45,615 nucleotides of DNA from Solirhodobacter olei (GTDB lineage: Bacteria > Pseudomonadota > Alphaproteobacteria > Rhodobacterales > Rhodobacteraceae). The notes beneath the pieces are model-generated. The model searched no databases and had not been told where the DNA came from. It was given only the letters and a program-made list of their open reading frames with translations. The stretch covers positions 1 through 45,615 of the forward strand of contig NZ_RRYH01000033.1 of NCBI RefSeq assembly GCF_004010155.1, given 5' to 3'. Positions within the stretch are counted from its first letter, which is position 1, and every line of letters starts with the position of its first letter. Both the position numbers and the translations under genes were made by a program. Positions 1-45,615 of this stretch are shown piece by piece.

Positions 1-544
1 GCAAAACGGCATCGTCGGCTACTCCTCGACCGGCGCTGGCAACAACGGCGTTCTGGCCACCTACACCATGGGCGGCCTGGTCGTCCGTGCCGGCTACCAG
101 ACGAAGGGTAACACCTCGGCTTCCAACCACGAATCGTCGCTGAGCGTTGCCTACAAGGCTGGCGCCCTGTCGTTCGAACTCGGTGGTCTGCACCAGAACG
201 GCGCGAACGGCGGTTCCGAAGAGACCGCGGTGGTCGAGTACGCCCTTGGCAACTCGAACATCGGCCTTGCTTATGGCCACAACTCCGACACCATCGATAT
301 GGCTGCGGGGGCCAACCCCTACGGCAACATCGTGACCCTCTACGGGAACACCAAGTTCGGCGCGACCACCGTGCAGGCCTTCGTGTCGCACTCGAGCAAG
401 CTCGCGATCGCGACCGGCACCAAGACCACCTACGGTGTGGGCGCGTCCTACGACCTGGGCTCGGGTGCCGCGGTCGTCGGCTCGGTTCGCCAGCAGTACT
501 CCAAGAAGATGTACGCCGACCTCGGCGTGAAGTTCTCGTTCTAA
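1..544 (+). CDS. Porin, C-terminal part (5' end outside window)
   Basis: Reading frame 2 is open from the window edge to the TAA at 542-544, about 180 residues. The protein is rich in Gly, Ser, Ala and Asn with alternating hydrophobic and polar residues, as in transmembrane beta-strands, and ends in Val-Lys-Phe-Ser-Phe. A terminal Phe is the outer-membrane assembly signal recognised by BamA. Composition and ending fit the Rhodobacter-type general diffusion porins, which form trimeric channels in the outer membrane. The ATG at 68 is internal, because the frame remains open and porin-like upstream of it. A strong intrinsic terminator follows directly. The substrate cannot be told from this fragment. 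Confidence 0.85.
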   Translation, partial: QNGIVGYSSTGAGNNGVLATYTMGGLVVRAGYQTKGNTSASNHESSLSVAYKAGALSFELGGLHQNGANGGSEETAVVEYALGNSNIGLAYGHNSDTIDMAAGANPYGNIVTLYGNTKFGATTVQAFVSHSSKLAIATGTKTTYGVGASYDLGSGAAVVGSVRQQYSKKMYADLGVKFSF

Positions 545-566
545 TACGAGACGGACAGTGCATGGG

Positions 567-593
567 AAGAGCGGGCCTTGTGCCCGCTCTTTT
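567..593 (+). terminator. Intrinsic terminator of the porin gene
   Basis: A 9-bp stem (567-575 with 583-591, core GAGCGGG/CCCGCTC) with a 7-nt loop runs into a T-tract, 22 bases after the porin stop. It overlaps the ATG at 562, which argues against that codon as the start of the next gene. Confidence 0.85.
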
Positions 594-630
594 CATTTGC
601 GAGCAAGGGTCATCGGCAGGGAGTGGGCGG

Positions 631-1284
631 ATGGCGCTTGAAGACATCGTGGCGAGGATCGCGGCAGCGGAACGGGCGGCGGGACGGCCGGAAGGCTCGG
701 TGCAGCTGATCGCGGTGTCTAAGCTGCAGCCGCCGGAGCGGGTCGAGGCGGTGCTGCAGGCGGGCCATCGGCTTTTCGGCGAGAATTACGTGCAGGAGGC
801 GGGCGCCAAATGGCCGGCCTGGCGCGACCGCTTCCCGGGGCTGGCCGTCCACATGATCGGGCCGCTGCAATCCAACAAGGCCAAGCAAGCGGTGGAGCTG
901 TTCGAGGCGATCCATACGCTGGACCGGCCGAGCCTGGCCGAGAAGCTGGCGCGCCAGGTGCAGGCGCGGGGCGGCTGCCCGGAGCTGTTCGTGCAGGTCA
1001 ACACCGGAGCCGAGCCGCAGAAGGCGGGCGTGCTGCCCGAGGCTGCCGATGATTTCATCGCCACCTGCCGGGGGATGGACCTGCCCTTGGCCGGGCTGAT
1101 GTGCATCCCGCCCGACGGCGAGGACGCGCGGCCGCATTTCCGGGCGCTTCGCGAGATCGCGGAACGCAACGGGCTGTCCGGGCTCTCGATGGGCATGAGC
1201 TCTGATTTCGAGGTGGCAATCGCCGAGGGGGCGACGCATGTGCGCGTAGGCTCGGCGATCTTCGGGGCGCGCGTGGTGCGTTGA
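631..1284 (+). CDS. YggS family pyridoxal-phosphate homeostasis protein
   Basis: A 217-residue single-domain protein of the YggS/PROSC (PLPBP) family, which binds pyridoxal 5'-phosphate on an alanine-racemase-like barrel and buffers vitamin B6 and amino-acid pools; it has no known catalytic activity. Visible family motifs are Ala-Val-Ser-Lys near residue 28 (Lys as the expected PLP Schiff base), GENYVQE, HMIGPLQSNK, and the C-terminal SMGMSSDFEVAIAEGATHVR. The frame stays open upstream to an ATG at 562, but that codon lies inside the porin terminator. The ATG at 631 starts exactly at the conserved N-terminus and has GGGAG upstream. In E. coli yggS lies near proC; here no proline gene is adjacent. 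Confidence 0.93.
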   Translation: MALEDIVARIAAAERAAGRPEGSVQLIAVSKLQPPERVEAVLQAGHRLFGENYVQEAGAKWPAWRDRFPGLAVHMIGPLQSNKAKQAVELFEAIHTLDRPSLAEKLARQVQARGGCPELFVQVNTGAEPQKAGVLPEAADDFIATCRGMDLPLAGLMCIPPDGEDARPHFRALREIAERNGLSGLSMGMSSDFEVAIAEGATHVRVGSAIFGARVVR

Positions 1285-1303
1285 GGTCGGGCAGGGGGGG
1301 CGC

Positions 1304-1801
1304 TCAGTCCCTGACGAAGACCTTGGCGCCGGGGGGCATGGCCCAGGCGAGCCACAAGATATCCGCGGGCGCGAAGGCGATGCAGCCTGCCGTCGGGTGG
1401 CGCGGCTTGCGCCAGCGGTGGAGGAACAGGGCGGAGCCTTTGCCGGGCACCGCCTCGGGCCAGTTCACATCGCTCGTCAGCACCAGATCGTAAAGCGGAT
1501 CGGCGCGGCGCAGGCGCTCGTGGCTGAAGGCGTGCGGCGCACGGGTGGCGTGGTTGTAGGCCGGGTCGGCGGGGTCGTCGGACCAGAGGTCGCGCGGGCT
1601 GATCGGCCGCGCCCAGGGCGGCACGGCGGAGGCCGGCAGGCGGTCCGGCCGGTACAGGAGGCCAGTGACGCGCCAGAGGCCCGCAGGCGTCGCGCCATCG
1701 CCCTCGTGCTTGTCGCGCGTCATCCCGCCGCGCCCCAGCGCGCAGGGCATCCGGCGGGAGCCAAGCCGCGCGCCCCAGCGGGTCACCAGGAGCGTACTCA
1801 C
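1304..1801 (-). CDS. L,D-transpeptidase (YkuD) family protein
   Basis: A 165-residue protein with the YkuD signature: His128, then HPTAGC with nucleophile Cys140. Enzymes of this fold form 3-3 peptidoglycan crosslinks or attach proteins to the wall by attacking the meso-diaminopimelate of a tetrapeptide donor. No signal peptide or membrane anchor is visible, which is usual for the short stand-alone 'ErfK-like' forms in alphaproteobacteria and leaves its location open. The GTG start at 1801 overlaps the ribA stop (GTGA), so it is probably translated by ribosomes finishing ribA. The role is inferred from the motif only. Confidence 0.85.
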   Translation of the reverse strand: MSTLLVTRWGARLGSRRMPCALGRGGMTRDKHEGDGATPAGLWRVTGLLYRPDRLPASAVPPWARPISPRDLWSDDPADPAYNHATRAPHAFSHERLRRADPLYDLVLTSDVNWPEAVPGKGSALFLHRWRKPRHPTAGCIAFAPADILWLAWAMPPGAKVFVRD

Positions 1802-2901
1802 AGCAGGTGGCCGGATTTCGCGGCCTTGGTGGCGAGATAGGCCGCGTTCTCGGGCGTGCGGCCGACCTTCAGGGGCACGCGCTCGGCCACCTCCAGCCCC
1901 ATCGCCTGCATCATGCGGAGCTTCGCCGGGTTGTTGGTAAGAAGCCGCAGTTTCGAGACGCCCATCTTGCGCAGGATCCCGGCGCCGATGCGGAAGTCGC
2001 GCTCGTCATCCTCGAAGCCCAGGCGGTGGTTGGCCTCGACCGTATCGAAGCCCTGGTCCTGCAGCGAATAGGCCCGCATCTTGTTGGCGAGCCCGATGCC
2101 GCGGCCCTCCTGGTTGAGGTAGAGGAGGATCCCGGCGCCCTCTGCCCCCATCTGTCCAAGCGCCGCGCGGAGCTGCGGGCCGCAGTCGCATTTCAGCGAG
2201 CCCAGCACGTCACCGGTGAAGCAGGCGGAGTGGAGCCGGGTCAGCACGGGTTTGGAGCGGTCGGGGCGGCCGATCTCGATGGCGTAATGCTCCTCGCCCC
2301 CGTCCTCGGGGCGGAAGATATGGACACGCCCGGCACTCGCGGCCTGCATTGGCAGGCGGGCGGCGGCGACGGGGTGCAGCTCGGGGGCGGCGAGAAGTGC
2401 GTGGCAGGCGGCCGTCACCGGGACCAGGGTCAGCCCCTCGGCCTCGGCCAGCGCGGCGCCGTCCGCCACCGGCAGGGTGACGGCGGCGGGCAGCAGATGC
2501 GCGGTCTTGGCAAGCTGGATCGCGGTCGCGCTCAGGGACGGATCCCCGCCGCGCAGCGACCGGAAGGGGCCCTTCATCGGCGTCATCAGGTCGCCCGAAG
2601 GATCCGCCGTGGCGCGAATCCAGGCCAGGTCCGCCTCTGCCGGAACGGCGAGGCGGGCGATGTCGCCGTCATAGGCGCGGGCCTTCAGCGTCTCTGCCCG
2701 CCAGGCCGTTACCGCCAGGGCCGGGGCCTCGCCAAAGGGCTGCCCGAGCGCGCGCAGGTCCGCCAGCCGCTCGGCCGACAGCGTCTCGGCCGCCGCGGCG
2801 AGGATCGCCTCGCCCGGGCCGGTCAGAACGACCGGAAGGCCCATGCGCATGTCTGCGCGGGCGCGGGAGAGGGTTTCGGCAAGGGTCGGGCGCAGGGTCA
2901 T
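1798..2901 (-). CDS. ribA: GTP cyclohydrolase II (long form)
   Basis: Opens GTP to 2,5-diamino-6-ribosylamino-4-pyrimidinone phosphate, the first committed step of riboflavin synthesis. The C-terminal half (about residues 200-367) is a standard GTP cyclohydrolase II domain with zinc ligands Cys227, Cys238 and Cys240, the NQEGRGIGL loop at 263-271 and LLTNNPAK at 320-327. Plain RibA is about 200 residues, so there is an extra domain of about 195 residues in front. It keeps faint resemblance to a DHBP synthase (RibB) fold, such as an MRMGLPVVL segment near the start, but not RibB's acidic active-site motif, so it is probably a degenerate RibB domain (inference). It is coupled to the L,D-transpeptidase by a 4-base overlap. 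Confidence 0.92.
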   Translation of the reverse strand: MTLRPTLAETLSRARADMRMGLPVVLTGPGEAILAAAAETLSAERLADLRALGQPFGEAPALAVTAWRAETLKARAYDGDIARLAVPAEADLAWIRATADPSGDLMTPMKGPFRSLRGGDPSLSATAIQLAKTAHLLPAAVTLPVADGAALAEAEGLTLVPVTAACHALLAAPELHPVAAARLPMQAASAGRVHIFRPEDGGEEHYAIEIGRPDRSKPVLTRLHSACFTGDVLGSLKCDCGPQLRAALGQMGAEGAGILLYLNQEGRGIGLANKMRAYSLQDQGFDTVEANHRLGFEDDERDFRIGAGILRKMGVSKLRLLTNNPAKLRMMQAMGLEVAERVPLKVGRTPENAAYLATKAAKSGHLL

Positions 2902-3071
2902 GGGCGGGGCCAGAGCGATGGATCACGTCTATCTAGGGCGGCGGGCGGCAAATTGAAACAATTTCCCCGGGCGCGACACGTCCGCGTGAAAAAAACACCA
3001 CAAGGCTTGTCAGCGCGTGGGGCAGGGCGCATCTGCGATAGGCATGCAAGACCGTGACGGAGACCCAGTGC

Positions 3072-3758
3072 ATGGCAAACCTTAAGAAAATCCTGCTCGT
3101 AGACGACGAAGAAGACCTGCGTGAGGCGCTGTCCGAACAGCTGGTGATGACCGAAGACTTCGACGTTTTCGAAGCCGGCGACGGACATGGCGCGATGGAT
3201 CGTCTCAAAGGCGGTCACTACGACCTGATCATCCTCGATGTCGGCCTGCCGGATACGGACGGGCGCGAACTGTGCCGCCGGATGCGCAAGCAGGGCGTGA
3301 AATGCCCGGTGCTGATGCTGACCGGCCACGACACGGACAGCGACACGATCCTCGGCCTCGACTCCGGGGCGAACGACTACGTGACGAAGCCGTTCAAGTT
3401 CCCCGTGCTTCTGGCCCGGATCCGGGCGCAGCTGCGCCAGCACGAGCAATCGGAAGACGCCGTCTTCCAGCTTGGCCCCTACACGTTCCGCCCGGCCCAG
3501 AAGGTGCTGGTGGACGACCGCGACCGGAAGATCCGGCTGACGGAGAAGGAGACCAACATCCTGAAGTTCCTCTACCGCGCGACCGAGGGCGTCGTGCCGC
3601 GCGAGGTGCTTCTGCACGAGGTCTGGGGCTACAACGCCGGCGTGACCACGCACACGCTGGAAACCCACATCTACCGGCTGCGTCAGAAGATCGAGCCCGA
3701 TCCCTCGAACGCGCGTCTGCTGGTGACTGAATCGGGCGGTTACCGCCTCGTCGCCTAG
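3072..3758 (+). CDS. OmpR/PhoB-family response regulator (stand-alone)
   Basis: A 228-residue two-domain regulator. The receiver domain (1-120) has the acidic pair Asp11-Asp12, phosphoacceptor Asp56 and the VTKPF lysine motif. The winged-helix DNA-binding domain (about 130-228) ends in the typical THTLETHIYRLRQKIEPDPS recognition region and GGYRLV. The ATG at 3072 has GGAG at 3059-3062, so I prefer it over an in-frame GTG at 3054 that lacks a ribosome-binding site. No sensor kinase is adjacent. The receiver start (KKILLVDDEEDLRE) recalls CenR-type envelope regulators of alphaproteobacteria, but this is tentative. Immediately downstream lie two tandem small-RNA units. Confidence 0.93.
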   Translation: MANLKKILLVDDEEDLREALSEQLVMTEDFDVFEAGDGHGAMDRLKGGHYDLIILDVGLPDTDGRELCRRMRKQGVKCPVLMLTGHDTDSDTILGLDSGANDYVTKPFKFPVLLARIRAQLRQHEQSEDAVFQLGPYTFRPAQKVLVDDRDRKIRLTEKETNILKFLYRATEGVVPREVLLHEVWGYNAGVTTHTLETHIYRLRQKIEPDPSNARLLVTESGGYRLVA

Positions 3759-3796
3759 GACACATTGTTGCCGGATTCTGAACGTAAAATGTCAGC

Positions 3797-3895
3797 TGTA
3801 GTGCAAGATCCGGTACAAGTTCCCCTCGCCGCGTCGGGGTGAAGACGCGGCTCCTCCCTGTTGGACTGGCCCGGCCTCGCGCCGGGCCTTTTTTT
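3797..3895 (+). ncRNA. Candidate small RNA, copy 1 (anti-Shine-Dalgarno type)
   Basis: No gene fits here, but the sequence is strongly structured. Stem 1 is CCGCGTC/GACGCGG (3829-3835 with 3844-3850) with a GGGGTGAA loop. A single-stranded linker TCCTCCCTGTTGGACT (3852-3867) follows, then a terminator stem GGCCCGGC/GCCGGGCC (3868-3888) with seven T. The linker contains CCTCCC, complementary to Shine-Dalgarno sequences. A -10-like TAAAAT at 3785-3790 puts a start near 3797 (plus or minus 10). The same layout recurs 248 bases downstream with stem-preserving changes. It resembles alphaproteobacterial anti-SD sRNAs (suhB/alpha-r14 family) in architecture; the family name is tentative. Confidence 0.65.
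3868..3895 (+). terminator. Intrinsic terminator of sRNA copy 1
   Basis: An 8-bp all-GC stem (3868-3875 with 3881-3888) followed by seven T. It could also end the response-regulator transcript. Confidence 0.85.
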
Positions 3896-4039
3896 GCTGG
3901 GTCCGGGCGGATCTTCGGCGGAGTCCCGCCGCAATGCTGTGGCGGGCGGGAGACACCATTAGCTGTGCTTTTGGGTTGGGCCTGAAAAACGCTGGCATTC
4001 CATGGAAACAGTGCGAAGATAAATTACTATATCTACAGT

Positions 4040-4144
4040 TGAGTGGCCCATGGGCCGATTTGACGGAACCCCCTGGCCGCGTCGGGGTAATGATGCGGAT
4101 CCTCCCTGTTGGACTGGCCCGGCCTCCGGCCGGGCCTTTCTTTT
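4040..4144 (+). ncRNA. Candidate small RNA, copy 2 (anti-Shine-Dalgarno type)
   Basis: Second copy of the unit at 3797-3895. Stem 1 is CCGCGTC/GATGCGG (4077-4083 with 4092-4098); compared with copy 1 a C became T in the 3' arm and gives a G:U pair, so pairing is kept. The linker TCCTCCCTGTTGGACT (4100-4115) is identical to copy 1 over 16 bases. The terminator is GGCCCGGCC/GGCCGGGCC (4116-4124 with 4128-4136) followed by a T-rich tract to 4144. A TATATC element at 4028-4033 aligns with the TAAAAT of copy 1. Conservation of both stems and the linker, with a divergent 5' part, is what a duplicated regulatory RNA would show. Confidence 0.65.
4116..4144 (+). terminator. Intrinsic terminator of sRNA copy 2
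   Basis: A 9-bp all-GC stem (4116-4124 with 4128-4136), 3-nt loop, then TTTCTTTT. It also faces the convergent MFS gene that ends at 4227. Confidence 0.8.
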
Positions 4145-4226
4145 GCGGCGGGGCCTGCCCGGCGTCGGGACTGCCGGGGCGATGTGATCCGGCCGGCCCG
4201 CCGGAGGGCGGAGGGCGGCGGCCGGC

Positions 4227-5486
4227 CTAGTCGATGCGCAGCCGGCGGGCGGCATAGACGAGCATCAGGAGCGTTCCGAACGCCGCCAGCGCGAAGGGCG
4301 CGCGCAGCGCGTCGGCCCGGCCCACCGGCCCTTCGAGCAGAGAGACCATCGCACCCCCCGCCAGCGCGCCGAGCGGCATCGAGCCCCAGCCGAGGAAGCG
4401 GTAGAGGCTGTTCACCCGGCCGAGGATGCGCGGCGGGATCAGCCGCTGCCGGAACGAGACGGTGGCGACGTTCCAGAGCATCGAGCCCGCCGCGCTTACG
4501 GCCTCGGCCAGTCCTGCCACGACGGGCGAGCCGGTGAGCGCGAAGACGGCATAGGAGGCGGTGAAGGCTGCGAGCGCCACGATCAGGCTGCGGCGCAGGC
4601 CGAGCCGGGCGCAGAGCCGGGGCGAGGCGAGCCCGCCCAGCACGCCGCCGCAGGCCCCGGCCGCCATCATCAGCCCGTAGCCGAGCGAGTCCAGGTGCAG
4701 GATCTCCTGCGCGTAGAGCACCAGCACGGTGAAGATCGCCATGTAGGAAGCGTTCAGCAGCCCCAGCATCACCGCCAGCCGCAGGATCAGCCGGTTGCCC
4801 CGCAGCCAGTCCACCCCCTCGCGCAGCTCCTTGAGGAAGGGCGCGCGGGGGCGCAGCGGCACCGGCGGGATCAGCATCAGCCAGACCAGCGCGGCGGCGA
4901 GCGCGAAGCTTGTGGCATCGAAGCCGAAGGGCAGCGCGATGCCGGCCGCAATCAGCAGCCCCGCCACCGGCGGGCCGAGGAACCGCTCCATGATGGTGTT
5001 GGCCGACCACATCTGGCCGTTGGCGCGCTCCAGGTCCGACGGCGCCACCACCGAGGGCAGCAGCGTCTGCGCCGCGTTGTCGTGCAGCACCTCGGCCGCG
5101 CCGATCAGGAAGGAAAGCGCGGCGAGCGCCAGCACGGGCGCCGCGCCGCCGGCGCCGGGGAAGAGCAGGGCCGGGCCGGAGAGGCCGGGGGTGGACAGGA
5201 TCAGCGCCACGATCATCAGCGTCAGCACCATGCGGGCGAGATCGGCCCGCACCATCAGGCGCTGCCGGTCGGCCCGGTCGGTCCAGACCCCGGCGGGCAG
5301 CGAGAACAGGAACCACGGCAGCCGCCCGGCCATGGCGACGAGCGAGATCAGCACCGGGTCTCGGGTCAGGAGCGTGGCGAGCCAGGGCAGCGCCACCGCG
5401 GTCGCCCCGTCGCCGAAGCGCGACACGGTCGAGGAAAGGATGAGCAGCCTGTAGTTGCGGTTGGCGCGGATCAGCGGGGCGGTCAT
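4227..5486 (-). CDS. MFS transporter, EntS/MFS_3-like exporter
   Basis: A 419-residue membrane protein with about 12 hydrophobic segments. The N-terminal RANRNYRLLILSSTVSRFGDG segment and the loop WTDRADRQRLM after the second helix (variant of the MFS GxxxDRxGRR motif) place it in the major facilitator superfamily, in the group that includes enterobactin and macrolide exporters. It probably exports a small organic compound by proton antiport across the inner membrane. The frame stays open for another 285 codons upstream, but that part is antisense to the xth gene and lacks protein character. The ATG at 5486 begins at the conserved N-terminus. It is divergent from xth with 96 bases between. 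Substrate unknown. Confidence 0.88.
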   Translation of the reverse strand: MTAPLIRANRNYRLLILSSTVSRFGDGATAVALPWLATLLTRDPVLISLVAMAGRLPWFLFSLPAGVWTDRADRQRLMVRADLARMVLTLMIVALILSTPGLSGPALLFPGAGGAAPVLALAALSFLIGAAEVLHDNAAQTLLPSVVAPSDLERANGQMWSANTIMERFLGPPVAGLLIAAGIALPFGFDATSFALAAALVWLMLIPPVPLRPRAPFLKELREGVDWLRGNRLILRLAVMLGLLNASYMAIFTVLVLYAQEILHLDSLGYGLMMAAGACGGVLGGLASPRLCARLGLRRSLIVALAAFTASYAVFALTGSPVVAGLAEAVSAAGSMLWNVATVSFRQRLIPPRILGRVNSLYRFLGWGSMPLGALAGGAMVSLLEGPVGRADALRAPFALAAFGTLLMLVYAARRLRID

Positions 5487-5582
5487 CGGGAATGCTTTCG
5501 GTGAGGGGCCTTCAGGCGGCTTTGCGGGTGGCCTCTGCCGAACAGTCTGGCTAATCTCCGCCGGCGTCAATCGGAGACCCTC

Positions 5583-6371
5583 ATGCCCTTCACCCTTGCC
5601 ACCTGGAACATCAATTCGGTTCGCCTGCGCGAGGGGCTCGTCGCCCGGCTTATGCGGGAGGAGGGGCCGGACGTGCTCTGCCTGCAGGAATGCAAGAGCC
5701 CGGTGGAGAAGATCCCGGTCGAGACCTTCCAGGCGCTCGGCTACACCCACATGGTTGCGCGCGGCCAGAAGGGCTACAACGGCGTGGCGATCCTGTCGAA
5801 GCTGCCGCTTGAGGATGCCGGCGGGCGCGACCTGATCGGCATGGGGCACGCCCGCCATGTCGCGGCGCGGCTGGAGAACGGCGTGACCATCCACAACTAC
5901 TACATCCCCGCGGGCGGCGACGTGCCGGACCGCGAGGCGAACGAGAAGTTCGGCCAGAAGCTCGACGTGCTGACCCAGATGCGCGACCACTTCCGCGCCG
6001 AGGCTCCGGCGAAGTCGATCCTGGTGGGCGATCTGAACATCGCCCCCAGGGAGGACGACGTCTGGAACCACAAGGCGCTGCTGAAGATCGTCAGCCATAC
6101 GCCGGTGGAGGTGGCGCATCTGGCCGAGGCGCAGGAGGCGGGCGCCTGGGTGGACGTGACGCGGGCGGATATCCCCGAGGGGCTGCTGTACTCCTGGTGG
6201 TCCTACCGGGCGAAGGACTGGGACGCGGCCGACAAGGGCCGCAGGCTCGACCATGTCTGGGCGACGCCGGATATCGCCGGGGCGGCCCATGGCAGCCGCG
6301 TCCTGCGCGACGCGCGCGGGTGGGAGCAGCCCTCTGACCACGCGCCGGTCTTCGCGAGCTTCGACCTCTAG
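5583..6371 (+). CDS. xth: Exodeoxyribonuclease III / AP endonuclease
   Basis: A 262-residue protein of the EEP nuclease fold, close to the usual XthA length. It cuts DNA 5' to abasic sites and degrades 3' ends in base excision repair. Catalytic motifs in order: WNINS (residues 8-12), LQECK with metal ligand Glu36, the GDLNIAP motif near 150, LDHVWATP, and the closing SDHAP with the catalytic His. The start ATG at 5583 gives the typical N-terminus directly before the first beta strand. It is monocistronic as far as can be seen. Confidence 0.95.
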   Translation: MPFTLATWNINSVRLREGLVARLMREEGPDVLCLQECKSPVEKIPVETFQALGYTHMVARGQKGYNGVAILSKLPLEDAGGRDLIGMGHARHVAARLENGVTIHNYYIPAGGDVPDREANEKFGQKLDVLTQMRDHFRAEAPAKSILVGDLNIAPREDDVWNHKALLKIVSHTPVEVAHLAEAQEAGAWVDVTRADIPEGLLYSWWSYRAKDWDAADKGRRLDHVWATPDIAGAAHGSRVLRDARGWEQPSDHAPVFASFDL

Positions 6372-6418
6372 GCCCGAACCCCGATCCGTCTGGCACCCGG
6401 CGCAAGGCGCGCGGGCGC

Positions 6419-6473
6419 CTCACGGCCGTCTCACGGGACCCTCACGGCGTCCTCACGGCCGGGCACGGGGTTT
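6419..6473 (+). repeat. Array of 11-bp direct repeats, CTCACGG core
   Basis: Four consecutive 11-bp units starting at 6419, 6430, 6441 and 6452 each begin with CTCACGG; a fifth weaker unit (GCACGGG) starts at 6463. Strict 11-bp spacing of a 7-bp core puts each copy on the same face of the helix, the layout of OmpR/PhoB-family operators. It lies 90-144 bases upstream of the secreted protein gene at 6563. Confidence 0.7.
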
Positions 6474-6562
6474 CGAAGGCCCGTGCGTTGTGCGCCGCGC
6501 CGTCCGATCCCAGCTCTTCTGAACGACGCCCATGCCGGGGCGCCGCAGATCAGGAGGTTAAG

Positions 6563-7066
6563 ATGCAACGCTCGATCCGACTTTCCGCCGGGCTCGCCGC
6601 GGTTCTGACGGCGCTGGCCGCGGGGCCCAGCCTTGCAGCCACGCCGATGATGCAGGCGGTCCGTGTCGAGGATGGCGCCGCCGCCGCCGTGCAGGGCCAG
6701 GCGCAATGGCCACAGGTGAAGACGGAGCTTTCCTCGGCCATTGCGCAGCGGCTTGGCGGGCGGCGCGCGGCCGGAGGGATGACCGTCGAGGTCCGGCTTT
6801 CGGATGCCGCTGTTCATACGCATAACGGGATGAAGGGGCCGGCCCTTGCCGGCACGGTGCTGGTGGAGCGGCCGCTCTATGCCGATCCGGGCGCCGGGAT
6901 CGATCACACCACTTCGGTGTCGAAGGCCTATCGGCTGACGGTCACGCCGCAGGATGCCGCGGCCTACATGGAGCACGGCGAGACGGGAATGGAGCCGCAT
7001 CATGACCGGATGCTGCGCCAGGCGATGGTGAAGTCTTTCGCCGATTACGTCGTGGCCCATCTCTGA
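6563..7066 (+). CDS. Secreted protein of unknown function, paralogue A
   Basis: A 167-residue protein I do not recognise. It has a clear signal peptide (basic start, hydrophobic core, probable cleavage after Ala-Gly-Pro-Ser-Leu-Ala-Ala around residue 26), so it should be periplasmic. AGGAGG at 6552-6557 fixes the ATG at 6563. The mature part has GTVLVERPLY near the middle, a KAYRLTV strand, a His-rich stretch (MEHGETGMEPHHDRM), and ends in ADYVVAHL. The gene at 7466 shares the order of motifs (GVVFVEKP, YRLSV, ADYVVQHL), so the two are paralogues side by side. Possible metal binding through the histidines is only a guess. Confidence 0.8.
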   Translation: MQRSIRLSAGLAAVLTALAAGPSLAATPMMQAVRVEDGAAAAVQGQAQWPQVKTELSSAIAQRLGGRRAAGGMTVEVRLSDAAVHTHNGMKGPALAGTVLVERPLYADPGAGIDHTTSVSKAYRLTVTPQDAAAYMEHGETGMEPHHDRMLRQAMVKSFADYVVAHL

Positions 7067-7152
7067 CCCGCTGACCGGCGCGGTGCGCGCGCCCCGCGCG
7101 CCCCGCGCCCAGCCCCGTTCCGGCCGCGAGGCGTCCCCCGGCCGGGCACAAT

Positions 7153-7188
7153 CCGCGCCGCCCCGCCGTCCCAGGCCGGGCGGCGCGG
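7153..7188 (+). terminator. Strong hairpin after paralogue A
   Basis: A perfect 11-bp stem CCGCGCCGCCC/GGGCGGCGCGG (7153-7163 with 7178-7188) with a 14-base loop lies 87 bases after the stop. There is no T-tract, so it may stabilise the mRNA end or act with Rho rather than be a true intrinsic terminator. The rest of the 7067-7465 gap shows only GC-rich sequence and a 10-bp palindrome TTCGGCCGAA at 7326. Confidence 0.45.
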
Positions 7189-7465
7189 TCGTATCGGGAC
7201 CCCGCCATCGCCCAGCCTCCCTTAATCTTTCTTTCCCCACCCGCCCCATGCAGATCGGCAACAGGCGGGCCAAGTTCCGGTCCCGCGAGGGAACCGGCGG
7301 CGGGTCGCTGATATCGCCCAATCGGTTCGGCCGAAGCTGACCGCTTTGGGGTATTCGGGCACCGTGACCGCGCTTTCCCGGGGGGCATGGACTTGTATGC
7401 GGGCCGCGAGGGGACAGCTGTGTTGCGTCGGCCGAGCGATGGCCGTCGTAGCGATGGAGGAAATC

Positions 7466-8029
7466 ATGGCAAAGCTCCAAGCCAAGCGTCTTGCCCCGCG
7501 CCGCCTTCTTCCGGTGTCTCTGCTCGCCCTGTCGGTCGCCGTGGCGCCCGGGTTCGCCCTGGCGCAGGGAACGGCTGCGGCCACGGGAACGGCTGCGGCC
7601 ACGGCCGCGCCCGGCGCGATCAAGGATATCACCGTCTCCGCCAAGCTCGACGCGTTCCGCGCGGCGCCGGATCAGGCGACGGTTCTGCCGGGTCTTCTGA
7701 AGCGCGCGCTGGCGGCGCGGCTGGGCGACCGGCTGCAGGCTCAGGGCCAGGTGCTGCGGGTGAAGATCGCCTCCGAAGTGCTGCCGCCTTCGCCGCAGTC
7801 GAGCCAGCAGGAGCGCGCGGTGCTGACCGGCGTGGTCTTCGTCGAGAAGCCCTCCCCCGCCGGGAAAGGCGCGACCTCGGTCAAAACGGTCTACCGGCTG
7901 AGCGTCGCCTCCGCCCCGCCGGCCACGGCGCCCGCGGGCACCAACGTGGTGGTGATGACGCCGAACAGCCACCAGTACCAGAACGCGCTGGTCAACGCCT
8001 TCGCCGATTACGTCGTCCAGCACCTGTGA
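7466..8029 (+). CDS. Secreted protein of unknown function, paralogue B
   Basis: A 187-residue protein with a signal peptide (KRLAPRR followed by a hydrophobic core, predicted cut after FALA near residue 33). GGAGG at 7456-7460 with a 5-base gap supports the ATG at 7466. Right after the signal peptide an 18-bp tandem duplication encodes a repeated Gly-Thr-Ala-Ala-Ala-Thr. The core motifs GVVFVEKP, TVYRLSV and final ADYVVQHL match paralogue A at 6563, but the His-rich stretch is replaced by an Ala/Pro segment and GTNVVVMTPNSHQYQ. No enzyme motif is visible. It probably arose by tandem duplication; the two genes have separate ribosome-binding sites and a 399-base gap. Confidence 0.8.
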   Translation: MAKLQAKRLAPRRLLPVSLLALSVAVAPGFALAQGTAAATGTAAATAAPGAIKDITVSAKLDAFRAAPDQATVLPGLLKRALAARLGDRLQAQGQVLRVKIASEVLPPSPQSSQQERAVLTGVVFVEKPSPAGKGATSVKTVYRLSVASAPPATAPAGTNVVVMTPNSHQYQNALVNAFADYVVQHL

Positions 8030-8066
8030 CGGCGCCCGGCGCGTGCGCGGCGGTTGCCGCGCCCCG

Positions 8067-8135
8067 CCCTCCTCCCGTTCCTCCTCCCCTCCTCGAGCGC
8101 CGGGGCTGCGGCATCTCCGTCCGCCCCGGCGCTTT
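8067..8135 (+). ncRNA. 3' UTR with doubled anti-SD motif and terminator
   Basis: Downstream of paralogue B two pyrimidine tracts containing CCTCCTCCC (8068-8076 and 8080-8088) stand in front of an 11-bp intrinsic terminator-type stem (8096-8106 with 8123-8133) followed by TTT. CCTCCTCCC is the full complement of a Shine-Dalgarno sequence and is the motif of Rhodobacter CcsR-type sRNAs. The layout fits a 3' UTR-derived regulatory RNA, but composition bias alone could give it. The terminator itself is solid. Confidence 0.4.
8096..8135 (+). terminator. Terminator after paralogue B
   Basis: An 11-bp stem AGCGCCGGGGC/GCCCCGGCGCT (8096-8106 with 8123-8133), 16-base loop, ending in TTT. Confidence 0.7.
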
Positions 8136-8197
8136 CCCCTTGGCCTTTGGGGCCGGCGGGCACATATAGGGCGAAAGCCCAATGATCGGGGGAACAA

Positions 8198-9109
8198 ATG
8201 CTGGAACTGAACGCGAAACCGAAGGAGGCGCCGGCTGGCGCCCTGGTCACCGACGGGTCCGATGCGACCTTTATGTCCGATGTCATCGACGCCTCGCGCG
8301 AGGTGCCGGTGATCGTCGATTTCTGGGCACCCTGGTGCGGGCCGTGCAAGCAGCTGGGCCCGGCGCTGGAAGCTGCGGTGCAGGCCGCGCGCGGCAAGGT
8401 GCGCATGGTCAAGATCAACGTGGACGAGAACCCCGGGATCGCCGGGCAGCTTCGCATCCAGTCGATCCCCACGGTCTATGCCTTCTTCGACGGCAAGCCC
8501 GTCGACGGCTTCCAGGGCGCGCTGCCGGCCTCGGAGGTCAACAAGTTCGTGTCCAAGCTCAGCGAGATGGGCGGCGATGACGGGGGCCTTGGCGCCGCGC
8601 TCGAGGCGGCCGAGACGATGCTGGCCGAGGGGGCCGCGGTCGATGCCGCCGAGACCTTCGCGGCGATCCTCGAACAGGAGCCCGCCAATGCCGCCGCCTA
8701 CAGTGGGCTGGTACGGGCCGAGCTTGCGGGCGGCAGCCTGGAGCAGGCCGAGGCGCTTCTGAAGGGCGTGCCGGCGGAGATCGCCACTGCCAAGGAGATC
8801 GAGGCCGCGCGCGCCGCGGTGGACCTTGCGCGCCAGGCCGAGGCCGCGGGCCCGGCGGACGCGCTGCGCGCCGCCGTCGCGGCAGATCCGTCGGACAGCC
8901 AGGCGCGCTACGACCTGGCGCTGGCGCTGCATGCCCAGGGCCTTGTCGAGGAGGCCGTGGACGAGCTGCTGGAGCTGTTCCGGCGCGACCGCGAATGGAA
9001 CGAGGGGGCCGCAAAGGTCCAGCTTCTGAAGATCTTCGACACGCTGAAGCCGCAGGACCCGCTGGGCCAGCGCGGCCGCCGGCGGCTCTCGTCGATGATA
9101 TTTGCATAA
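8198..9109 (+). CDS. cnoX: Thioredoxin-TPR co-chaperone, CnoX (YbbN) family
   Basis: A 303-residue protein: thioredoxin domain at about 20-130 with an intact WCGPCK active site (Trp46, Cys47, Cys50, Lys51), then a TPR-like helical region at about 135-300. CnoX proteins are redox-regulated holdases that pass unfolded clients to GroEL or DnaK. The E. coli form has lost thioredoxin activity, whereas the alphaproteobacterial form (Caulobacter) keeps the CxxC and is active, as the sequence suggests here. It is followed after 26 bases by a Lon-substrate-domain protein and a Trm112-like protein, a common alphaproteobacterial gene order, probably one transcript. Confidence 0.9.
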   Translation: MLELNAKPKEAPAGALVTDGSDATFMSDVIDASREVPVIVDFWAPWCGPCKQLGPALEAAVQAARGKVRMVKINVDENPGIAGQLRIQSIPTVYAFFDGKPVDGFQGALPASEVNKFVSKLSEMGGDDGGLGAALEAAETMLAEGAAVDAAETFAAILEQEPANAAAYSGLVRAELAGGSLEQAEALLKGVPAEIATAKEIEAARAAVDLARQAEAAGPADALRAAVAADPSDSQARYDLALALHAQGLVEEAVDELLELFRRDREWNEGAAKVQLLKIFDTLKPQDPLGQRGRRRLSSMIFA

Positions 9110-9135
9110 CGGTTGGGGCGGCCTAAATATCGGCC

Positions 9136-9777
9136 ATGAACAAGCGCGCCGATTTGCCGAGCACGATCCCGCTCTTCCCGCTGCCCGGGGCACTTCTGCT
9201 GCCCCGGGCCCGACTTCCGCTGCACCTGTTCGAGCCGCGCTACCTGGCCATGCTCGACGACGTGCTGAAGACGCCGGAGCGGCTGATCGGGATGATCCAG
9301 CCCTGCCAGGTTCCCGAAGCCTGCGCCAAGCGTCTGCACAGCATCGGCTGTGCCGGGCGCGTCACCGCCTTTTCGGAGACCGAGGACGGGCGGTACATGA
9401 TCACCCTGACCGGAACCTCGCGGTTCCGGATCTCGAAGGAGATCGCGGGCTTCGCCCCCTACCGGCGGGCCGAGATCGACTGGGGCGGCTTCGAACGCGA
9501 CCGTGGCCCTTGCGAATGCGATCCCGACTTCCGGCGGAAACCTTTCCTCGACCTTCTCGGGCGGTATTTCTCTGCCATGGAGCTGTCGACGGACTGGGGC
9601 AGCCTGAAAGAGGCCGATGACGAGCTTCTGATCAACTCGCTTTCCATGCTCTGCCCGTTCCTGCCGGAGGACCGGCAGGCCCTGCTGGAGGCGCCGACGC
9701 TGGCGACCCGGCGCGAGACGCTGGTGACGCTGTTCGAATTCGCCCTGCGCGGCGGGGAAGAGGAGAGAATGCAATGA
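9136..9777 (+). CDS. Lon-type substrate-binding domain protein
   Basis: A 213-residue cytoplasmic protein formed by a single Lon N-terminal (PUA-like) domain with no ATPase or protease part. Recognisable pieces are [26 protein letters not shown] at the start (typical of the LON domain) and the [16 protein letters not shown] and YRRAEIDW strands. Such proteins are thought to bind polypeptide clients. It sits between a CnoX holdase and a Trm112-like protein and overlaps the latter by 4 bases, so a role in protein quality control is a reasonable inference but not shown. Confidence 0.88.
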
Positions 9778-9983
9778 CGACCGAGACCGCTGCGGCCAAA
9801 CCGGCCGAGGCGCCGCTTTTCGATCGGCGGATGCTGGAGGCGCTGGTCTGCCCGGTGACCCAGGGTCCGCTGCAATACGACGTGGAGGCGCAGGAACTGG
9901 TCTCGCGCGCGGCGCATCTGGCCTTCCCGATCCGCGGCGGCATCCCGATCATGCTGGTCAGCGAAGCCCGCGAGATCGAATAG
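9774..9983 (+). CDS. Trm112 family protein (UPF0434/YcaR-like)
   Basis: A 69-residue protein matching the short Trm112/YcaR family by its [13 protein letters not shown] start, the [14 protein letters not shown] core and an acidic end. Trm112 proteins stabilise methyltransferases in eukaryotes; the bacterial role is unknown. The usual four zinc cysteines are reduced to one (in Cys-Pro-Val-Thr), so it probably does not hold zinc. The ATG at 9774 overlaps the preceding stop (ATGA), indicating coupled translation. Confidence 0.85.
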
Positions 9984-9993
9984 CGCGACGCGC

Positions 9994-10010
9994 CGCGGGC
10001 TTCGCCCGCG
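9994..10010 (+). terminator. Hairpin after the Trm112-like gene
   Basis: A perfect 7-bp stem CGCGGGC/GCCCGCG with a TTC loop starts 11 bases after the stop. No T-tract follows. Confidence 0.4.
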
Positions 10011-10041
10011 TGTGCCGTCACCGCCTGGCTGGAAATTAAAT

Positions 10042-10067
10042 GGGCGCGCCTCGCTGCAGGCGCGCCC
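10042..10067. terminator. Hairpin in the convergent gap
   Basis: A perfect 9-bp stem GGGCGCGCC/GGCGCGCCC (10042-10050 with 10059-10067), 8-base loop, between the Trm112-like gene and galE, which face each other. No T-tract on either strand. The rest of the 9984-10291 gap contains a CtrA-like site and no credible gene. Confidence 0.4.
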
Positions 10068-10144
10068 TGTCCGGGAGGTGGGGCCCCCGGAATGCTTGCA
10101 ATTATTCGGGGATCACAAGCCCCCCTACGTAACCACAAGTAACA

Positions 10145-10160
10145 TTAACCCACGATTAAC
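10145..10160. promoter_or_regulatory. CtrA-like site TTAA-N7-TTAAC
   Basis: TTAA at 10145-10148 and TTAAC at 10156-10160 are separated by exactly 7 bases, matching the full CtrA consensus TTAA-N7-TTAAC of alphaproteobacteria. It lies between two convergent genes, not in front of an obvious start codon, so its target is unclear (an unannotated RNA, or no function). Confidence 0.5.
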
Positions 10161-10291
10161 CGACCCGTGCCCGGGGCCTGCGTAGCGCGTCAATGCGGCG
10201 CAAAAACCCGGAAATCCGGTCGCAAACGCCCCCGTCCGTTCAGTTTGGACGAAATTTCTCCGCTGGAGACAGCACGCGGCCCGGCCCCGGA

Positions 10292-11311
10292 CTAGCCCTG
10301 CCGGCTGTTCGAGGCGCGCGAGACCCAGGCCCAGCTGGTTTGGCACATGTCCTCCAGCCCCCGCTCTGCCTGGAAGCCCAGAAGCGTTTTCGCCTTCGCC
10401 GGATCGCCGTAGTAGCAGGCGAGGTCGCCCTCCCGCCGGGGGGCCACGCGATGGGGCAGGGGCTTGCCGCAGGCACGCTCGTAAGCCTTCAGCATGTCCA
10501 TCACCGAATAGCCCTGGCCGGTGCCGAGGTTGACGATGTGGCTTTCGTCCCCCCGCATCAGCGCGTCGAGCGAGAGGACATGGCCCCTTGCGAGGTCGAC
10601 GACATGGATGTAGTCGCGCACGCCGGTGCCGTCGGGCGTCGGGTAGTCGTCGCCGAAGACGTTCAGGTACGGCAGCTCGCCGGTCGCGACCTTGGCGATA
10701 TAGGGCATCAGGTTGTTGGGGATGTCGGAGGGGTCTTCCCCGATCAGCGCCGAGGGGTGGGCGCCCGCCGGGTTGAAGTAGCGCAGGATGCCGAAGCGCC
10801 AGCGCGGATCGCCCTCGGCCGTGGCGCGGATGATCTGCTCGCCCATGAGCTTCGTCAGCGCGTAGGTGGAGGCGTAGCCGAGCGCCGCCTCCTCCGGGAT
10901 CGGCCAGTCGAGGGTCGGGGCATAGACCGTGGCCGAGGAGGAGAAGACGAGGCGGAAGCAGCCGGCGGCGCGCATCGCCTTCATCAGATTCACGAGGCCG
11001 GTGCAGTTGGTCTCGATATAGTCGAGCGGAATCTTCTGGCTTTCGCCCACGGCCTTCTTCGCGGCGAAATGCACCACCCCGTCGAAGCGGTTGGAGGCGA
11101 AGACGCGGGCGAGGCCCTCGGGGTCCAGCACGTCGCAGCGGTGGACGGTCACGGGCCTGCCGGTGATCATCTCCAGCCGGTCGGGCACGTCGAGGCGGGC
11201 GTTGGAGAAGTTGTCGAGGATCTCGACCTCGTAGCCGGCCTCTGACAGCGCGGCATAGGTGTGCGACCCGATATAGCCGGCGCCGCCGGTGAGGAGGATT
11301 CTGCCCGTCAT
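10292..11311 (-). CDS. galE: UDP-glucose 4-epimerase
   Basis: A 339-residue short-chain dehydrogenase-type epimerase interconverting UDP-glucose and UDP-galactose for Leloir metabolism and surface polysaccharides. The NAD-binding GGAGYIG motif is at 9-15; the catalytic set is Ser in FSSSATVY (around 125), Tyr150 and Lys154 (YALTK). The DNFSN segment and RYFNPAGA are typical GalE motifs. It starts 47 bases after the ABC ATPase gene on the same strand, so it may be read from the transporter transcript. That would be an unusual partner, and no other galactose gene is nearby. Confidence 0.95.
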   Translation of the reverse strand: MTGRILLTGGAGYIGSHTYAALSEAGYEVEILDNFSNARLDVPDRLEMITGRPVTVHRCDVLDPEGLARVFASNRFDGVVHFAAKKAVGESQKIPLDYIETNCTGLVNLMKAMRAAGCFRLVFSSSATVYAPTLDWPIPEEAALGYASTYALTKLMGEQIIRATAEGDPRWRFGILRYFNPAGAHPSALIGEDPSDIPNNLMPYIAKVATGELPYLNVFGDDYPTPDGTGVRDYIHVVDLARGHVLSLDALMRGDESHIVNLGTGQGYSVMDMLKAYERACGKPLPHRVAPRREGDLACYYGDPAKAKTLLGFQAERGLEDMCQTSWAWVSRASNSRQG

Positions 11312-11358
11312 GCCCGCCTTTACATGGGATCTGCCCGCTGCGGCCGGTTCTACACCGC

Positions 11359-12414
11359 TCAGTCCGCCAAAACCAGAAGATCGCGGGCCGAGACGCTGAT
11401 CTCGGCCGTGGACCCCACGGCGGGTGGCGGCGCGTCGGGGCGGTTGAATGTGTCGAGCGAGACGATATGGCCGGCCACGTCGACCCGGATGCGGATCACG
11501 GAGCCGAGGAAGTGGACCTCGGAGATCCGGCCCTCGAGCACCACGCCATGCCCCTCGCGCCGGCCGAGGGCCACGACCTCGGGGCGAAGCGCGAGGCTGA
11601 TCGCGCCGTTCGCGCCGGGCAGCGCGCGGTTCAGCGCCACCGGCACCTCGCCGATCTGGATCTGGCCGGTGGCGGCGTCGAGCACCTTGGCGTCGAGCGT
11701 GTTCAGCGTGCCCACGAACTGCGCCACGAAGCGGGTCGTGGGGGTGTTGTAGATCTCGAACGGCGTGCCGGTCTGGTCGGCGATGCCCTGGTGCATGACC
11801 ACGATGCGGTCGGAGATCGAGAGCGCCTCTTCCTGGTCATGGGTGACGAAGATCGTGGTGATGCCGAGCTTGCGCTGGATCTGCTTGATCTCCTCGCGAA
11901 GCGAAACGCGGATCTTGGCGTCGAGCGCCGAGAGCGGTTCGTCGAGCAGAAGCACACGCGGGCGGGGGGCGAGCGCCCGGGCCAGCGCCACGCGCTGCTG
12001 CTGGCCGCCGGAAAGCTGGAACGGGTAGCGTTCGCCCAGCTCCGGCAGGCCGATGAGGGACAGCATTTCCTCCACCCGGGCGGCGATCTCGGCCTTGGGG
12101 TGGCCGGCGACGCGCAGGCCGAAGCCGACGTTGCCTGCGACGGTCAGGTTGGGAAACAGCGCGTAGGCTTGGAACACCATGCCGATGTTGCGCTGGTTGG
12201 GGCGGAGGCCCGTGACCTCCTGCCCGTCGATGCGGATCGAGCCGGAGCTTGGCGTCTCGAACCCCGCGACCATGCGCAGGACCGTGGTCTTGCCGCAGCC
12301 GGAGGGGCCGAGGAAGGAGACGAACTCCCCCTGCTCGACGGAGAGGTTGAAGTCCTTCACCACGCGGGTCGTGCCGAAGGACTTTTCGAGGTGGGAGAGA
12401 TCGAGGAAGCCCAT
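11359..12414 (-). CDS. ABC importer ATP-binding subunit (PotA/FbpC-like)
   Basis: A 351-residue ATPase. Walker A GPSGCGKTT at 36-44, Q-loop VFQAYALFPN near 80-89, signature LSGGQQQR at 134-141, Walker B LLLDEP at 155-160 and the switch His in FVTHDQEE. The C-terminal ~110 residues form the TOBE/OB regulatory region of the polyamine/iron/sulfate importer family. It energises uptake through the two permeases encoded just upstream. In order of transcription the set is binding protein, permease, permease, ATPase. The likely substrates of this family are Fe3+, polyamines, 2-aminoethylphosphonate or similar; the sequence does not decide. Confidence 0.93.
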   Translation of the reverse strand: MGFLDLSHLEKSFGTTRVVKDFNLSVEQGEFVSFLGPSGCGKTTVLRMVAGFETPSSGSIRIDGQEVTGLRPNQRNIGMVFQAYALFPNLTVAGNVGFGLRVAGHPKAEIAARVEEMLSLIGLPELGERYPFQLSGGQQQRVALARALAPRPRVLLLDEPLSALDAKIRVSLREEIKQIQRKLGITTIFVTHDQEEALSISDRIVVMHQGIADQTGTPFEIYNTPTTRFVAQFVGTLNTLDAKVLDAATGQIQIGEVPVALNRALPGANGAISLALRPEVVALGRREGHGVVLEGRISEVHFLGSVIRIRVDVAGHIVSLDTFNRPDAPPPAVGSTAEISVSARDLLVLAD

Positions 12415-12417
12415 GCG

Positions 12418-13203
12418 CTACTTCTGTGCCTTGGTGTGCTTCGAAAAGCGGGTGAAGAGATTGATGAGGCCCATGCAGGCCCAGGTGATGCCGAAGGCGA
12501 TCACGGCGAGTGCCGAGGGCTCGTAGGCCCGGTTACCGCCCATCCAGACCATGTAGGGCCCGAAGGTGTTGAGGTTCAGCAGCGCCGCGTAGACGTATTC
12601 GCCGATGACGATGGCGAAGGTCAGAAACGCGCCGGAGAGGACCGAGACCAGCACGTTCGGCAGGATCACGGTGGCGAGGATGCGGGTCCAGCCGGCGCCC
12701 AGGCTCTGCGCGGCCTCGGTCAGCGTGGCGACGTCTATGGTGCGCAAGCCAGTGTCTACCGCGCGGTACATGTAGGGCAGCGCCAGCGCCGCGTAGCCGA
12801 AGAGGATCAGGATGTTGGTGCCCATCCAACTGCCGGTCAGCGGCAGGATCGACGAGGTGTTGTAGAGCCGGATGTAGCCGAAGACGATGACGATCGGCGG
12901 GATGACCAGCGGCAGGAGGGTGATGAACTCGACATAGGGACGGACGCCGGGCAGGCGCAGGCGCACCCAGTAGGCGGTGGGCACGACGATCAGCACGCCG
13001 AGAACGATCGTCAGCAGCGCCAGGATCACCGAATAGCCGAAGGTCTGCTGGAACTGCGGATCGTTGAGGACGACGCGGTACGCCTCGAAGCTCAGCACGC
13101 CGCGCTTCATCTTCAGCGAGAAGTTGAACATCCCGAAAAGCGGCAGGATGAAATAGGTCGCGCCCAGGACGAGGATGATCCAGGAGACGAGGCGGCGGGT
13201 CAT
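12418..13203 (-). CDS. ABC importer permease 2 (PotC-like)
   Basis: A 261-residue inner-membrane protein with six predicted transmembrane segments and the EAA coupling motif (EAAQSLGAGWTRILATVILPNV near residue 165) that contacts the ATPase. The frame remains open upstream but that part is in another frame of permease 1; the ATG at 13203 overlaps the permease 1 stop (ATGA). The gene ends 3 bases before the ATPase start, so all three are tightly coupled. Confidence 0.92.
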   Translation of the reverse strand: MTRRLVSWIILVLGATYFILPLFGMFNFSLKMKRGVLSFEAYRVVLNDPQFQQTFGYSVILALLTIVLGVLIVVPTAYWVRLRLPGVRPYVEFITLLPLVIPPIVIVFGYIRLYNTSSILPLTGSWMGTNILILFGYAALALPYMYRAVDTGLRTIDVATLTEAAQSLGAGWTRILATVILPNVLVSVLSGAFLTFAIVIGEYVYAALLNLNTFGPYMVWMGGNRAYEPSALAVIAFGITWACMGLINLFTRFSKHTKAQK

Positions 13204-14090
13204 TGCATCCACCTTTCCGCGCGGGTTCTGAGCACGATGTAGATCACGTTGGCGATGCCGGTGATGACGATCATCCCGAAGGCCAGCGCGAAGCCGAGCT
13301 GGGGATTGCCGAGAACGTCGCCCCGGATCTGCGAGAAGAGCGTGATCGGGACCAGCGTGAAGGCGGGGCCGGCCAGCGCATAGGCCGTGGCCACCGCGCC
13401 GAAGGCGTTGGCGAAGAGAAGCGCGAAGGTGCCCAGAAGCGAGGGAAAGAGGATCGGCAGCGCGACATATTGCCAGTACTGCCGCGTGTTCGCGCCGAGC
13501 ATCGAGGCCGCCTCGCGCCATTCCTTCTTCATCCCGTCGAGCGCCGGGGTGATGATGAGGATCATCAGCGGGATCTCGAAGAAGAGATAGACGATGACGA
13601 GGCCGTAATAGGTCAGCAGGTTGAAGCCCAGCACCCGCAGGTTGATGCCGTAGTCGCGCAGAAGCACGGTGACGATGCCGACGGGGCCGAGCGTCGCGAT
13701 GAAGGCGAAGGCCAGCGGCACGCCGGCGAAGTTCGAGGCGACGCCGGAAAAGGTCATGATCGGGCCGCGCACCCATTTCGGCAGTCCGCCGAAGACGACG
13801 GCGGCGGAAATGGCGAAGCCCACGACACAGCCAATCAACGCGGAGGCCAGGCTGATCTTGATCGAGATCGCATAGGCCGCGCGGATCAGGTCCGTGTTCA
13901 GGTCGCGGATGTTCTGAAGCGTGAAGGCGCCGGCCTGTGTCTGGAAGGCGCCGAAGACGATGTAGAGCGTCGGCAGGATCAGGAACATCACCGAGAAGAT
14001 CGCGAAGGGGATGATCCCGACCCATTTGAGCCAGGCCTCGCGGCGCTGCGGGCGTGCTTGGGTCATCACGCTGGAGGAGAGGGAGGCCAT
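13200..14090 (-). CDS. ABC importer permease 1 (PotB-like)
   Basis: A 296-residue inner-membrane protein with about six transmembrane segments and an EAA motif (REAASMLGANTRQYWQYVALPILFPSLL near 195-220). It pairs with permease 2 to form the translocation channel. The start at 14090 is chosen for length; an ATG at 14066 (MTQARPQ) is also possible, since neither has a strong ribosome-binding site. It lies 73 bases after the binding-protein gene, with a strong hairpin in between. Confidence 0.9.
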   Translation of the reverse strand: MASLSSSVMTQARPQRREAWLKWVGIIPFAIFSVMFLILPTLYIVFGAFQTQAGAFTLQNIRDLNTDLIRAAYAISIKISLASALIGCVVGFAISAAVVFGGLPKWVRGPIMTFSGVASNFAGVPLAFAFIATLGPVGIVTVLLRDYGINLRVLGFNLLTYYGLVIVYLFFEIPLMILIITPALDGMKKEWREAASMLGANTRQYWQYVALPILFPSLLGTFALLFANAFGAVATAYALAGPAFTLVPITLFSQIRGDVLGNPQLGFALAFGMIVITGIANVIYIVLRTRAERWMQ

Positions 14091-14118
14091 GCTCGCGGAT
14101 CCGGCAGAGGAAGCGGGA

Positions 14119-14142
14119 CCGCCCCGCGGAAGCGCGGGGCGG
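14119..14142 (-). terminator. Hairpin between binding-protein and permease genes
   Basis: A perfect 10-bp stem CCGCCCCGCG/CGCGGGGCGG (14119-14128 with 14133-14142) with a 4-base loop and no T-tract. Hairpins at this place often protect the binding-protein mRNA or cut down permease expression in ABC importer operons. Confidence 0.5.
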
Positions 14143-14163
14143 CCCGGTGTTGCGCCTTGCGGC

Positions 14164-15270
14164 TTACTTCACGTTGGCACCGACGACGCCGTCCCAGCCG
14201 CCGACGACGGCGGTCTTGGAGGCGGCCTGCTCATCCAGCGTCGGGAAGACGGCCTTGGCGTAGCCTTCGGCCGGCGGCAGCGCGTCCATCAGCTTCTGCG
14301 GGATCACCTTGCGCTTCGCCATGTCGTTGAAGCGGATCGGGTGGCAGTAGCCGGCGAGCCAGCCGAGCTGGCCCTCGTCGGAGTAGAGGTACTCCATCCA
14401 GAGCTTGGCGGCTTCCGGGTGCGGCGCGAACTTGGAGATCGCCTGCACATAGACACCGGCCACGACGCCAGACTTCGGCACAACCACGTCCATCGGCGGG
14501 TTGCCCTTCAGGCTGTCCTTCCACGCCAGCAGGTTGTAGTCCCAGGCGATCGCGATCGGCGTCGCGCCCTGGGCGATGGTGCCCGACTTGGCGACGACGG
14601 GCACGAAGTTGCCCTTCTTGTTCATCTCGGCGAAGAACTTCAGACCGGCATCGCCGGAGGCCTTGCCCGGCGCGGCGCCGGTGGCCATGCCCGCGGCCAT
14701 CACGCCGAGGATCGCCTGGTTCGCGGAACGCGGGTCACCCGCGAGCGCGACGGCATTGGCGTATTCCGGCTTCAGCAGGTCCGACCAGTCCTTCGGCGTG
14801 TTCTTGATGATGTCCTTGTTCACGCCGAAGGCCATCACGCCGTAGTAGTCGCCGTACCAGTAGCCGTCGGCATCCTTGGCCGAATCCGGGATCGAGGCCC
14901 AGGTCGAGACCTTGTAGGGCTGGATCAGGCCTTCCTTCTTGGCCGCCGGGCCGAAGGCCAGGCCGACGTCAATCACGTCCGGCGCCTGCGGGCCCTTGTT
15001 GTTCTCGTTGGCCTTGATCGCCTGGATCTCGTCGCCAGAGCCCGCATCCGGGTTCAGCTCGTTCACCTTGATGCCGGGGTACTTCTTCTTGAAGTTGGCG
15101 ATGACGTTGCCGTAGCCGCACCAGTCATGCGGCAGGGCGATCGTGGTCAGTTCGCCTTCCTTCTTCGCGGCGGCGTAAAGGGCGTTCATGTCGGCGGCCG
15201 CGGCCATGTTGGCCGTGGCGTAAAGCGCCAGCGCGCCTGCCGTGATCAAGAGTCGATTGGTCACTTTCAT
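14164..15270 (-). CDS. ABC importer periplasmic binding protein
   Basis: A 368-residue protein with a signal peptide (MKVTNRLL, hydrophobic core, probable cleavage after MAAAA near residue 25). The rest is a two-lobed class-II-type binding protein: LYAAAKKEGELTTIALPHDWCGYGNVIANFKKKYPGIKV at the start and ISKFAPHPEAAKLWMEYLYSDEGQLGWLAGY near the end are standard for the iron/polyamine/phosphonate binding families. The ATG at 15270 has GGGGAG 8 bases upstream and begins exactly at the signal peptide; the open frame beyond it is noncoding. It should capture the substrate for the two permeases and ATPase downstream. The ligand is not determined from sequence. Confidence 0.9.
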   Translation of the reverse strand: MKVTNRLLITAGALALYATANMAAAADMNALYAAAKKEGELTTIALPHDWCGYGNVIANFKKKYPGIKVNELNPDAGSGDEIQAIKANENNKGPQAPDVIDVGLAFGPAAKKEGLIQPYKVSTWASIPDSAKDADGYWYGDYYGVMAFGVNKDIIKNTPKDWSDLLKPEYANAVALAGDPRSANQAILGVMAAGMATGAAPGKASGDAGLKFFAEMNKKGNFVPVVAKSGTIAQGATPIAIAWDYNLLAWKDSLKGNPPMDVVVPKSGVVAGVYVQAISKFAPHPEAAKLWMEYLYSDEGQLGWLAGYCHPIRFNDMAKRKVIPQKLMDALPPAEGYAKAVFPTLDEQAASKTAVVGGWDGVVGANVK

Positions 15271-15455
15271 TCGGGTCGCTCCCCATCGGTGTTGGCTCGG
15301 CTGAAGCCGCGTGTGCGGCGGGTCCGCGAACCGCGTCTTGCCGTTCGGTTCGCCCGAGCAGACCCAGCTAAGGGCCAAATCGAGCGCATGGCAAGCGAGG
15401 AGGACGCCGCTTCAGTCGCGGCGTCGGTATCACCAGTGATTGAAGGATTTGCGAC

Positions 15456-15481
15456 GTTTTGTGACGGTAGGGTGACAAAAC
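15456..15481. promoter_or_regulatory. Inverted repeat upstream of the ABC importer operon
   Basis: Arms GTTTTGTGAC (15456-15465) and GTGACAAAAC (15472-15481) are inverted with one mismatch in 10 and a 6-base spacer. It lies 186 bases upstream of the binding-protein start, the only start codon facing this gap. The rest of 15271-15631 holds no gene; two tandem GGGCCGGATC units occur near 15511-15530. Confidence 0.45.
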
Positions 15482-15631
15482 GAACGGGACCGAAAATTGG
15501 CGGTCGTCGGGCCGGATCGGGCCGGATCGGGGCGAATCACCCCGGCCCGGGCGCGCCCTTATGGGGACCGGGCGCGGGCCGGGAAGGTGGGTCTGGAAGA
15601 TCGGTCCGGACGGCGGGCCGGGGATGCCGGC

Positions 15632-16441
15632 TCAGAAGTCGACCGAGACGCCGGGCAGCTTCAGCTCGGTCATCAGGTCGCGCAGTTCCTGGCGGGCGGC
15701 GACGTTGGAGATGTTCAGATGCTCCACGCCGACATGCTTCAGGTCCAGCAGCGTCAACCCTCGCGGGAAAAGCTCGCGGAAGATGACCCGTTCGGAGAAG
15801 CCCGGCGCGACGCGGAAGCCGATGCGGCGGGAGAGATCCTCCAGCGCGGCGCCGACCTTGCGCTTGTTGTGCATCTGCTGCGCGCCGAGGCGGTTCCTGA
15901 CCACGATCCAGTCGATCGGCTTCAGCCCGGCCTGGGCGCGCAGCTGGCGGGCGTGCCAGACCATCTCGGAATAGATCGAGGGGCCCTTGACCTTGTTGGT
16001 CTCGGCGTCGATCCGGGCCAGCAGGTCGAAGTCGATGAAGCTGTCGTTCAGCGGCGTGATCAGCGTGTCGGCCAGCGAATGCGCCACCTGGCTGAGGCGG
16101 GTGTGCGAGCCGGGGCAGTCGATGATGATGAAGTCGCAGGCCGGCTCCAGCTCCGTCACCGCGGCGGAGAGGCGTTGGTCGTAGACGTTCTCCTCCGGCG
16201 CGAGCGTGGCGCGGTCGACCTCGGGCAGGGCTCGAATCTCGGGCATCGGCAGGTCGAGGCCGTTCTGGGCAGCGAAAGCGCGGCGGTTCTCGATGTAGCG
16301 GCCGAAGCTTTGCTGGCGCAGGTCGAGGTCGAGCGCGCCCACGGTATGGCCCATGCGCACAAGCGCGGTCGCCACATGCATGCAGGTGGTGGATTTGCCC
16401 GATCCGCCCTTCTCGTTTCCGACAACGATGATATGCGCCAC
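15632..16441 (-). CDS. mipZ: MipZ, division-plane positioning ATPase
   Basis: A 269-residue ParA/MinD-type ATPase. The deviant Walker A motif EKGGSGKST spans residues 10-18 (Lys11 and Lys16); the LDLDLRQQSFGRYIENRR segment, DFIIIDCPGSHTRLSQVAHSLADTLITPLNDSFIDFDLL and FRELFPRGLTLLDL follow the MipZ of Caulobacter closely by eye. MipZ dimers form a gradient from the ParB-bound poles and block FtsZ assembly there, so the ring forms at mid-cell. A GTG at 16441 with GGAG 7 bases upstream starts right at the conserved AHIIVVGNEKGG; an ATG 17 codons earlier adds a basic tail not expected in the family. Monocistronic. Confidence 0.93.
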   Translation of the reverse strand: MAHIIVVGNEKGGSGKSTTCMHVATALVRMGHTVGALDLDLRQQSFGRYIENRRAFAAQNGLDLPMPEIRALPEVDRATLAPEENVYDQRLSAAVTELEPACDFIIIDCPGSHTRLSQVAHSLADTLITPLNDSFIDFDLLARIDAETNKVKGPSIYSEMVWHARQLRAQAGLKPIDWIVVRNRLGAQQMHNKRKVGAALEDLSRRIGFRVAPGFSERVIFRELFPRGLTLLDLKHVGVEHLNISNVAARQELRDLMTELKLPGVSVDF

Positions 16442-16795
16442 AGCCCGGCTCCGATCACAAGAGGCGCGCCGTCCCAGGCGCCGTTCGACCATATGTGGTG
16501 GGGCTACCCTTTGGAAGCCGACCGTGCAAGAGGCCGGAGCAAAATCCCGGGGCGTCGCAGGAAGGGCACGGGTGGGTCAGGAGCGAAGCCGTAGCCGGGC
16601 GATGGAACCCGGCCGCCGGGTGGCCCTGCGCGGGCTGGAGCGGGGTGATGGGTCCCTTCTGCCGCAGGGGTCACGACGCGTTTCGGCGGCGCCCGGCATC
16701 GGACGGGGGCGGTACAGTCATCGGGTGACTGCCGTGCGGGGCGATATTCCCCGGAAATCGGCCCCAGCCGGGCGTCCCGCCCTCCGAGCCAACGC
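16442..16795. other. Gap between mipZ and rpmE
   Basis: No credible gene: the short open frames here have the composition of GC-rich chance frames. It must contain the mipZ promoter. A small inverted repeat CAGTCA/TGACTG (16715-16731, 5-base spacer) is the only structure I see. Confidence 0.5.
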
Positions 16796-16823
16796 AAAAG
16801 GGCGCGACGGTGGCGCGCCCTTT
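16796..16823 (-). terminator. Terminator of the ribosomal operon after rpmE
   Basis: A 10-bp stem AAAGGGCGCG/CGCGCCCTTT (16797-16806 with 16814-16823). On the minus strand it ends in TTTTG, as an intrinsic terminator should, 22 bases after the rpmE stop. Confidence 0.85.
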
Positions 16824-16845
16824 GCCAGTTCGCTGTCGCTCGGGC

Positions 16846-17067
16846 TCAGAAGCCGAGGCCGGCGTACTTGTTCTTGAACTTCGACACGCGCCCGCCGGTG
16901 TCCATCAGCTTGGCGTTGCCGCCGGTCCAGGCCGGGTGGACGGAGGGGTCGATCTCGAGCGCCATCTGCTCGCCTTCCTTGCCCCAGGTGGAGCGGGTCT
17001 GGAAGACGGTGCCGTCGGTCAGCTTCACTTCGATCGTGTGATAATTGGGATGGATGTCTTTTTTCAT
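16846..17067 (-). CDS. rpmE: 50S ribosomal protein L31
   Basis: A 73-residue L31 beginning [10 protein letters not shown] and ending KNKYAGLGF. It lies at the junction between the ribosomal subunits (bridge B1). The zinc CxxC pairs found in the C+ form are absent, so it is a C- variant, as is usual in Rhodobacteraceae. It lies 11 bases after rplS and is the last gene of the row, followed by an intrinsic terminator. Confidence 0.97.
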
Positions 17068-17078
17068 CGTCCAGCTCC

Positions 17079-17462
17079 TCAGGCCTCAGCGCCGTTCTTG
17101 GGCTTGTAGTTCGTCTTCTCGGCGATCCGGGCCGACTTGCCGCGACGCTCGCGCAGGTAGTAGAGCTTCGCACGGCGGACACGGCCACGGCGGACAACCT
17201 CGATCGAGTCGATGTTGGTCGAGTAGAGCGGGAACACCCGTTCCACGCCTTCGCCGAAGGAAATCTTGCGGACGGTGAAGGAGGCCGCGAGGGTCGAGCC
17301 GCCCTTGCGGGAGATGCAGACGCCTTCATAGGCCTGCACCCGCGAACGGGTGCCTTCCGTCACCTTGTAGCCGACGCGCACGGTGTCGCCGGCCTTGAAA
17401 TCGGGGATGGTCTTGGCGAGCGAAGCAATCTGCTCGGCCTCGAGTTGCGCGATAATATCCAT
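17079..17462 (-). CDS. rplS: 50S ribosomal protein L19
   Basis: A 127-residue L19, starting [13 protein letters not shown], with [25 protein letters not shown] and the basic [23 protein letters not shown] end. It contacts 16S rRNA at the subunit interface. Located 47 bases after trmD as in the classical rpsP-rimM-trmD-rplS operon; the C-terminal KPKNGAEA tail is a short lineage-specific extension. Confidence 0.97.
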
Positions 17463-17509
17463 CGCAAATCCTCTAACGGGCGGGGTTTCAGCCCCGGTGT
17501 GATGCCGCC

Positions 17510-18355
17510 TCAGAGCTCTCGGTCTTCGTCCGGGTCCCTACCGTGCGCTGCACAGTAAGCCCGCCAGAGATCAGGCCTGCGTTCCCTTGTCAGCCTTTCG
17601 GCCATCCCCCGGCGCCAGGTGGCGATCTTCGCGTGATGGCCGGATTGAAGCACTTCCGGTATCGCGCGGCCGTCCCAGACCGAGGGTCTTGTGTACTGCG
17701 GAAATTCAAGAAGGCCGTCCGAGAAGGATTCCTCCTCGGCCGACGCCTGATTCCCGAGCACGCGCGGTATAAGCCGGACGGTGGCATCGATCAAGGCCTG
17801 CGCGGCGATCTCGCCGCCGGTGAGGACGAAATCGCCGAGGCTGACCTCCTCGACCTCGAAGGCGTCGAGCGCGCGCTGGTCGACGCCCTCGAACCGGCCG
17901 CAGAGCAGGGTGATCCCCTCGGCCCCGGAGAAGCGCCGGGCCATGGCCTGGTCGAAGGGCTTGCCGCGGGGCGAGAGGTAGACGACGGGCCAGCGGGCGC
18001 GGTCCTTCGGCGTGCCCTGGGCGGCCTCGGTCAGCGCCTTGCCGACGATGTCGGCCCGCAGCACCATGCCGGCGCCGCCGCCGGCGGGATTGTCGTCGAC
18101 GTTCTTGTGGCGGCCCTCGCCGAAGGGGCGCAGGTCGATCGTCTCGAGCGCCCAGAGGCCGAGCTCGAGCGCCTTGCCGGTCAGCGACAGACCGAGGGTG
18201 CCGGGGAAGGCCTCGGGGAAGAGAGTGATGATGCGCGCGGTCCAGGCCCCTTTGAGCCGGGGCCTTTCGCCCATCAGGTCGCGGGGTTTGGCGGAAGCCG
18301 AAATCGACAGGCGGCCATGGGATTTGGCGGGGAGATCCGGCTTCCGTTCCGTCAC
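17510..18355 (-). CDS. trmD: tRNA (guanine-37-N1)-methyltransferase
   Basis: A 281-residue TrmD of the SPOUT class with a knotted AdoMet site. It methylates G37 next to the anticodon of tRNAs reading CNN/CGG codons and prevents +1 frameshifting. Motifs: [59 protein letters not shown] and [11 protein letters not shown]. The conserved domain starts at about residue 40; the preceding tail ([16 protein letters not shown]) may be a real extension or the true start may be the internal Met at 28. It overlaps the preceding membrane-protein gene by 4 bases. Confidence 0.96.
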
Positions 18356-18771
18356 GCTTCCTTTGCTCCGGTGTCGGGGGCCGGTGCGCCGGGGCTGCCG
18401 GCATCGCCGCGCAGCAGGCGGGTGATCGGCAGCGCCAGGAGCGCAAGGCCGAGGGGCACGCCCAGCGGCAACGGCGCGACGGTTCCGGCGATCCCGCCGA
18501 TGCCACGGCCGACGGAGAAGCAGAATGTCACCAGCAGGAGCTGGATCAGGATCCGGAGGCCATTGCGCGAGAGCGTCTCGCCGCGCAGCCAGTCGGCGGC
18601 GCGTTCGGGCCAGATGTCGGGCGACTGGGCCGCGAGGCCGATGAAGAAGATCACCGTAAAGGCGAGGATCAGCCCCCAGCCGAAGCCGGCAAGGCCGGCC
18701 AGCATGGCGCCGATATAGAGCAGTCCGGTGCAGGCCATGGAAATGCGGTGCTTTATCAACCCGATCATCAT
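18352..18771 (-). CDS. Small membrane protein of unknown function in rimM-trmD operon
   Basis: A 139-residue protein with three or four hydrophobic segments (about residues 12-45, 70-90 and 95-115) and an Ala/Pro/Gly-rich tail. I do not recognise a family. It overlaps rimM at its start (ATGA at 18768-18771) and trmD at its end, so it is coupled to both and must be expressed with the ribosome-maturation genes. In most bacteria rimM and trmD are adjacent, so this is an insertion into the operon. Confidence 0.8.
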
Positions 18772-19280
18772 TCGATCAGTCCCTCCGGTATATCCGCGAC
18801 GATCCGGCCAGAGGCCAGATCCACGGTCGGGACGATCGCACGCGTAAAGGGCAGAAGTGCGGCACCTTTCGGGCCCGGCCGGGTCACCTCGAGGAGGTCT
18901 CCGGCGCCGTGGTTGTGGACGGCCGTGACCTTGCCGACGGGCGCGCCGCCGGTGTCGTAGACCGTCAGGCCGATCAGGTCGGCATGGTAGAATTCGTCGT
19001 CGCCGAGCGCGGGCAGGGCATCGCGGCCGGCGTAGAGGGCGGTGCCCTTCAGCGCCTCCGCCGCCTCGCGGCCGCGCACCCCCGACAGCCGGGCCGCGAA
19101 GCCCTGGGGGATCTGCCGCGTCAGCGTGACGTCAAAACTCCGCGACCCGTCCTCGGTGAAGAGGGGGCCGTAGGAGGCGATCGCCTCCGGGTCGGCGCAG
19201 AAACTTTTCAGCCGCACCTCGCCCTGGACCCCGAAGGCCCCGGCGATGGCACCGACCATGATGCGTTCCGGCTCTGTCAT
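18768..19280 (-). CDS. rimM: 16S rRNA processing protein RimM
   Basis: A 170-residue RimM that binds S19 and helps mature the 30S head. The N-terminal barrel begins [21 protein letters not shown] (typical GxxGxxGEVRV pattern) and the C-terminal PRC barrel has [14 protein letters not shown] and the [14 protein letters not shown] segment. It lies 61 bases after rpsP and overlaps the following membrane-protein gene by 4 bases. Confidence 0.96.
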
Positions 19281-19341
19281 GATCCCTCCGGGACAGCCCG
19301 GGCGCCGGATAGCGCCCAGGCAAACCCCTGTGGTGGAAGGA

Positions 19342-19716
19342 TTATTCCTCCGCGGCGGCCTCGGCCGGGGCGGCGGCGGCTTCGGCCTTCTTGGCCTTCT
19401 CCGCGGCGCGCTCCTGCGCCTTCTTGCCCGGGGCGCCGGCCTTCAGGTTGGCGCGCTCGGCCTTCGGGCGGTCGCCCGAGGCTTCGAGGAAGCGGGCGAC
19501 GCGGTCGGTCGGCTGGGCGCCCTGGCCGAGCCAGTACTGCACGCGCTCCATGTTCATCTTCACGCGGTTCTCGTCGCCCTTCGGCAGCATCGGGTTGTAG
19601 GTGCCGAGCTTCTCAAGGAAGCGGCCGTCGCGCGGCATGCGCGAGTCGGTGGCGACGATGGCGTAGTGCGGGCGCTTCTTCGAGCCACCGCGGGCGAGGC
19701 GGATTTTCATGGACAT
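19342..19716 (-). CDS. rpsP: 30S ribosomal protein S16
   Basis: A 124-residue S16. The core ([26 protein letters not shown]... through RFLEASGD) is the standard ~80 residues; the remaining ~40 residues are a Lys/Ala/Glu-rich tail, common in alphaproteobacteria. It opens the rpsP-rimM-trmD-rplS group and lies 56 bases after chorismate mutase. Confidence 0.97.
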
Positions 19717-19772
19717 GTTTCTGGTCTCCTTGGGTTTGGGTTGGGGCGGCGTTCAGGCTTGGGGATGGCCGC

Positions 19773-20081
19773 CTATTTCTGCAGTTTCTCGTGGTGTCGG
19801 ATCACTTCGGAGATGATGAACGCCAGGAATTTTTTGGCGAATTCGGGGTCGAGGCCGCTTTCCCTGCTCAGCGCCTCCAGCCGCTCGATCTGGCGGCTTT
19901 CGCGCGCCGGATCGGAGGGCGGCAGGTCGTGTTCCGCCTTCAGGCGGCCCACCGACTGGGTGTGCTTGAAGCGCTCGGCCAGGGTGTAGACGAGGATCGC
20001 GTCGAGCCGGTCGATCGACTCGCGATGCTCTTTCAGCAGCACCTGGGCGCGGCGGGCGTCCTCTGTCAGCTCTGCCGTCAT
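19773..20081 (-). CDS. Chorismate mutase, AroQ class
   Basis: A 102-residue all-helical mutase converting chorismate to prephenate for Phe and Tyr synthesis. Motif residues: Arg20 and Asp24 in HRESID, Lys48 in GRLK, and Arg60-Glu61 in DPARE. It is a stand-alone cytoplasmic form without fused dehydratase or signal peptide. It lies between four acetyltransferase genes and rpsP. An array of 11-bp repeats occupies its upstream region (20119-20173), 38 bases or more before the start, making this gene and the rps operon downstream the likely controlled unit. Confidence 0.93.
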   Translation of the reverse strand: MTAELTEDARRAQVLLKEHRESIDRLDAILVYTLAERFKHTQSVGRLKAEHDLPPSDPARESRQIERLEALSRESGLDPEFAKKFLAFIISEVIRHHEKLQK

Positions 20082-20118
20082 GGCGTCCTCCCGAATGTGT
20101 TAAGGCGGCGTGCGGTGG

Positions 20119-20173
20119 ATACCGCAAACGCACCGTATTCGCACCGCTTTGGCACCGCTTTGGCACCGGCATC
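20119..20173. repeat. Array of 11-bp direct repeats, GCACCG core (locus A)
   Basis: Five 11-bp units start at 20119, 20130, 20141, 20152 and 20163. The middle four begin GCACCG; units 3 and 4 are identical (GCACCGCTTTG) and unit 2 is GCACCGTATTC. The first unit keeps only ACCG. A conserved 6-bp GC core with a more AT-rich 5-bp tail at 11-bp spacing is the architecture of Pho-box type operators. It sits directly upstream of chorismate mutase. A second array with the same core is at 38260-38303. Confidence 0.75.
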
Positions 20174-20210
20174 ACCCGCACGGGGCGGGCGGTATGAATC
20201 TTAAGGATCG

Positions 20211-20732
20211 TCATGCCGCAAGCTCCGACGGTCCCGGGTGGCGCCAGACCTGCATGGTGCCGTGGCGTTCGTGGGTAAACTCGCCCTCGTGCCGGGCGCC
20301 GAGGCGGCGGCAGACGGCCATGGAGCCGGTGTTGGCGGGCTTCACCAGGCTGATCGCGGTGGTCCAGCCGAGCGGGCCGTAGGCGAAGGCGCGGGCGGCG
20401 AGCGCCGCCTCGGTGGCGTAGCCCTGGCCCTCGTGGCCGTCGAAGAGATCCCAGCCGAGTTCGCCCTCCGGCCAGCCGTCGGGCATGTAGGGGCCGACGA
20501 GGCCGACGGGTTCATCGCTGTCGCGGCGCGCCACGATCCAGCGGCCGAAGCCGTTGAGCTGCCATTGCCCGATCTCCATCGCCAGCATCCGCCAGGCGAG
20601 TTCCCGCGTCAGCGGGCCGCCAACGAAATGCGAGCGGGGGCCGGCGTAGAAGGCGGCGAAGGGCGGGAAGTCGCGCGCCTCGGGCGCGCGAAGGATCAGC
20701 CTGTCCGTGGTCAGCGTCGGGATCGGGGTCAT
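20211..20732 (-). CDS. GNAT acetyltransferase, copy 4 of 4
   Basis: A 173-residue RimJ/RimL-type acetyltransferase: TDRLILRAPEARDF at the start, ELGWDLFDGHEGQGYATEA carrying the acetyl-CoA pyrophosphate loop (Q-G-x-A), and NTGSMAVCRRLGA near the end. It is most like copy 3 at 20729 (same ELGWDLFDGHEGQG). The ATG at 20732 overlaps the copy 3 stop. Such enzymes N-acetylate protein N-termini, amino-sugars or small amines; the substrate is unknown. The 5' open frame beyond 20732 belongs to no gene. Confidence 0.9.
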   Translation of the reverse strand: MTPIPTLTTDRLILRAPEARDFPPFAAFYAGPRSHFVGGPLTRELAWRMLAMEIGQWQLNGFGRWIVARRDSDEPVGLVGPYMPDGWPEGELGWDLFDGHEGQGYATEAALAARAFAYGPLGWTTAISLVKPANTGSMAVCRRLGARHEGEFTHERHGTMQVWRHPGPSELAA

Positions 20733-21262
20733 GCGGCGATCTCCTCCGGCGCGGGGTGACGCCAGATGTCGAGGCTGCCGTGGCGGATATGGTCGAACCG
20801 CCCGTCGATCCGGGCGCCGAGCCGGCGGGCGAGGGCGGCCGAGCGGGTGTTGTCCGGGGCGATAAGGCTGATCAGCGTGGTCCAGCCAAGGGTCCGGTAG
20901 CAATGGTCGCGCACGGCGCGGGCGGCTTCGGACGCAAGGCCCTGGCCCTCGTGCCCGTCGAAGAGATCCCAGCCCAGTTCCGGTTCGGGCCATGCGGGCG
21001 GATGGATGATGCCGACGAGCCCGGCCCTGGCCCCGGTATCGCGGCGGACCACCGTCCAGCGGCCGTAGCCGCGCATCGGCCAATGGCCGATCTCGATGGC
21101 GAGCTGGCGCCAGGCATGGGCCGGATCGAGCGGGCCGCCCGCGAAGGCGGAGCGCGGGCTGGCGTAGAACGCCGCGACGGCGTCGAGGTCGCCGGCCTCC
21201 GGCGCGCGCAGCACGAGCCGCTCGGTTTCCAGCACGGGAATATTGGCGAGGGCCGGTGTCAT
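20729..21262 (-). CDS. GNAT acetyltransferase, copy 3 of 4
   Basis: A 177-residue acetyltransferase: ETERLVLRAPEAGDLDAVAAFYASPRS start, HEGQGLASEA acetyl-CoA loop, DNTRSAALARRLGA. It overlaps both neighbours by 4 bases (ATGA), so the set is translated as a chain. It shares with copy 4 the segment ELGWDLFDGHEGQG, indicating the most recent duplication of the four. Confidence 0.9.
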   Translation of the reverse strand: MTPALANIPVLETERLVLRAPEAGDLDAVAAFYASPRSAFAGGPLDPAHAWRQLAIEIGHWPMRGYGRWTVVRRDTGARAGLVGIIHPPAWPEPELGWDLFDGHEGQGLASEAARAVRDHCYRTLGWTTLISLIAPDNTRSAALARRLGARIDGRFDHIRHGSLDIWRHPAPEEIAA

Positions 21263-21771
21263 GCCGCCCTCCCGAGGTCGTGGACGATGACGACATCGCC
21301 CGGGTCGGTGCCCGGCAGGTTCGGGTCGATCCGGCCGCCGAGGCGCAGGCCGAGCGCGATGGAGCGTTCGTTTTCCGGCGCGATGTAATTCACCAGCCGG
21401 GTCCAGCCGAGGTCGGTTACGACCCAGCCCATGACGGCGCGGGCGGCCTCGTGGGCCACGCCCTTGCCCTCTGCCTCGGGGGTGACGAACCAGCCGAGTT
21501 CGGCCTCAGGGTAATCGGCGGCGTGGTAGATGCCGACCTCGCCGAGATAGGCGCCGGTGGCGCGGTCCTCGACCGCGAAGGGGCCGTAGCCCATCAGCGG
21601 CCATTGCCCGACTTCGGAGGCGAAGAGGCGCCAGGCGGCGCGGCGGTCGAGCGGCCCGCCCTCGTGGACCGAGCGGGGCGTGGCGAAGAATGCGGCGCGG
21701 GGCTCGAAATCCTCGAGCCTCGGCATCCGCAGCGTCAGCCGCTCGGTGGAGAGGGTGGGCGCGATCGTCAT
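21259..21771 (-). CDS. GNAT acetyltransferase, copy 2 of 4
   Basis: A 170-residue acetyltransferase: STERLTLRMPRLEDFEPRAAFFATPRS start, AEGKGVAHEA acetyl-CoA loop, ENERSIALGLRLGG. It ends differently (DPGDVVIVHDLGRAA instead of the H-P-x-P ending of the others). It overlaps the neighbours by 4 bases on both sides. Confidence 0.9.
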   Translation of the reverse strand: MTIAPTLSTERLTLRMPRLEDFEPRAAFFATPRSVHEGGPLDRRAAWRLFASEVGQWPLMGYGPFAVEDRATGAYLGEVGIYHAADYPEAELGWFVTPEAEGKGVAHEAARAVMGWVVTDLGWTRLVNYIAPENERSIALGLRLGGRIDPNLPGTDPGDVVIVHDLGRAA

Positions 21772-22316
21772 GCGGCAGCCACGGCCGGGCCGGGGTGGCG
21801 GTAGATCAGCGCGGGCTTGCCGGCGGGCGAGATCCAGTCGCGTTCGTGCGTCGCGCCGAGGCGTTCGGCCAGCGCGATGGAGCGGGCGTTGTCGGGCGCG
21901 ATGACGGAGGTCAGCGGCCCCCAGCCGAGCGTGTCATAGGCATAGGCGCGCAGCCGCAGCGCGGCCTCGGACGCGAAGCCGCGTCCCTCGAAGCCTTCGT
22001 AGACGGCCCAGCCAAGCTCGACCTCCGGCCAGCCCTCGGGGTTCCAGAAGCCGGCATGGCCGACATGGGCGCCGGTCCTGCGCTCCAGAATATGGAACAG
22101 GCCGTAGCCCTTCAGCAGCCAGTGGCCAAGCTCGGCCGCGAAGGCGCGCCAGGCGGCGGCGCGGGCGAGCGGGCCGCCCATGTGGCGCGAGCGCTCCGTC
22201 GCCCAGAAGGCGGCGGCGCTGTCGAAGTCCTGCGTTTCGGGCGCGCGCAGGATCAGCCGCTCGGTGGTCAGGACGGGGGCGTGGATGAGGGCGTTGCCCG
22301 GGGTGCGCGCGTTCAT
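21768..22316 (-). CDS. GNAT acetyltransferase, copy 1 of 4
   Basis: A 182-residue acetyltransferase: TTERLILRAPETQDFDSAAAFWATERS start, FEGRGFASEA acetyl-CoA loop, DNARSIALAERLGA, ending YRHPGPAVAAA. Its ATG at 22316 overlaps the ffh stop, so the four-enzyme chain begins immediately at the end of ffh. All four share the T-E/D-R-L-x-L-R-x-P start and a conserved S/R-GGPL motif near residue 45. Confidence 0.9.
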   Translation of the reverse strand: MNARTPGNALIHAPVLTTERLILRAPETQDFDSAAAFWATERSRHMGGPLARAAAWRAFAAELGHWLLKGYGLFHILERRTGAHVGHAGFWNPEGWPEVELGWAVYEGFEGRGFASEAALRLRAYAYDTLGWGPLTSVIAPDNARSIALAERLGATHERDWISPAGKPALIYRHPGPAVAAA

Positions 22317-23857
22317 TTCTTCTTTCCGAAACCAGAGAGGCCGGAGGGCAGCTTCATGCCGCCGCCGAGGCCGGGAAGCCCCCCGCCCATGCCACCCATT
22401 CCGCCCATGCCGGGCGGCAGGCCCTTGGGCATCTTGCCCTTTGCGAGATCGGCCGCGGCCTTCAGCTGCTCGGGGTCCATGTTGGCCATGTCGGGCATGC
22501 CGGCGCCGGCGCCGCCCTTGCCGAACATCCCCTTCATCGCCTGCTTCAGCATCCCGCCCTTGCCGAGCTTCTTCATCGTGTCGGCCATCTGGCGGTGCAT
22601 CTTCAGGAGCTTGTTCAGCTCTGAGACCTCGAGCCCCGCCCCCGCCGCGATGCGGCGCTTGCGGGAGGCCTGCAGCAGCTCGGGGTGGGCGCGCTCCTTC
22701 TTGGTCATCGAGTTGATCAGCGCGATCTGGCGGCGCAGCATCGCGTCGTTCAGCCCTGCGGCATCGGCCTGCTTGGAGATCTTGCCCATGCCGGGCAGCA
22801 TCCCCATGACCGACTGCATGCCGCCCATCTTCATCATCTGGTCGAGCTGGCCCTTCAGGTCGTTCATATTGAAGAGGCCCTTCTGGAAGCGCTTCATCGC
22901 GCGTTCCATCTGTTCCGCTTCCAGCGTCTCCTGCGCCTTCTCGACCAGCGCCACGATGTCGCCCATGCCGAGGATGCGGCCGGCGACGCGGTCCGGCTCG
23001 AAGGTTTCGAGCGCGTCCATCTTCTCGCCGGCGCCGACGAAGCGGATCGGCTTGCCGGTGACCGCGCGCATGGAAAGCGCGGCGCCGCCGCGGCCGTCGC
23101 CGTCCATCCGGGTCAGCACGACGCCGGTGACCCCCACCTTGCCGTCGAACTCGGTCGCGACGTTCACCGCGTCCTGGCCGGTCAGCCCGTCGACCACGAG
23201 GAGCGTCTCGCGCGGGTTCACGGCGTCGCGGACGGCCTGCACCTCGTCCATCAGGACTTCGTCGATATGCAGACGCCCGGCGGTGTCGAGCATGTAGACG
23301 TCGTAGCCGCCGAGGCTCGCCTGGGTCTTGGCGCGCTTGGCGATCTGGACGGCGCTTTCGCCCTTCACGATCGGCAGCGTGTCGACGCCGATCTGGGCGC
23401 CGAGGATCTGCAGCTGCTCCATCGCCGCCGGACGGTTGGTGTCGAGCGAGGCCATCAGGACGCGCTTGCCGTTCTTCTCGCTCAGCCGCTTGGCGAGCTT
23501 GGCGGTCGTCGTCGTCTTGCCCGAGCCCTGCAGGCCGACCATCAGGATCGGCGCGGGCGGGTTGTCGATCTTCAGCGCGCCGGGGTCGGCGTCGCCGGTC
23601 AGCACGTCGACCAGCGCGTCATGGACGATCTTGACGACCTGCTGGCCTGGGGTGACGGATTTCGTGACGGCCTGGCCTGTGGCCTGGTCCTGCACGCGCT
23701 TGACGAAATCGCGGGCGACGGGGAGGGAGACGTCGGCTTCCAGAAGCGCGGTGCGGACCTCGCGCAGGGCGGTGGCCACGTCGGCGTCGCTGAGCGCGCC
23801 CTGCTTGGTCAAGCGGTCGAAGACGCCACCGAGGCGGGCGGAGAGGGTCTCGAACAT
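22313..23857 (-). CDS. ffh: Signal recognition particle GTPase Ffh
   Basis: A 514-residue SRP54. N domain (1-90, MFETLSARLGGVFDRLTKQGALS), G domain with GLQGSGKTTTTAKLA P-loop, DTAGRL and TRMDGD, and a Met-rich M domain (about 325-450) that binds signal peptides and 4.5S RNA. The tail is a Gly/Met-rich low-complexity stretch (GMGGMGGMGG). It targets nascent membrane proteins to FtsY and SecYEG. The ATG at 23857 has GGAGG upstream; the earlier in-frame start at 23914 has none. It is followed by four acetyltransferase genes. Confidence 0.97.
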   Translation of the reverse strand: MFETLSARLGGVFDRLTKQGALSDADVATALREVRTALLEADVSLPVARDFVKRVQDQATGQAVTKSVTPGQQVVKIVHDALVDVLTGDADPGALKIDNPPAPILMVGLQGSGKTTTTAKLAKRLSEKNGKRVLMASLDTNRPAAMEQLQILGAQIGVDTLPIVKGESAVQIAKRAKTQASLGGYDVYMLDTAGRLHIDEVLMDEVQAVRDAVNPRETLLVVDGLTGQDAVNVATEFDGKVGVTGVVLTRMDGDGRGGAALSMRAVTGKPIRFVGAGEKMDALETFEPDRVAGRILGMGDIVALVEKAQETLEAEQMERAMKRFQKGLFNMNDLKGQLDQMMKMGGMQSVMGMLPGMGKISKQADAAGLNDAMLRRQIALINSMTKKERAHPELLQASRKRRIAAGAGLEVSELNKLLKMHRQMADTMKKLGKGGMLKQAMKGMFGKGGAGAGMPDMANMDPEQLKAAADLAKGKMPKGLPPGMGGMGGMGGGLPGLGGGMKLPSGLSGFGKKK

Positions 23858-23977
23858 ATTGGCCTCCTTCGACCTGTTGCTGCCTGCCCCGCCATGTAAG
23901 ACGGAACGCTCCAAACGCCAACGTCACCCGCGGGCGCGACGCGCTGGCGGATGGCGATCCCGGGACAAGCCCAAGGG

Positions 23978-24001
23978 ACCGGAAGACGGACTGCTTCCGG
24001 T
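23978..24001 (-). terminator. Hairpin upstream of ffh
   Basis: An 8-bp perfect stem ACCGGAAG/CTTCCGGT (23978-23985 with 23994-24001), 8-base loop, 42 bases after the stop of the GFA-family gene and 120 bases before ffh. No T-tract; it may end the upstream transcript weakly. Confidence 0.3.
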
Positions 24002-24042
24002 GGATTGCTGGGCGTATAGGCCCAAGCCGGGGCGGGGTCAAG

Positions 24043-24456
24043 TCAGCCGGGGGCGGGGCGGCTGCCACCTGGGAAATGTCTCAGTGCACAGTCGACCGCG
24101 ACCCAGCCATGCATCGAGTGCTCGAAGATCGAGAGGGCCGGCGGGGGATAGTCGGCCGCCATGAGGGCCCCCGCGGCAACGCCGACGAGGCCGGGCAGCG
24201 CATCGGCCGTCCAGCAGACCGTGGAGCCGCAGTGCGGGCAGAAGCGGTTGTGCACGCGTCCGCCGCTGTCGCCGGCGCGGACGTATTCCCCCGCTTCCCC
24301 TGAGACGGTCACGGCCCCGGCGGGATAGAAGACGCCGACCCCGAAGGGCGCGCCGGTGCGGCGCTGGCAGGCGCGGCAGTGGCAGGCGACGGTGAACTCT
24401 GGCGGGGCGTCCAGCGAGAGCGTTAGGGCGCCGCAGCTGCATTGGGCATTGGCCAT
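24043..24456 (-). CDS. GFA family (CENP-V/GFA domain) zinc protein
   Basis: A 137-residue protein with the GFA zinc cysteines: C-x-C near the start (QCSCGAL), CHCRACQRRTGAPFGVGVFYP, and CPHCGSTVCW. Proteins of this fold were named for glutathione-dependent formaldehyde activation, but for most members the substrate, often a glutathione adduct, is unknown. A single-gene unit by position. The start MANAQCSCGALTLS is typical. Confidence 0.88.
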   Translation of the reverse strand: MANAQCSCGALTLSLDAPPEFTVACHCRACQRRTGAPFGVGVFYPAGAVTVSGEAGEYVRAGDSGGRVHNRFCPHCGSTVCWTADALPGLVGVAAGALMAADYPPPALSIFEHSMHGWVAVDCALRHFPGGSRPAPG

Positions 24457-24597
24457 GAGGCGGACTCCTGGATTGGCGCGCGGGCAGCCGGACGGCGGGC
24501 GCCGCGCAAGGGCTGCCGGGATCGGGGGGGAGGGGACGACTTCGGGGCCGTGGCCCGCTGAGGTCGCTTTCCGGTCTAGACGCGGGCCGCGTCCCGG

Positions 24598-24942
24598 TCA
24601 ACCGTGGGCGGCGCGGCTGTCCTCGGGGGCTTCGGCGCGGTCGGTCAGGCCGTAGTCGCGCAGGACATGGGCGACGCGAAGGCGGTAGCCCGCGAAGGTG
24701 CCGGAGCGGCCTGCCGCCTGCGCCGCGCGGTGATGGGTGCGGGCGCGCCAGTCGGCCACCGCGGCCTCGTCGCGCCAGAAGGAGAGCGACAGCAGTTTCT
24801 TCGGATCGGTGAGGGACTGGAAGCGCTCGACCGAGAGGAAGCCGTCGATCTCTTCAAGCTCGGGTTTCAGGCGGGCGGCGATGTCGAGATAGGCCTCCAT
24901 CCGGCCCTCGGCGGGGGTGACTTCGAAGATGACGGCGATCAT
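24598..24942 (-). CDS. Antibiotic-biosynthesis monooxygenase (ABM) domain protein
   Basis: A 114-residue ferredoxin-like alpha/beta barrel protein: MIAVIFEVTPAEGRMEAYLDIAARLKPELEEIDGFLSVERFQSL followed by LSFWRDEAAVADWR are standard ABM-domain features. Members are cofactor-free monooxygenases or heme-degrading proteins; the role of this one is unknown. The ATG at 24942 begins the domain; an open frame upstream is not protein-like. It is in the same direction as the NIPSNAP-like gene with 133 bases between, containing an AAATATCCCC repeat. Confidence 0.85.
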   Translation of the reverse strand: MIAVIFEVTPAEGRMEAYLDIAARLKPELEEIDGFLSVERFQSLTDPKKLLSLSFWRDEAAVADWRARTHHRAAQAAGRSGTFAGYRLRVAHVLRDYGLTDRAEAPEDSRAAHG

Positions 24943-25028
24943 GGCGGATGGGCCTTTCGGGCTGGTGTGGACGGCGGGACAGGGATGGGGGCGGCCTGCT
25001 CCCTCTGCGCGCCGGGGGCACGCATTCG

Positions 25029-25043
25029 CCCCCGGGGATATTT
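25029..25043 (-). repeat. AAATATCCC-GGGGG intergenic repeat, copy 1
   Basis: Minus strand reads AAATATCCCCGGGGG, followed by a hairpin GGGGGC/GCCCCC (25014-25019 with 25028-25033). Same core as 28931-28944 and 34024-34037. Confidence 0.55.
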
Positions 25044-25075
25044 GAAGATGGGAAATCGGGGGAAGGGAAGGGGGA

Positions 25076-25390
25076 TCAGCCTTCCGGGCGGTCGACGCGG
25101 CGCAGGAAGGTGCGGTCCTCGCGCAGGATGAAGCGCTCGCGGGCGGCAAAGGCGTAGTTCTCCTGCCCCGCCGGGTCGGCGGCGAGACGGGCGCGGTAGG
25201 CCTCGTAAGCCGCGAGGCTCTCGATGTCGTAGATGCCGTAGGCCAGCGTCGCGGAGCCCTCCGCCGGGGCGAAATAGCCGGTGAGGCTGGCGCCGCAGCG
25301 CGGGATCGCCTCGCCCCAGATGCGGGCGTAGCGGGCGAATTCGGCGTGTTTGTAGGGGTCTATCCGGTAGCGGATGATGCAGGTGAGCAT
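25076..25390 (-). CDS. NIPSNAP family protein
   Basis: A 104-residue ferredoxin-like (ABM-related) protein. MLTCIIRYRIDPYKHAEFARYARIWGEAIPRCGASLTGYF and YRARLAADPAGQENYAFA match bacterial NIPSNAP-domain proteins; the function of these is not known. It shares fold class with the neighbouring ABM gene, so the two may form a small operon. Confidence 0.85.
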   Translation of the reverse strand: MLTCIIRYRIDPYKHAEFARYARIWGEAIPRCGASLTGYFAPAEGSATLAYGIYDIESLAAYEAYRARLAADPAGQENYAFAARERFILREDRTFLRRVDRPEG

Positions 25391-25463
25391 GGTGGCCTCC
25401 GTTGGGGTGCGGGGCCGGGATAGCAGGCGGCGGGCGCCGGATGTTACGGCCGGGGCCGAAACG

Positions 25464-25796
25464 TCAGTGGCTGACGGTGCCGGAGAAGAGGTTGATCACC
25501 AGCACGCCGGCCACGATCAGCCCTAGGCCGATCAGCGCCGGGGCGTCGAGCCGCTGGCGGTAGAAGATCCAGGCGACCGCGGTGATGAAGACGATGCCGA
25601 GCCCCGACCAGACGGCGTAGACGATGCCCGTCGGGATCGCTTTCAGCGCGATCGAGAGCAGCCAGAAGGCGATGATGTAGCCGACGCCGGCCAGCAGGCT
25701 CGGGGCAAGGCGGGTCAGCGCCGCGCTGCGCGCCAGCGCGGTGGTGGCGATGACCTCGGCGATGATCGCCGCGGTGAGGATGAGGTGGATGCGCAT
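25464..25796 (-). CDS. SMR family multidrug/cation exporter
   Basis: A 110-residue protein, the exact length of EmrE, with four transmembrane helices. The key Glu14 in helix 1 (AAIIAEVIATTAL) is present, with the GVGYIIAFWLLSIALKAIPTGIVYAVWSGLGIV pattern of helices 2-3, which resembles EmrE rather than SugE. It should exchange protons for quaternary ammonium or similar lipophilic cations as an antiparallel dimer. The ATG at 25796 is preferred over an upstream frame extension of 12 codons. Confidence 0.92.
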   Translation of the reverse strand: MRIHLILTAAIIAEVIATTALARSAALTRLAPSLLAGVGYIIAFWLLSIALKAIPTGIVYAVWSGLGIVFITAVAWIFYRQRLDAPALIGLGLIVAGVLVINLFSGTVSH

Positions 25797-25944
25797 GGGG
25801 CGGGACTCCGGCTGGCGGTTCCTCCCTGCCACGCGGGGCGGGCGGACGCAATCGGGCGCGCACGGCGGCGCTGGACGGATCGAAGGGCGGGCCTAGAATG
25901 CGGTGGGGGCCTTGCGAGCGGGCCGGAACGCGCGGGGGGCGCTT

Positions 25945-26775
25945 ATGCGGGACGGGGTGATCTATGTGGCGCGCGGGGCGGATTACCTCGACCTCGCCAT
26001 CCGGTCGGCGATGTCGCTGAGGGCGCGGGCCCCGGGGGTGGGTGTTGCGCTTTTCACCGACCAGGCGGCGGTGGCGCCGGGGCTTTTCGACGCGGTCCTG
26101 CCGATCCCGGAGGGCGGACCGACACCGAAGCTCGCCAGCCTGCCCGAAAGCCCGTTCGAGCGCACGCTGTACCTCGACTGCGACACGCTGGTGCTGGCAC
26201 CCTTCGACGATCTCTTCGACGTGCTGGACCGGTTCGAGCTGGCGGTAGCGCATGACGTGCGCCGGACCTCGGCGCTGATCCGGGAGGGGCATGCGGTCGA
26301 TCCGCCCTATGCCTTTCCGCAGATGAACTGCGGGGTGATGCTCTACCGCAGCTCGCCCGCGGTGGCGGCCTTCCTCGCCGACTGGCAGCGGCGGTACCGC
26401 GCGGCGGGCGTGGGGCGGGACCAGGTGAGCTTCCGCGACCTGCTCTGGCAGAGCGATATCCGCTTCTACGTGCTGCCGCCGGAGTTCAACCTGCGCCGGG
26501 TGACGATGATGGACGCCTGGGAGCCGCTGGACGCGCGGCCGACGATCCTGCATTCGCACCGCCTGCTGCAGCATCTGCGCGGCGCGGAGGCGCGGCTGGA
26601 CGATCTGCCGGCGATCATGGCGGCGGAGCGGCAGGCGCGTCTGGAGGAATGGCGCGCGGTGGGGATCGAGGCGCCGGGGGCGGAGCCCGCCGCCCCCTTC
26701 CATGCCGCCGAGGCCGCCGCCGGCCGCGATGCGGAGCGCGAGCGCGCCCGGGGCGAGCTGCGCGATCGGGCCTGA
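25945..26775 (+). CDS. Glycosyltransferase-like nucleotide-sugar protein
   Basis: A 276-residue protein with a GT-A fold look: VIYVARGADYLDLAIRSAMSLRARAPGVGVALFTD at the start and a DxD motif in YLDCDTLVLAP (around residue 78), then QMNCGVMLYRSSPAVAAFLADW, found in GT8-like and putative nucleotide-diphospho-sugar transferases. The acceptor is unknown. The ATG at 25945 follows a G-rich stretch and begins at the fold; an ATG at 25903 is possible. The last ~50 residues are a charged Ala/Arg/Glu tail. It is followed by the iolG promoter region. Confidence 0.78.
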   Translation: MRDGVIYVARGADYLDLAIRSAMSLRARAPGVGVALFTDQAAVAPGLFDAVLPIPEGGPTPKLASLPESPFERTLYLDCDTLVLAPFDDLFDVLDRFELAVAHDVRRTSALIREGHAVDPPYAFPQMNCGVMLYRSSPAVAAFLADWQRRYRAAGVGRDQVSFRDLLWQSDIRFYVLPPEFNLRRVTMMDAWEPLDARPTILHSHRLLQHLRGAEARLDDLPAIMAAERQARLEEWRAVGIEAPGAEPAAPFHAAEAAAGRDAERERARGELRDRA

Positions 26776-26791
26776 CGTGCGTTCGGGCGGT

Positions 26792-26835
26792 GGAATTTTC
26801 CAATTGAGTGCGGCATATATTGGAATATTAATTCC
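26792..26835 (+). promoter_or_regulatory. IolR-like operator region of iolG
   Basis: GGAATATTAATTCC (26822-26835) fits the GGAA-N6-TTCC palindrome reported for the RpiR-type repressor IolR of Sinorhizobium. A second, shorter palindrome GGAATTTTCC lies at 26792-26801, and TTCCAAT/ATTGGAA arms link the two. The AT-rich block stands out from the GC-rich surroundings and lies 41-85 bases before the iolG start. Confidence 0.6.
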
Positions 26836-26876
26836 GCAGCGAGTCGGGCCGGGCCCGGCAGATCATCGAGGAAGAC

Positions 26877-27881
26877 ATGACAGTCAGGTTCGGACTTCTT
26901 GGGGCGGGGCGGATCGGCAAGGTCCATGCAAAGGCGATCACGGGCGATCCGGCGGCCAGCCTTGTCGCGGTGGCGGATGCGATGCCGGCGGCGTCGGGTG
27001 CCATCGCCGAGCAATACGGCTGCGCCATTCGCACGATCGAGGAGATCGAGGCGGCCTCCGACATCGACGCGGTGGTGATCTGCACGCCGACCGACACCCA
27101 TGCCGAGCTGATCGAGCGTTTCGCGCGGGCCGGCAAGGCGATCTTCTGCGAGAAGCCGATCGACCTCTCGCTCGACCGCGTCAAGGCCTGCCTGAAGGTG
27201 GTGCGGGACACGAAGGCCACGCTGATGGTCGGCTTCAACCGCCGGTTCGACCCGCATTTCGCGGCCGTCCGCGCCGAGATCGACAAGGGCGCGATCGGCA
27301 CGGTCGAGATGGTCACCATCATCTCGCGCGACCCCGGGGCGCCGCCGCTGGACTATATCGCCCGATCCGGCGGCATCTTCCGCGACATGACGATCCATGA
27401 CTTCGACATGGCGCGGTTCCTGCTGGGCGAGGAGGTGGCGGAAGTTTCCGCCATGGCCTCGGTGCTGGTGGATCCCGCGATCGGCAAGGCAGGGGATTAC
27501 GACTCGGTCCAGGTGATGCTGAAGACCGCCAGCGGCAAGCAGGCGATGATCTCCAACTCGCGCCGGGCGACCTATGGCTACGATCAGCGGATCGAGGTGC
27601 ATGGATCGAACGGGCTGGTGGCGGCGGAGAACCAGCGGCCCGTCTCGATCGAGATCGCCTCTTCGCTGGGCTACACCCGCCCGCCGCTGCACGATTTCTT
27701 CATGACGCGCTACACCGAGGCCTATGCGGCCGAGATCGCGGCCTTCGTCGCGGCCGTCTCCGGCAAGGGCAAGGCCGCGCCCTCTGGCGAGGACGGGCTG
27801 GCGGCGCTGGCACTGGCCGAGGCGGCGGTGCGCTCCGTGGCCGAGGGGCGGGTGGTGAAGCTTTCGGAGGTCGCGGGCTGA
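26877..27881 (+). CDS. iolG: myo-Inositol 2-dehydrogenase
   Basis: A 334-residue Gfo/Idh/MocA oxidoreductase that oxidises myo-inositol to 2-keto-myo-inositol with NAD+. The Rossmann motif GAGRIGKVHAKAI is at residues 9-21; CEKPID near 95 carries the conserved Lys; the substrate-site DMTIHDFDMARFLLGEE includes the catalytic Asp/His pair. NRRFDP and RATYGYDQRIEVHG also fit IolG rather than other family members. The other iol genes are not in the window. An IolR-type operator precedes it. Confidence 0.9.
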   Translation: MTVRFGLLGAGRIGKVHAKAITGDPAASLVAVADAMPAASGAIAEQYGCAIRTIEEIEAASDIDAVVICTPTDTHAELIERFARAGKAIFCEKPIDLSLDRVKACLKVVRDTKATLMVGFNRRFDPHFAAVRAEIDKGAIGTVEMVTIISRDPGAPPLDYIARSGGIFRDMTIHDFDMARFLLGEEVAEVSAMASVLVDPAIGKAGDYDSVQVMLKTASGKQAMISNSRRATYGYDQRIEVHGSNGLVAAENQRPVSIEIASSLGYTRPPLHDFFMTRYTEAYAAEIAAFVAAVSGKGKAAPSGEDGLAALALAEAAVRSVAEGRVVKLSEVAG

Positions 27882-27884
27882 GGC

Positions 27885-28907
27885 CTAGCAGATCCGCGGC
27901 AGCTGCTCGCCCACGAGCATGTCGACGATGCGGCTGCCGCCGAAAAGCGTGGTCATGGTGACGCGGCCGGGATGGGCCGACACCGCCCGGCCGATGATGA
28001 CCGCGCCGCGCCCGGCCTCGGTGCCGCGCATGGCGGCGAGCGCGGCTTCGGCCTGATCTTCCGGCACGAAGGCCACCAGCGTGCCCTCGTTGGCGAGGTA
28101 GAGCGGGTCGAGGCCGAGTATCTCGCAGAGGCCGCGTACCTCCTCGGCCATCGGCAGGGCGTTCTCTTCGATCTCCACCCCGACGCCGGCCGCCTCCGCC
28201 ATCTCGTTCAGGGCGGCGGCGAGGCCGCCCCGCGTGGCGTCGCGCGCGGCGCTTGTGCCGGGGGCGGCGCGGATCACCGCCTCCATCAGCCCGGCGAGGG
28301 ACCGGCAGTCGGAGATGAGATCGGTCGAGAGCGCCAGGTCCCCGCGCGCGGCGAGGATCGCGGCGCCGTGGTCGCCCAGCCTGCCGCTGACGATCGCCAC
28401 GTCGCCCGGCCGGATCCGCGCCGCGCCGAGGTCGCGGCCCGGCGGGATCACCCCGATGCCGGCGGTGGTGACGAAAAGCCCGTCCGCCGCGCCGCGGCCG
28501 ACGACCTTGGTATCCCCGGTGACGATCCGCGCGCCCGCCGCCGCTGCCTCGCGCGCCATGGTCCCGGCCACGCGGGCGAGCAGCGCGATCTCGCAGCCCT
28601 CCTCGATGATGAAGGCGGCGGAGAGCCAGAGCGGCCGCGCGCCCCCCACGGCGAGGTCGTTCAGCGTGCCGCAGACCGCGAGCTTGCCGATGTCTCCGCC
28701 GGGAAACTCCAGAGGGGTGACCACGAAACTGTCGGTGGTGAAGGCGAGCCGCGCGCCGGGCTCGGCCAAGGCGGCATCCATCAGGCGCGCCTGATCCTCC
28801 ATACCCGGCGGCTCGAAGACGCGGGCGAAGACCTCCTCCACCAGGTCGCGCATCGCCTTGCCGCCGCCGCCATGGGCCAGGGTCACATGAGTATCGCGCA
28901 GCGCCAT
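27885..28907 (-). CDS. hypE: Hydrogenase maturation protein HypE
   Basis: A 340-residue ATP-dependent dehydratase of the PurM/SelD fold. It accepts a carbamoyl group from HypF on the C-terminal cysteine and dehydrates it to a thiocyanate, the source of the CN ligands of [NiFe]-hydrogenase. The required end Pro-Arg-Ile-Cys is present (Cys340). AHGGGGKAMRDLVEEVF, FTTDSFVVTPLEFPGGDIGKLAVCGTLNDLAVGGARP and RDATRGGLA are typical. It is 68 bases after hypD, with a palindromic repeat between. It converges with iolG with 3 bases between the stops. Confidence 0.97.
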   Translation of the reverse strand: MALRDTHVTLAHGGGGKAMRDLVEEVFARVFEPPGMEDQARLMDAALAEPGARLAFTTDSFVVTPLEFPGGDIGKLAVCGTLNDLAVGGARPLWLSAAFIIEEGCEIALLARVAGTMAREAAAAGARIVTGDTKVVGRGAADGLFVTTAGIGVIPPGRDLGAARIRPGDVAIVSGRLGDHGAAILAARGDLALSTDLISDCRSLAGLMEAVIRAAPGTSAARDATRGGLAAALNEMAEAAGVGVEIEENALPMAEEVRGLCEILGLDPLYLANEGTLVAFVPEDQAEAALAAMRGTEAGRGAVIIGRAVSAHPGRVTMTTLFGGSRIVDMLVGEQLPRIC

Positions 28908-28930
28908 GATGCCTTACTTTTTCTGTCCCT

Positions 28931-28974
28931 AAATATCCCGGGGGGAGGCCGCAGGCCGGGGGGCAGCGCCCCCC
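28931..28974 (+). repeat. AAATATCCC-GGGGG intergenic repeat, copy 2
   Basis: Core AAATATCCCGGGGG (28931-28944) is followed by GGCCGCAGGCC and a hairpin of GGGGGG (28958-28963) and CCCCCC (28969-28974). It fills the hypD-hypE gap, ending beside the hypD stop. Confidence 0.6.
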
Positions 28975-28975
28975 A

Positions 28976-30112
28976 TCACTCCGCCGCCGCCCGGGCGCCG
29001 CCGTATTGCCAATAGGCCGCGCAGGCCCCTTCGGAAGACACCATCAGCGCCCCCAGCGGCCGCTCCGGCGTACACCCTCGCCCGAACTGTGGGCAGGCCG
29101 TGGGCTTGATCTTCCCCGTCATCACCGCCCCGCAGGCGCAGCCCTCCGGTTCCGCCACCTGCCGCGGCCCGGCGCCGTAGCCCACGCCGAATTTCGCCTC
29201 CGCGTCGAAGGCGCGGTAGGGTGCGCGGATCCTGAGGCCAGAGGCGTCGATCTCGCCCAGCCCGCGCCATTCGAAGCTGGGCCGGCGCTCGTAGACATCG
29301 GCGATGGCGGCGAGGCTGACCTGGTTGCCGTGCTCGGGCACGACGCGGGCGTACTGGTTTTCCACCTCCGCCCGGCCCTCGGCGATCTGGCTGAGGACCA
29401 TCAGCACGGATTGCAGCAGGTCCAGCGGCTCGAAGCCCGCGACGACGATCGGCTTGCCATAGTCCCGGGCGATGAAATCGTAGGGATGGGTGCCGATGAC
29501 CATGGAGACATGGCCCGGTCCGATGAAGCCGTCGAGCCGCATGTCGGGGTCGTCAAGCAGCGCCCGGATCGGTTCCGGCACGGTGATGTGGTTACAGAAG
29601 ACGGAGAAATTCCCCAGCCCCTCGCGTGCCGCCTGCTGGATGGAGAGGGCGGTGGAGGGCGTCGTGGTCTCGAAGCCGAGGCCGAAGAAGACCACCTCGC
29701 GCCCCGGCGTGCGGCGGGCAATTTCCAGCGCGTCGAGGGGGGAGTAAACCATGCGGATATCGGCGCCGCTGGCCTTGGCCTGCAGCAGGGAGCCCTGCGT
29801 TCCGGGCACCCGCATCGCGTCGCCGAAGGTGGTGAAGATCACCTCCGGCCGGGCCGCGATCTGAAGCGCTTCGTCGACGCGCGACATCGGCAGGACGCAG
29901 ACGGGGCAGCCGGGGCCGTGGATGAACTCCACCCCCTCATGCACCAGCTTGTCGAGCCCGTAGCGGAAGATCGCGTGGGTGTGGCCGCCGCAGATCTCCA
30001 TGATGTGGAGGGGTTTTTCACGGGTGGCGCCGATGCCCTCCGCCGTGCGCGCGATGGCGGCGAGGACGGCTTTGGCGGCGACCGGATCGCGGAATTCGCT
30101 GGCGTATTTCAT
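28976..30112 (-). CDS. hypD: Hydrogenase maturation protein HypD
   Basis: A 378-residue [4Fe-4S] protein that, with HypC, holds the Fe(CN)2CO group during its assembly. MEICGGHTHAIFRYG (around 38-52), HGPGCPVCVLP and the C-terminal cluster cysteines (CACG and CPQFGRGCTPERP) are the family signatures. The start at 30112 overlaps the hypC stop (ATGA). An upstream open extension is shadow. Length matches typical HypD. Confidence 0.97.
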   Translation of the reverse strand: MKYASEFRDPVAAKAVLAAIARTAEGIGATREKPLHIMEICGGHTHAIFRYGLDKLVHEGVEFIHGPGCPVCVLPMSRVDEALQIAARPEVIFTTFGDAMRVPGTQGSLLQAKASGADIRMVYSPLDALEIARRTPGREVVFFGLGFETTTPSTALSIQQAAREGLGNFSVFCNHITVPEPIRALLDDPDMRLDGFIGPGHVSMVIGTHPYDFIARDYGKPIVVAGFEPLDLLQSVLMVLSQIAEGRAEVENQYARVVPEHGNQVSLAAIADVYERRPSFEWRGLGEIDASGLRIRAPYRAFDAEAKFGVGYGAGPRQVAEPEGCACGAVMTGKIKPTACPQFGRGCTPERPLGALMVSSEGACAAYWQYGGARAAAE

Positions 30113-30417
30113 CGCGTGGGCCCCGGGGCGGTGCCCTCCGTCAGCGCCGCGCGGCCGGCTTCCATTTCCTCCAGCGCGGCCTGGGCCTCGCCCATCTCGC
30201 GGAGCGCGCGGAGGGTTGCCTCGGCCTCCTCCGCGTCGATCCGGCTCATGGCGAAGCCGACATGGATCAGCGTCCAGCAGCCGACGAGGTCCTCCAGCGG
30301 CCCCTCGGCGATGCAGGTGACGTTGACCTCGCGCCGGACGCCGGAGACGTCGGCAAGGGCGAGCTGGCGGGCCTCGTCGGTGATGGCGAGGATCTGACCG
30401 GGGATGCCGAGGCACAT
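30109..30417 (-). CDS. hypC: Hydrogenase maturation chaperone HypC
   Basis: A 102-residue HypC/HupF-type chaperone. It begins with the obligatory MCLGIPGQI; Cys2 binds the iron unit after Met removal, and the IHVGFAMSRID segment carries the conserved His. It shuttles Fe(CN)2CO between HypD and the hydrogenase large subunit. The start at 30417 is fixed by the MCLGIPG N-terminus. It is longer than average owing to a Glu/Ala-rich C-terminal helix. Confidence 0.96.
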   Translation of the reverse strand: MCLGIPGQILAITDEARQLALADVSGVRREVNVTCIAEGPLEDLVGCWTLIHVGFAMSRIDAEEAEATLRALREMGEAQAALEEMEAGRAALTEGTAPGPTR

Positions 30418-30418
30418 C

Positions 30419-31282
30419 TCAGCCTGCCTTCGCACTGGTCTGGGCCAGCGTCTTGGCAGCGTGGCGGGCACGGAGCCAGGCGATCCACGCTCCCATCCCC
30501 TCGCCGGTGCGGGCGGAGAGGCGCAGGATCTCGATCGCCGGATTGACCCGTTTCAGGTTCGCCTCGTAGGCCGCGAGGTCGGCGTCGCAATGCGGGGCGA
30601 GGTCGGTCTTGTTGAGGATGGCGAGCGAGGCGGCGGTGAACATGTCGGGGTATTTCAGCGGCTTGTCCTCGCCTTCGGTGACCGAGAGGATGGCCACCTT
30701 GGCATCCTCGCCGAGGTCGAAGGCGGCGGGGCAGACGAGGTTGCCGACATTCTCGATGAAAAGGAGGCTGCCGGGTTTCAGCGCCAGCCGGTCCATCGCA
30801 TTGCCGACCATATGCGCGTCGAGGTGGCAGCCCTTGCCGGTGTTGATCTGCACCGCGGGCGCGCCCGTGGCGCGGATGCGGTCGGCGTCGTTCTCGGTCT
30901 GCTGGTCGCCCTCGATCACGGCGAGGGGGGTGGCGGAGAGCGCCTCGATCGTCTTGACCAGCAGCGTCGTCTTGCCCGAGCCGGGGGAGGAGACGAGGTT
31001 GACGGCATAGGCGCCGAGCGCCGCCAGCACCCGGCGGTTGCCGAGCGCGAGGGCGTCGTTCCGGGCGAGGATGTCGGTCTCGACCTCGATCAGCCGGGAT
31101 TGCGAGAGCCCGGGGACGGAGGTGCCGGCCGGGCCGGTGCCGAAATGCAGGTGGCCGTGGGAGTGGTCATGGCTATGGCCGCGAGGGTGGTGGTGATGAC
31201 CGTGGGCATGGTCATGGTCGTGATGGTGGCCGTGGTCCTCGCCCGCCAGTTTTCCCTCTCCGCATCCGCAGACCGTACACAT
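30419..31282 (-). CDS. hypB: Hydrogenase nickel-incorporation GTPase HypB
   Basis: A 287-residue GTPase delivering Ni2+ with HypA. The N-terminus has the C-x2-C-G-C nickel motif (Cys2, Cys5, Cys7), followed by a His-rich tract (residues about 18-46) that can store nickel. The GTPase domain has the P-loop SPGSGKTTL near 99-107, [29 protein letters not shown] and NKTDL. It overlaps hypA by one codon and ends one base before hypC. The His tract indicates nickel storage as well as insertion. Confidence 0.97.
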
Positions 31283-31623
31283 CAGGCCACCTCCATGTCC
31301 TTCACCCGCATCTCGCTTCCCGCCACCGGCACCAGCCGCCCGCCGCCGCAGAGGGGGCAGGGATCCAGGCGATCCTCGATCTCGACCTCGCGGTTGCAGT
31401 CGTGGCAGAGGGCGCGGCCGGGCAGGTCGATCATTTCCAGCCTTGCGCCCTCGGCGGGGCTGCCCCGCATGGCGATGTCGAAGCAGAAGGCGAGGGCAGA
31501 TTTCTCCACCCCGGCGAAACGGCCGATCTCCAGGCGCAGGCTGCGGACGGCGGTGAAGCCGTGCTGGCGGGCCTGATTCTCGACGATCTGCCGGATCCCT
31601 TCTGCCAGCGACATTTCATGCAT
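31282..31623 (-). CDS. hypA: Hydrogenase nickel-incorporation protein HypA
   Basis: A 113-residue nickel/zinc metallochaperone. The N-terminal [10 protein letters not shown] provides the Ni ligand His2, and the zinc site is formed by C-x2-C in LCHDCNREV and C-x2-C in PCPLCGGG. It acts with HypB to load Ni2+ into the hydrogenase large subunit. It is the first gene of hypABCDE. A TTGA-N6-TCAT box lies 18-31 bases before the ATG, so close that its promoter would start inside hypA. Confidence 0.96.
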
Positions 31624-31654
31624 CTTCGATCCCGGATTCCATGACGTGGATCAA
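31613..31654 (-). promoter_or_regulatory. FnrL/FixK-type promoter overlapping hypA start
   Basis: On the minus strand TTGA-TCCACG-TCAT spans 31654-31641, matching TTGA-N6-TCAA in 7 of 8 positions. A class II activator site centred at -41.5 would put +1 near 31606, and a -10-like TGAAAT lies exactly at 31618-31613 (-12 to -7). The transcript would begin inside hypA and serve hypBCDE, as known for the FnrN-dependent hypB promoter of Rhizobium leguminosarum. Confidence 0.55.
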
Positions 31655-31739
31655 GTGGGCTGCGGGCCGGGTGGGGCCTGCCCCGGGAGCGATGATAGGC
31701 GCGCGGCGGGGTTCGGGCCAGTGCGCTTTGCGCGGCGGG

Positions 31740-33989
31740 TCAGGCGGGCGAGAGGCGCGCGGCGGCGACCAGCGCCTGGCCAAGCGCGAGGCCGCCGTCG
31801 TTCGGGGGCGTGCGGTGGGGCAGGAGGACCGTCAGCCCCGCCAGTTCCTCCCGGCAGAGCGCCAGCAGGGTCGCGTTCTGGAAACAGCCGCCAGAGAGGG
31901 CGACGGCCCCGGCCTGCCCCTCCTCGACCAGCGCGCGGGCGGGGGCGCAGACGGCGCGGGCGAGGCCGGCGTGGAAGGCGGCGGCGATCTCTGCCGCCGG
32001 GCGGCCGGTGGCGCGGTCGGCCAGCAGGGCGCGGAACATCGGGGCCGGGTCGATGCGTGGGCCGTTCTGGGCGAAGGGATAGGGGGCGGCGCGGGTCTGC
32101 CCCGCCAGCGCCTCCAGCGCCATGGCGGCCTCGCCCTCGAAGCTCTGCGCGCCGGGGGCGAGGCCGAGGGCCGCGGCGACGGCATCGAAGAGCCGCCCGG
32201 CGGAGGAAGAGAGGGGCGCGTTCACCCCGGCCGCGATCGCCTGGCGGAGGAGCGCGCGGGGCCGTTCCGGCAGCAGTGTGTCGGCTTCGGCGGCAAGGTC
32301 CGCCGCGTCGAGCCGGGCGAGGAGGTTGCGCCAGGGCTCCCGGTTCGCGGCATCGCCGCCGGGCAGGGGGGCCGGGGCGAGATGGGCGATGCGCCCGGCA
32401 CTGGCGTAGGACCCCAGCAGCAGCTCGCCGCCCCAGATCGTGCCGTCCGTACCGAGGCCGAGGCCGTCGAGGATCACGCCTGCGACCGGCGGCGCCGAGC
32501 GGGGCCAGCCGGCATCGGCGAGCGTGGCCGCGAGATGGGCGTGGTGGTGCTGGACCTCGATCAGCGGCAGGCCCTCGGCCGCCGCCCGCGCCTTTGCATG
32601 GGCCGTGGCGCGGTAGCCGGGGTGCAGGTCGCAGGCCAGCGCCTCGGGTGCGTGGTCGAAGAGGGCGGCGTAGTCGGCCTCGGCCTGCAGGAAGGCGTCC
32701 CACGCCTCGGGCGCGTCGAGGTCGCCGAGGTGGTGGGAGAGGAGCGCGCGGCCGGATTTGACGAGGCAGAGCGCGCCCTTCATCTGGCCGCCGAGGGACA
32801 GCACCCGGGGGGCGGCCTCGAAGCCCTCGGGCAGGGCCAGCGCTTCCGGCGCGCGGCCACGGGCGCGGCGCAGGATCAGCGGGCCGGAGGGCAGGAGCCG
32901 CTCGACGCCGTCGTCGAGGCGGCGGAGAACGTCGCGGTCGTGCATCAGGAAGGCGTCGGCGATGGGGACGAGGCGGGCGCGGGCCTCGTCATTCGCGAAG
33001 GCCTGCGGCTCGCCTGAGCGGTTGCCGGAGGTCATCACCAGCGGCCCGGCAAAGGCGTCGAGCAGGAGGTGGTGGAGCGGCGTCGCGGGCAGCATCCAGC
33101 CGAGCGTGGGCTGGCCCGGGGCGACGGCCTCGGCCAACGGCGCTCCGGCGCGGGGGAGAAGCAGGATCGGTGCGGCGGGGGCGGCGAGACGGGCGGCCTC
33201 TGCCTCTGTCAGCCGGGCGTGGGCGCGGATCATCGCCAGCGTGCCCATGAGGGCGAAGGGCTTGGCGGGCCTGTGCTTGCGCGCGCGGAGGCGGGCGACC
33301 GCCCCGGCGTTGCGCGCGTCGCAGGCGAGGTGAAAGCCGCCGAGGCCCTTTATCGCCAGGATCTCGCCGGCGTGCAGCCGGGTGGCGGCCTCGGGGATGG
33401 GATCGGCGGGGACCTCCTGGCCCGCGACCTCCAGCCAGAGCTGCGGGCCGCAGGCGGGGCAGGCGATGGGCTGGGCGTGGAAGCGGCGGTCGGCCGGATC
33501 CTCGTATTCGGCGCGGCAGGCGGGGCACATGGGAAAGACCGCCATCGCCGTCTGCGCGCGGTCGTAGGGCAGGGCCTTCAGGATCGAGAAGCGCGGGCCG
33601 CAGCGGGTGCAGTTGGTGAAGGCATAGCCGAAGCGGCGGGCGGCCGGGTCGCGGATCTCGGCCAAGCAGTCCGGGCAGGTCGCGGCATCCGGTGCGACGC
33701 CGGTCTCGGCCCCCGCGCCGCGCGAGGCGGTGATGTGGAAACCGTCCGTGGCGGCGACGGTCGCGGGCGTGCTTTCGATTTGCTCGACGCGGGCGAGGGG
33801 GGGCGCCTCGGTCGAGAGCGCGGCCTCGAAAGGGTCGAGCGCGCGGCCGGTTGCGAGGATCAGCACGCCCTCGGCGTCGTTGAAGACCTCTCCCGCGATC
33901 CCCATCCGCTGCGCGAGCTGCCAGACGAAGGGGCGGAAGCCCACGCCCTGCACCTGCCCGCGCACCCGGATGCGTCGTCCCGCCGGCAT
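31740..33989 (-). CDS. hypF: Carbamoyltransferase HypF
   Basis: A 749-residue four-domain enzyme. Acylphosphatase domain (about 1-95, GQVQGVGFRPFV), zinc-finger-like domain (about 105-185, CPDC, CTRC, CPAC, CPACG), YrdC-like domain (about 195-385) and Kae1-like domain (about 400-749, VQHHHAHLAATL and SGGCFQN). It converts carbamoyl phosphate to carbamoyl-AMP and transfers carbamoyl to HypE Cys340. Its gene is upstream of hypA on the same strand with 116 bases between, where the FnrL-type site lies, so hypF may have its own promoter. Confidence 0.97.
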   Translation of the reverse strand: MPAGRRIRVRGQVQGVGFRPFVWQLAQRMGIAGEVFNDAEGVLILATGRALDPFEAALSTEAPPLARVEQIESTPATVAATDGFHITASRGAGAETGVAPDAATCPDCLAEIRDPAARRFGYAFTNCTRCGPRFSILKALPYDRAQTAMAVFPMCPACRAEYEDPADRRFHAQPIACPACGPQLWLEVAGQEVPADPIPEAATRLHAGEILAIKGLGGFHLACDARNAGAVARLRARKHRPAKPFALMGTLAMIRAHARLTEAEAARLAAPAAPILLLPRAGAPLAEAVAPGQPTLGWMLPATPLHHLLLDAFAGPLVMTSGNRSGEPQAFANDEARARLVPIADAFLMHDRDVLRRLDDGVERLLPSGPLILRRARGRAPEALALPEGFEAAPRVLSLGGQMKGALCLVKSGRALLSHHLGDLDAPEAWDAFLQAEADYAALFDHAPEALACDLHPGYRATAHAKARAAAEGLPLIEVQHHHAHLAATLADAGWPRSAPPVAGVILDGLGLGTDGTIWGGELLLGSYASAGRIAHLAPAPLPGGDAANREPWRNLLARLDAADLAAEADTLLPERPRALLRQAIAAGVNAPLSSSAGRLFDAVAAALGLAPGAQSFEGEAAMALEALAGQTRAAPYPFAQNGPRIDPAPMFRALLADRATGRPAAEIAAAFHAGLARAVCAPARALVEEGQAGAVALSGGCFQNATLLALCREELAGLTVLLPHRTPPNDGGLALGQALVAAARLSPA

Positions 33990-34023
33990 GGGTTTCCCTC
34001 GTGCCCCCTCACTTTCCGTCCGG

Positions 34024-34037
34024 AAATATCCCGGGGG
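34024..34037 (+). repeat. AAATATCCC-GGGGG intergenic repeat, copy 3 (short)
   Basis: AAATATCCCGGGGG, identical to the core of copy 2, upstream of hypF. No second hairpin follows. Confidence 0.45.
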
Positions 34038-34041
34038 CCGC

Positions 34042-34077
34042 CATTGGTTGCGCCATTGGTTCTAGAAATCAATGGCG
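34042..34077. promoter_or_regulatory. CCATTGG direct and inverted repeats before hypF
   Basis: CCATTGGTT occurs at 34041-34049 and 34053-34061. The second copy also forms an 8-bp inverted repeat CGCCATTG/CAATGGCG (34051-34058 with 34070-34077, 11-base spacer). It lies between the cueR stop and hypF start, so it could be an operator for hypF or a weak end signal for cueR. Confidence 0.4.
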
Positions 34078-34102
34078 ACGGCAGAGCCCCGGTCCGACGG
34101 TA

Positions 34103-34498
34103 TCAACTGGTCGCTTCCCCCGCCAGATCGGCGAGGATCGGGCAATCCGGCCGGTCGTCCCCCGCGCAGCAGGAGACGAGGTTGGCAAGCGTCGCCCGCA
34201 TCCCCTCCAGTTCCGCGATCTTCGCGTCGATTGCGGAAAGGTGCTGTCGGGCGATGCGCTTGACGTCCGCCGAGGCGCGGGCGCGGTCTTCCCAGAGCGC
34301 CAGAAGCGTCCGGCATTCCTCGATCGAAAAGCCGAGGGAGCGGGCGCGGCCGAGGAAGGCGAGCTTGTGGAGATCGGCCTCTGCGAAGGCGCGGTAGCCG
34401 TTTCCGGATCGCGCGGGGCGGATCAGGCCGATCTCCTCGTAATAGCGGATCGTCTTGGGCGGCAGGCCCGAGCGGCGGGCGACTTCGGCGATGTTCAT
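34103..34498 (-). CDS. cueR: Copper-responsive MerR-type regulator CueR
   Basis: A 131-residue MerR protein. The winged helix (1-70) is followed by a dimer helix and a metal loop with Cys111 and Cys119 (C-x7-C), and SADVK (Ser76), the pattern of Cu+/Ag+-sensing CueR rather than Zn- or Hg-sensing relatives. With Cu+ it untwists a long-spacer promoter and activates transcription. Its ATG at 34498 overlaps the copA stop, so regulator and pump are cotranscribed; a matching promoter lies upstream of copA. Confidence 0.93.
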   Translation of the reverse strand: MNIAEVARRSGLPPKTIRYYEEIGLIRPARSGNGYRAFAEADLHKLAFLGRARSLGFSIEECRTLLALWEDRARASADVKRIARQHLSAIDAKIAELEGMRATLANLVSCCAGDDRPDCPILADLAGEATS

Positions 34499-36936
34499 GT
34501 CCGTCTCCCGTAGCGGCGCAGGCGCAGGGCGTTCGAGACTACGATCACCGAGGAGGCGGCCATCGCCCCGGCGGCGAGCATGGGTGACAGGAGTGGGCCG
34601 CCGAAGGGATAGAGCACCCCCGCCGCGACCGGGATCAGCACCACGTTGTAGCCGAAGGCCCAGCCCAGGTTCTGGCGGATGTTGCGCATCGTCGCGCGTG
34701 AAAGCTCAAGCGCCGAGGCCACCCCCTGCGGGTCGCCCGACATCAGCACGAGGTCGGCCGTCTCGATGGCAACATCCGTGCCGGTGCCGATGGCCAGCCC
34801 GACATCCGCCGCGGCAAGCGCGGGGGCGTCGTTGATGCCGTCACCGACGAAGGCGGTGGGGCCGTGGGCCGCGCGCAGTTCCTCGATGGCGGCGAGCTTG
34901 CCCTCGGGCAGCACCTCGGCCACGACATGGTCGATGCCGAGGGTGGCGGCGACGCGCTCTGCCGTGGCCCGGCTGTCGCCGGTGATCAGCGCGGTCTTCA
35001 CCCCGGCCTTGTGCAGCGCGGCGATGGCGCTTGCGGCGCTGTCCTTCGGCGGGTCGGTCACGGCGAGCACGGCGGCGATCTTGCCGTCGATGGCGGCGAG
35101 CACCGTGGTCTTGCCCTCCGCGGCGAGGGTCTTCGCGCGTTCGGCCAGGGGAGTGGTGTTGATCCCCTCGGCCTCCATCAGCCGGGAGGTGCCGATGGCC
35201 AGGCGTCGGCCCTCGACCGTCGCCAGCAGCCCGAGGCCGGGGCGGGCGGCGGCGTCGGAGGCCTCGGGCAGGGCCAGGCCGCGGCCTTCGGTCTCTGCCA
35301 GGATGGCGCGCGCGATCGGGTGTTCGGAGCGCGCCTCGGCCGCGGCGACGAGGGTGAGGGTTTCGTTCAGGTTCGCCCCGGGGGCCGTGGTGAACTCGAC
35401 CAGCGTCGGGTGGCCGAGGGTCAGCGTGCCGGTCTTGTCGAAGGCGATCACGCGGGCGGCCTCCAGCCGCTGCAGGGCGTCGCCCTTGCGGAACAGAAGG
35501 CCCAGCTCCGCCCCCCGGCCGGTGCCGACCATGATGGAGGTCGGCGTGGCGAGGCCCATGGCGCAGGGGCAGGCGATGATCAGGACCGAGACACCGGCGA
35601 CCAGCGCATGGCCAAGGACCGGCGCGGGGCCGAAGACCAGCCAGGCCAGCACCGTCAGCAGGGCCACGGCCATGACGGCGGGCACGAACCAGAGCGTTAT
35701 CCGGTCGACCAGCGCCTGGATCGGCAGCTTGGCGCCCTGCGCGTCCGAGACCATGCGGATGATGCGCGCCAGCGTCGCGTCGTCGCCGGTGCGGGTGACG
35801 CGCAGCGCCAGCGCGCCCTGTCCGTTGACAGTCCCGCCGATCGCCTCATCGCCCGGGCCGGCCTCTACCGGCTGGGGCTCGCCCGTCAGCATGGAGCGGT
35901 CGATGTAGGACGTCCCCTCGACCACCGCGCCATCGGCGGCGATGCGTTCGCCGGGGCGGACCTCGATCACGTCGCCGGCGCGGAGTTCCTCGACCGGAAG
36001 GTCGATGACGGTGCCGCCCCGGCGGGTATGAGCCACGGCGGGGGCGAGGGACAGGAGATGGGCGATGGCCTCGCCGGCGCGGCCCTTGGCGCGGGCCTCG
36101 AGCATGCGGCCGAGCAGGATCAGCGTGCAGATCGTGGCGGCCGCCTCGAAATACACATGGACCGAGCCGGGGGGCAGCAGGCCGGGTGCGAAGGTCGCGA
36201 CCGTCGAATAAGCCCAGGCGGCGGAGGCGCCGAGGGCGACGAGCGAATTCATGTCGGGCGCCGCGCGCAGGAGCGTTGGGACGCCGTGGGTCAGGAACTG
36301 CCGCCCGGGGAAGGCGAGGACGGCGGTCGTCAGCAGGAACTGGATGATCCAGCTGGTCCGCTCTCCGATCGTGGCGGCGATGAAGGCGTGGGCGCCGGGG
36401 ATCATGTGTTCCGACATGACGACGAGGAACACCGGCAGAGTCAGCACGAGCGACCAGATGAACGAGGCCCTCAGCCGCTTCGCCTCGGCGTCGTGGCGGG
36501 CGGCGGGGGCGGTCGCGGTCTTGTGGACGGGCGTCGCCTCGTAGCCCGCCTTCTTCACCACGGCGGCCAGTTCCGAGGGCGTGACGGAACCGGCGAGGTG
36601 GTGGACGAGGGCATCGCCCGTGGCGAGGTTGACCTCTGCCCCGGTGACGCCGGGCCAGGCCTTCAGCGCGCGCTCGATCCGGCCGACGCAGGAGGCGCAG
36701 GTCATCCCCTCGACATTCAGCCGGGTGTCGGTATTGCCGATGTCGTAGCCCGCCTTCTTGACCGCCGCGGCCAGAGCCGCCGGATCGGCCCCGGAGGAGA
36801 AATCGGCGCGCAGGGTCTTCATGGCGAGGTTGACGGAGGCCTCGGTGACACCGGGCACCGCCTTGGCGGCGCGTTCGACGCGGCCGGCGCAGGAGGCGCA
36901 GGTCATGCCTTCGACTTCGAGCGTGGTGGTGGTCAT
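34495..36936 (-). CDS. copA: Copper-exporting P1B-type ATPase
   Basis: An 813-residue pump of Cu+ from cytoplasm to periplasm. Two N-terminal metal-binding domains with MTCASC (around residues 10-15 and 81-86), eight membrane segments, the Cu site IACPCAMGLATPTS, phosphorylation motif DKTGTLT, TGE and GDGINDAPALAAADVG hinge are all visible. The CPC in helix 6 defines Cu+ selectivity. Coupled to cueR by a 4-base overlap. Length matches ordinary two-domain CopA. Confidence 0.97.
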   Translation of the reverse strand: MTTTTLEVEGMTCASCAGRVERAAKAVPGVTEASVNLAMKTLRADFSSGADPAALAAAVKKAGYDIGNTDTRLNVEGMTCASCVGRIERALKAWPGVTGAEVNLATGDALVHHLAGSVTPSELAAVVKKAGYEATPVHKTATAPAARHDAEAKRLRASFIWSLVLTLPVFLVVMSEHMIPGAHAFIAATIGERTSWIIQFLLTTAVLAFPGRQFLTHGVPTLLRAAPDMNSLVALGASAAWAYSTVATFAPGLLPPGSVHVYFEAAATICTLILLGRMLEARAKGRAGEAIAHLLSLAPAVAHTRRGGTVIDLPVEELRAGDVIEVRPGERIAADGAVVEGTSYIDRSMLTGEPQPVEAGPGDEAIGGTVNGQGALALRVTRTGDDATLARIIRMVSDAQGAKLPIQALVDRITLWFVPAVMAVALLTVLAWLVFGPAPVLGHALVAGVSVLIIACPCAMGLATPTSIMVGTGRGAELGLLFRKGDALQRLEAARVIAFDKTGTLTLGHPTLVEFTTAPGANLNETLTLVAAAEARSEHPIARAILAETEGRGLALPEASDAAARPGLGLLATVEGRRLAIGTSRLMEAEGINTTPLAERAKTLAAEGKTTVLAAIDGKIAAVLAVTDPPKDSAASAIAALHKAGVKTALITGDSRATAERVAATLGIDHVVAEVLPEGKLAAIEELRAAHGPTAFVGDGINDAPALAAADVGLAIGTGTDVAIETADLVLMSGDPQGVASALELSRATMRNIRQNLGWAFGYNVVLIPVAAGVLYPFGGPLLSPMLAAGAMAASSVIVVSNALRLRRYGRRT

Positions 36937-36975
36937 GGCGGTCCTTCCCGGGCCCGTCTGGTGGTGCCCGAGTGT

Positions 36976-37006
36976 GAGATAAGGTTTCCAGTTACGGGAA
37001 GGTCAA
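36976..37006 (-). promoter_or_regulatory. CueR-type promoter of copA-cueR
   Basis: On the minus strand -35 TTGACC (37006-37001) and -10 TATCTC (36981-36976) are separated by 19 bases, the over-long spacer typical of MerR-regulated promoters. The spacer carries a CueR-like dyad with arms ACCTTCC and GGAAACC and a 7-base centre. It ends 40 bases before the copA ATG. Confidence 0.85.
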
Positions 37007-37092
37007 GGGGGGGAGTACGAGATTGCGCCCGGGCGGGGTTTCCTCTGCCGCGGATTTGGAGTTCCTTGGGCGCAAATTCCGGAGGCTTCTTC

Positions 37093-38247
37093 ATGGACAC
37101 CCGCAGTATCCTCGACCGGCTCATCGGCTTTCCCACGGTAAGCAGCGAACCCAACATGGCGCTGATGGAATGGGTGCGGGATCTCCTTGGTCAGGCGGGG
37201 ATCGAGGCGGTGCTGATCCCCGACGAGAGCGGGAAGAAGGCCAATCTTTACGCGACCATAGGGCCGAAGGACGTGCCGGGCGTCATGCTTTCCGGCCATA
37301 CCGACGTGGTGCCGGTCGAGGGCCAGGACTGGAGCCGGGACCCGTTCCGGATGGTGGAGGCGGAGGGGCGCTATTACGGGCGGGGCACGACGGACATGAA
37401 GGGGTTCGTGGCCTGCGCGATCTCGGCCGGGCTGGCGGCGGCGAAGCGGGATCTGAAGGTGCCTTTGCACCTCGCCTTCAGCCATGACGAGGAGGTGGGG
37501 TGCCTCGGCGTGCGCTCGCTGATCGGGATGCTGGAGGGGGCGCCGGTGCGGCCCGCGATGTGCATCGTGGGGGAGCCGACGGCGATGCAGGTGGCGACCG
37601 GCCACAAGGGGAAGGTGGCGCTTCGGGCGACCTGCATCGGGCGCGAGGGGCATTCGGCGCTGGCGCCGCTGGCGCTGAACGCGCTGCACCTTGGGGCGGA
37701 GTTCATCGGCGCGGTCAGGGACCTGCAGGCCGAGGTGGCGGAAACGGGCCTGAAGGACGGCGATTACGACGTGGCCTACACCACCATCCACGTCGGCAAG
37801 ATGCAGGGCGGCGTGCAGGTTAATATCGTTCCGAACCAATGCGTTATCGATTTCGAGATCCGCAGTCTGGCAGAGGACGACCCGGCCGCCCTGATCGCGC
37901 GGCTGGAGGCGGCGGCGGAGGGGATCGTGGCGCCGCTGAGGGACGCGTTCCCGGAAGCCGCGATCCGGATCGAGCGGCTCTGGGATTACCCGGGGCTCGG
38001 CACGCCCTCGGACGCGCGGGTGGTGAATTTCGTCAAGGGGCTGACCGGCGCGAACGGGACGATCAAGGTCGCCTTCGGGACGGAAGGGGGCCTTTTCACC
38101 AAGGCGCTGGGGATCCCGACGGTGATCTGCGGGCCGGGGTCGATGGCGCAGGGGCACAAGCCGGACGAGTTCGTCAGCCTCGAGCAGATGGCGCGCTGCG
38201 AGGCGATGCTGGCCCGGCTGGTGGACCGGCTGGAGGCCGGGATCTGA
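37093..38247 (+). CDS. argE: Acetylornithine deacetylase
   Basis: A 384-residue M20-type dizinc amidohydrolase that removes acetyl from N-acetylornithine in arginine synthesis. Metal and catalytic residues: His69 and Asp71 (SGHTDVVP), Asp101 (GTTDMKG), Glu133/Glu134 (HDEEVGC), Glu161 (GEPT), and the late His in AQGHKPDEF. ATG 37093 has GGAGG at 37081-37085. A very long open extension upstream is antisense to copA and not coding. Most ArgE-like proteins of this class also act on related N-acyl substrates, so the exact substrate is inferred. Confidence 0.9.
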   Translation: MDTRSILDRLIGFPTVSSEPNMALMEWVRDLLGQAGIEAVLIPDESGKKANLYATIGPKDVPGVMLSGHTDVVPVEGQDWSRDPFRMVEAEGRYYGRGTTDMKGFVACAISAGLAAAKRDLKVPLHLAFSHDEEVGCLGVRSLIGMLEGAPVRPAMCIVGEPTAMQVATGHKGKVALRATCIGREGHSALAPLALNALHLGAEFIGAVRDLQAEVAETGLKDGDYDVAYTTIHVGKMQGGVQVNIVPNQCVIDFEIRSLAEDDPAALIARLEAAAEGIVAPLRDAFPEAAIRIERLWDYPGLGTPSDARVVNFVKGLTGANGTIKVAFGTEGGLFTKALGIPTVICGPGSMAQGHKPDEFVSLEQMARCEAMLARLVDRLEAGI

Positions 38248-38259
38248 GGTCACGGGCGG

Positions 38260-38303
38260 GGACCGATTTGGCACCGCTTTCGCACCGTAAAAGCACCGTA
38301 TTT
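38260..38303. repeat. Array of 11-bp direct repeats, GCACCG core (locus B)
   Basis: Four 11-bp units start at 38260, 38271, 38282 and 38293. The first begins GGACCG, the others GCACCG; the tails are AT-rich (CTTTC, TAAAA, TATTT). Core, unit length and strand match the array at 20119-20173. It starts 12 bases after the argE stop and runs into an otherwise gene-free 352-base gap. Confidence 0.75.
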
Positions 38304-38599
38304 CGGCGCGGCCGGGCAAGGCTGCGTTAACCGGGGTGCGGCTGCGGGCGAGAGGAGGGCCAGAGGCCGTCCGCGGGTGGGGCCCGGCGGCGGCGCGGGT
38401 CTGTCCGTTTATGGTTTAAAGACCCCCTTCGACTTGCCGGGGTGGTGAGGCCCAAGAAGCGCCCGCCGTTGGGGGCGGACGGGCGCTGGCCCGGCGGTGC
38501 TGCGCACCGCCGTTTCGGGCCGAAAGGAGTGGGTGGTTGGGCATCGCCCGGTGGTGCGCAATGAATGCGCACCCCACGGGGCCGGGCGGGTCCTGGGAC
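38304..38599. other. Gene-free gap with three hairpins
   Basis: Between argE and the convergent aldehyde dehydrogenase no credible gene is seen. Structures: GCGCCCG/CGGGCGC (38459-38465 with 38479-38485), a perfect 9-bp CGGCGGTGC/GCACCGCCG (38492-38500 with 38504-38512) followed by TTT, and an 8-bp GGTGCGCA/TGCGCACC (38553-38560 with 38566-38573). The middle one can serve as terminator for a plus-strand RNA starting downstream of the 11-bp repeats. Confidence 0.45.
38492..38515 (+). terminator. Possible terminator in the argE-aldehyde dehydrogenase gap
   Basis: A perfect 9-bp stem CGGCGGTGC/GCACCGCCG with a 3-base loop followed by TTT. Confidence 0.45.
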
Positions 38600-40933
38600 C
38601 TATTCCCCGTAAGGTACCCAGACGGTCTTCACCTCGGTTGCCTGGCGCAGGAACTCGCGGCCCTCGCCCGACGGGCCGGTCCAGTCCCGCGCGCCGCCGA
38701 TCCAGGTGCGCTTGAGGTTCGCGGCGCTCTCGGTCTCGATCAGCTTCGCCAGATCCGCCCCGGCGAAGGACCAGACCGCATCGACGTCGAGATGCCCGGC
38801 CAGCGTCTTCGCCAGCTCCGCCGGATCGCCGGTGACGATGTTGACCACGCCCGCGGGCACATCCGAGGTGTCGAGGACCTGATAGAGGTCCGTCGCCGCC
38901 AGCGGATAGGCCTGCGAGGGCACCAGCACCACCGCGTTGCCCATCGCGATCGCCGGGCCCATCAGCGAGACGAGGCCGAGAAGTGGCGCCTCGTCGGGGC
39001 AGAGGGCGCCGATCACGCCGACCGGCTCGTTCATCGCCAGCGCGACGCCGCGCAGCGGCACCGACTTGGCCGCGCCGTCGAACTTGTCGGCCCAGGCGGC
39101 ATAGGTGAAGAGGCGGCGGATCGCGGCCTCCACCTCCGCCTTGCCGGGCTTGCCGGTCATGGCCTGAAGGCGGGCGGCGAATTCCTCGGCCCGGGCGGAG
39201 AGGTTCTCGGCGATGTAATAGATCACCTGCGCGCGGTTGTGGGCCGGGGCTTTGGCCCAGCCGGAGGCCTTGTGTGCGGCCTCCACCGCGTTGCGGATGT
39301 CCTTGCGGTTGCCGATCCCGGCATGGCCGAGAAGCCTGCCCCTGGCCGACCAGACGGCGCGTGAATAGCCGCCGTCGGGCCGGGCCTGCTTGCCGCCGAT
39401 GTAGAGCTTCGCGGTGCGGTCGAGGCCCGTGGCCTCGGGGTTAGCGGGCTCGGCTACGGGCGCGATCGCCACCGCGGGCTTCGCCTTGCCGGCGGGTTTC
39501 AGATAGGCCAGCAGGCCCTCCCATCCGCCCTCGCGGCCGAACCCGCTTTCGCGGATGCCGCCGAAGCCGGCGGCGGCGTCGAACATGTTGGTGCCGTTCA
39601 CCCAGACCACGCCCGCCTTCACCTTCGGCGCCATGTCGAGCGCGAGGTTCACGTTCTCGGTCCAGACCGAGGCGGCGAGGCCGTAGCGGGTGTTGTTGGC
39701 GAGCTCCACCGCCTCGGCCGGCGTGCGGAAGGTGGTGGAGACGAGGACAGGGCCGAAGATCTCCTCCTGCATCAGGCGCGCGGCGGGGGAGAGGCCGGTT
39801 ATCAGCGTCGGCGGGTAGAAGCAGCCCGAGGGGACGGGCGTGGCGGCGCGGTAGGTCTCGCCTTCCGTATTGGCGTCGACCATGCGGGTGATGGTCTCGA
39901 GCTGGACGGGATCGACCACGGCGCCGATGTCGATGCATTTGTCGAGCGGGTCGCCCATGCGCAGCCCGTCCATCCGGCGCTTCAGCTTCTCGTGGAAGCG
40001 GGGGGCGACGCCCTCCTGAACCAGAAGGCGGGAGCCGGCGCAGCAGACCTGGCCCTGGTTGAACCAGATCGCGTCGACCAGGCCCTCGACGGCCGAGTCC
40101 AGATCGGCATCGTCGAAGACGATGTAGGGGGACTTGCCGCCAAGCTCGAGCGTCAGGGCGATGCCGCGGCCGGCGGTGTCCTGACGGATGCGGCGGCCGA
40201 CCTCGGTCGAGCCGGTGAAGGCGATCTTGTCGACATCTGCGCCCACGAGGGCGGCGCCGGTGCGGCCGTCGCCGGTGACGATGTTCAGCACGCCCTTCGG
40301 CAGGCCGGCTTCGCGCGAGATCTCGGCGAAGAGGAGGGCGGTGAGGGAGGTGTATTCCGCAGGCTTCAGCACCACCGTGTTGCCGGCGGCAAGCGCGGGG
40401 GCCACCTTCCAGGCGAGCATGAGGAGGGGGAAGTTCCACGGGATGATCTGGCCGCAGACGCCCTGCGGTTCCATGCCGGGCTGTTCGGCCTCCAGCAGCT
40501 GGGCGAGGCCGGCGTGATAGTAGAAATGGCGCGCGACGAGGGGGATGTCGATGTCGCGGCTTTCGCGGATCGGCTTGCCGTTGTCGAGCGTTTCCAGCGT
40601 GGCGAAGAGGCGGGAATGCTTCTGGACCAGCCGCGCCAGGGCGTAGAGGTATTTGGCGCGCTCGTGCCCGGCGAGCTTCGCCCATTTCGGCTGGGCGCGG
40701 CGGGCGGCGGCGACGGCGGCGGCGATGTCCCCGCCGGTCGACTGGGTGACCTGGGCCAGCTCCTCGCCCGTGGCGGGGTTCTTCGTGGCGAAGGTCTCGC
40801 CCGGCGCGGCGAAGGCGCCGTTGATGAAGGGGCCGAAGCGGCGGTCGTGCTTGTCCAGCCAGGCCATGGCCTCGGCTGCGGATTCGGGGGCGGGACCGTA
40901 GGACATGGCGTCGAAGATTTCTCGGGTGGTCAT
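38600..40933 (-). CDS. Fused double aldehyde dehydrogenase
   Basis: A 777-residue protein. The first ~490 residues form a complete NAD(P)+-dependent aldehyde dehydrogenase: WNFPLLMLAWK at 166-176, GSTEVGR near 241, general base Glu263 (LELGGK) and nucleophile Cys297 (GQVCCAG). The last ~270 residues repeat the cofactor-binding part only (KLYIGGKQARPDGGY... to GVVNIVTGDPAEL) and lack a catalytic Cys motif, so the second unit is degenerate and probably structural. It starts 3 bases after deoC. It could oxidise acetaldehyde released from deoxyribose phosphate by DeoC. Confidence 0.92.
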   Translation of the reverse strand: MTTREIFDAMSYGPAPESAAEAMAWLDKHDRRFGPFINGAFAAPGETFATKNPATGEELAQVTQSTGGDIAAAVAAARRAQPKWAKLAGHERAKYLYALARLVQKHSRLFATLETLDNGKPIRESRDIDIPLVARHFYYHAGLAQLLEAEQPGMEPQGVCGQIIPWNFPLLMLAWKVAPALAAGNTVVLKPAEYTSLTALLFAEISREAGLPKGVLNIVTGDGRTGAALVGADVDKIAFTGSTEVGRRIRQDTAGRGIALTLELGGKSPYIVFDDADLDSAVEGLVDAIWFNQGQVCCAGSRLLVQEGVAPRFHEKLKRRMDGLRMGDPLDKCIDIGAVVDPVQLETITRMVDANTEGETYRAATPVPSGCFYPPTLITGLSPAARLMQEEIFGPVLVSTTFRTPAEAVELANNTRYGLAASVWTENVNLALDMAPKVKAGVVWVNGTNMFDAAAGFGGIRESGFGREGGWEGLLAYLKPAGKAKPAVAIAPVAEPANPEATGLDRTAKLYIGGKQARPDGGYSRAVWSARGRLLGHAGIGNRKDIRNAVEAAHKASGWAKAPAHNRAQVIYYIAENLSARAEEFAARLQAMTGKPGKAEVEAAIRRLFTYAAWADKFDGAAKSVPLRGVALAMNEPVGVIGALCPDEAPLLGLVSLMGPAIAMGNAVVLVPSQAYPLAATDLYQVLDTSDVPAGVVNIVTGDPAELAKTLAGHLDVDAVWSFAGADLAKLIETESAANLKRTWIGGARDWTGPSGEGREFLRQATEVKTVWVPYGE

Positions 40934-40936
40934 GGC

Positions 40937-41938
40937 TCAGCCCATCGCATGGCGGTTGGCGGCGGAATAGCGGCCGGTGACGTGATGCTCCAGCTGGCGC
41001 TCGATATCGCCCAGAAGCGAGGAGGCGCCGAAGCGGAAGAGGTCCGGCTGAAGCCAGGGGTGTCCCAGCTCGTCCTTCATCAGGGCAAGGTAGGTCAGCG
41101 CGTCCTTGGCCTTGGAGATGCCGCCGGCGGGTTTGTAGCCGACCTTGAAGCCGGTCGCCGCCTCGTAGTCGCGGATCGCGCGGATCATCGTCAGCGAGAC
41201 CGGGAGCGTGGCGTTGACGGATTCCTTGCCGGTGGAGGTCTTGATGAAATCCGCCCCGCCCATCATGCAGACGAGGGAGGCGCGGGCGACGTTCCTCAGC
41301 GTGCCGAGCTCTCCCGTGGCGAGGATCGTCTTCATATGCGCCTCGCCGCAGGCCTCGCGCATGGCGCGGGTCTCGTCGTAGAGGGCCTGCCAGTTCTGGG
41401 TCAGCACGTGCCGGCGGGAGATGACGATGTCGATCTCTCGCGCGCCGGCGCGGACGCTTTCGCCGATCTCGGCGATCCGGGTCTTCAGGGGCGAGAGGCC
41501 GGCGGGAAAGCCGGTGGAGACGGCGGCGACGGGGATATTCGTGCCTTCGAGGGCTGCGACCGCGGTGGGCACCATCTCGTGGTAGACGCAGATGGCTGCG
41601 GTGGTCAGGCCCTCCATCCCGAGCGCCTCCAGCAGGTCGGCGCGGACCGGCTGGCGCGCCTTGGCGCAGAGGCGCTTCACCCGGCCCTCGGTATCGTCGC
41701 CGGAGAGCGTGGTGAGGTCGATCAGGCTGATCGCCTTGCAGAGCCAGGCGGCCTGATAGGCCTTTTTCACCGAGCGCCGGCCGGGCAGCGTGGCCGCGCG
41801 GCGCTCGATCGCCGAGGTGTTGGCCTGGACCGAGGCGACCCAGTCGAGATCGAGCCCGGTGCCGGGGTTCCGGGCATGGGCGAGTTGCGGTAGCTGATGC
41901 GCCGCGGTCTTCGCCGGGCTCAGGCTGTCGGTCTGCAA
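40937..41938 (-). CDS. deoC: Deoxyribose-phosphate aldolase (long form)
   Basis: A 333-residue class I aldolase splitting 2-deoxyribose 5-phosphate into glyceraldehyde 3-phosphate and acetaldehyde. DFIKTSTGKE carries the Schiff-base Lys and VGYKPAGGIS the proton-relay Lys; IDLTTLSGDDTEGRV and EIDIVISRRHVL fit. It is longer than E. coli DeoC (about 260) because of an N-terminal extension. A TTG at 41938, with GGAGG and a 5-base gap, is the best start; the ATG at 41995 has no such site. A RutR-like box lies 64-79 bases upstream. The aldehyde dehydrogenase follows immediately. Confidence 0.93.
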   Translation of the reverse strand: MQTDSLSPAKTAAHQLPQLAHARNPGTGLDLDWVASVQANTSAIERRAATLPGRRSVKKAYQAAWLCKAISLIDLTTLSGDDTEGRVKRLCAKARQPVRADLLEALGMEGLTTAAICVYHEMVPTAVAALEGTNIPVAAVSTGFPAGLSPLKTRIAEIGESVRAGAREIDIVISRRHVLTQNWQALYDETRAMREACGEAHMKTILATGELGTLRNVARASLVCMMGGADFIKTSTGKESVNATLPVSLTMIRAIRDYEAATGFKVGYKPAGGISKAKDALTYLALMKDELGHPWLQPDLFRFGASSLLGDIERQLEHHVTGRYSAANRHAMG

Positions 41939-42001
41939 GGGCTCCTCCCGTCGCAGGGCTGGCGCGACCCTCGCATGGCGGATGGGAGCGCGCAAGGCGT
42001 T

Positions 42002-42017
42002 TTGACCGTTTGGTCAG
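42002..42017. promoter_or_regulatory. RutR-like operator before deoC
   Basis: TTGACCGTTTGGTCAG contains the perfect palindrome TGACC-GTTT-GGTCA and agrees with the RutR consensus TTGACCA-NN-TGGTCAA at 12 of 14 defined positions. RutR is a TetR-type regulator of pyrimidine catabolism. The only start codon facing it is deoC, 64 bases away. Confidence 0.6.
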
Positions 42018-42040
42018 GAATTGCCGGAGGGCGCGGGGGA

Positions 42041-42066
42041 GGGGGCTGGCGCCCCCGCCTGCGGCC
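42041..42066 (-). repeat. GC-rich palindrome of the AAATATCCC repeat family, partial
   Basis: GGGGGC/GCCCCC (42041-42046 with 42051-42056) followed by GCCTGCGGCC matches the right-hand half of copy 2 (28946-28974, inverted). The AAATATCCC half is absent. It abuts the nhaD stop. Confidence 0.4.
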
Positions 42067-43377
42067 TCAGACCGGCTTGAGGAACAGGGGCGCGTTGACC
42101 AGCATGTGGACGGCGATCGCCGCGGCATAGCCGAGCGCGATGGCCCAGGCCCATTTCATGTGGCTCATGAAGGTATAGGTGCCGCGCGCCTGGCCCATCA
42201 GCGCCACCCCGGCGGCCGAGCCGATGGAGAGGATCGAGCCGCCGGTGCCGGCGGTCAGCGTGATCATCAGCCACTGGCCATGCGACATGGCCGGGTCCAT
42301 CGTGAGCACCGCGAACATCAGCGGGATGTTGTCGACGATGGAGGACAGCACGCCGATGATCGTGTTGGCGGCCGTCGGGCCGAGGCCGGCGTAGAGCACC
42401 TGCGAGCTGAGCGCGAGATAGCCCAGCACGCCGAGCCCGCCGACCGCAAAGATGATGCCGAAGAAGAACAAGAGCGTGTCCCATTCGACCCGCGCGACCT
42501 GGGCGAAGCTGTCGAGGACCATGTCGGCGTCGTCGCGCCGCTTGCCGCGGATCTGCAGGTAGTAGGACCAGATCTGCAGGTAACCAAGGCCGGTCATCAT
42601 GCCGACGGCCGGGGGGAGGGAGAGGAAGTTCTTGTAGCAGACCGCCGTCACGATGGTCGCGGCGAAGAGCAGGATCACGCCCTGCGCCCCGGGTTTCAGG
42701 CGCACGCGTTCCGCCGCCGGTTCCGGCCGGGTCTTCGGCAGGGCGAAGGACATGATCAGCGCCGGCACCAGCCAGTTCACCAGCGAGGGCAGGAAGAGGT
42801 CGAAGAACTGGGTGAAGTCGAGCTTACCCTTCTGCCAGACCATCAGCGTGGTGATGTCGCCGAAGGGTGAGAAGGCGCCACCTGCATTGGCCGCGACGAC
42901 GATGGAGATGCAGCCGATCGTCACGAAGCGGGTGGAGCGCCGGCCCACCGTCACCACCACCGCGCCCATGATCAGCGCCGTGGTCAGGTTGTCGAGCATG
43001 GAGGAGAGGAAGAAGGCGAGGATCCCGGTCAGCCAGAAAAGCTGGCGGTAGCTGAGGCCGAGGGCCACCAGCTTGGCGCGCAGCACGTCGAAGACGCGGC
43101 GCTCCTCCAGCGTGTTGACGTAGGTGATCGCGACGAGGAGGAAGAGGAACAGCTCGCCGTATTCCTCGATCACGCCGGTCGCCTCGGCATGGAGGTCCGC
43201 CTGGTGGCCGGCCATGGCATAGGCGACCCCGATCAGCCCCCAGATCAGCCCCGCCGCCATCAGCACCGGCTTCGACTTCCGCATCTGGGTGCTTTCCTCG
43301 AAGATCACGAGGATATAGGCGCCCACGAAGATCACCAGTGACAGCAGGCCTGCCCAGTGGCCGGTCAGATCGAGCAT
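42067..43377 (-). CDS. nhaD: NhaD-type sodium:proton antiporter
   Basis: A 436-residue membrane protein with about 12 transmembrane segments. FLSSMLDNLTTALIMGAVVV and ANAGGAFSPFGDITTLMVWQKGK are the conserved NhaD ion-site regions (Asp, Thr and the SPxGDxTTLM motif), followed by SSIVDNIPLMFAVLTM and GTGGSILSIGSAAGVALMG. It exports Na+ (or Li+) for H+ at alkaline pH. The ATG at 43377 has GGGAGGG upstream. Monocistronic; the 110 bases upstream contain no recognisable operator. Confidence 0.93.
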   Translation of the reverse strand: MLDLTGHWAGLLSLVIFVGAYILVIFEESTQMRKSKPVLMAAGLIWGLIGVAYAMAGHQADLHAEATGVIEEYGELFLFLLVAITYVNTLEERRVFDVLRAKLVALGLSYRQLFWLTGILAFFLSSMLDNLTTALIMGAVVVTVGRRSTRFVTIGCISIVVAANAGGAFSPFGDITTLMVWQKGKLDFTQFFDLFLPSLVNWLVPALIMSFALPKTRPEPAAERVRLKPGAQGVILLFAATIVTAVCYKNFLSLPPAVGMMTGLGYLQIWSYYLQIRGKRRDDADMVLDSFAQVARVEWDTLLFFFGIIFAVGGLGVLGYLALSSQVLYAGLGPTAANTIIGVLSSIVDNIPLMFAVLTMDPAMSHGQWLMITLTAGTGGSILSIGSAAGVALMGQARGTYTFMSHMKWAWAIALGYAAAIAVHMLVNAPLFLKPV

Positions 43378-43487
43378 GTAGTCCCTCCCCTTGGTCGTGC
43401 CTTCGCTTACACCACGGGGGCGGGAAGTCACAGGCCCTTTGGCCGGCCTGGCGCTGTCGGCGTGCGGGGGCGCGGGGGGAGGTGGGC

Positions 43488-44726
43488 TCAGCCCTCCTTC
43501 AGGAAGGCGTTCTGGTCGACAAGGTAGCGCTGCGAGAGCGGGATCGAGGCGGCGCCGAGCGAGCGGGCCTGGGCGCCGACGCTGCCCTCGCGGATCGGGG
43601 GCGGCTCGATCCCCGCGACATCGAGCCGGGCAAGCGCCCTGCGGGTGCGCTCGACCAGCCTTGCGCGCACCTCGGGCGGCATCCAGCCGTCGATCAGCGC
43701 GGCCTCGACATCGACGACGCTCGCGGCAGCCAGCGTGGCGTGGGCGAGGCCGGCGGCGACCTCGGTCAGCCAGCGGTCGAGGATCGCCTCGGGCATGGTC
43801 CAGTCGGGCGGCGTGTCCCAGAGCGCGTCCGAGGAGAGGCCGGCCTCGGACAGGTAGGTTTCGAGCGAGGCCATGGAGGCGACCGAGATCAGCTGGCGCA
43901 TCGCCCCGTCCGGCCCGGGCACCGGCATGGAGCCGAGCGCGCCGGCGTTGCCGGTCCGCCCGGTGAACAGCTGGCCGTTCAGCACCAGCCCGCCGCCGAT
44001 GAAATAGGCGATGAAGAAGTAGAGGAAATCCTTCGGCCGCTCGCCGGTACCGAAGACAAGCTCCGCCCCGCAGGCGGCGGTGGCGTCGTTGCGGACATAG
44101 ACCGGCACGGGAGAGAAGGCGGCGATCTCGGCCTGGATGTCGCGGTTGCGCCAGTCGTCCATCTCGGCCTGGGGCGCGCCGAGGTATTGGGCCCAGTTCC
44201 AGAGCTGGAACGGCATGGCGATGCCGAGCCCGCCGACGCGGGCGCGCAGCGGCGGCGGCAGCGCCGCGATCATCTCCGGCAGGGCGCGGGCGACGAAATC
44301 CACCACCGCGTCATGGGTCGGGTAGCGGTAGGTCTGGCGGCGCTGGGCGGTGATGCGGCCGAGGAAGTCGGTCAGCACCAGGTCGACGCTGCGCCGGCCG
44401 ATCTTCAGCCCGAAGAAGAAGGCGCCCTCGGGATTGAGCGACATCGGCACCGAGGGCTGGCCGATGCGGCCGCGCACCGGCTCGCCCCGGATCAGGAGGC
44501 CGTCGGCCTCCAGCGCGCGCATGATGACCGAGACGGTCTGCGCGGAAAGCCCGGTGATGCGGGCGATGTCGGATTTGGCAAGCGCGCCCTGGCGGCGGAG
44601 GATAGAGAGCACCAGCCGCTCGTTATGCGCGCGGATGCCGGCCTGGTTGGAGCCGCGCAGGCCGCCCTCGGCGGGGCGCTCGGAGGCCGATGGGGAAAGG
44701 GGCGTGGGCTCTGTCGCCGGCATCAT
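43488..44726 (-). CDS. ROK family sugar repressor
   Basis: A 412-residue ROK protein: an N-terminal winged helix (about 30-95, VLSILRRQGALAKSDIARITGLSAQTVSVIMRALEADGLL) and a sugar-kinase-like ligand domain. The zinc motif C-x-C-G-x2-G-C of classic ROK kinases is not present, so it is a regulator rather than an active kinase. It is coupled to the RbsD/FucU gene (4-base overlap) and divergent from an FrcB-like sugar-binding protein. An AT-rich palindrome lies between the two promoters, its likely operator. Sinorhizobium frcR has the same relation to frcBCAK. Confidence 0.9.
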   Translation of the reverse strand: MMPATEPTPLSPSASERPAEGGLRGSNQAGIRAHNERLVLSILRRQGALAKSDIARITGLSAQTVSVIMRALEADGLLIRGEPVRGRIGQPSVPMSLNPEGAFFFGLKIGRRSVDLVLTDFLGRITAQRRQTYRYPTHDAVVDFVARALPEMIAALPPPLRARVGGLGIAMPFQLWNWAQYLGAPQAEMDDWRNRDIQAEIAAFSPVPVYVRNDATAACGAELVFGTGERPKDFLYFFIAYFIGGGLVLNGQLFTGRTGNAGALGSMPVPGPDGAMRQLISVASMASLETYLSEAGLSSDALWDTPPDWTMPEAILDRWLTEVAAGLAHATLAAASVVDVEAALIDGWMPPEVRARLVERTRRALARLDVAGIEPPPIREGSVGAQARSLGAASIPLSQRYLVDQNAFLKEG

Positions 44727-45172
44727 GCGCTTTCGGGTTCGCCGGGCGGCAGGATCACGCCCTTGCGGAGGATGACATTGGCGAACAGGGCCGGTTCGCT
44801 GGTCGCGACGACTGTATGCGCGGCGCGGATGCGGGGGTAAAGGGCCTCGCCGGAGAGCGGCGTGACGGCGAAGCCCGGGGCGCGGGCGGCGCAGCAGCGG
44901 TCGATCTCGGCATGAATGGGGGCGGCGCGGGCGGGGTCGCCCTGGTCCGAGGCGCGGAAGATCGCCCGGTCCACGGCGCGGTCGAGCGGCAGTACCTGAA
45001 GCACCGCCTCCAGCACCGGCAGCAGCCGGTGGCCGTCGGCGCGGATCAGGCGGCGGGCGTGTTCCTGCGCGGGATAGTTGCCATCCACGATCGCGATCTC
45101 GTCGCCGTGGCCCATGGCGCGCAGCGTATAGAGCAGGTCGGGGCCGAGCAGCGCAGGCAATCCGATCAGCAT
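44723..45172 (-). CDS. RbsD/FucU family sugar mutarotase
   Basis: A 149-residue decameric mutarotase, interconverting anomers of fucose, ribose or a related sugar. MLIGLPALLGPDLLYTLRAMGHGDEIAIVDGNYPA carries the catalytic His in M-G-H-G-D. It would supply the anomer that enters catabolism after uptake. The ATG at 45172 follows a GGGGA; the upstream open frame is noncoding. It is the first gene of a two-gene unit with the ROK repressor. Confidence 0.9.
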   Translation of the reverse strand: MLIGLPALLGPDLLYTLRAMGHGDEIAIVDGNYPAQEHARRLIRADGHRLLPVLEAVLQVLPLDRAVDRAIFRASDQGDPARAAPIHAEIDRCCAARAPGFAVTPLSGEALYPRIRAAHTVVATSEPALFANVILRKGVILPPGEPESA

Positions 45173-45332
45173 GCTGGTGTTCCCCTGCCTCCCGCGGGGG
45201 CGCCGGGGCAGAGGGCGGCCCCCGCCGCGCGCTGCGCGGGGCAGCGGTACGGCCTGGGCGGTTTCGCCATCTCCTCCCGGCGCGGGTTGCGTCCCGCCCC
45301 GCCTGGCCCCGCGACGCCGGGACCCTGTGGGA

Positions 45333-45361
45333 AGACTGTGCGGGATTGGGCGGACTGTCAA
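45333..45361 (-). promoter_or_regulatory. Promoter of the FucU-ROK operon
   Basis: On the minus strand a consensus -35 TTGACA (45361-45356) is followed after 17 bases by a weak -10 CAGTCT (45338-45333). Confidence 0.5.
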
Positions 45362-45362
45362 T

Positions 45363-45383
45363 AATAAATCAGAGTGATTTATT
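45363..45383. promoter_or_regulatory. Perfect palindrome, likely ROK operator
   Basis: Arms AATAAATCA (45363-45371) and TGATTTATT (45375-45383) are perfect inverted repeats separated by GAG. It lies 1 base from the minus-strand -35 and 4 bases from the plus-strand -35, so one bound dimer could control both operons. AT-rich palindromes of this type are bound by ROK repressors. Confidence 0.8.
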
Positions 45384-45387
45384 TAGA

Positions 45388-45416
45388 TTGACGGGTTTGA
45401 CCGAATCGGCTTACCT
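45388..45416 (+). promoter_or_regulatory. Promoter of the sugar ABC transporter operon
   Basis: TTGACG (45388-45393), 17-base spacer, TTACCT (45411-45416), about 90 bases before the GTG start at 45506. This is a good housekeeping sigma promoter. Confidence 0.6.
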
Positions 45417-45505
45417 GCCAGTATCGCGGGAGGGGAATGCGTTCTGCCCGCGACCAAAATGCCGGGGACCCGAGGGTGGCCCGGCCTGACCTTGGGAGGA
45501 CTATC

Positions 45506-45615
45506 GTGACGAAATTCACCACCAGCGCGCTGATGGGCGCGACGGCGATCGCGCTTATGTCGGCCGCGCCTGCGATGGCGGCGCCCGTGAAGGCCTGCCT
45601 GATCACCAAGACCGA
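45506..45615 (+). CDS. Sugar ABC transporter binding protein, N-terminal part (3' end outside window)
   Basis: Only the first 36 residues are seen. GTG start at 45506 with GGGAGGA 5 bases upstream. A signal peptide (MTKFTTSALMGATAIALMSAAPAMA, cleavage expected after Ala25) leads into APVKACLITKT, the N-terminus of FrcB/RbsB-type binding proteins. Together with the divergent ROK repressor and RbsD/FucU mutarotase this indicates a ribose/fructose/fucose-type importer, most like FrcB of Sinorhizobium. The sugar cannot be named from this fragment. Confidence 0.8.
   Translation, partial: MTKFTTSALMGATAIALMSAAPAMAAPVKACLITKT

Follow-up and report, generated by a model that had tools for sequence, protein, structure and literature searches.

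Dispersed intergenic repeats are common in bacterial genomes, and to our knowledge few of them keep both their sites and an 11-bp geometry while the recognition word changes. Plasmid centromere and iteron arrays, to which small RHH or winged-helix proteins bind, repeat a unit of about one helical turn directly and in tandem. CenR sites of Rhodobacter sphaeroides, operators of the OmpR/PhoB family, are head-to-tail direct repeats with an 11-bp period; in the accessible part of the published account their motif is TGA-N8-TGA, near promoters and upstream of start sites. REP elements of the GTAG and CGTC families are palindromes of 20–40 bp, the GTAG type having a linked RAYT transposase; as described in the accessible text of PMC3733652, they are dispersed and intergenic, form partly species-specific families and lie downstream of coding regions, mainly between unidirectional and convergent ORFs. 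The DNA uptake sequence (DUS) of the Neisseriaceae promotes the uptake of own DNA and is present in hundreds to thousands of copies per genome; according to the accessible text of PMC3630211, it is a single family of sites with species dialects.

How does the present locus compare with these systems? The window, by which we mean the whole stretch of 45,615 nucleotides that was analysed (Solirhodobacter olei, contig NZ_RRYH01000033.1), contains two arrays of head-to-tail units in which a six-base core recurs every 11 bp (table 1). With plasmid centromere and iteron arrays they have the tandem direct repeats of about one turn in common, but they are dispersed over the chromosome and not gathered at one locus beside a par or rep gene. 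With CenR sites they share direct repetition and period, but they have another core, extend to four or five units and lie at gene ends; moreover, the array core varies between species, whereas the CenR binding domain does not. Like REP elements they are dispersed, intergenic and found downstream of genes and in convergent gaps, yet they are phased direct repeats. Like the DUS they form one site family with dialects, but they number in the tens (77 matches to our array model, R1, below E=1e-4 in 4.78 Mb), are tandem and phased, and keep positions across species. As far as the published excerpts go, REPs, DUS dialects and CenR sites each have only one trait in common with the arrays, which look like docking sites for a DNA-binding protein rather than the switch of one operon. 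We give about even weight to the reading that the two arrays of the window are copies of dispersed protein-binding arrays, with a putative oligomeric reader, a boundary role at gene ends, and co-evolution of protein and site.

Table 1. Features of the window that bear on the two arrays (positions are those of the window).
Feature	Position	Strand	Remarks
Five-unit 11-bp array	20119..20168	+ (GCACCG reads on +)	spacers CAAAC, TATTC, CTTTG, CTTTG; model R1 E=7.2e-14
Four-unit 11-bp array (GGACCG, GCACCG x3)	38260..38298	+	model R1 E=1.4e-14
rpsP, ribosomal protein S16	19342..19716	-	TIGR00002 above cut-off; next gene after chorismate mutase
Chorismate mutase	19773..20081	-	NCBIfam NF006691 above cut-off; start codon 37 bp from array
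GNAT acetyltransferase	20211..20732	-	Pfam PF13302 above cut-off; 3' end (stop codon) 42 bp from array; start codon from home-made gene call
Four GNAT-like acetyltransferase ORFs in a row	20211..22316	-	between ffh and chorismate mutase; Pfam test on the last ORF
ffh sRNA (RF01793)	23917..23968	-	upstream of ffh
Acetylornithine deacetylase (ArgE type)	37093..38247	+	TIGR01892 above cut-off; 3' end abuts second array
Palindrome GGTGCGCAATGAATGCGCACC	38553..38573		another dispersed intergenic repeat
OmpR-family response regulator	3054..3758	+	PF00072 and PF00486; SorX downstream
SorX sRNA match (RF02784)	3822..3894	+	72.3 bits
SorX sRNA match (RF02784)	4070..4142	+	67 bits

Are the repeats real? 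An exact 11-bp period with 5-bp spacers runs through the first array, as the first-pass annotation had stated. Its further claim of a GCACCG core in all five units holds at 20130, 20141, 20152 and 20163; the unit at 20119 reads ATACCG. The recurrence of core and period that it reported further on is also present: GGACCG at 38260 is followed in 11-bp steps by GCACCG at 38271, 38282 and 38293. With at most one mismatch, GCACCGN5GCACCG has six matches in the window, against a mean of 1.35 and a maximum of 5 in 100 shuffles. Recurrence of the 11-bp pattern extends to the whole of the own genome (G000; 4.78 Mb in 122 contigs), where there are 101 exact GCACCG-N5-GCACCG pairs and 35 exact triplets, as opposed to 2 and 0 for the backward control. 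The 101 pairs make up 65 arrays. Six of these lie inside coding sequence and lack AT-rich spacers; together with locus L056, which fails the array model, they look like chance matches. Model R1, a sequence-only model built from 57 arrays (L056, L074 and the six coding ones being left out), finds 82 places in this genome at E<=1, the 77 already mentioned among them.

The usual array has about four 11-bp units, each R-Y-A-C-C-G plus a 5-bp AT-rich spacer, and exactly four in-phase ACCG occur in 45 of the 77 arrays. Successive ACCG are spaced by 11 bp in 185 cases, by 10 in 39 and by 22 in 11; the corresponding counts in the sister species G002 are 113 cases of 11, 4 of 12 and 2 of 10. In G000 the core hardly varies at its last four positions (A 0.95, C 0.99, C 0.94, G 0.98), and the spacer is AT-rich but otherwise free. 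The consensus in G000, G002 and the other sister species, G005, is a first TACCG unit followed by three RCACCG units, often with two upstream elements, YAAS at about 30 bp and RAAA at about 10 bp (found together in 32/77, 21/36 and 17/20 arrays, respectively). Many copies have an additional flanking consensus, GCAAG about 30 bp upstream, and some, judged by eye, end on one side in a short inverted repeat. When 220-bp stretches are compared, 53 of 59 arrays fall into similarity clusters. The pattern of the palindrome in table 1 has 32 copies in 771 kb of G000 stretches and none in 204 kb of G002; it lies near 11 of the 77 arrays.

A literature search, whose coverage excluded most subscription journals, returned no description of such arrays. 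Among named plasmids, one array query gave no match and another gave 16 weak ones; two Paracoccus records among these were inspected and contain no array. Six matches in contigs from other taxa were taken as chance. One contig of the own genome (C29, 208 kb) has no R1 match below E=1, where about three would be expected, and the arrays may avoid some replicons or regions.

Where do the arrays lie with respect to genes? The 20119 array precedes the start codon of chorismate mutase but lies equally just past the stop codon of the GNAT gene; the two genes are codirectional, reading from the ffh side to the rpsP side. The start of the 38260 array lies 13 bp beyond the acetylornithine deacetylase gene, and on its opposite side the array faces an aldehyde dehydrogenase gene, again at the 3' end; lying between two 3' ends, it is therefore upstream of no start codon. 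Genome-wide, by our home-made gene caller, 131 array gaps comprise 68 codirectional, 49 convergent and 14 divergent ones; among the 312 remaining gaps of 100 bp or more in the same stretches the numbers are 158, 36 and 118. Convergent gaps are thus enriched for arrays (odds ratio 4.6, p=1.8e-9) and divergent gaps depleted (odds ratio 0.20, p=2.0e-9). Within codirectional gaps the array is nearer to the 3' end of the upstream gene in 54 of 68 cases, at a median of 36.5 bp compared with 113 bp to the next start. The 21 arrays of G001 and G113 divide into 6 convergent, 13 codirectional and 2 divergent. Among single loci of other genera this 3'-end bias, shown within one genus, is not seen: of the 33 with both neighbours called, 21 are codirectional, 7 divergent and 5 convergent. 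That set includes chance hits, and 3 of its 42 loci lie inside coding sequence.

The first-pass annotation had read the arrays as a regulon site controlling chorismate mutase and possibly the rpsP operon. The gap statistics do not support a promoter role, and the flanking genes share no evident function: the 103 proteins surveyed belong to 132 Pfam families, none of them present in more than 3, in a survey restricted to complete genes of 180–1200 bp and hence to part of the neighbours. Array orientation shows no preference either, the upstream gene reading towards the array in 82 cases and the downstream gene in 84. RNAalifold returned a consensus without pairs for the 100-bp array stretches, and an Rfam search of the window gave no match at the arrays, its only hits being the two SorX and one ffh sRNA of table 1. 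Since there is neither orientation preference nor consensus RNA structure, we conclude that, within the limits given with each count, the arrays are double-stranded elements that act at the level of DNA. Some of them, L044, L069 and L070 included, lie by eye downstream of apparent intrinsic terminators, which weakens the case for a role in termination.

Which protein might read the arrays? The layout has been correctly likened to that of sites bound by OmpR/PhoB-type regulators: the arrays are direct repeats at the 10–11-bp spacing of that class, head to tail, with a GC core and an AT-rich tail. The OmpR-family regulator encoded in the window had been proposed as the reader, a proposal that did not survive. 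Two SorX matches stand in tandem right behind its gene, a possible duplication of a 3'-UTR-derived sRNA. In the accessible portions of the two sources, SorX derives from the 3' end of RSP_0847 (PMC9438474), and RSP_0847 is CenR by name (PMC9275681). Because both SorX matches are directly downstream, the regulator is very probably CenR. Its gene is 91–95% identical in all 7 genus members, including those almost without arrays. Between G000 and G001, whose arrays use CGTATG, the DNA-binding domain has 4 differences in 85 residues. None falls in the segment TLETHIYRLRQKI, which we take to be the recognition helix. A domain so nearly identical cannot explain the change of core, and the published motif is another one; CenR was accordingly rejected as the reader that determines the dialect. 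TGA-N8-TGA itself has nine matches in the window, none of them at either array. CenR operators lie upstream of transcription units; the 38260 array does not, and divergent gaps are depleted of arrays genome-wide, the 20119 array alone standing upstream of a start codon. Elsewhere in the window (6420–6455, minus strand) three overlapping TGA-N8-TGA matches, with four TGA at 11-bp steps, form a candidate CenR site array.

If CenR is not the reader, do other OmpR-family proteins qualify? The PF00486 proteins of G000 and G001 (14 each, 26 of the 28 loci giving a protein) form 10 reciprocal pairs. Judged by eye, the presumed recognition helix is unchanged in 6 of these, conservatively changed in 1 and changed in 3, one of which is only 43% identical. 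The remaining leads in this family are two fast-evolving pairs with a changed helix, L350/L357 and L364/L363.

Are the arrays conserved in relatives, as had been expected of genuine sites? At E<=0.05 R1 matches number 78 in G000, 56 in G002, 72 in G005 (a genome 70% complete), 2 in G006, 1 in G004 and none in G001 and G003, so that the expectation was borne out in the two sister species. Positions are kept as well. Against a baseline of 0.20 (151 of 774 genes; orthologs of at least 60% identity within G000 stretches), 15 of the 20 array-flanking genes of G002 with a G000 ortholog are array-adjacent in G000 too (p=1.3e-7), as are 7 of 11 in G005 (p=0.0017) and 4 of 5 in G001, with its other core (p=0.0061, two of the flanks belonging to one array); for G113 the count is 0 of 1. 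In 18 pairs at orthologous positions in two species the ACCG cores are 97% identical, a value due partly to construction because the arrays were found via the core, whereas spacers are 58%, upstream flanks 50% (random pairs 43%) and downstream flanks 44% identical. The array between the GNAT and chorismate mutase genes recurs in G002, where the leader likewise measures 37 bp, lengths being counted by eye.

The junction past argE is an instance of a kept position with a changed core. G000, G002 and G005 have ACCG arrays there; at the same place G001 has CGTATG-GTTTG-CGTATG-TAAAT-CGTATG; G003, G004 and G006 have no array at this junction. CGTATG-N5-CGTATG occurs 24 times in G001 (control 0) and not at all in G000. 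Of 14 G001 arrays fetched, four have a counterpart with the ACCG core at the corresponding junction of another species, in like relative orientation: L281/L159, L285/L191, L288/window 38260 and L187, and L290/L051. The last is flanked by the genes of an Lrp-type regulator and an OsmC-family protein, a single case of a kept junction behind an Lrp-type gene. A further candidate, L287/L219 (G001–G005, 64%), is doubtful, its neighbour gene being in opposite orientation, and was not counted. In a small two-protein tree G003, G004 and G006 form one group (support 0.88), and G001 is placed next to G002 (0.80). With this weak support, the topology would mean that the arrays are ancestral, that one clade lost them and that the core was switched along the G001 branch. 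A relaxed scan of G006 gave one degenerate array, by eye at the same gene as L092. De novo searches of G003 (160 kb), G006 (140 kb) and G009 (100 kb) gave no three-unit arrays, save one chance-like hit in G006, a weak null since only about two arrays per genome are expected at G000 density.

How far does the architecture extend beyond the genus? Over the two triplet scans given below, 29 of 295 Rhodobacteraceae genomes have at least five triplets in one or the other, in genome-specific core and spacer dialects that include GCACCG, CGTATG, TGCATC and TGTACG. (In all triplet counts overlapping triplets are separate, near-palindromic cores count on both strands, and the places listed are part of the total.) CGTATG pairs number 167 in G113, 33 in G141, 19 in G055, 12 in G120 and 7 in G045; at least one pair is present in 28 of 195 genomes, the control gives 14 in G152, and outside the family only single matches were found. 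The pattern RYAYSK-NWWNN x3 matches in 41 of 295 family genomes, ten of which have at least five matches and a control of at most two: G000 88, G113 55, G176 44, G055 19, G186 14, G250 12 (control 2), G191 10, G277 9, G141 9 and G038 7. Its backward controls are not neutral in G109 (43), G301 (17), G192 (14), G242 (12) and G306 (9), genomes that carry TGYAYS arrays (98, 9, 44, 10 and 53, respectively); G109 was accordingly left out of the count for this pattern. TGYAYS-N5 x3 matches in 52 of 295 genomes, 21 of them with at least five, with 7 control matches in all 295; besides the values just given for G109, G306 and G192, examples are G277 (62) and G038 (53). Representative units are TGCATCGGATG (G277), TGTATGACTCC (G192), TGTACGGGTTG (G301) and CATATGGAATC (G176), and the common core form is Y-R-Y-A-Y-S, partly imposed by the search patterns. 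R1 itself is blind to other dialects, that of G001 among them, and scored a small number of candidates in each genome; it has a match at E<=0.001 in six of the 295: the own genome, G006 and four with one weak match each.

What else might the arrays be? The strongest rival is a REP-like repeat, selfish or formerly mobile, spread by a transposase and surviving downstream of genes where it is harmless. The placement is that of REPs as summarized above, the distribution is patchy, and both the GCAAG consensus and the clustering over 220-bp stretches speak for it. We nevertheless consider it unlikely: the units are direct repeats instead of palindromes, conservation focuses on the phased cores and the flanks diverge, junctions are common to species of about 80% protein identity, and copying alone would not be expected to change the core at a kept junction. 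Operators of a regulon under some OmpR-family protein that is not CenR would suit the 11-bp geometry with its GC core and AT tail, and the two fast-evolving pairs supply candidates; yet we regard this as quite unlikely, given the 3'-end placement with its depletion of divergent gaps, the incoherent functions of the flanking genes, and a helix left unchanged or conservatively changed in all but three of the ten pairs, one of the three being so divergent.

About equally unlikely, in our estimate, are sites at which topoisomerase or gyrase is loaded, or DNA wrapped, so as to relieve positive supercoils between converging units, phased AT tracts and pyrimidine–purine steps mattering more than base identity. 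Enriched convergent gaps, 11-bp phasing and dialect cores that fit Y-R-Y-A-Y-S, differing mostly by transitions (a fit owed in part to the patterns searched), speak for such sites; but shape alone would not require four nearly invariant core positions within a species, and gyrase is universal whereas the arrays are patchy. Dialects within one family recall a species-recognition signal of the DUS kind (PMC3630211, accessible part), which is very improbable for tandem phased units that occur in tens of copies and not thousands and are kept at orthologous junctions. Least credible is an RNA element of 3' UTRs, whether terminator, rut-like or stability element; closeness to 3' ends would suit it, but it was already disfavoured by the equal use of both strands relative to the transcript, the unpaired consensus and the lack of an Rfam match at the arrays.

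How, then, would protein-binding arrays at gene ends work? The 11-bp units place identical faces on nearly one side of the helix, as the sequence shows. Layout and conservation make it probable that a sequence-specific protein assembles on them as an oligomer, head to tail. The placement of the arrays at gene 3' ends and within convergent gaps makes a boundary at the ends of transcription units the likeliest function; it would act against read-through, as a roadblock or an insulator, or else serve as a topological clamp. Kept positions and changed core are both observed; the protein and its sites may have changed together between species, giving rise to dialects while site positions were partly kept. 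More tentatively, and with rather less than even confidence, we suggest a patchily kept site system across the Rhodobacteraceae: about four 11-bp units at transcription-unit ends, a dedicated oligomeric reader of fast-drifting specificity, and dialects at partly the same orthologous sites, which together would constitute a new gene-end boundary or chromosome-organising element.

These comparisons correct a tempting reading: the array that precedes a start codon did not prove to be an operator serving only the adjacent operon. Should one fast-evolving protein be the reader of the arrays, they would provide natural matched sets of protein and site in which to study how DNA-binding specificity changes, and possibly a gene-end boundary system in an ecologically important family.
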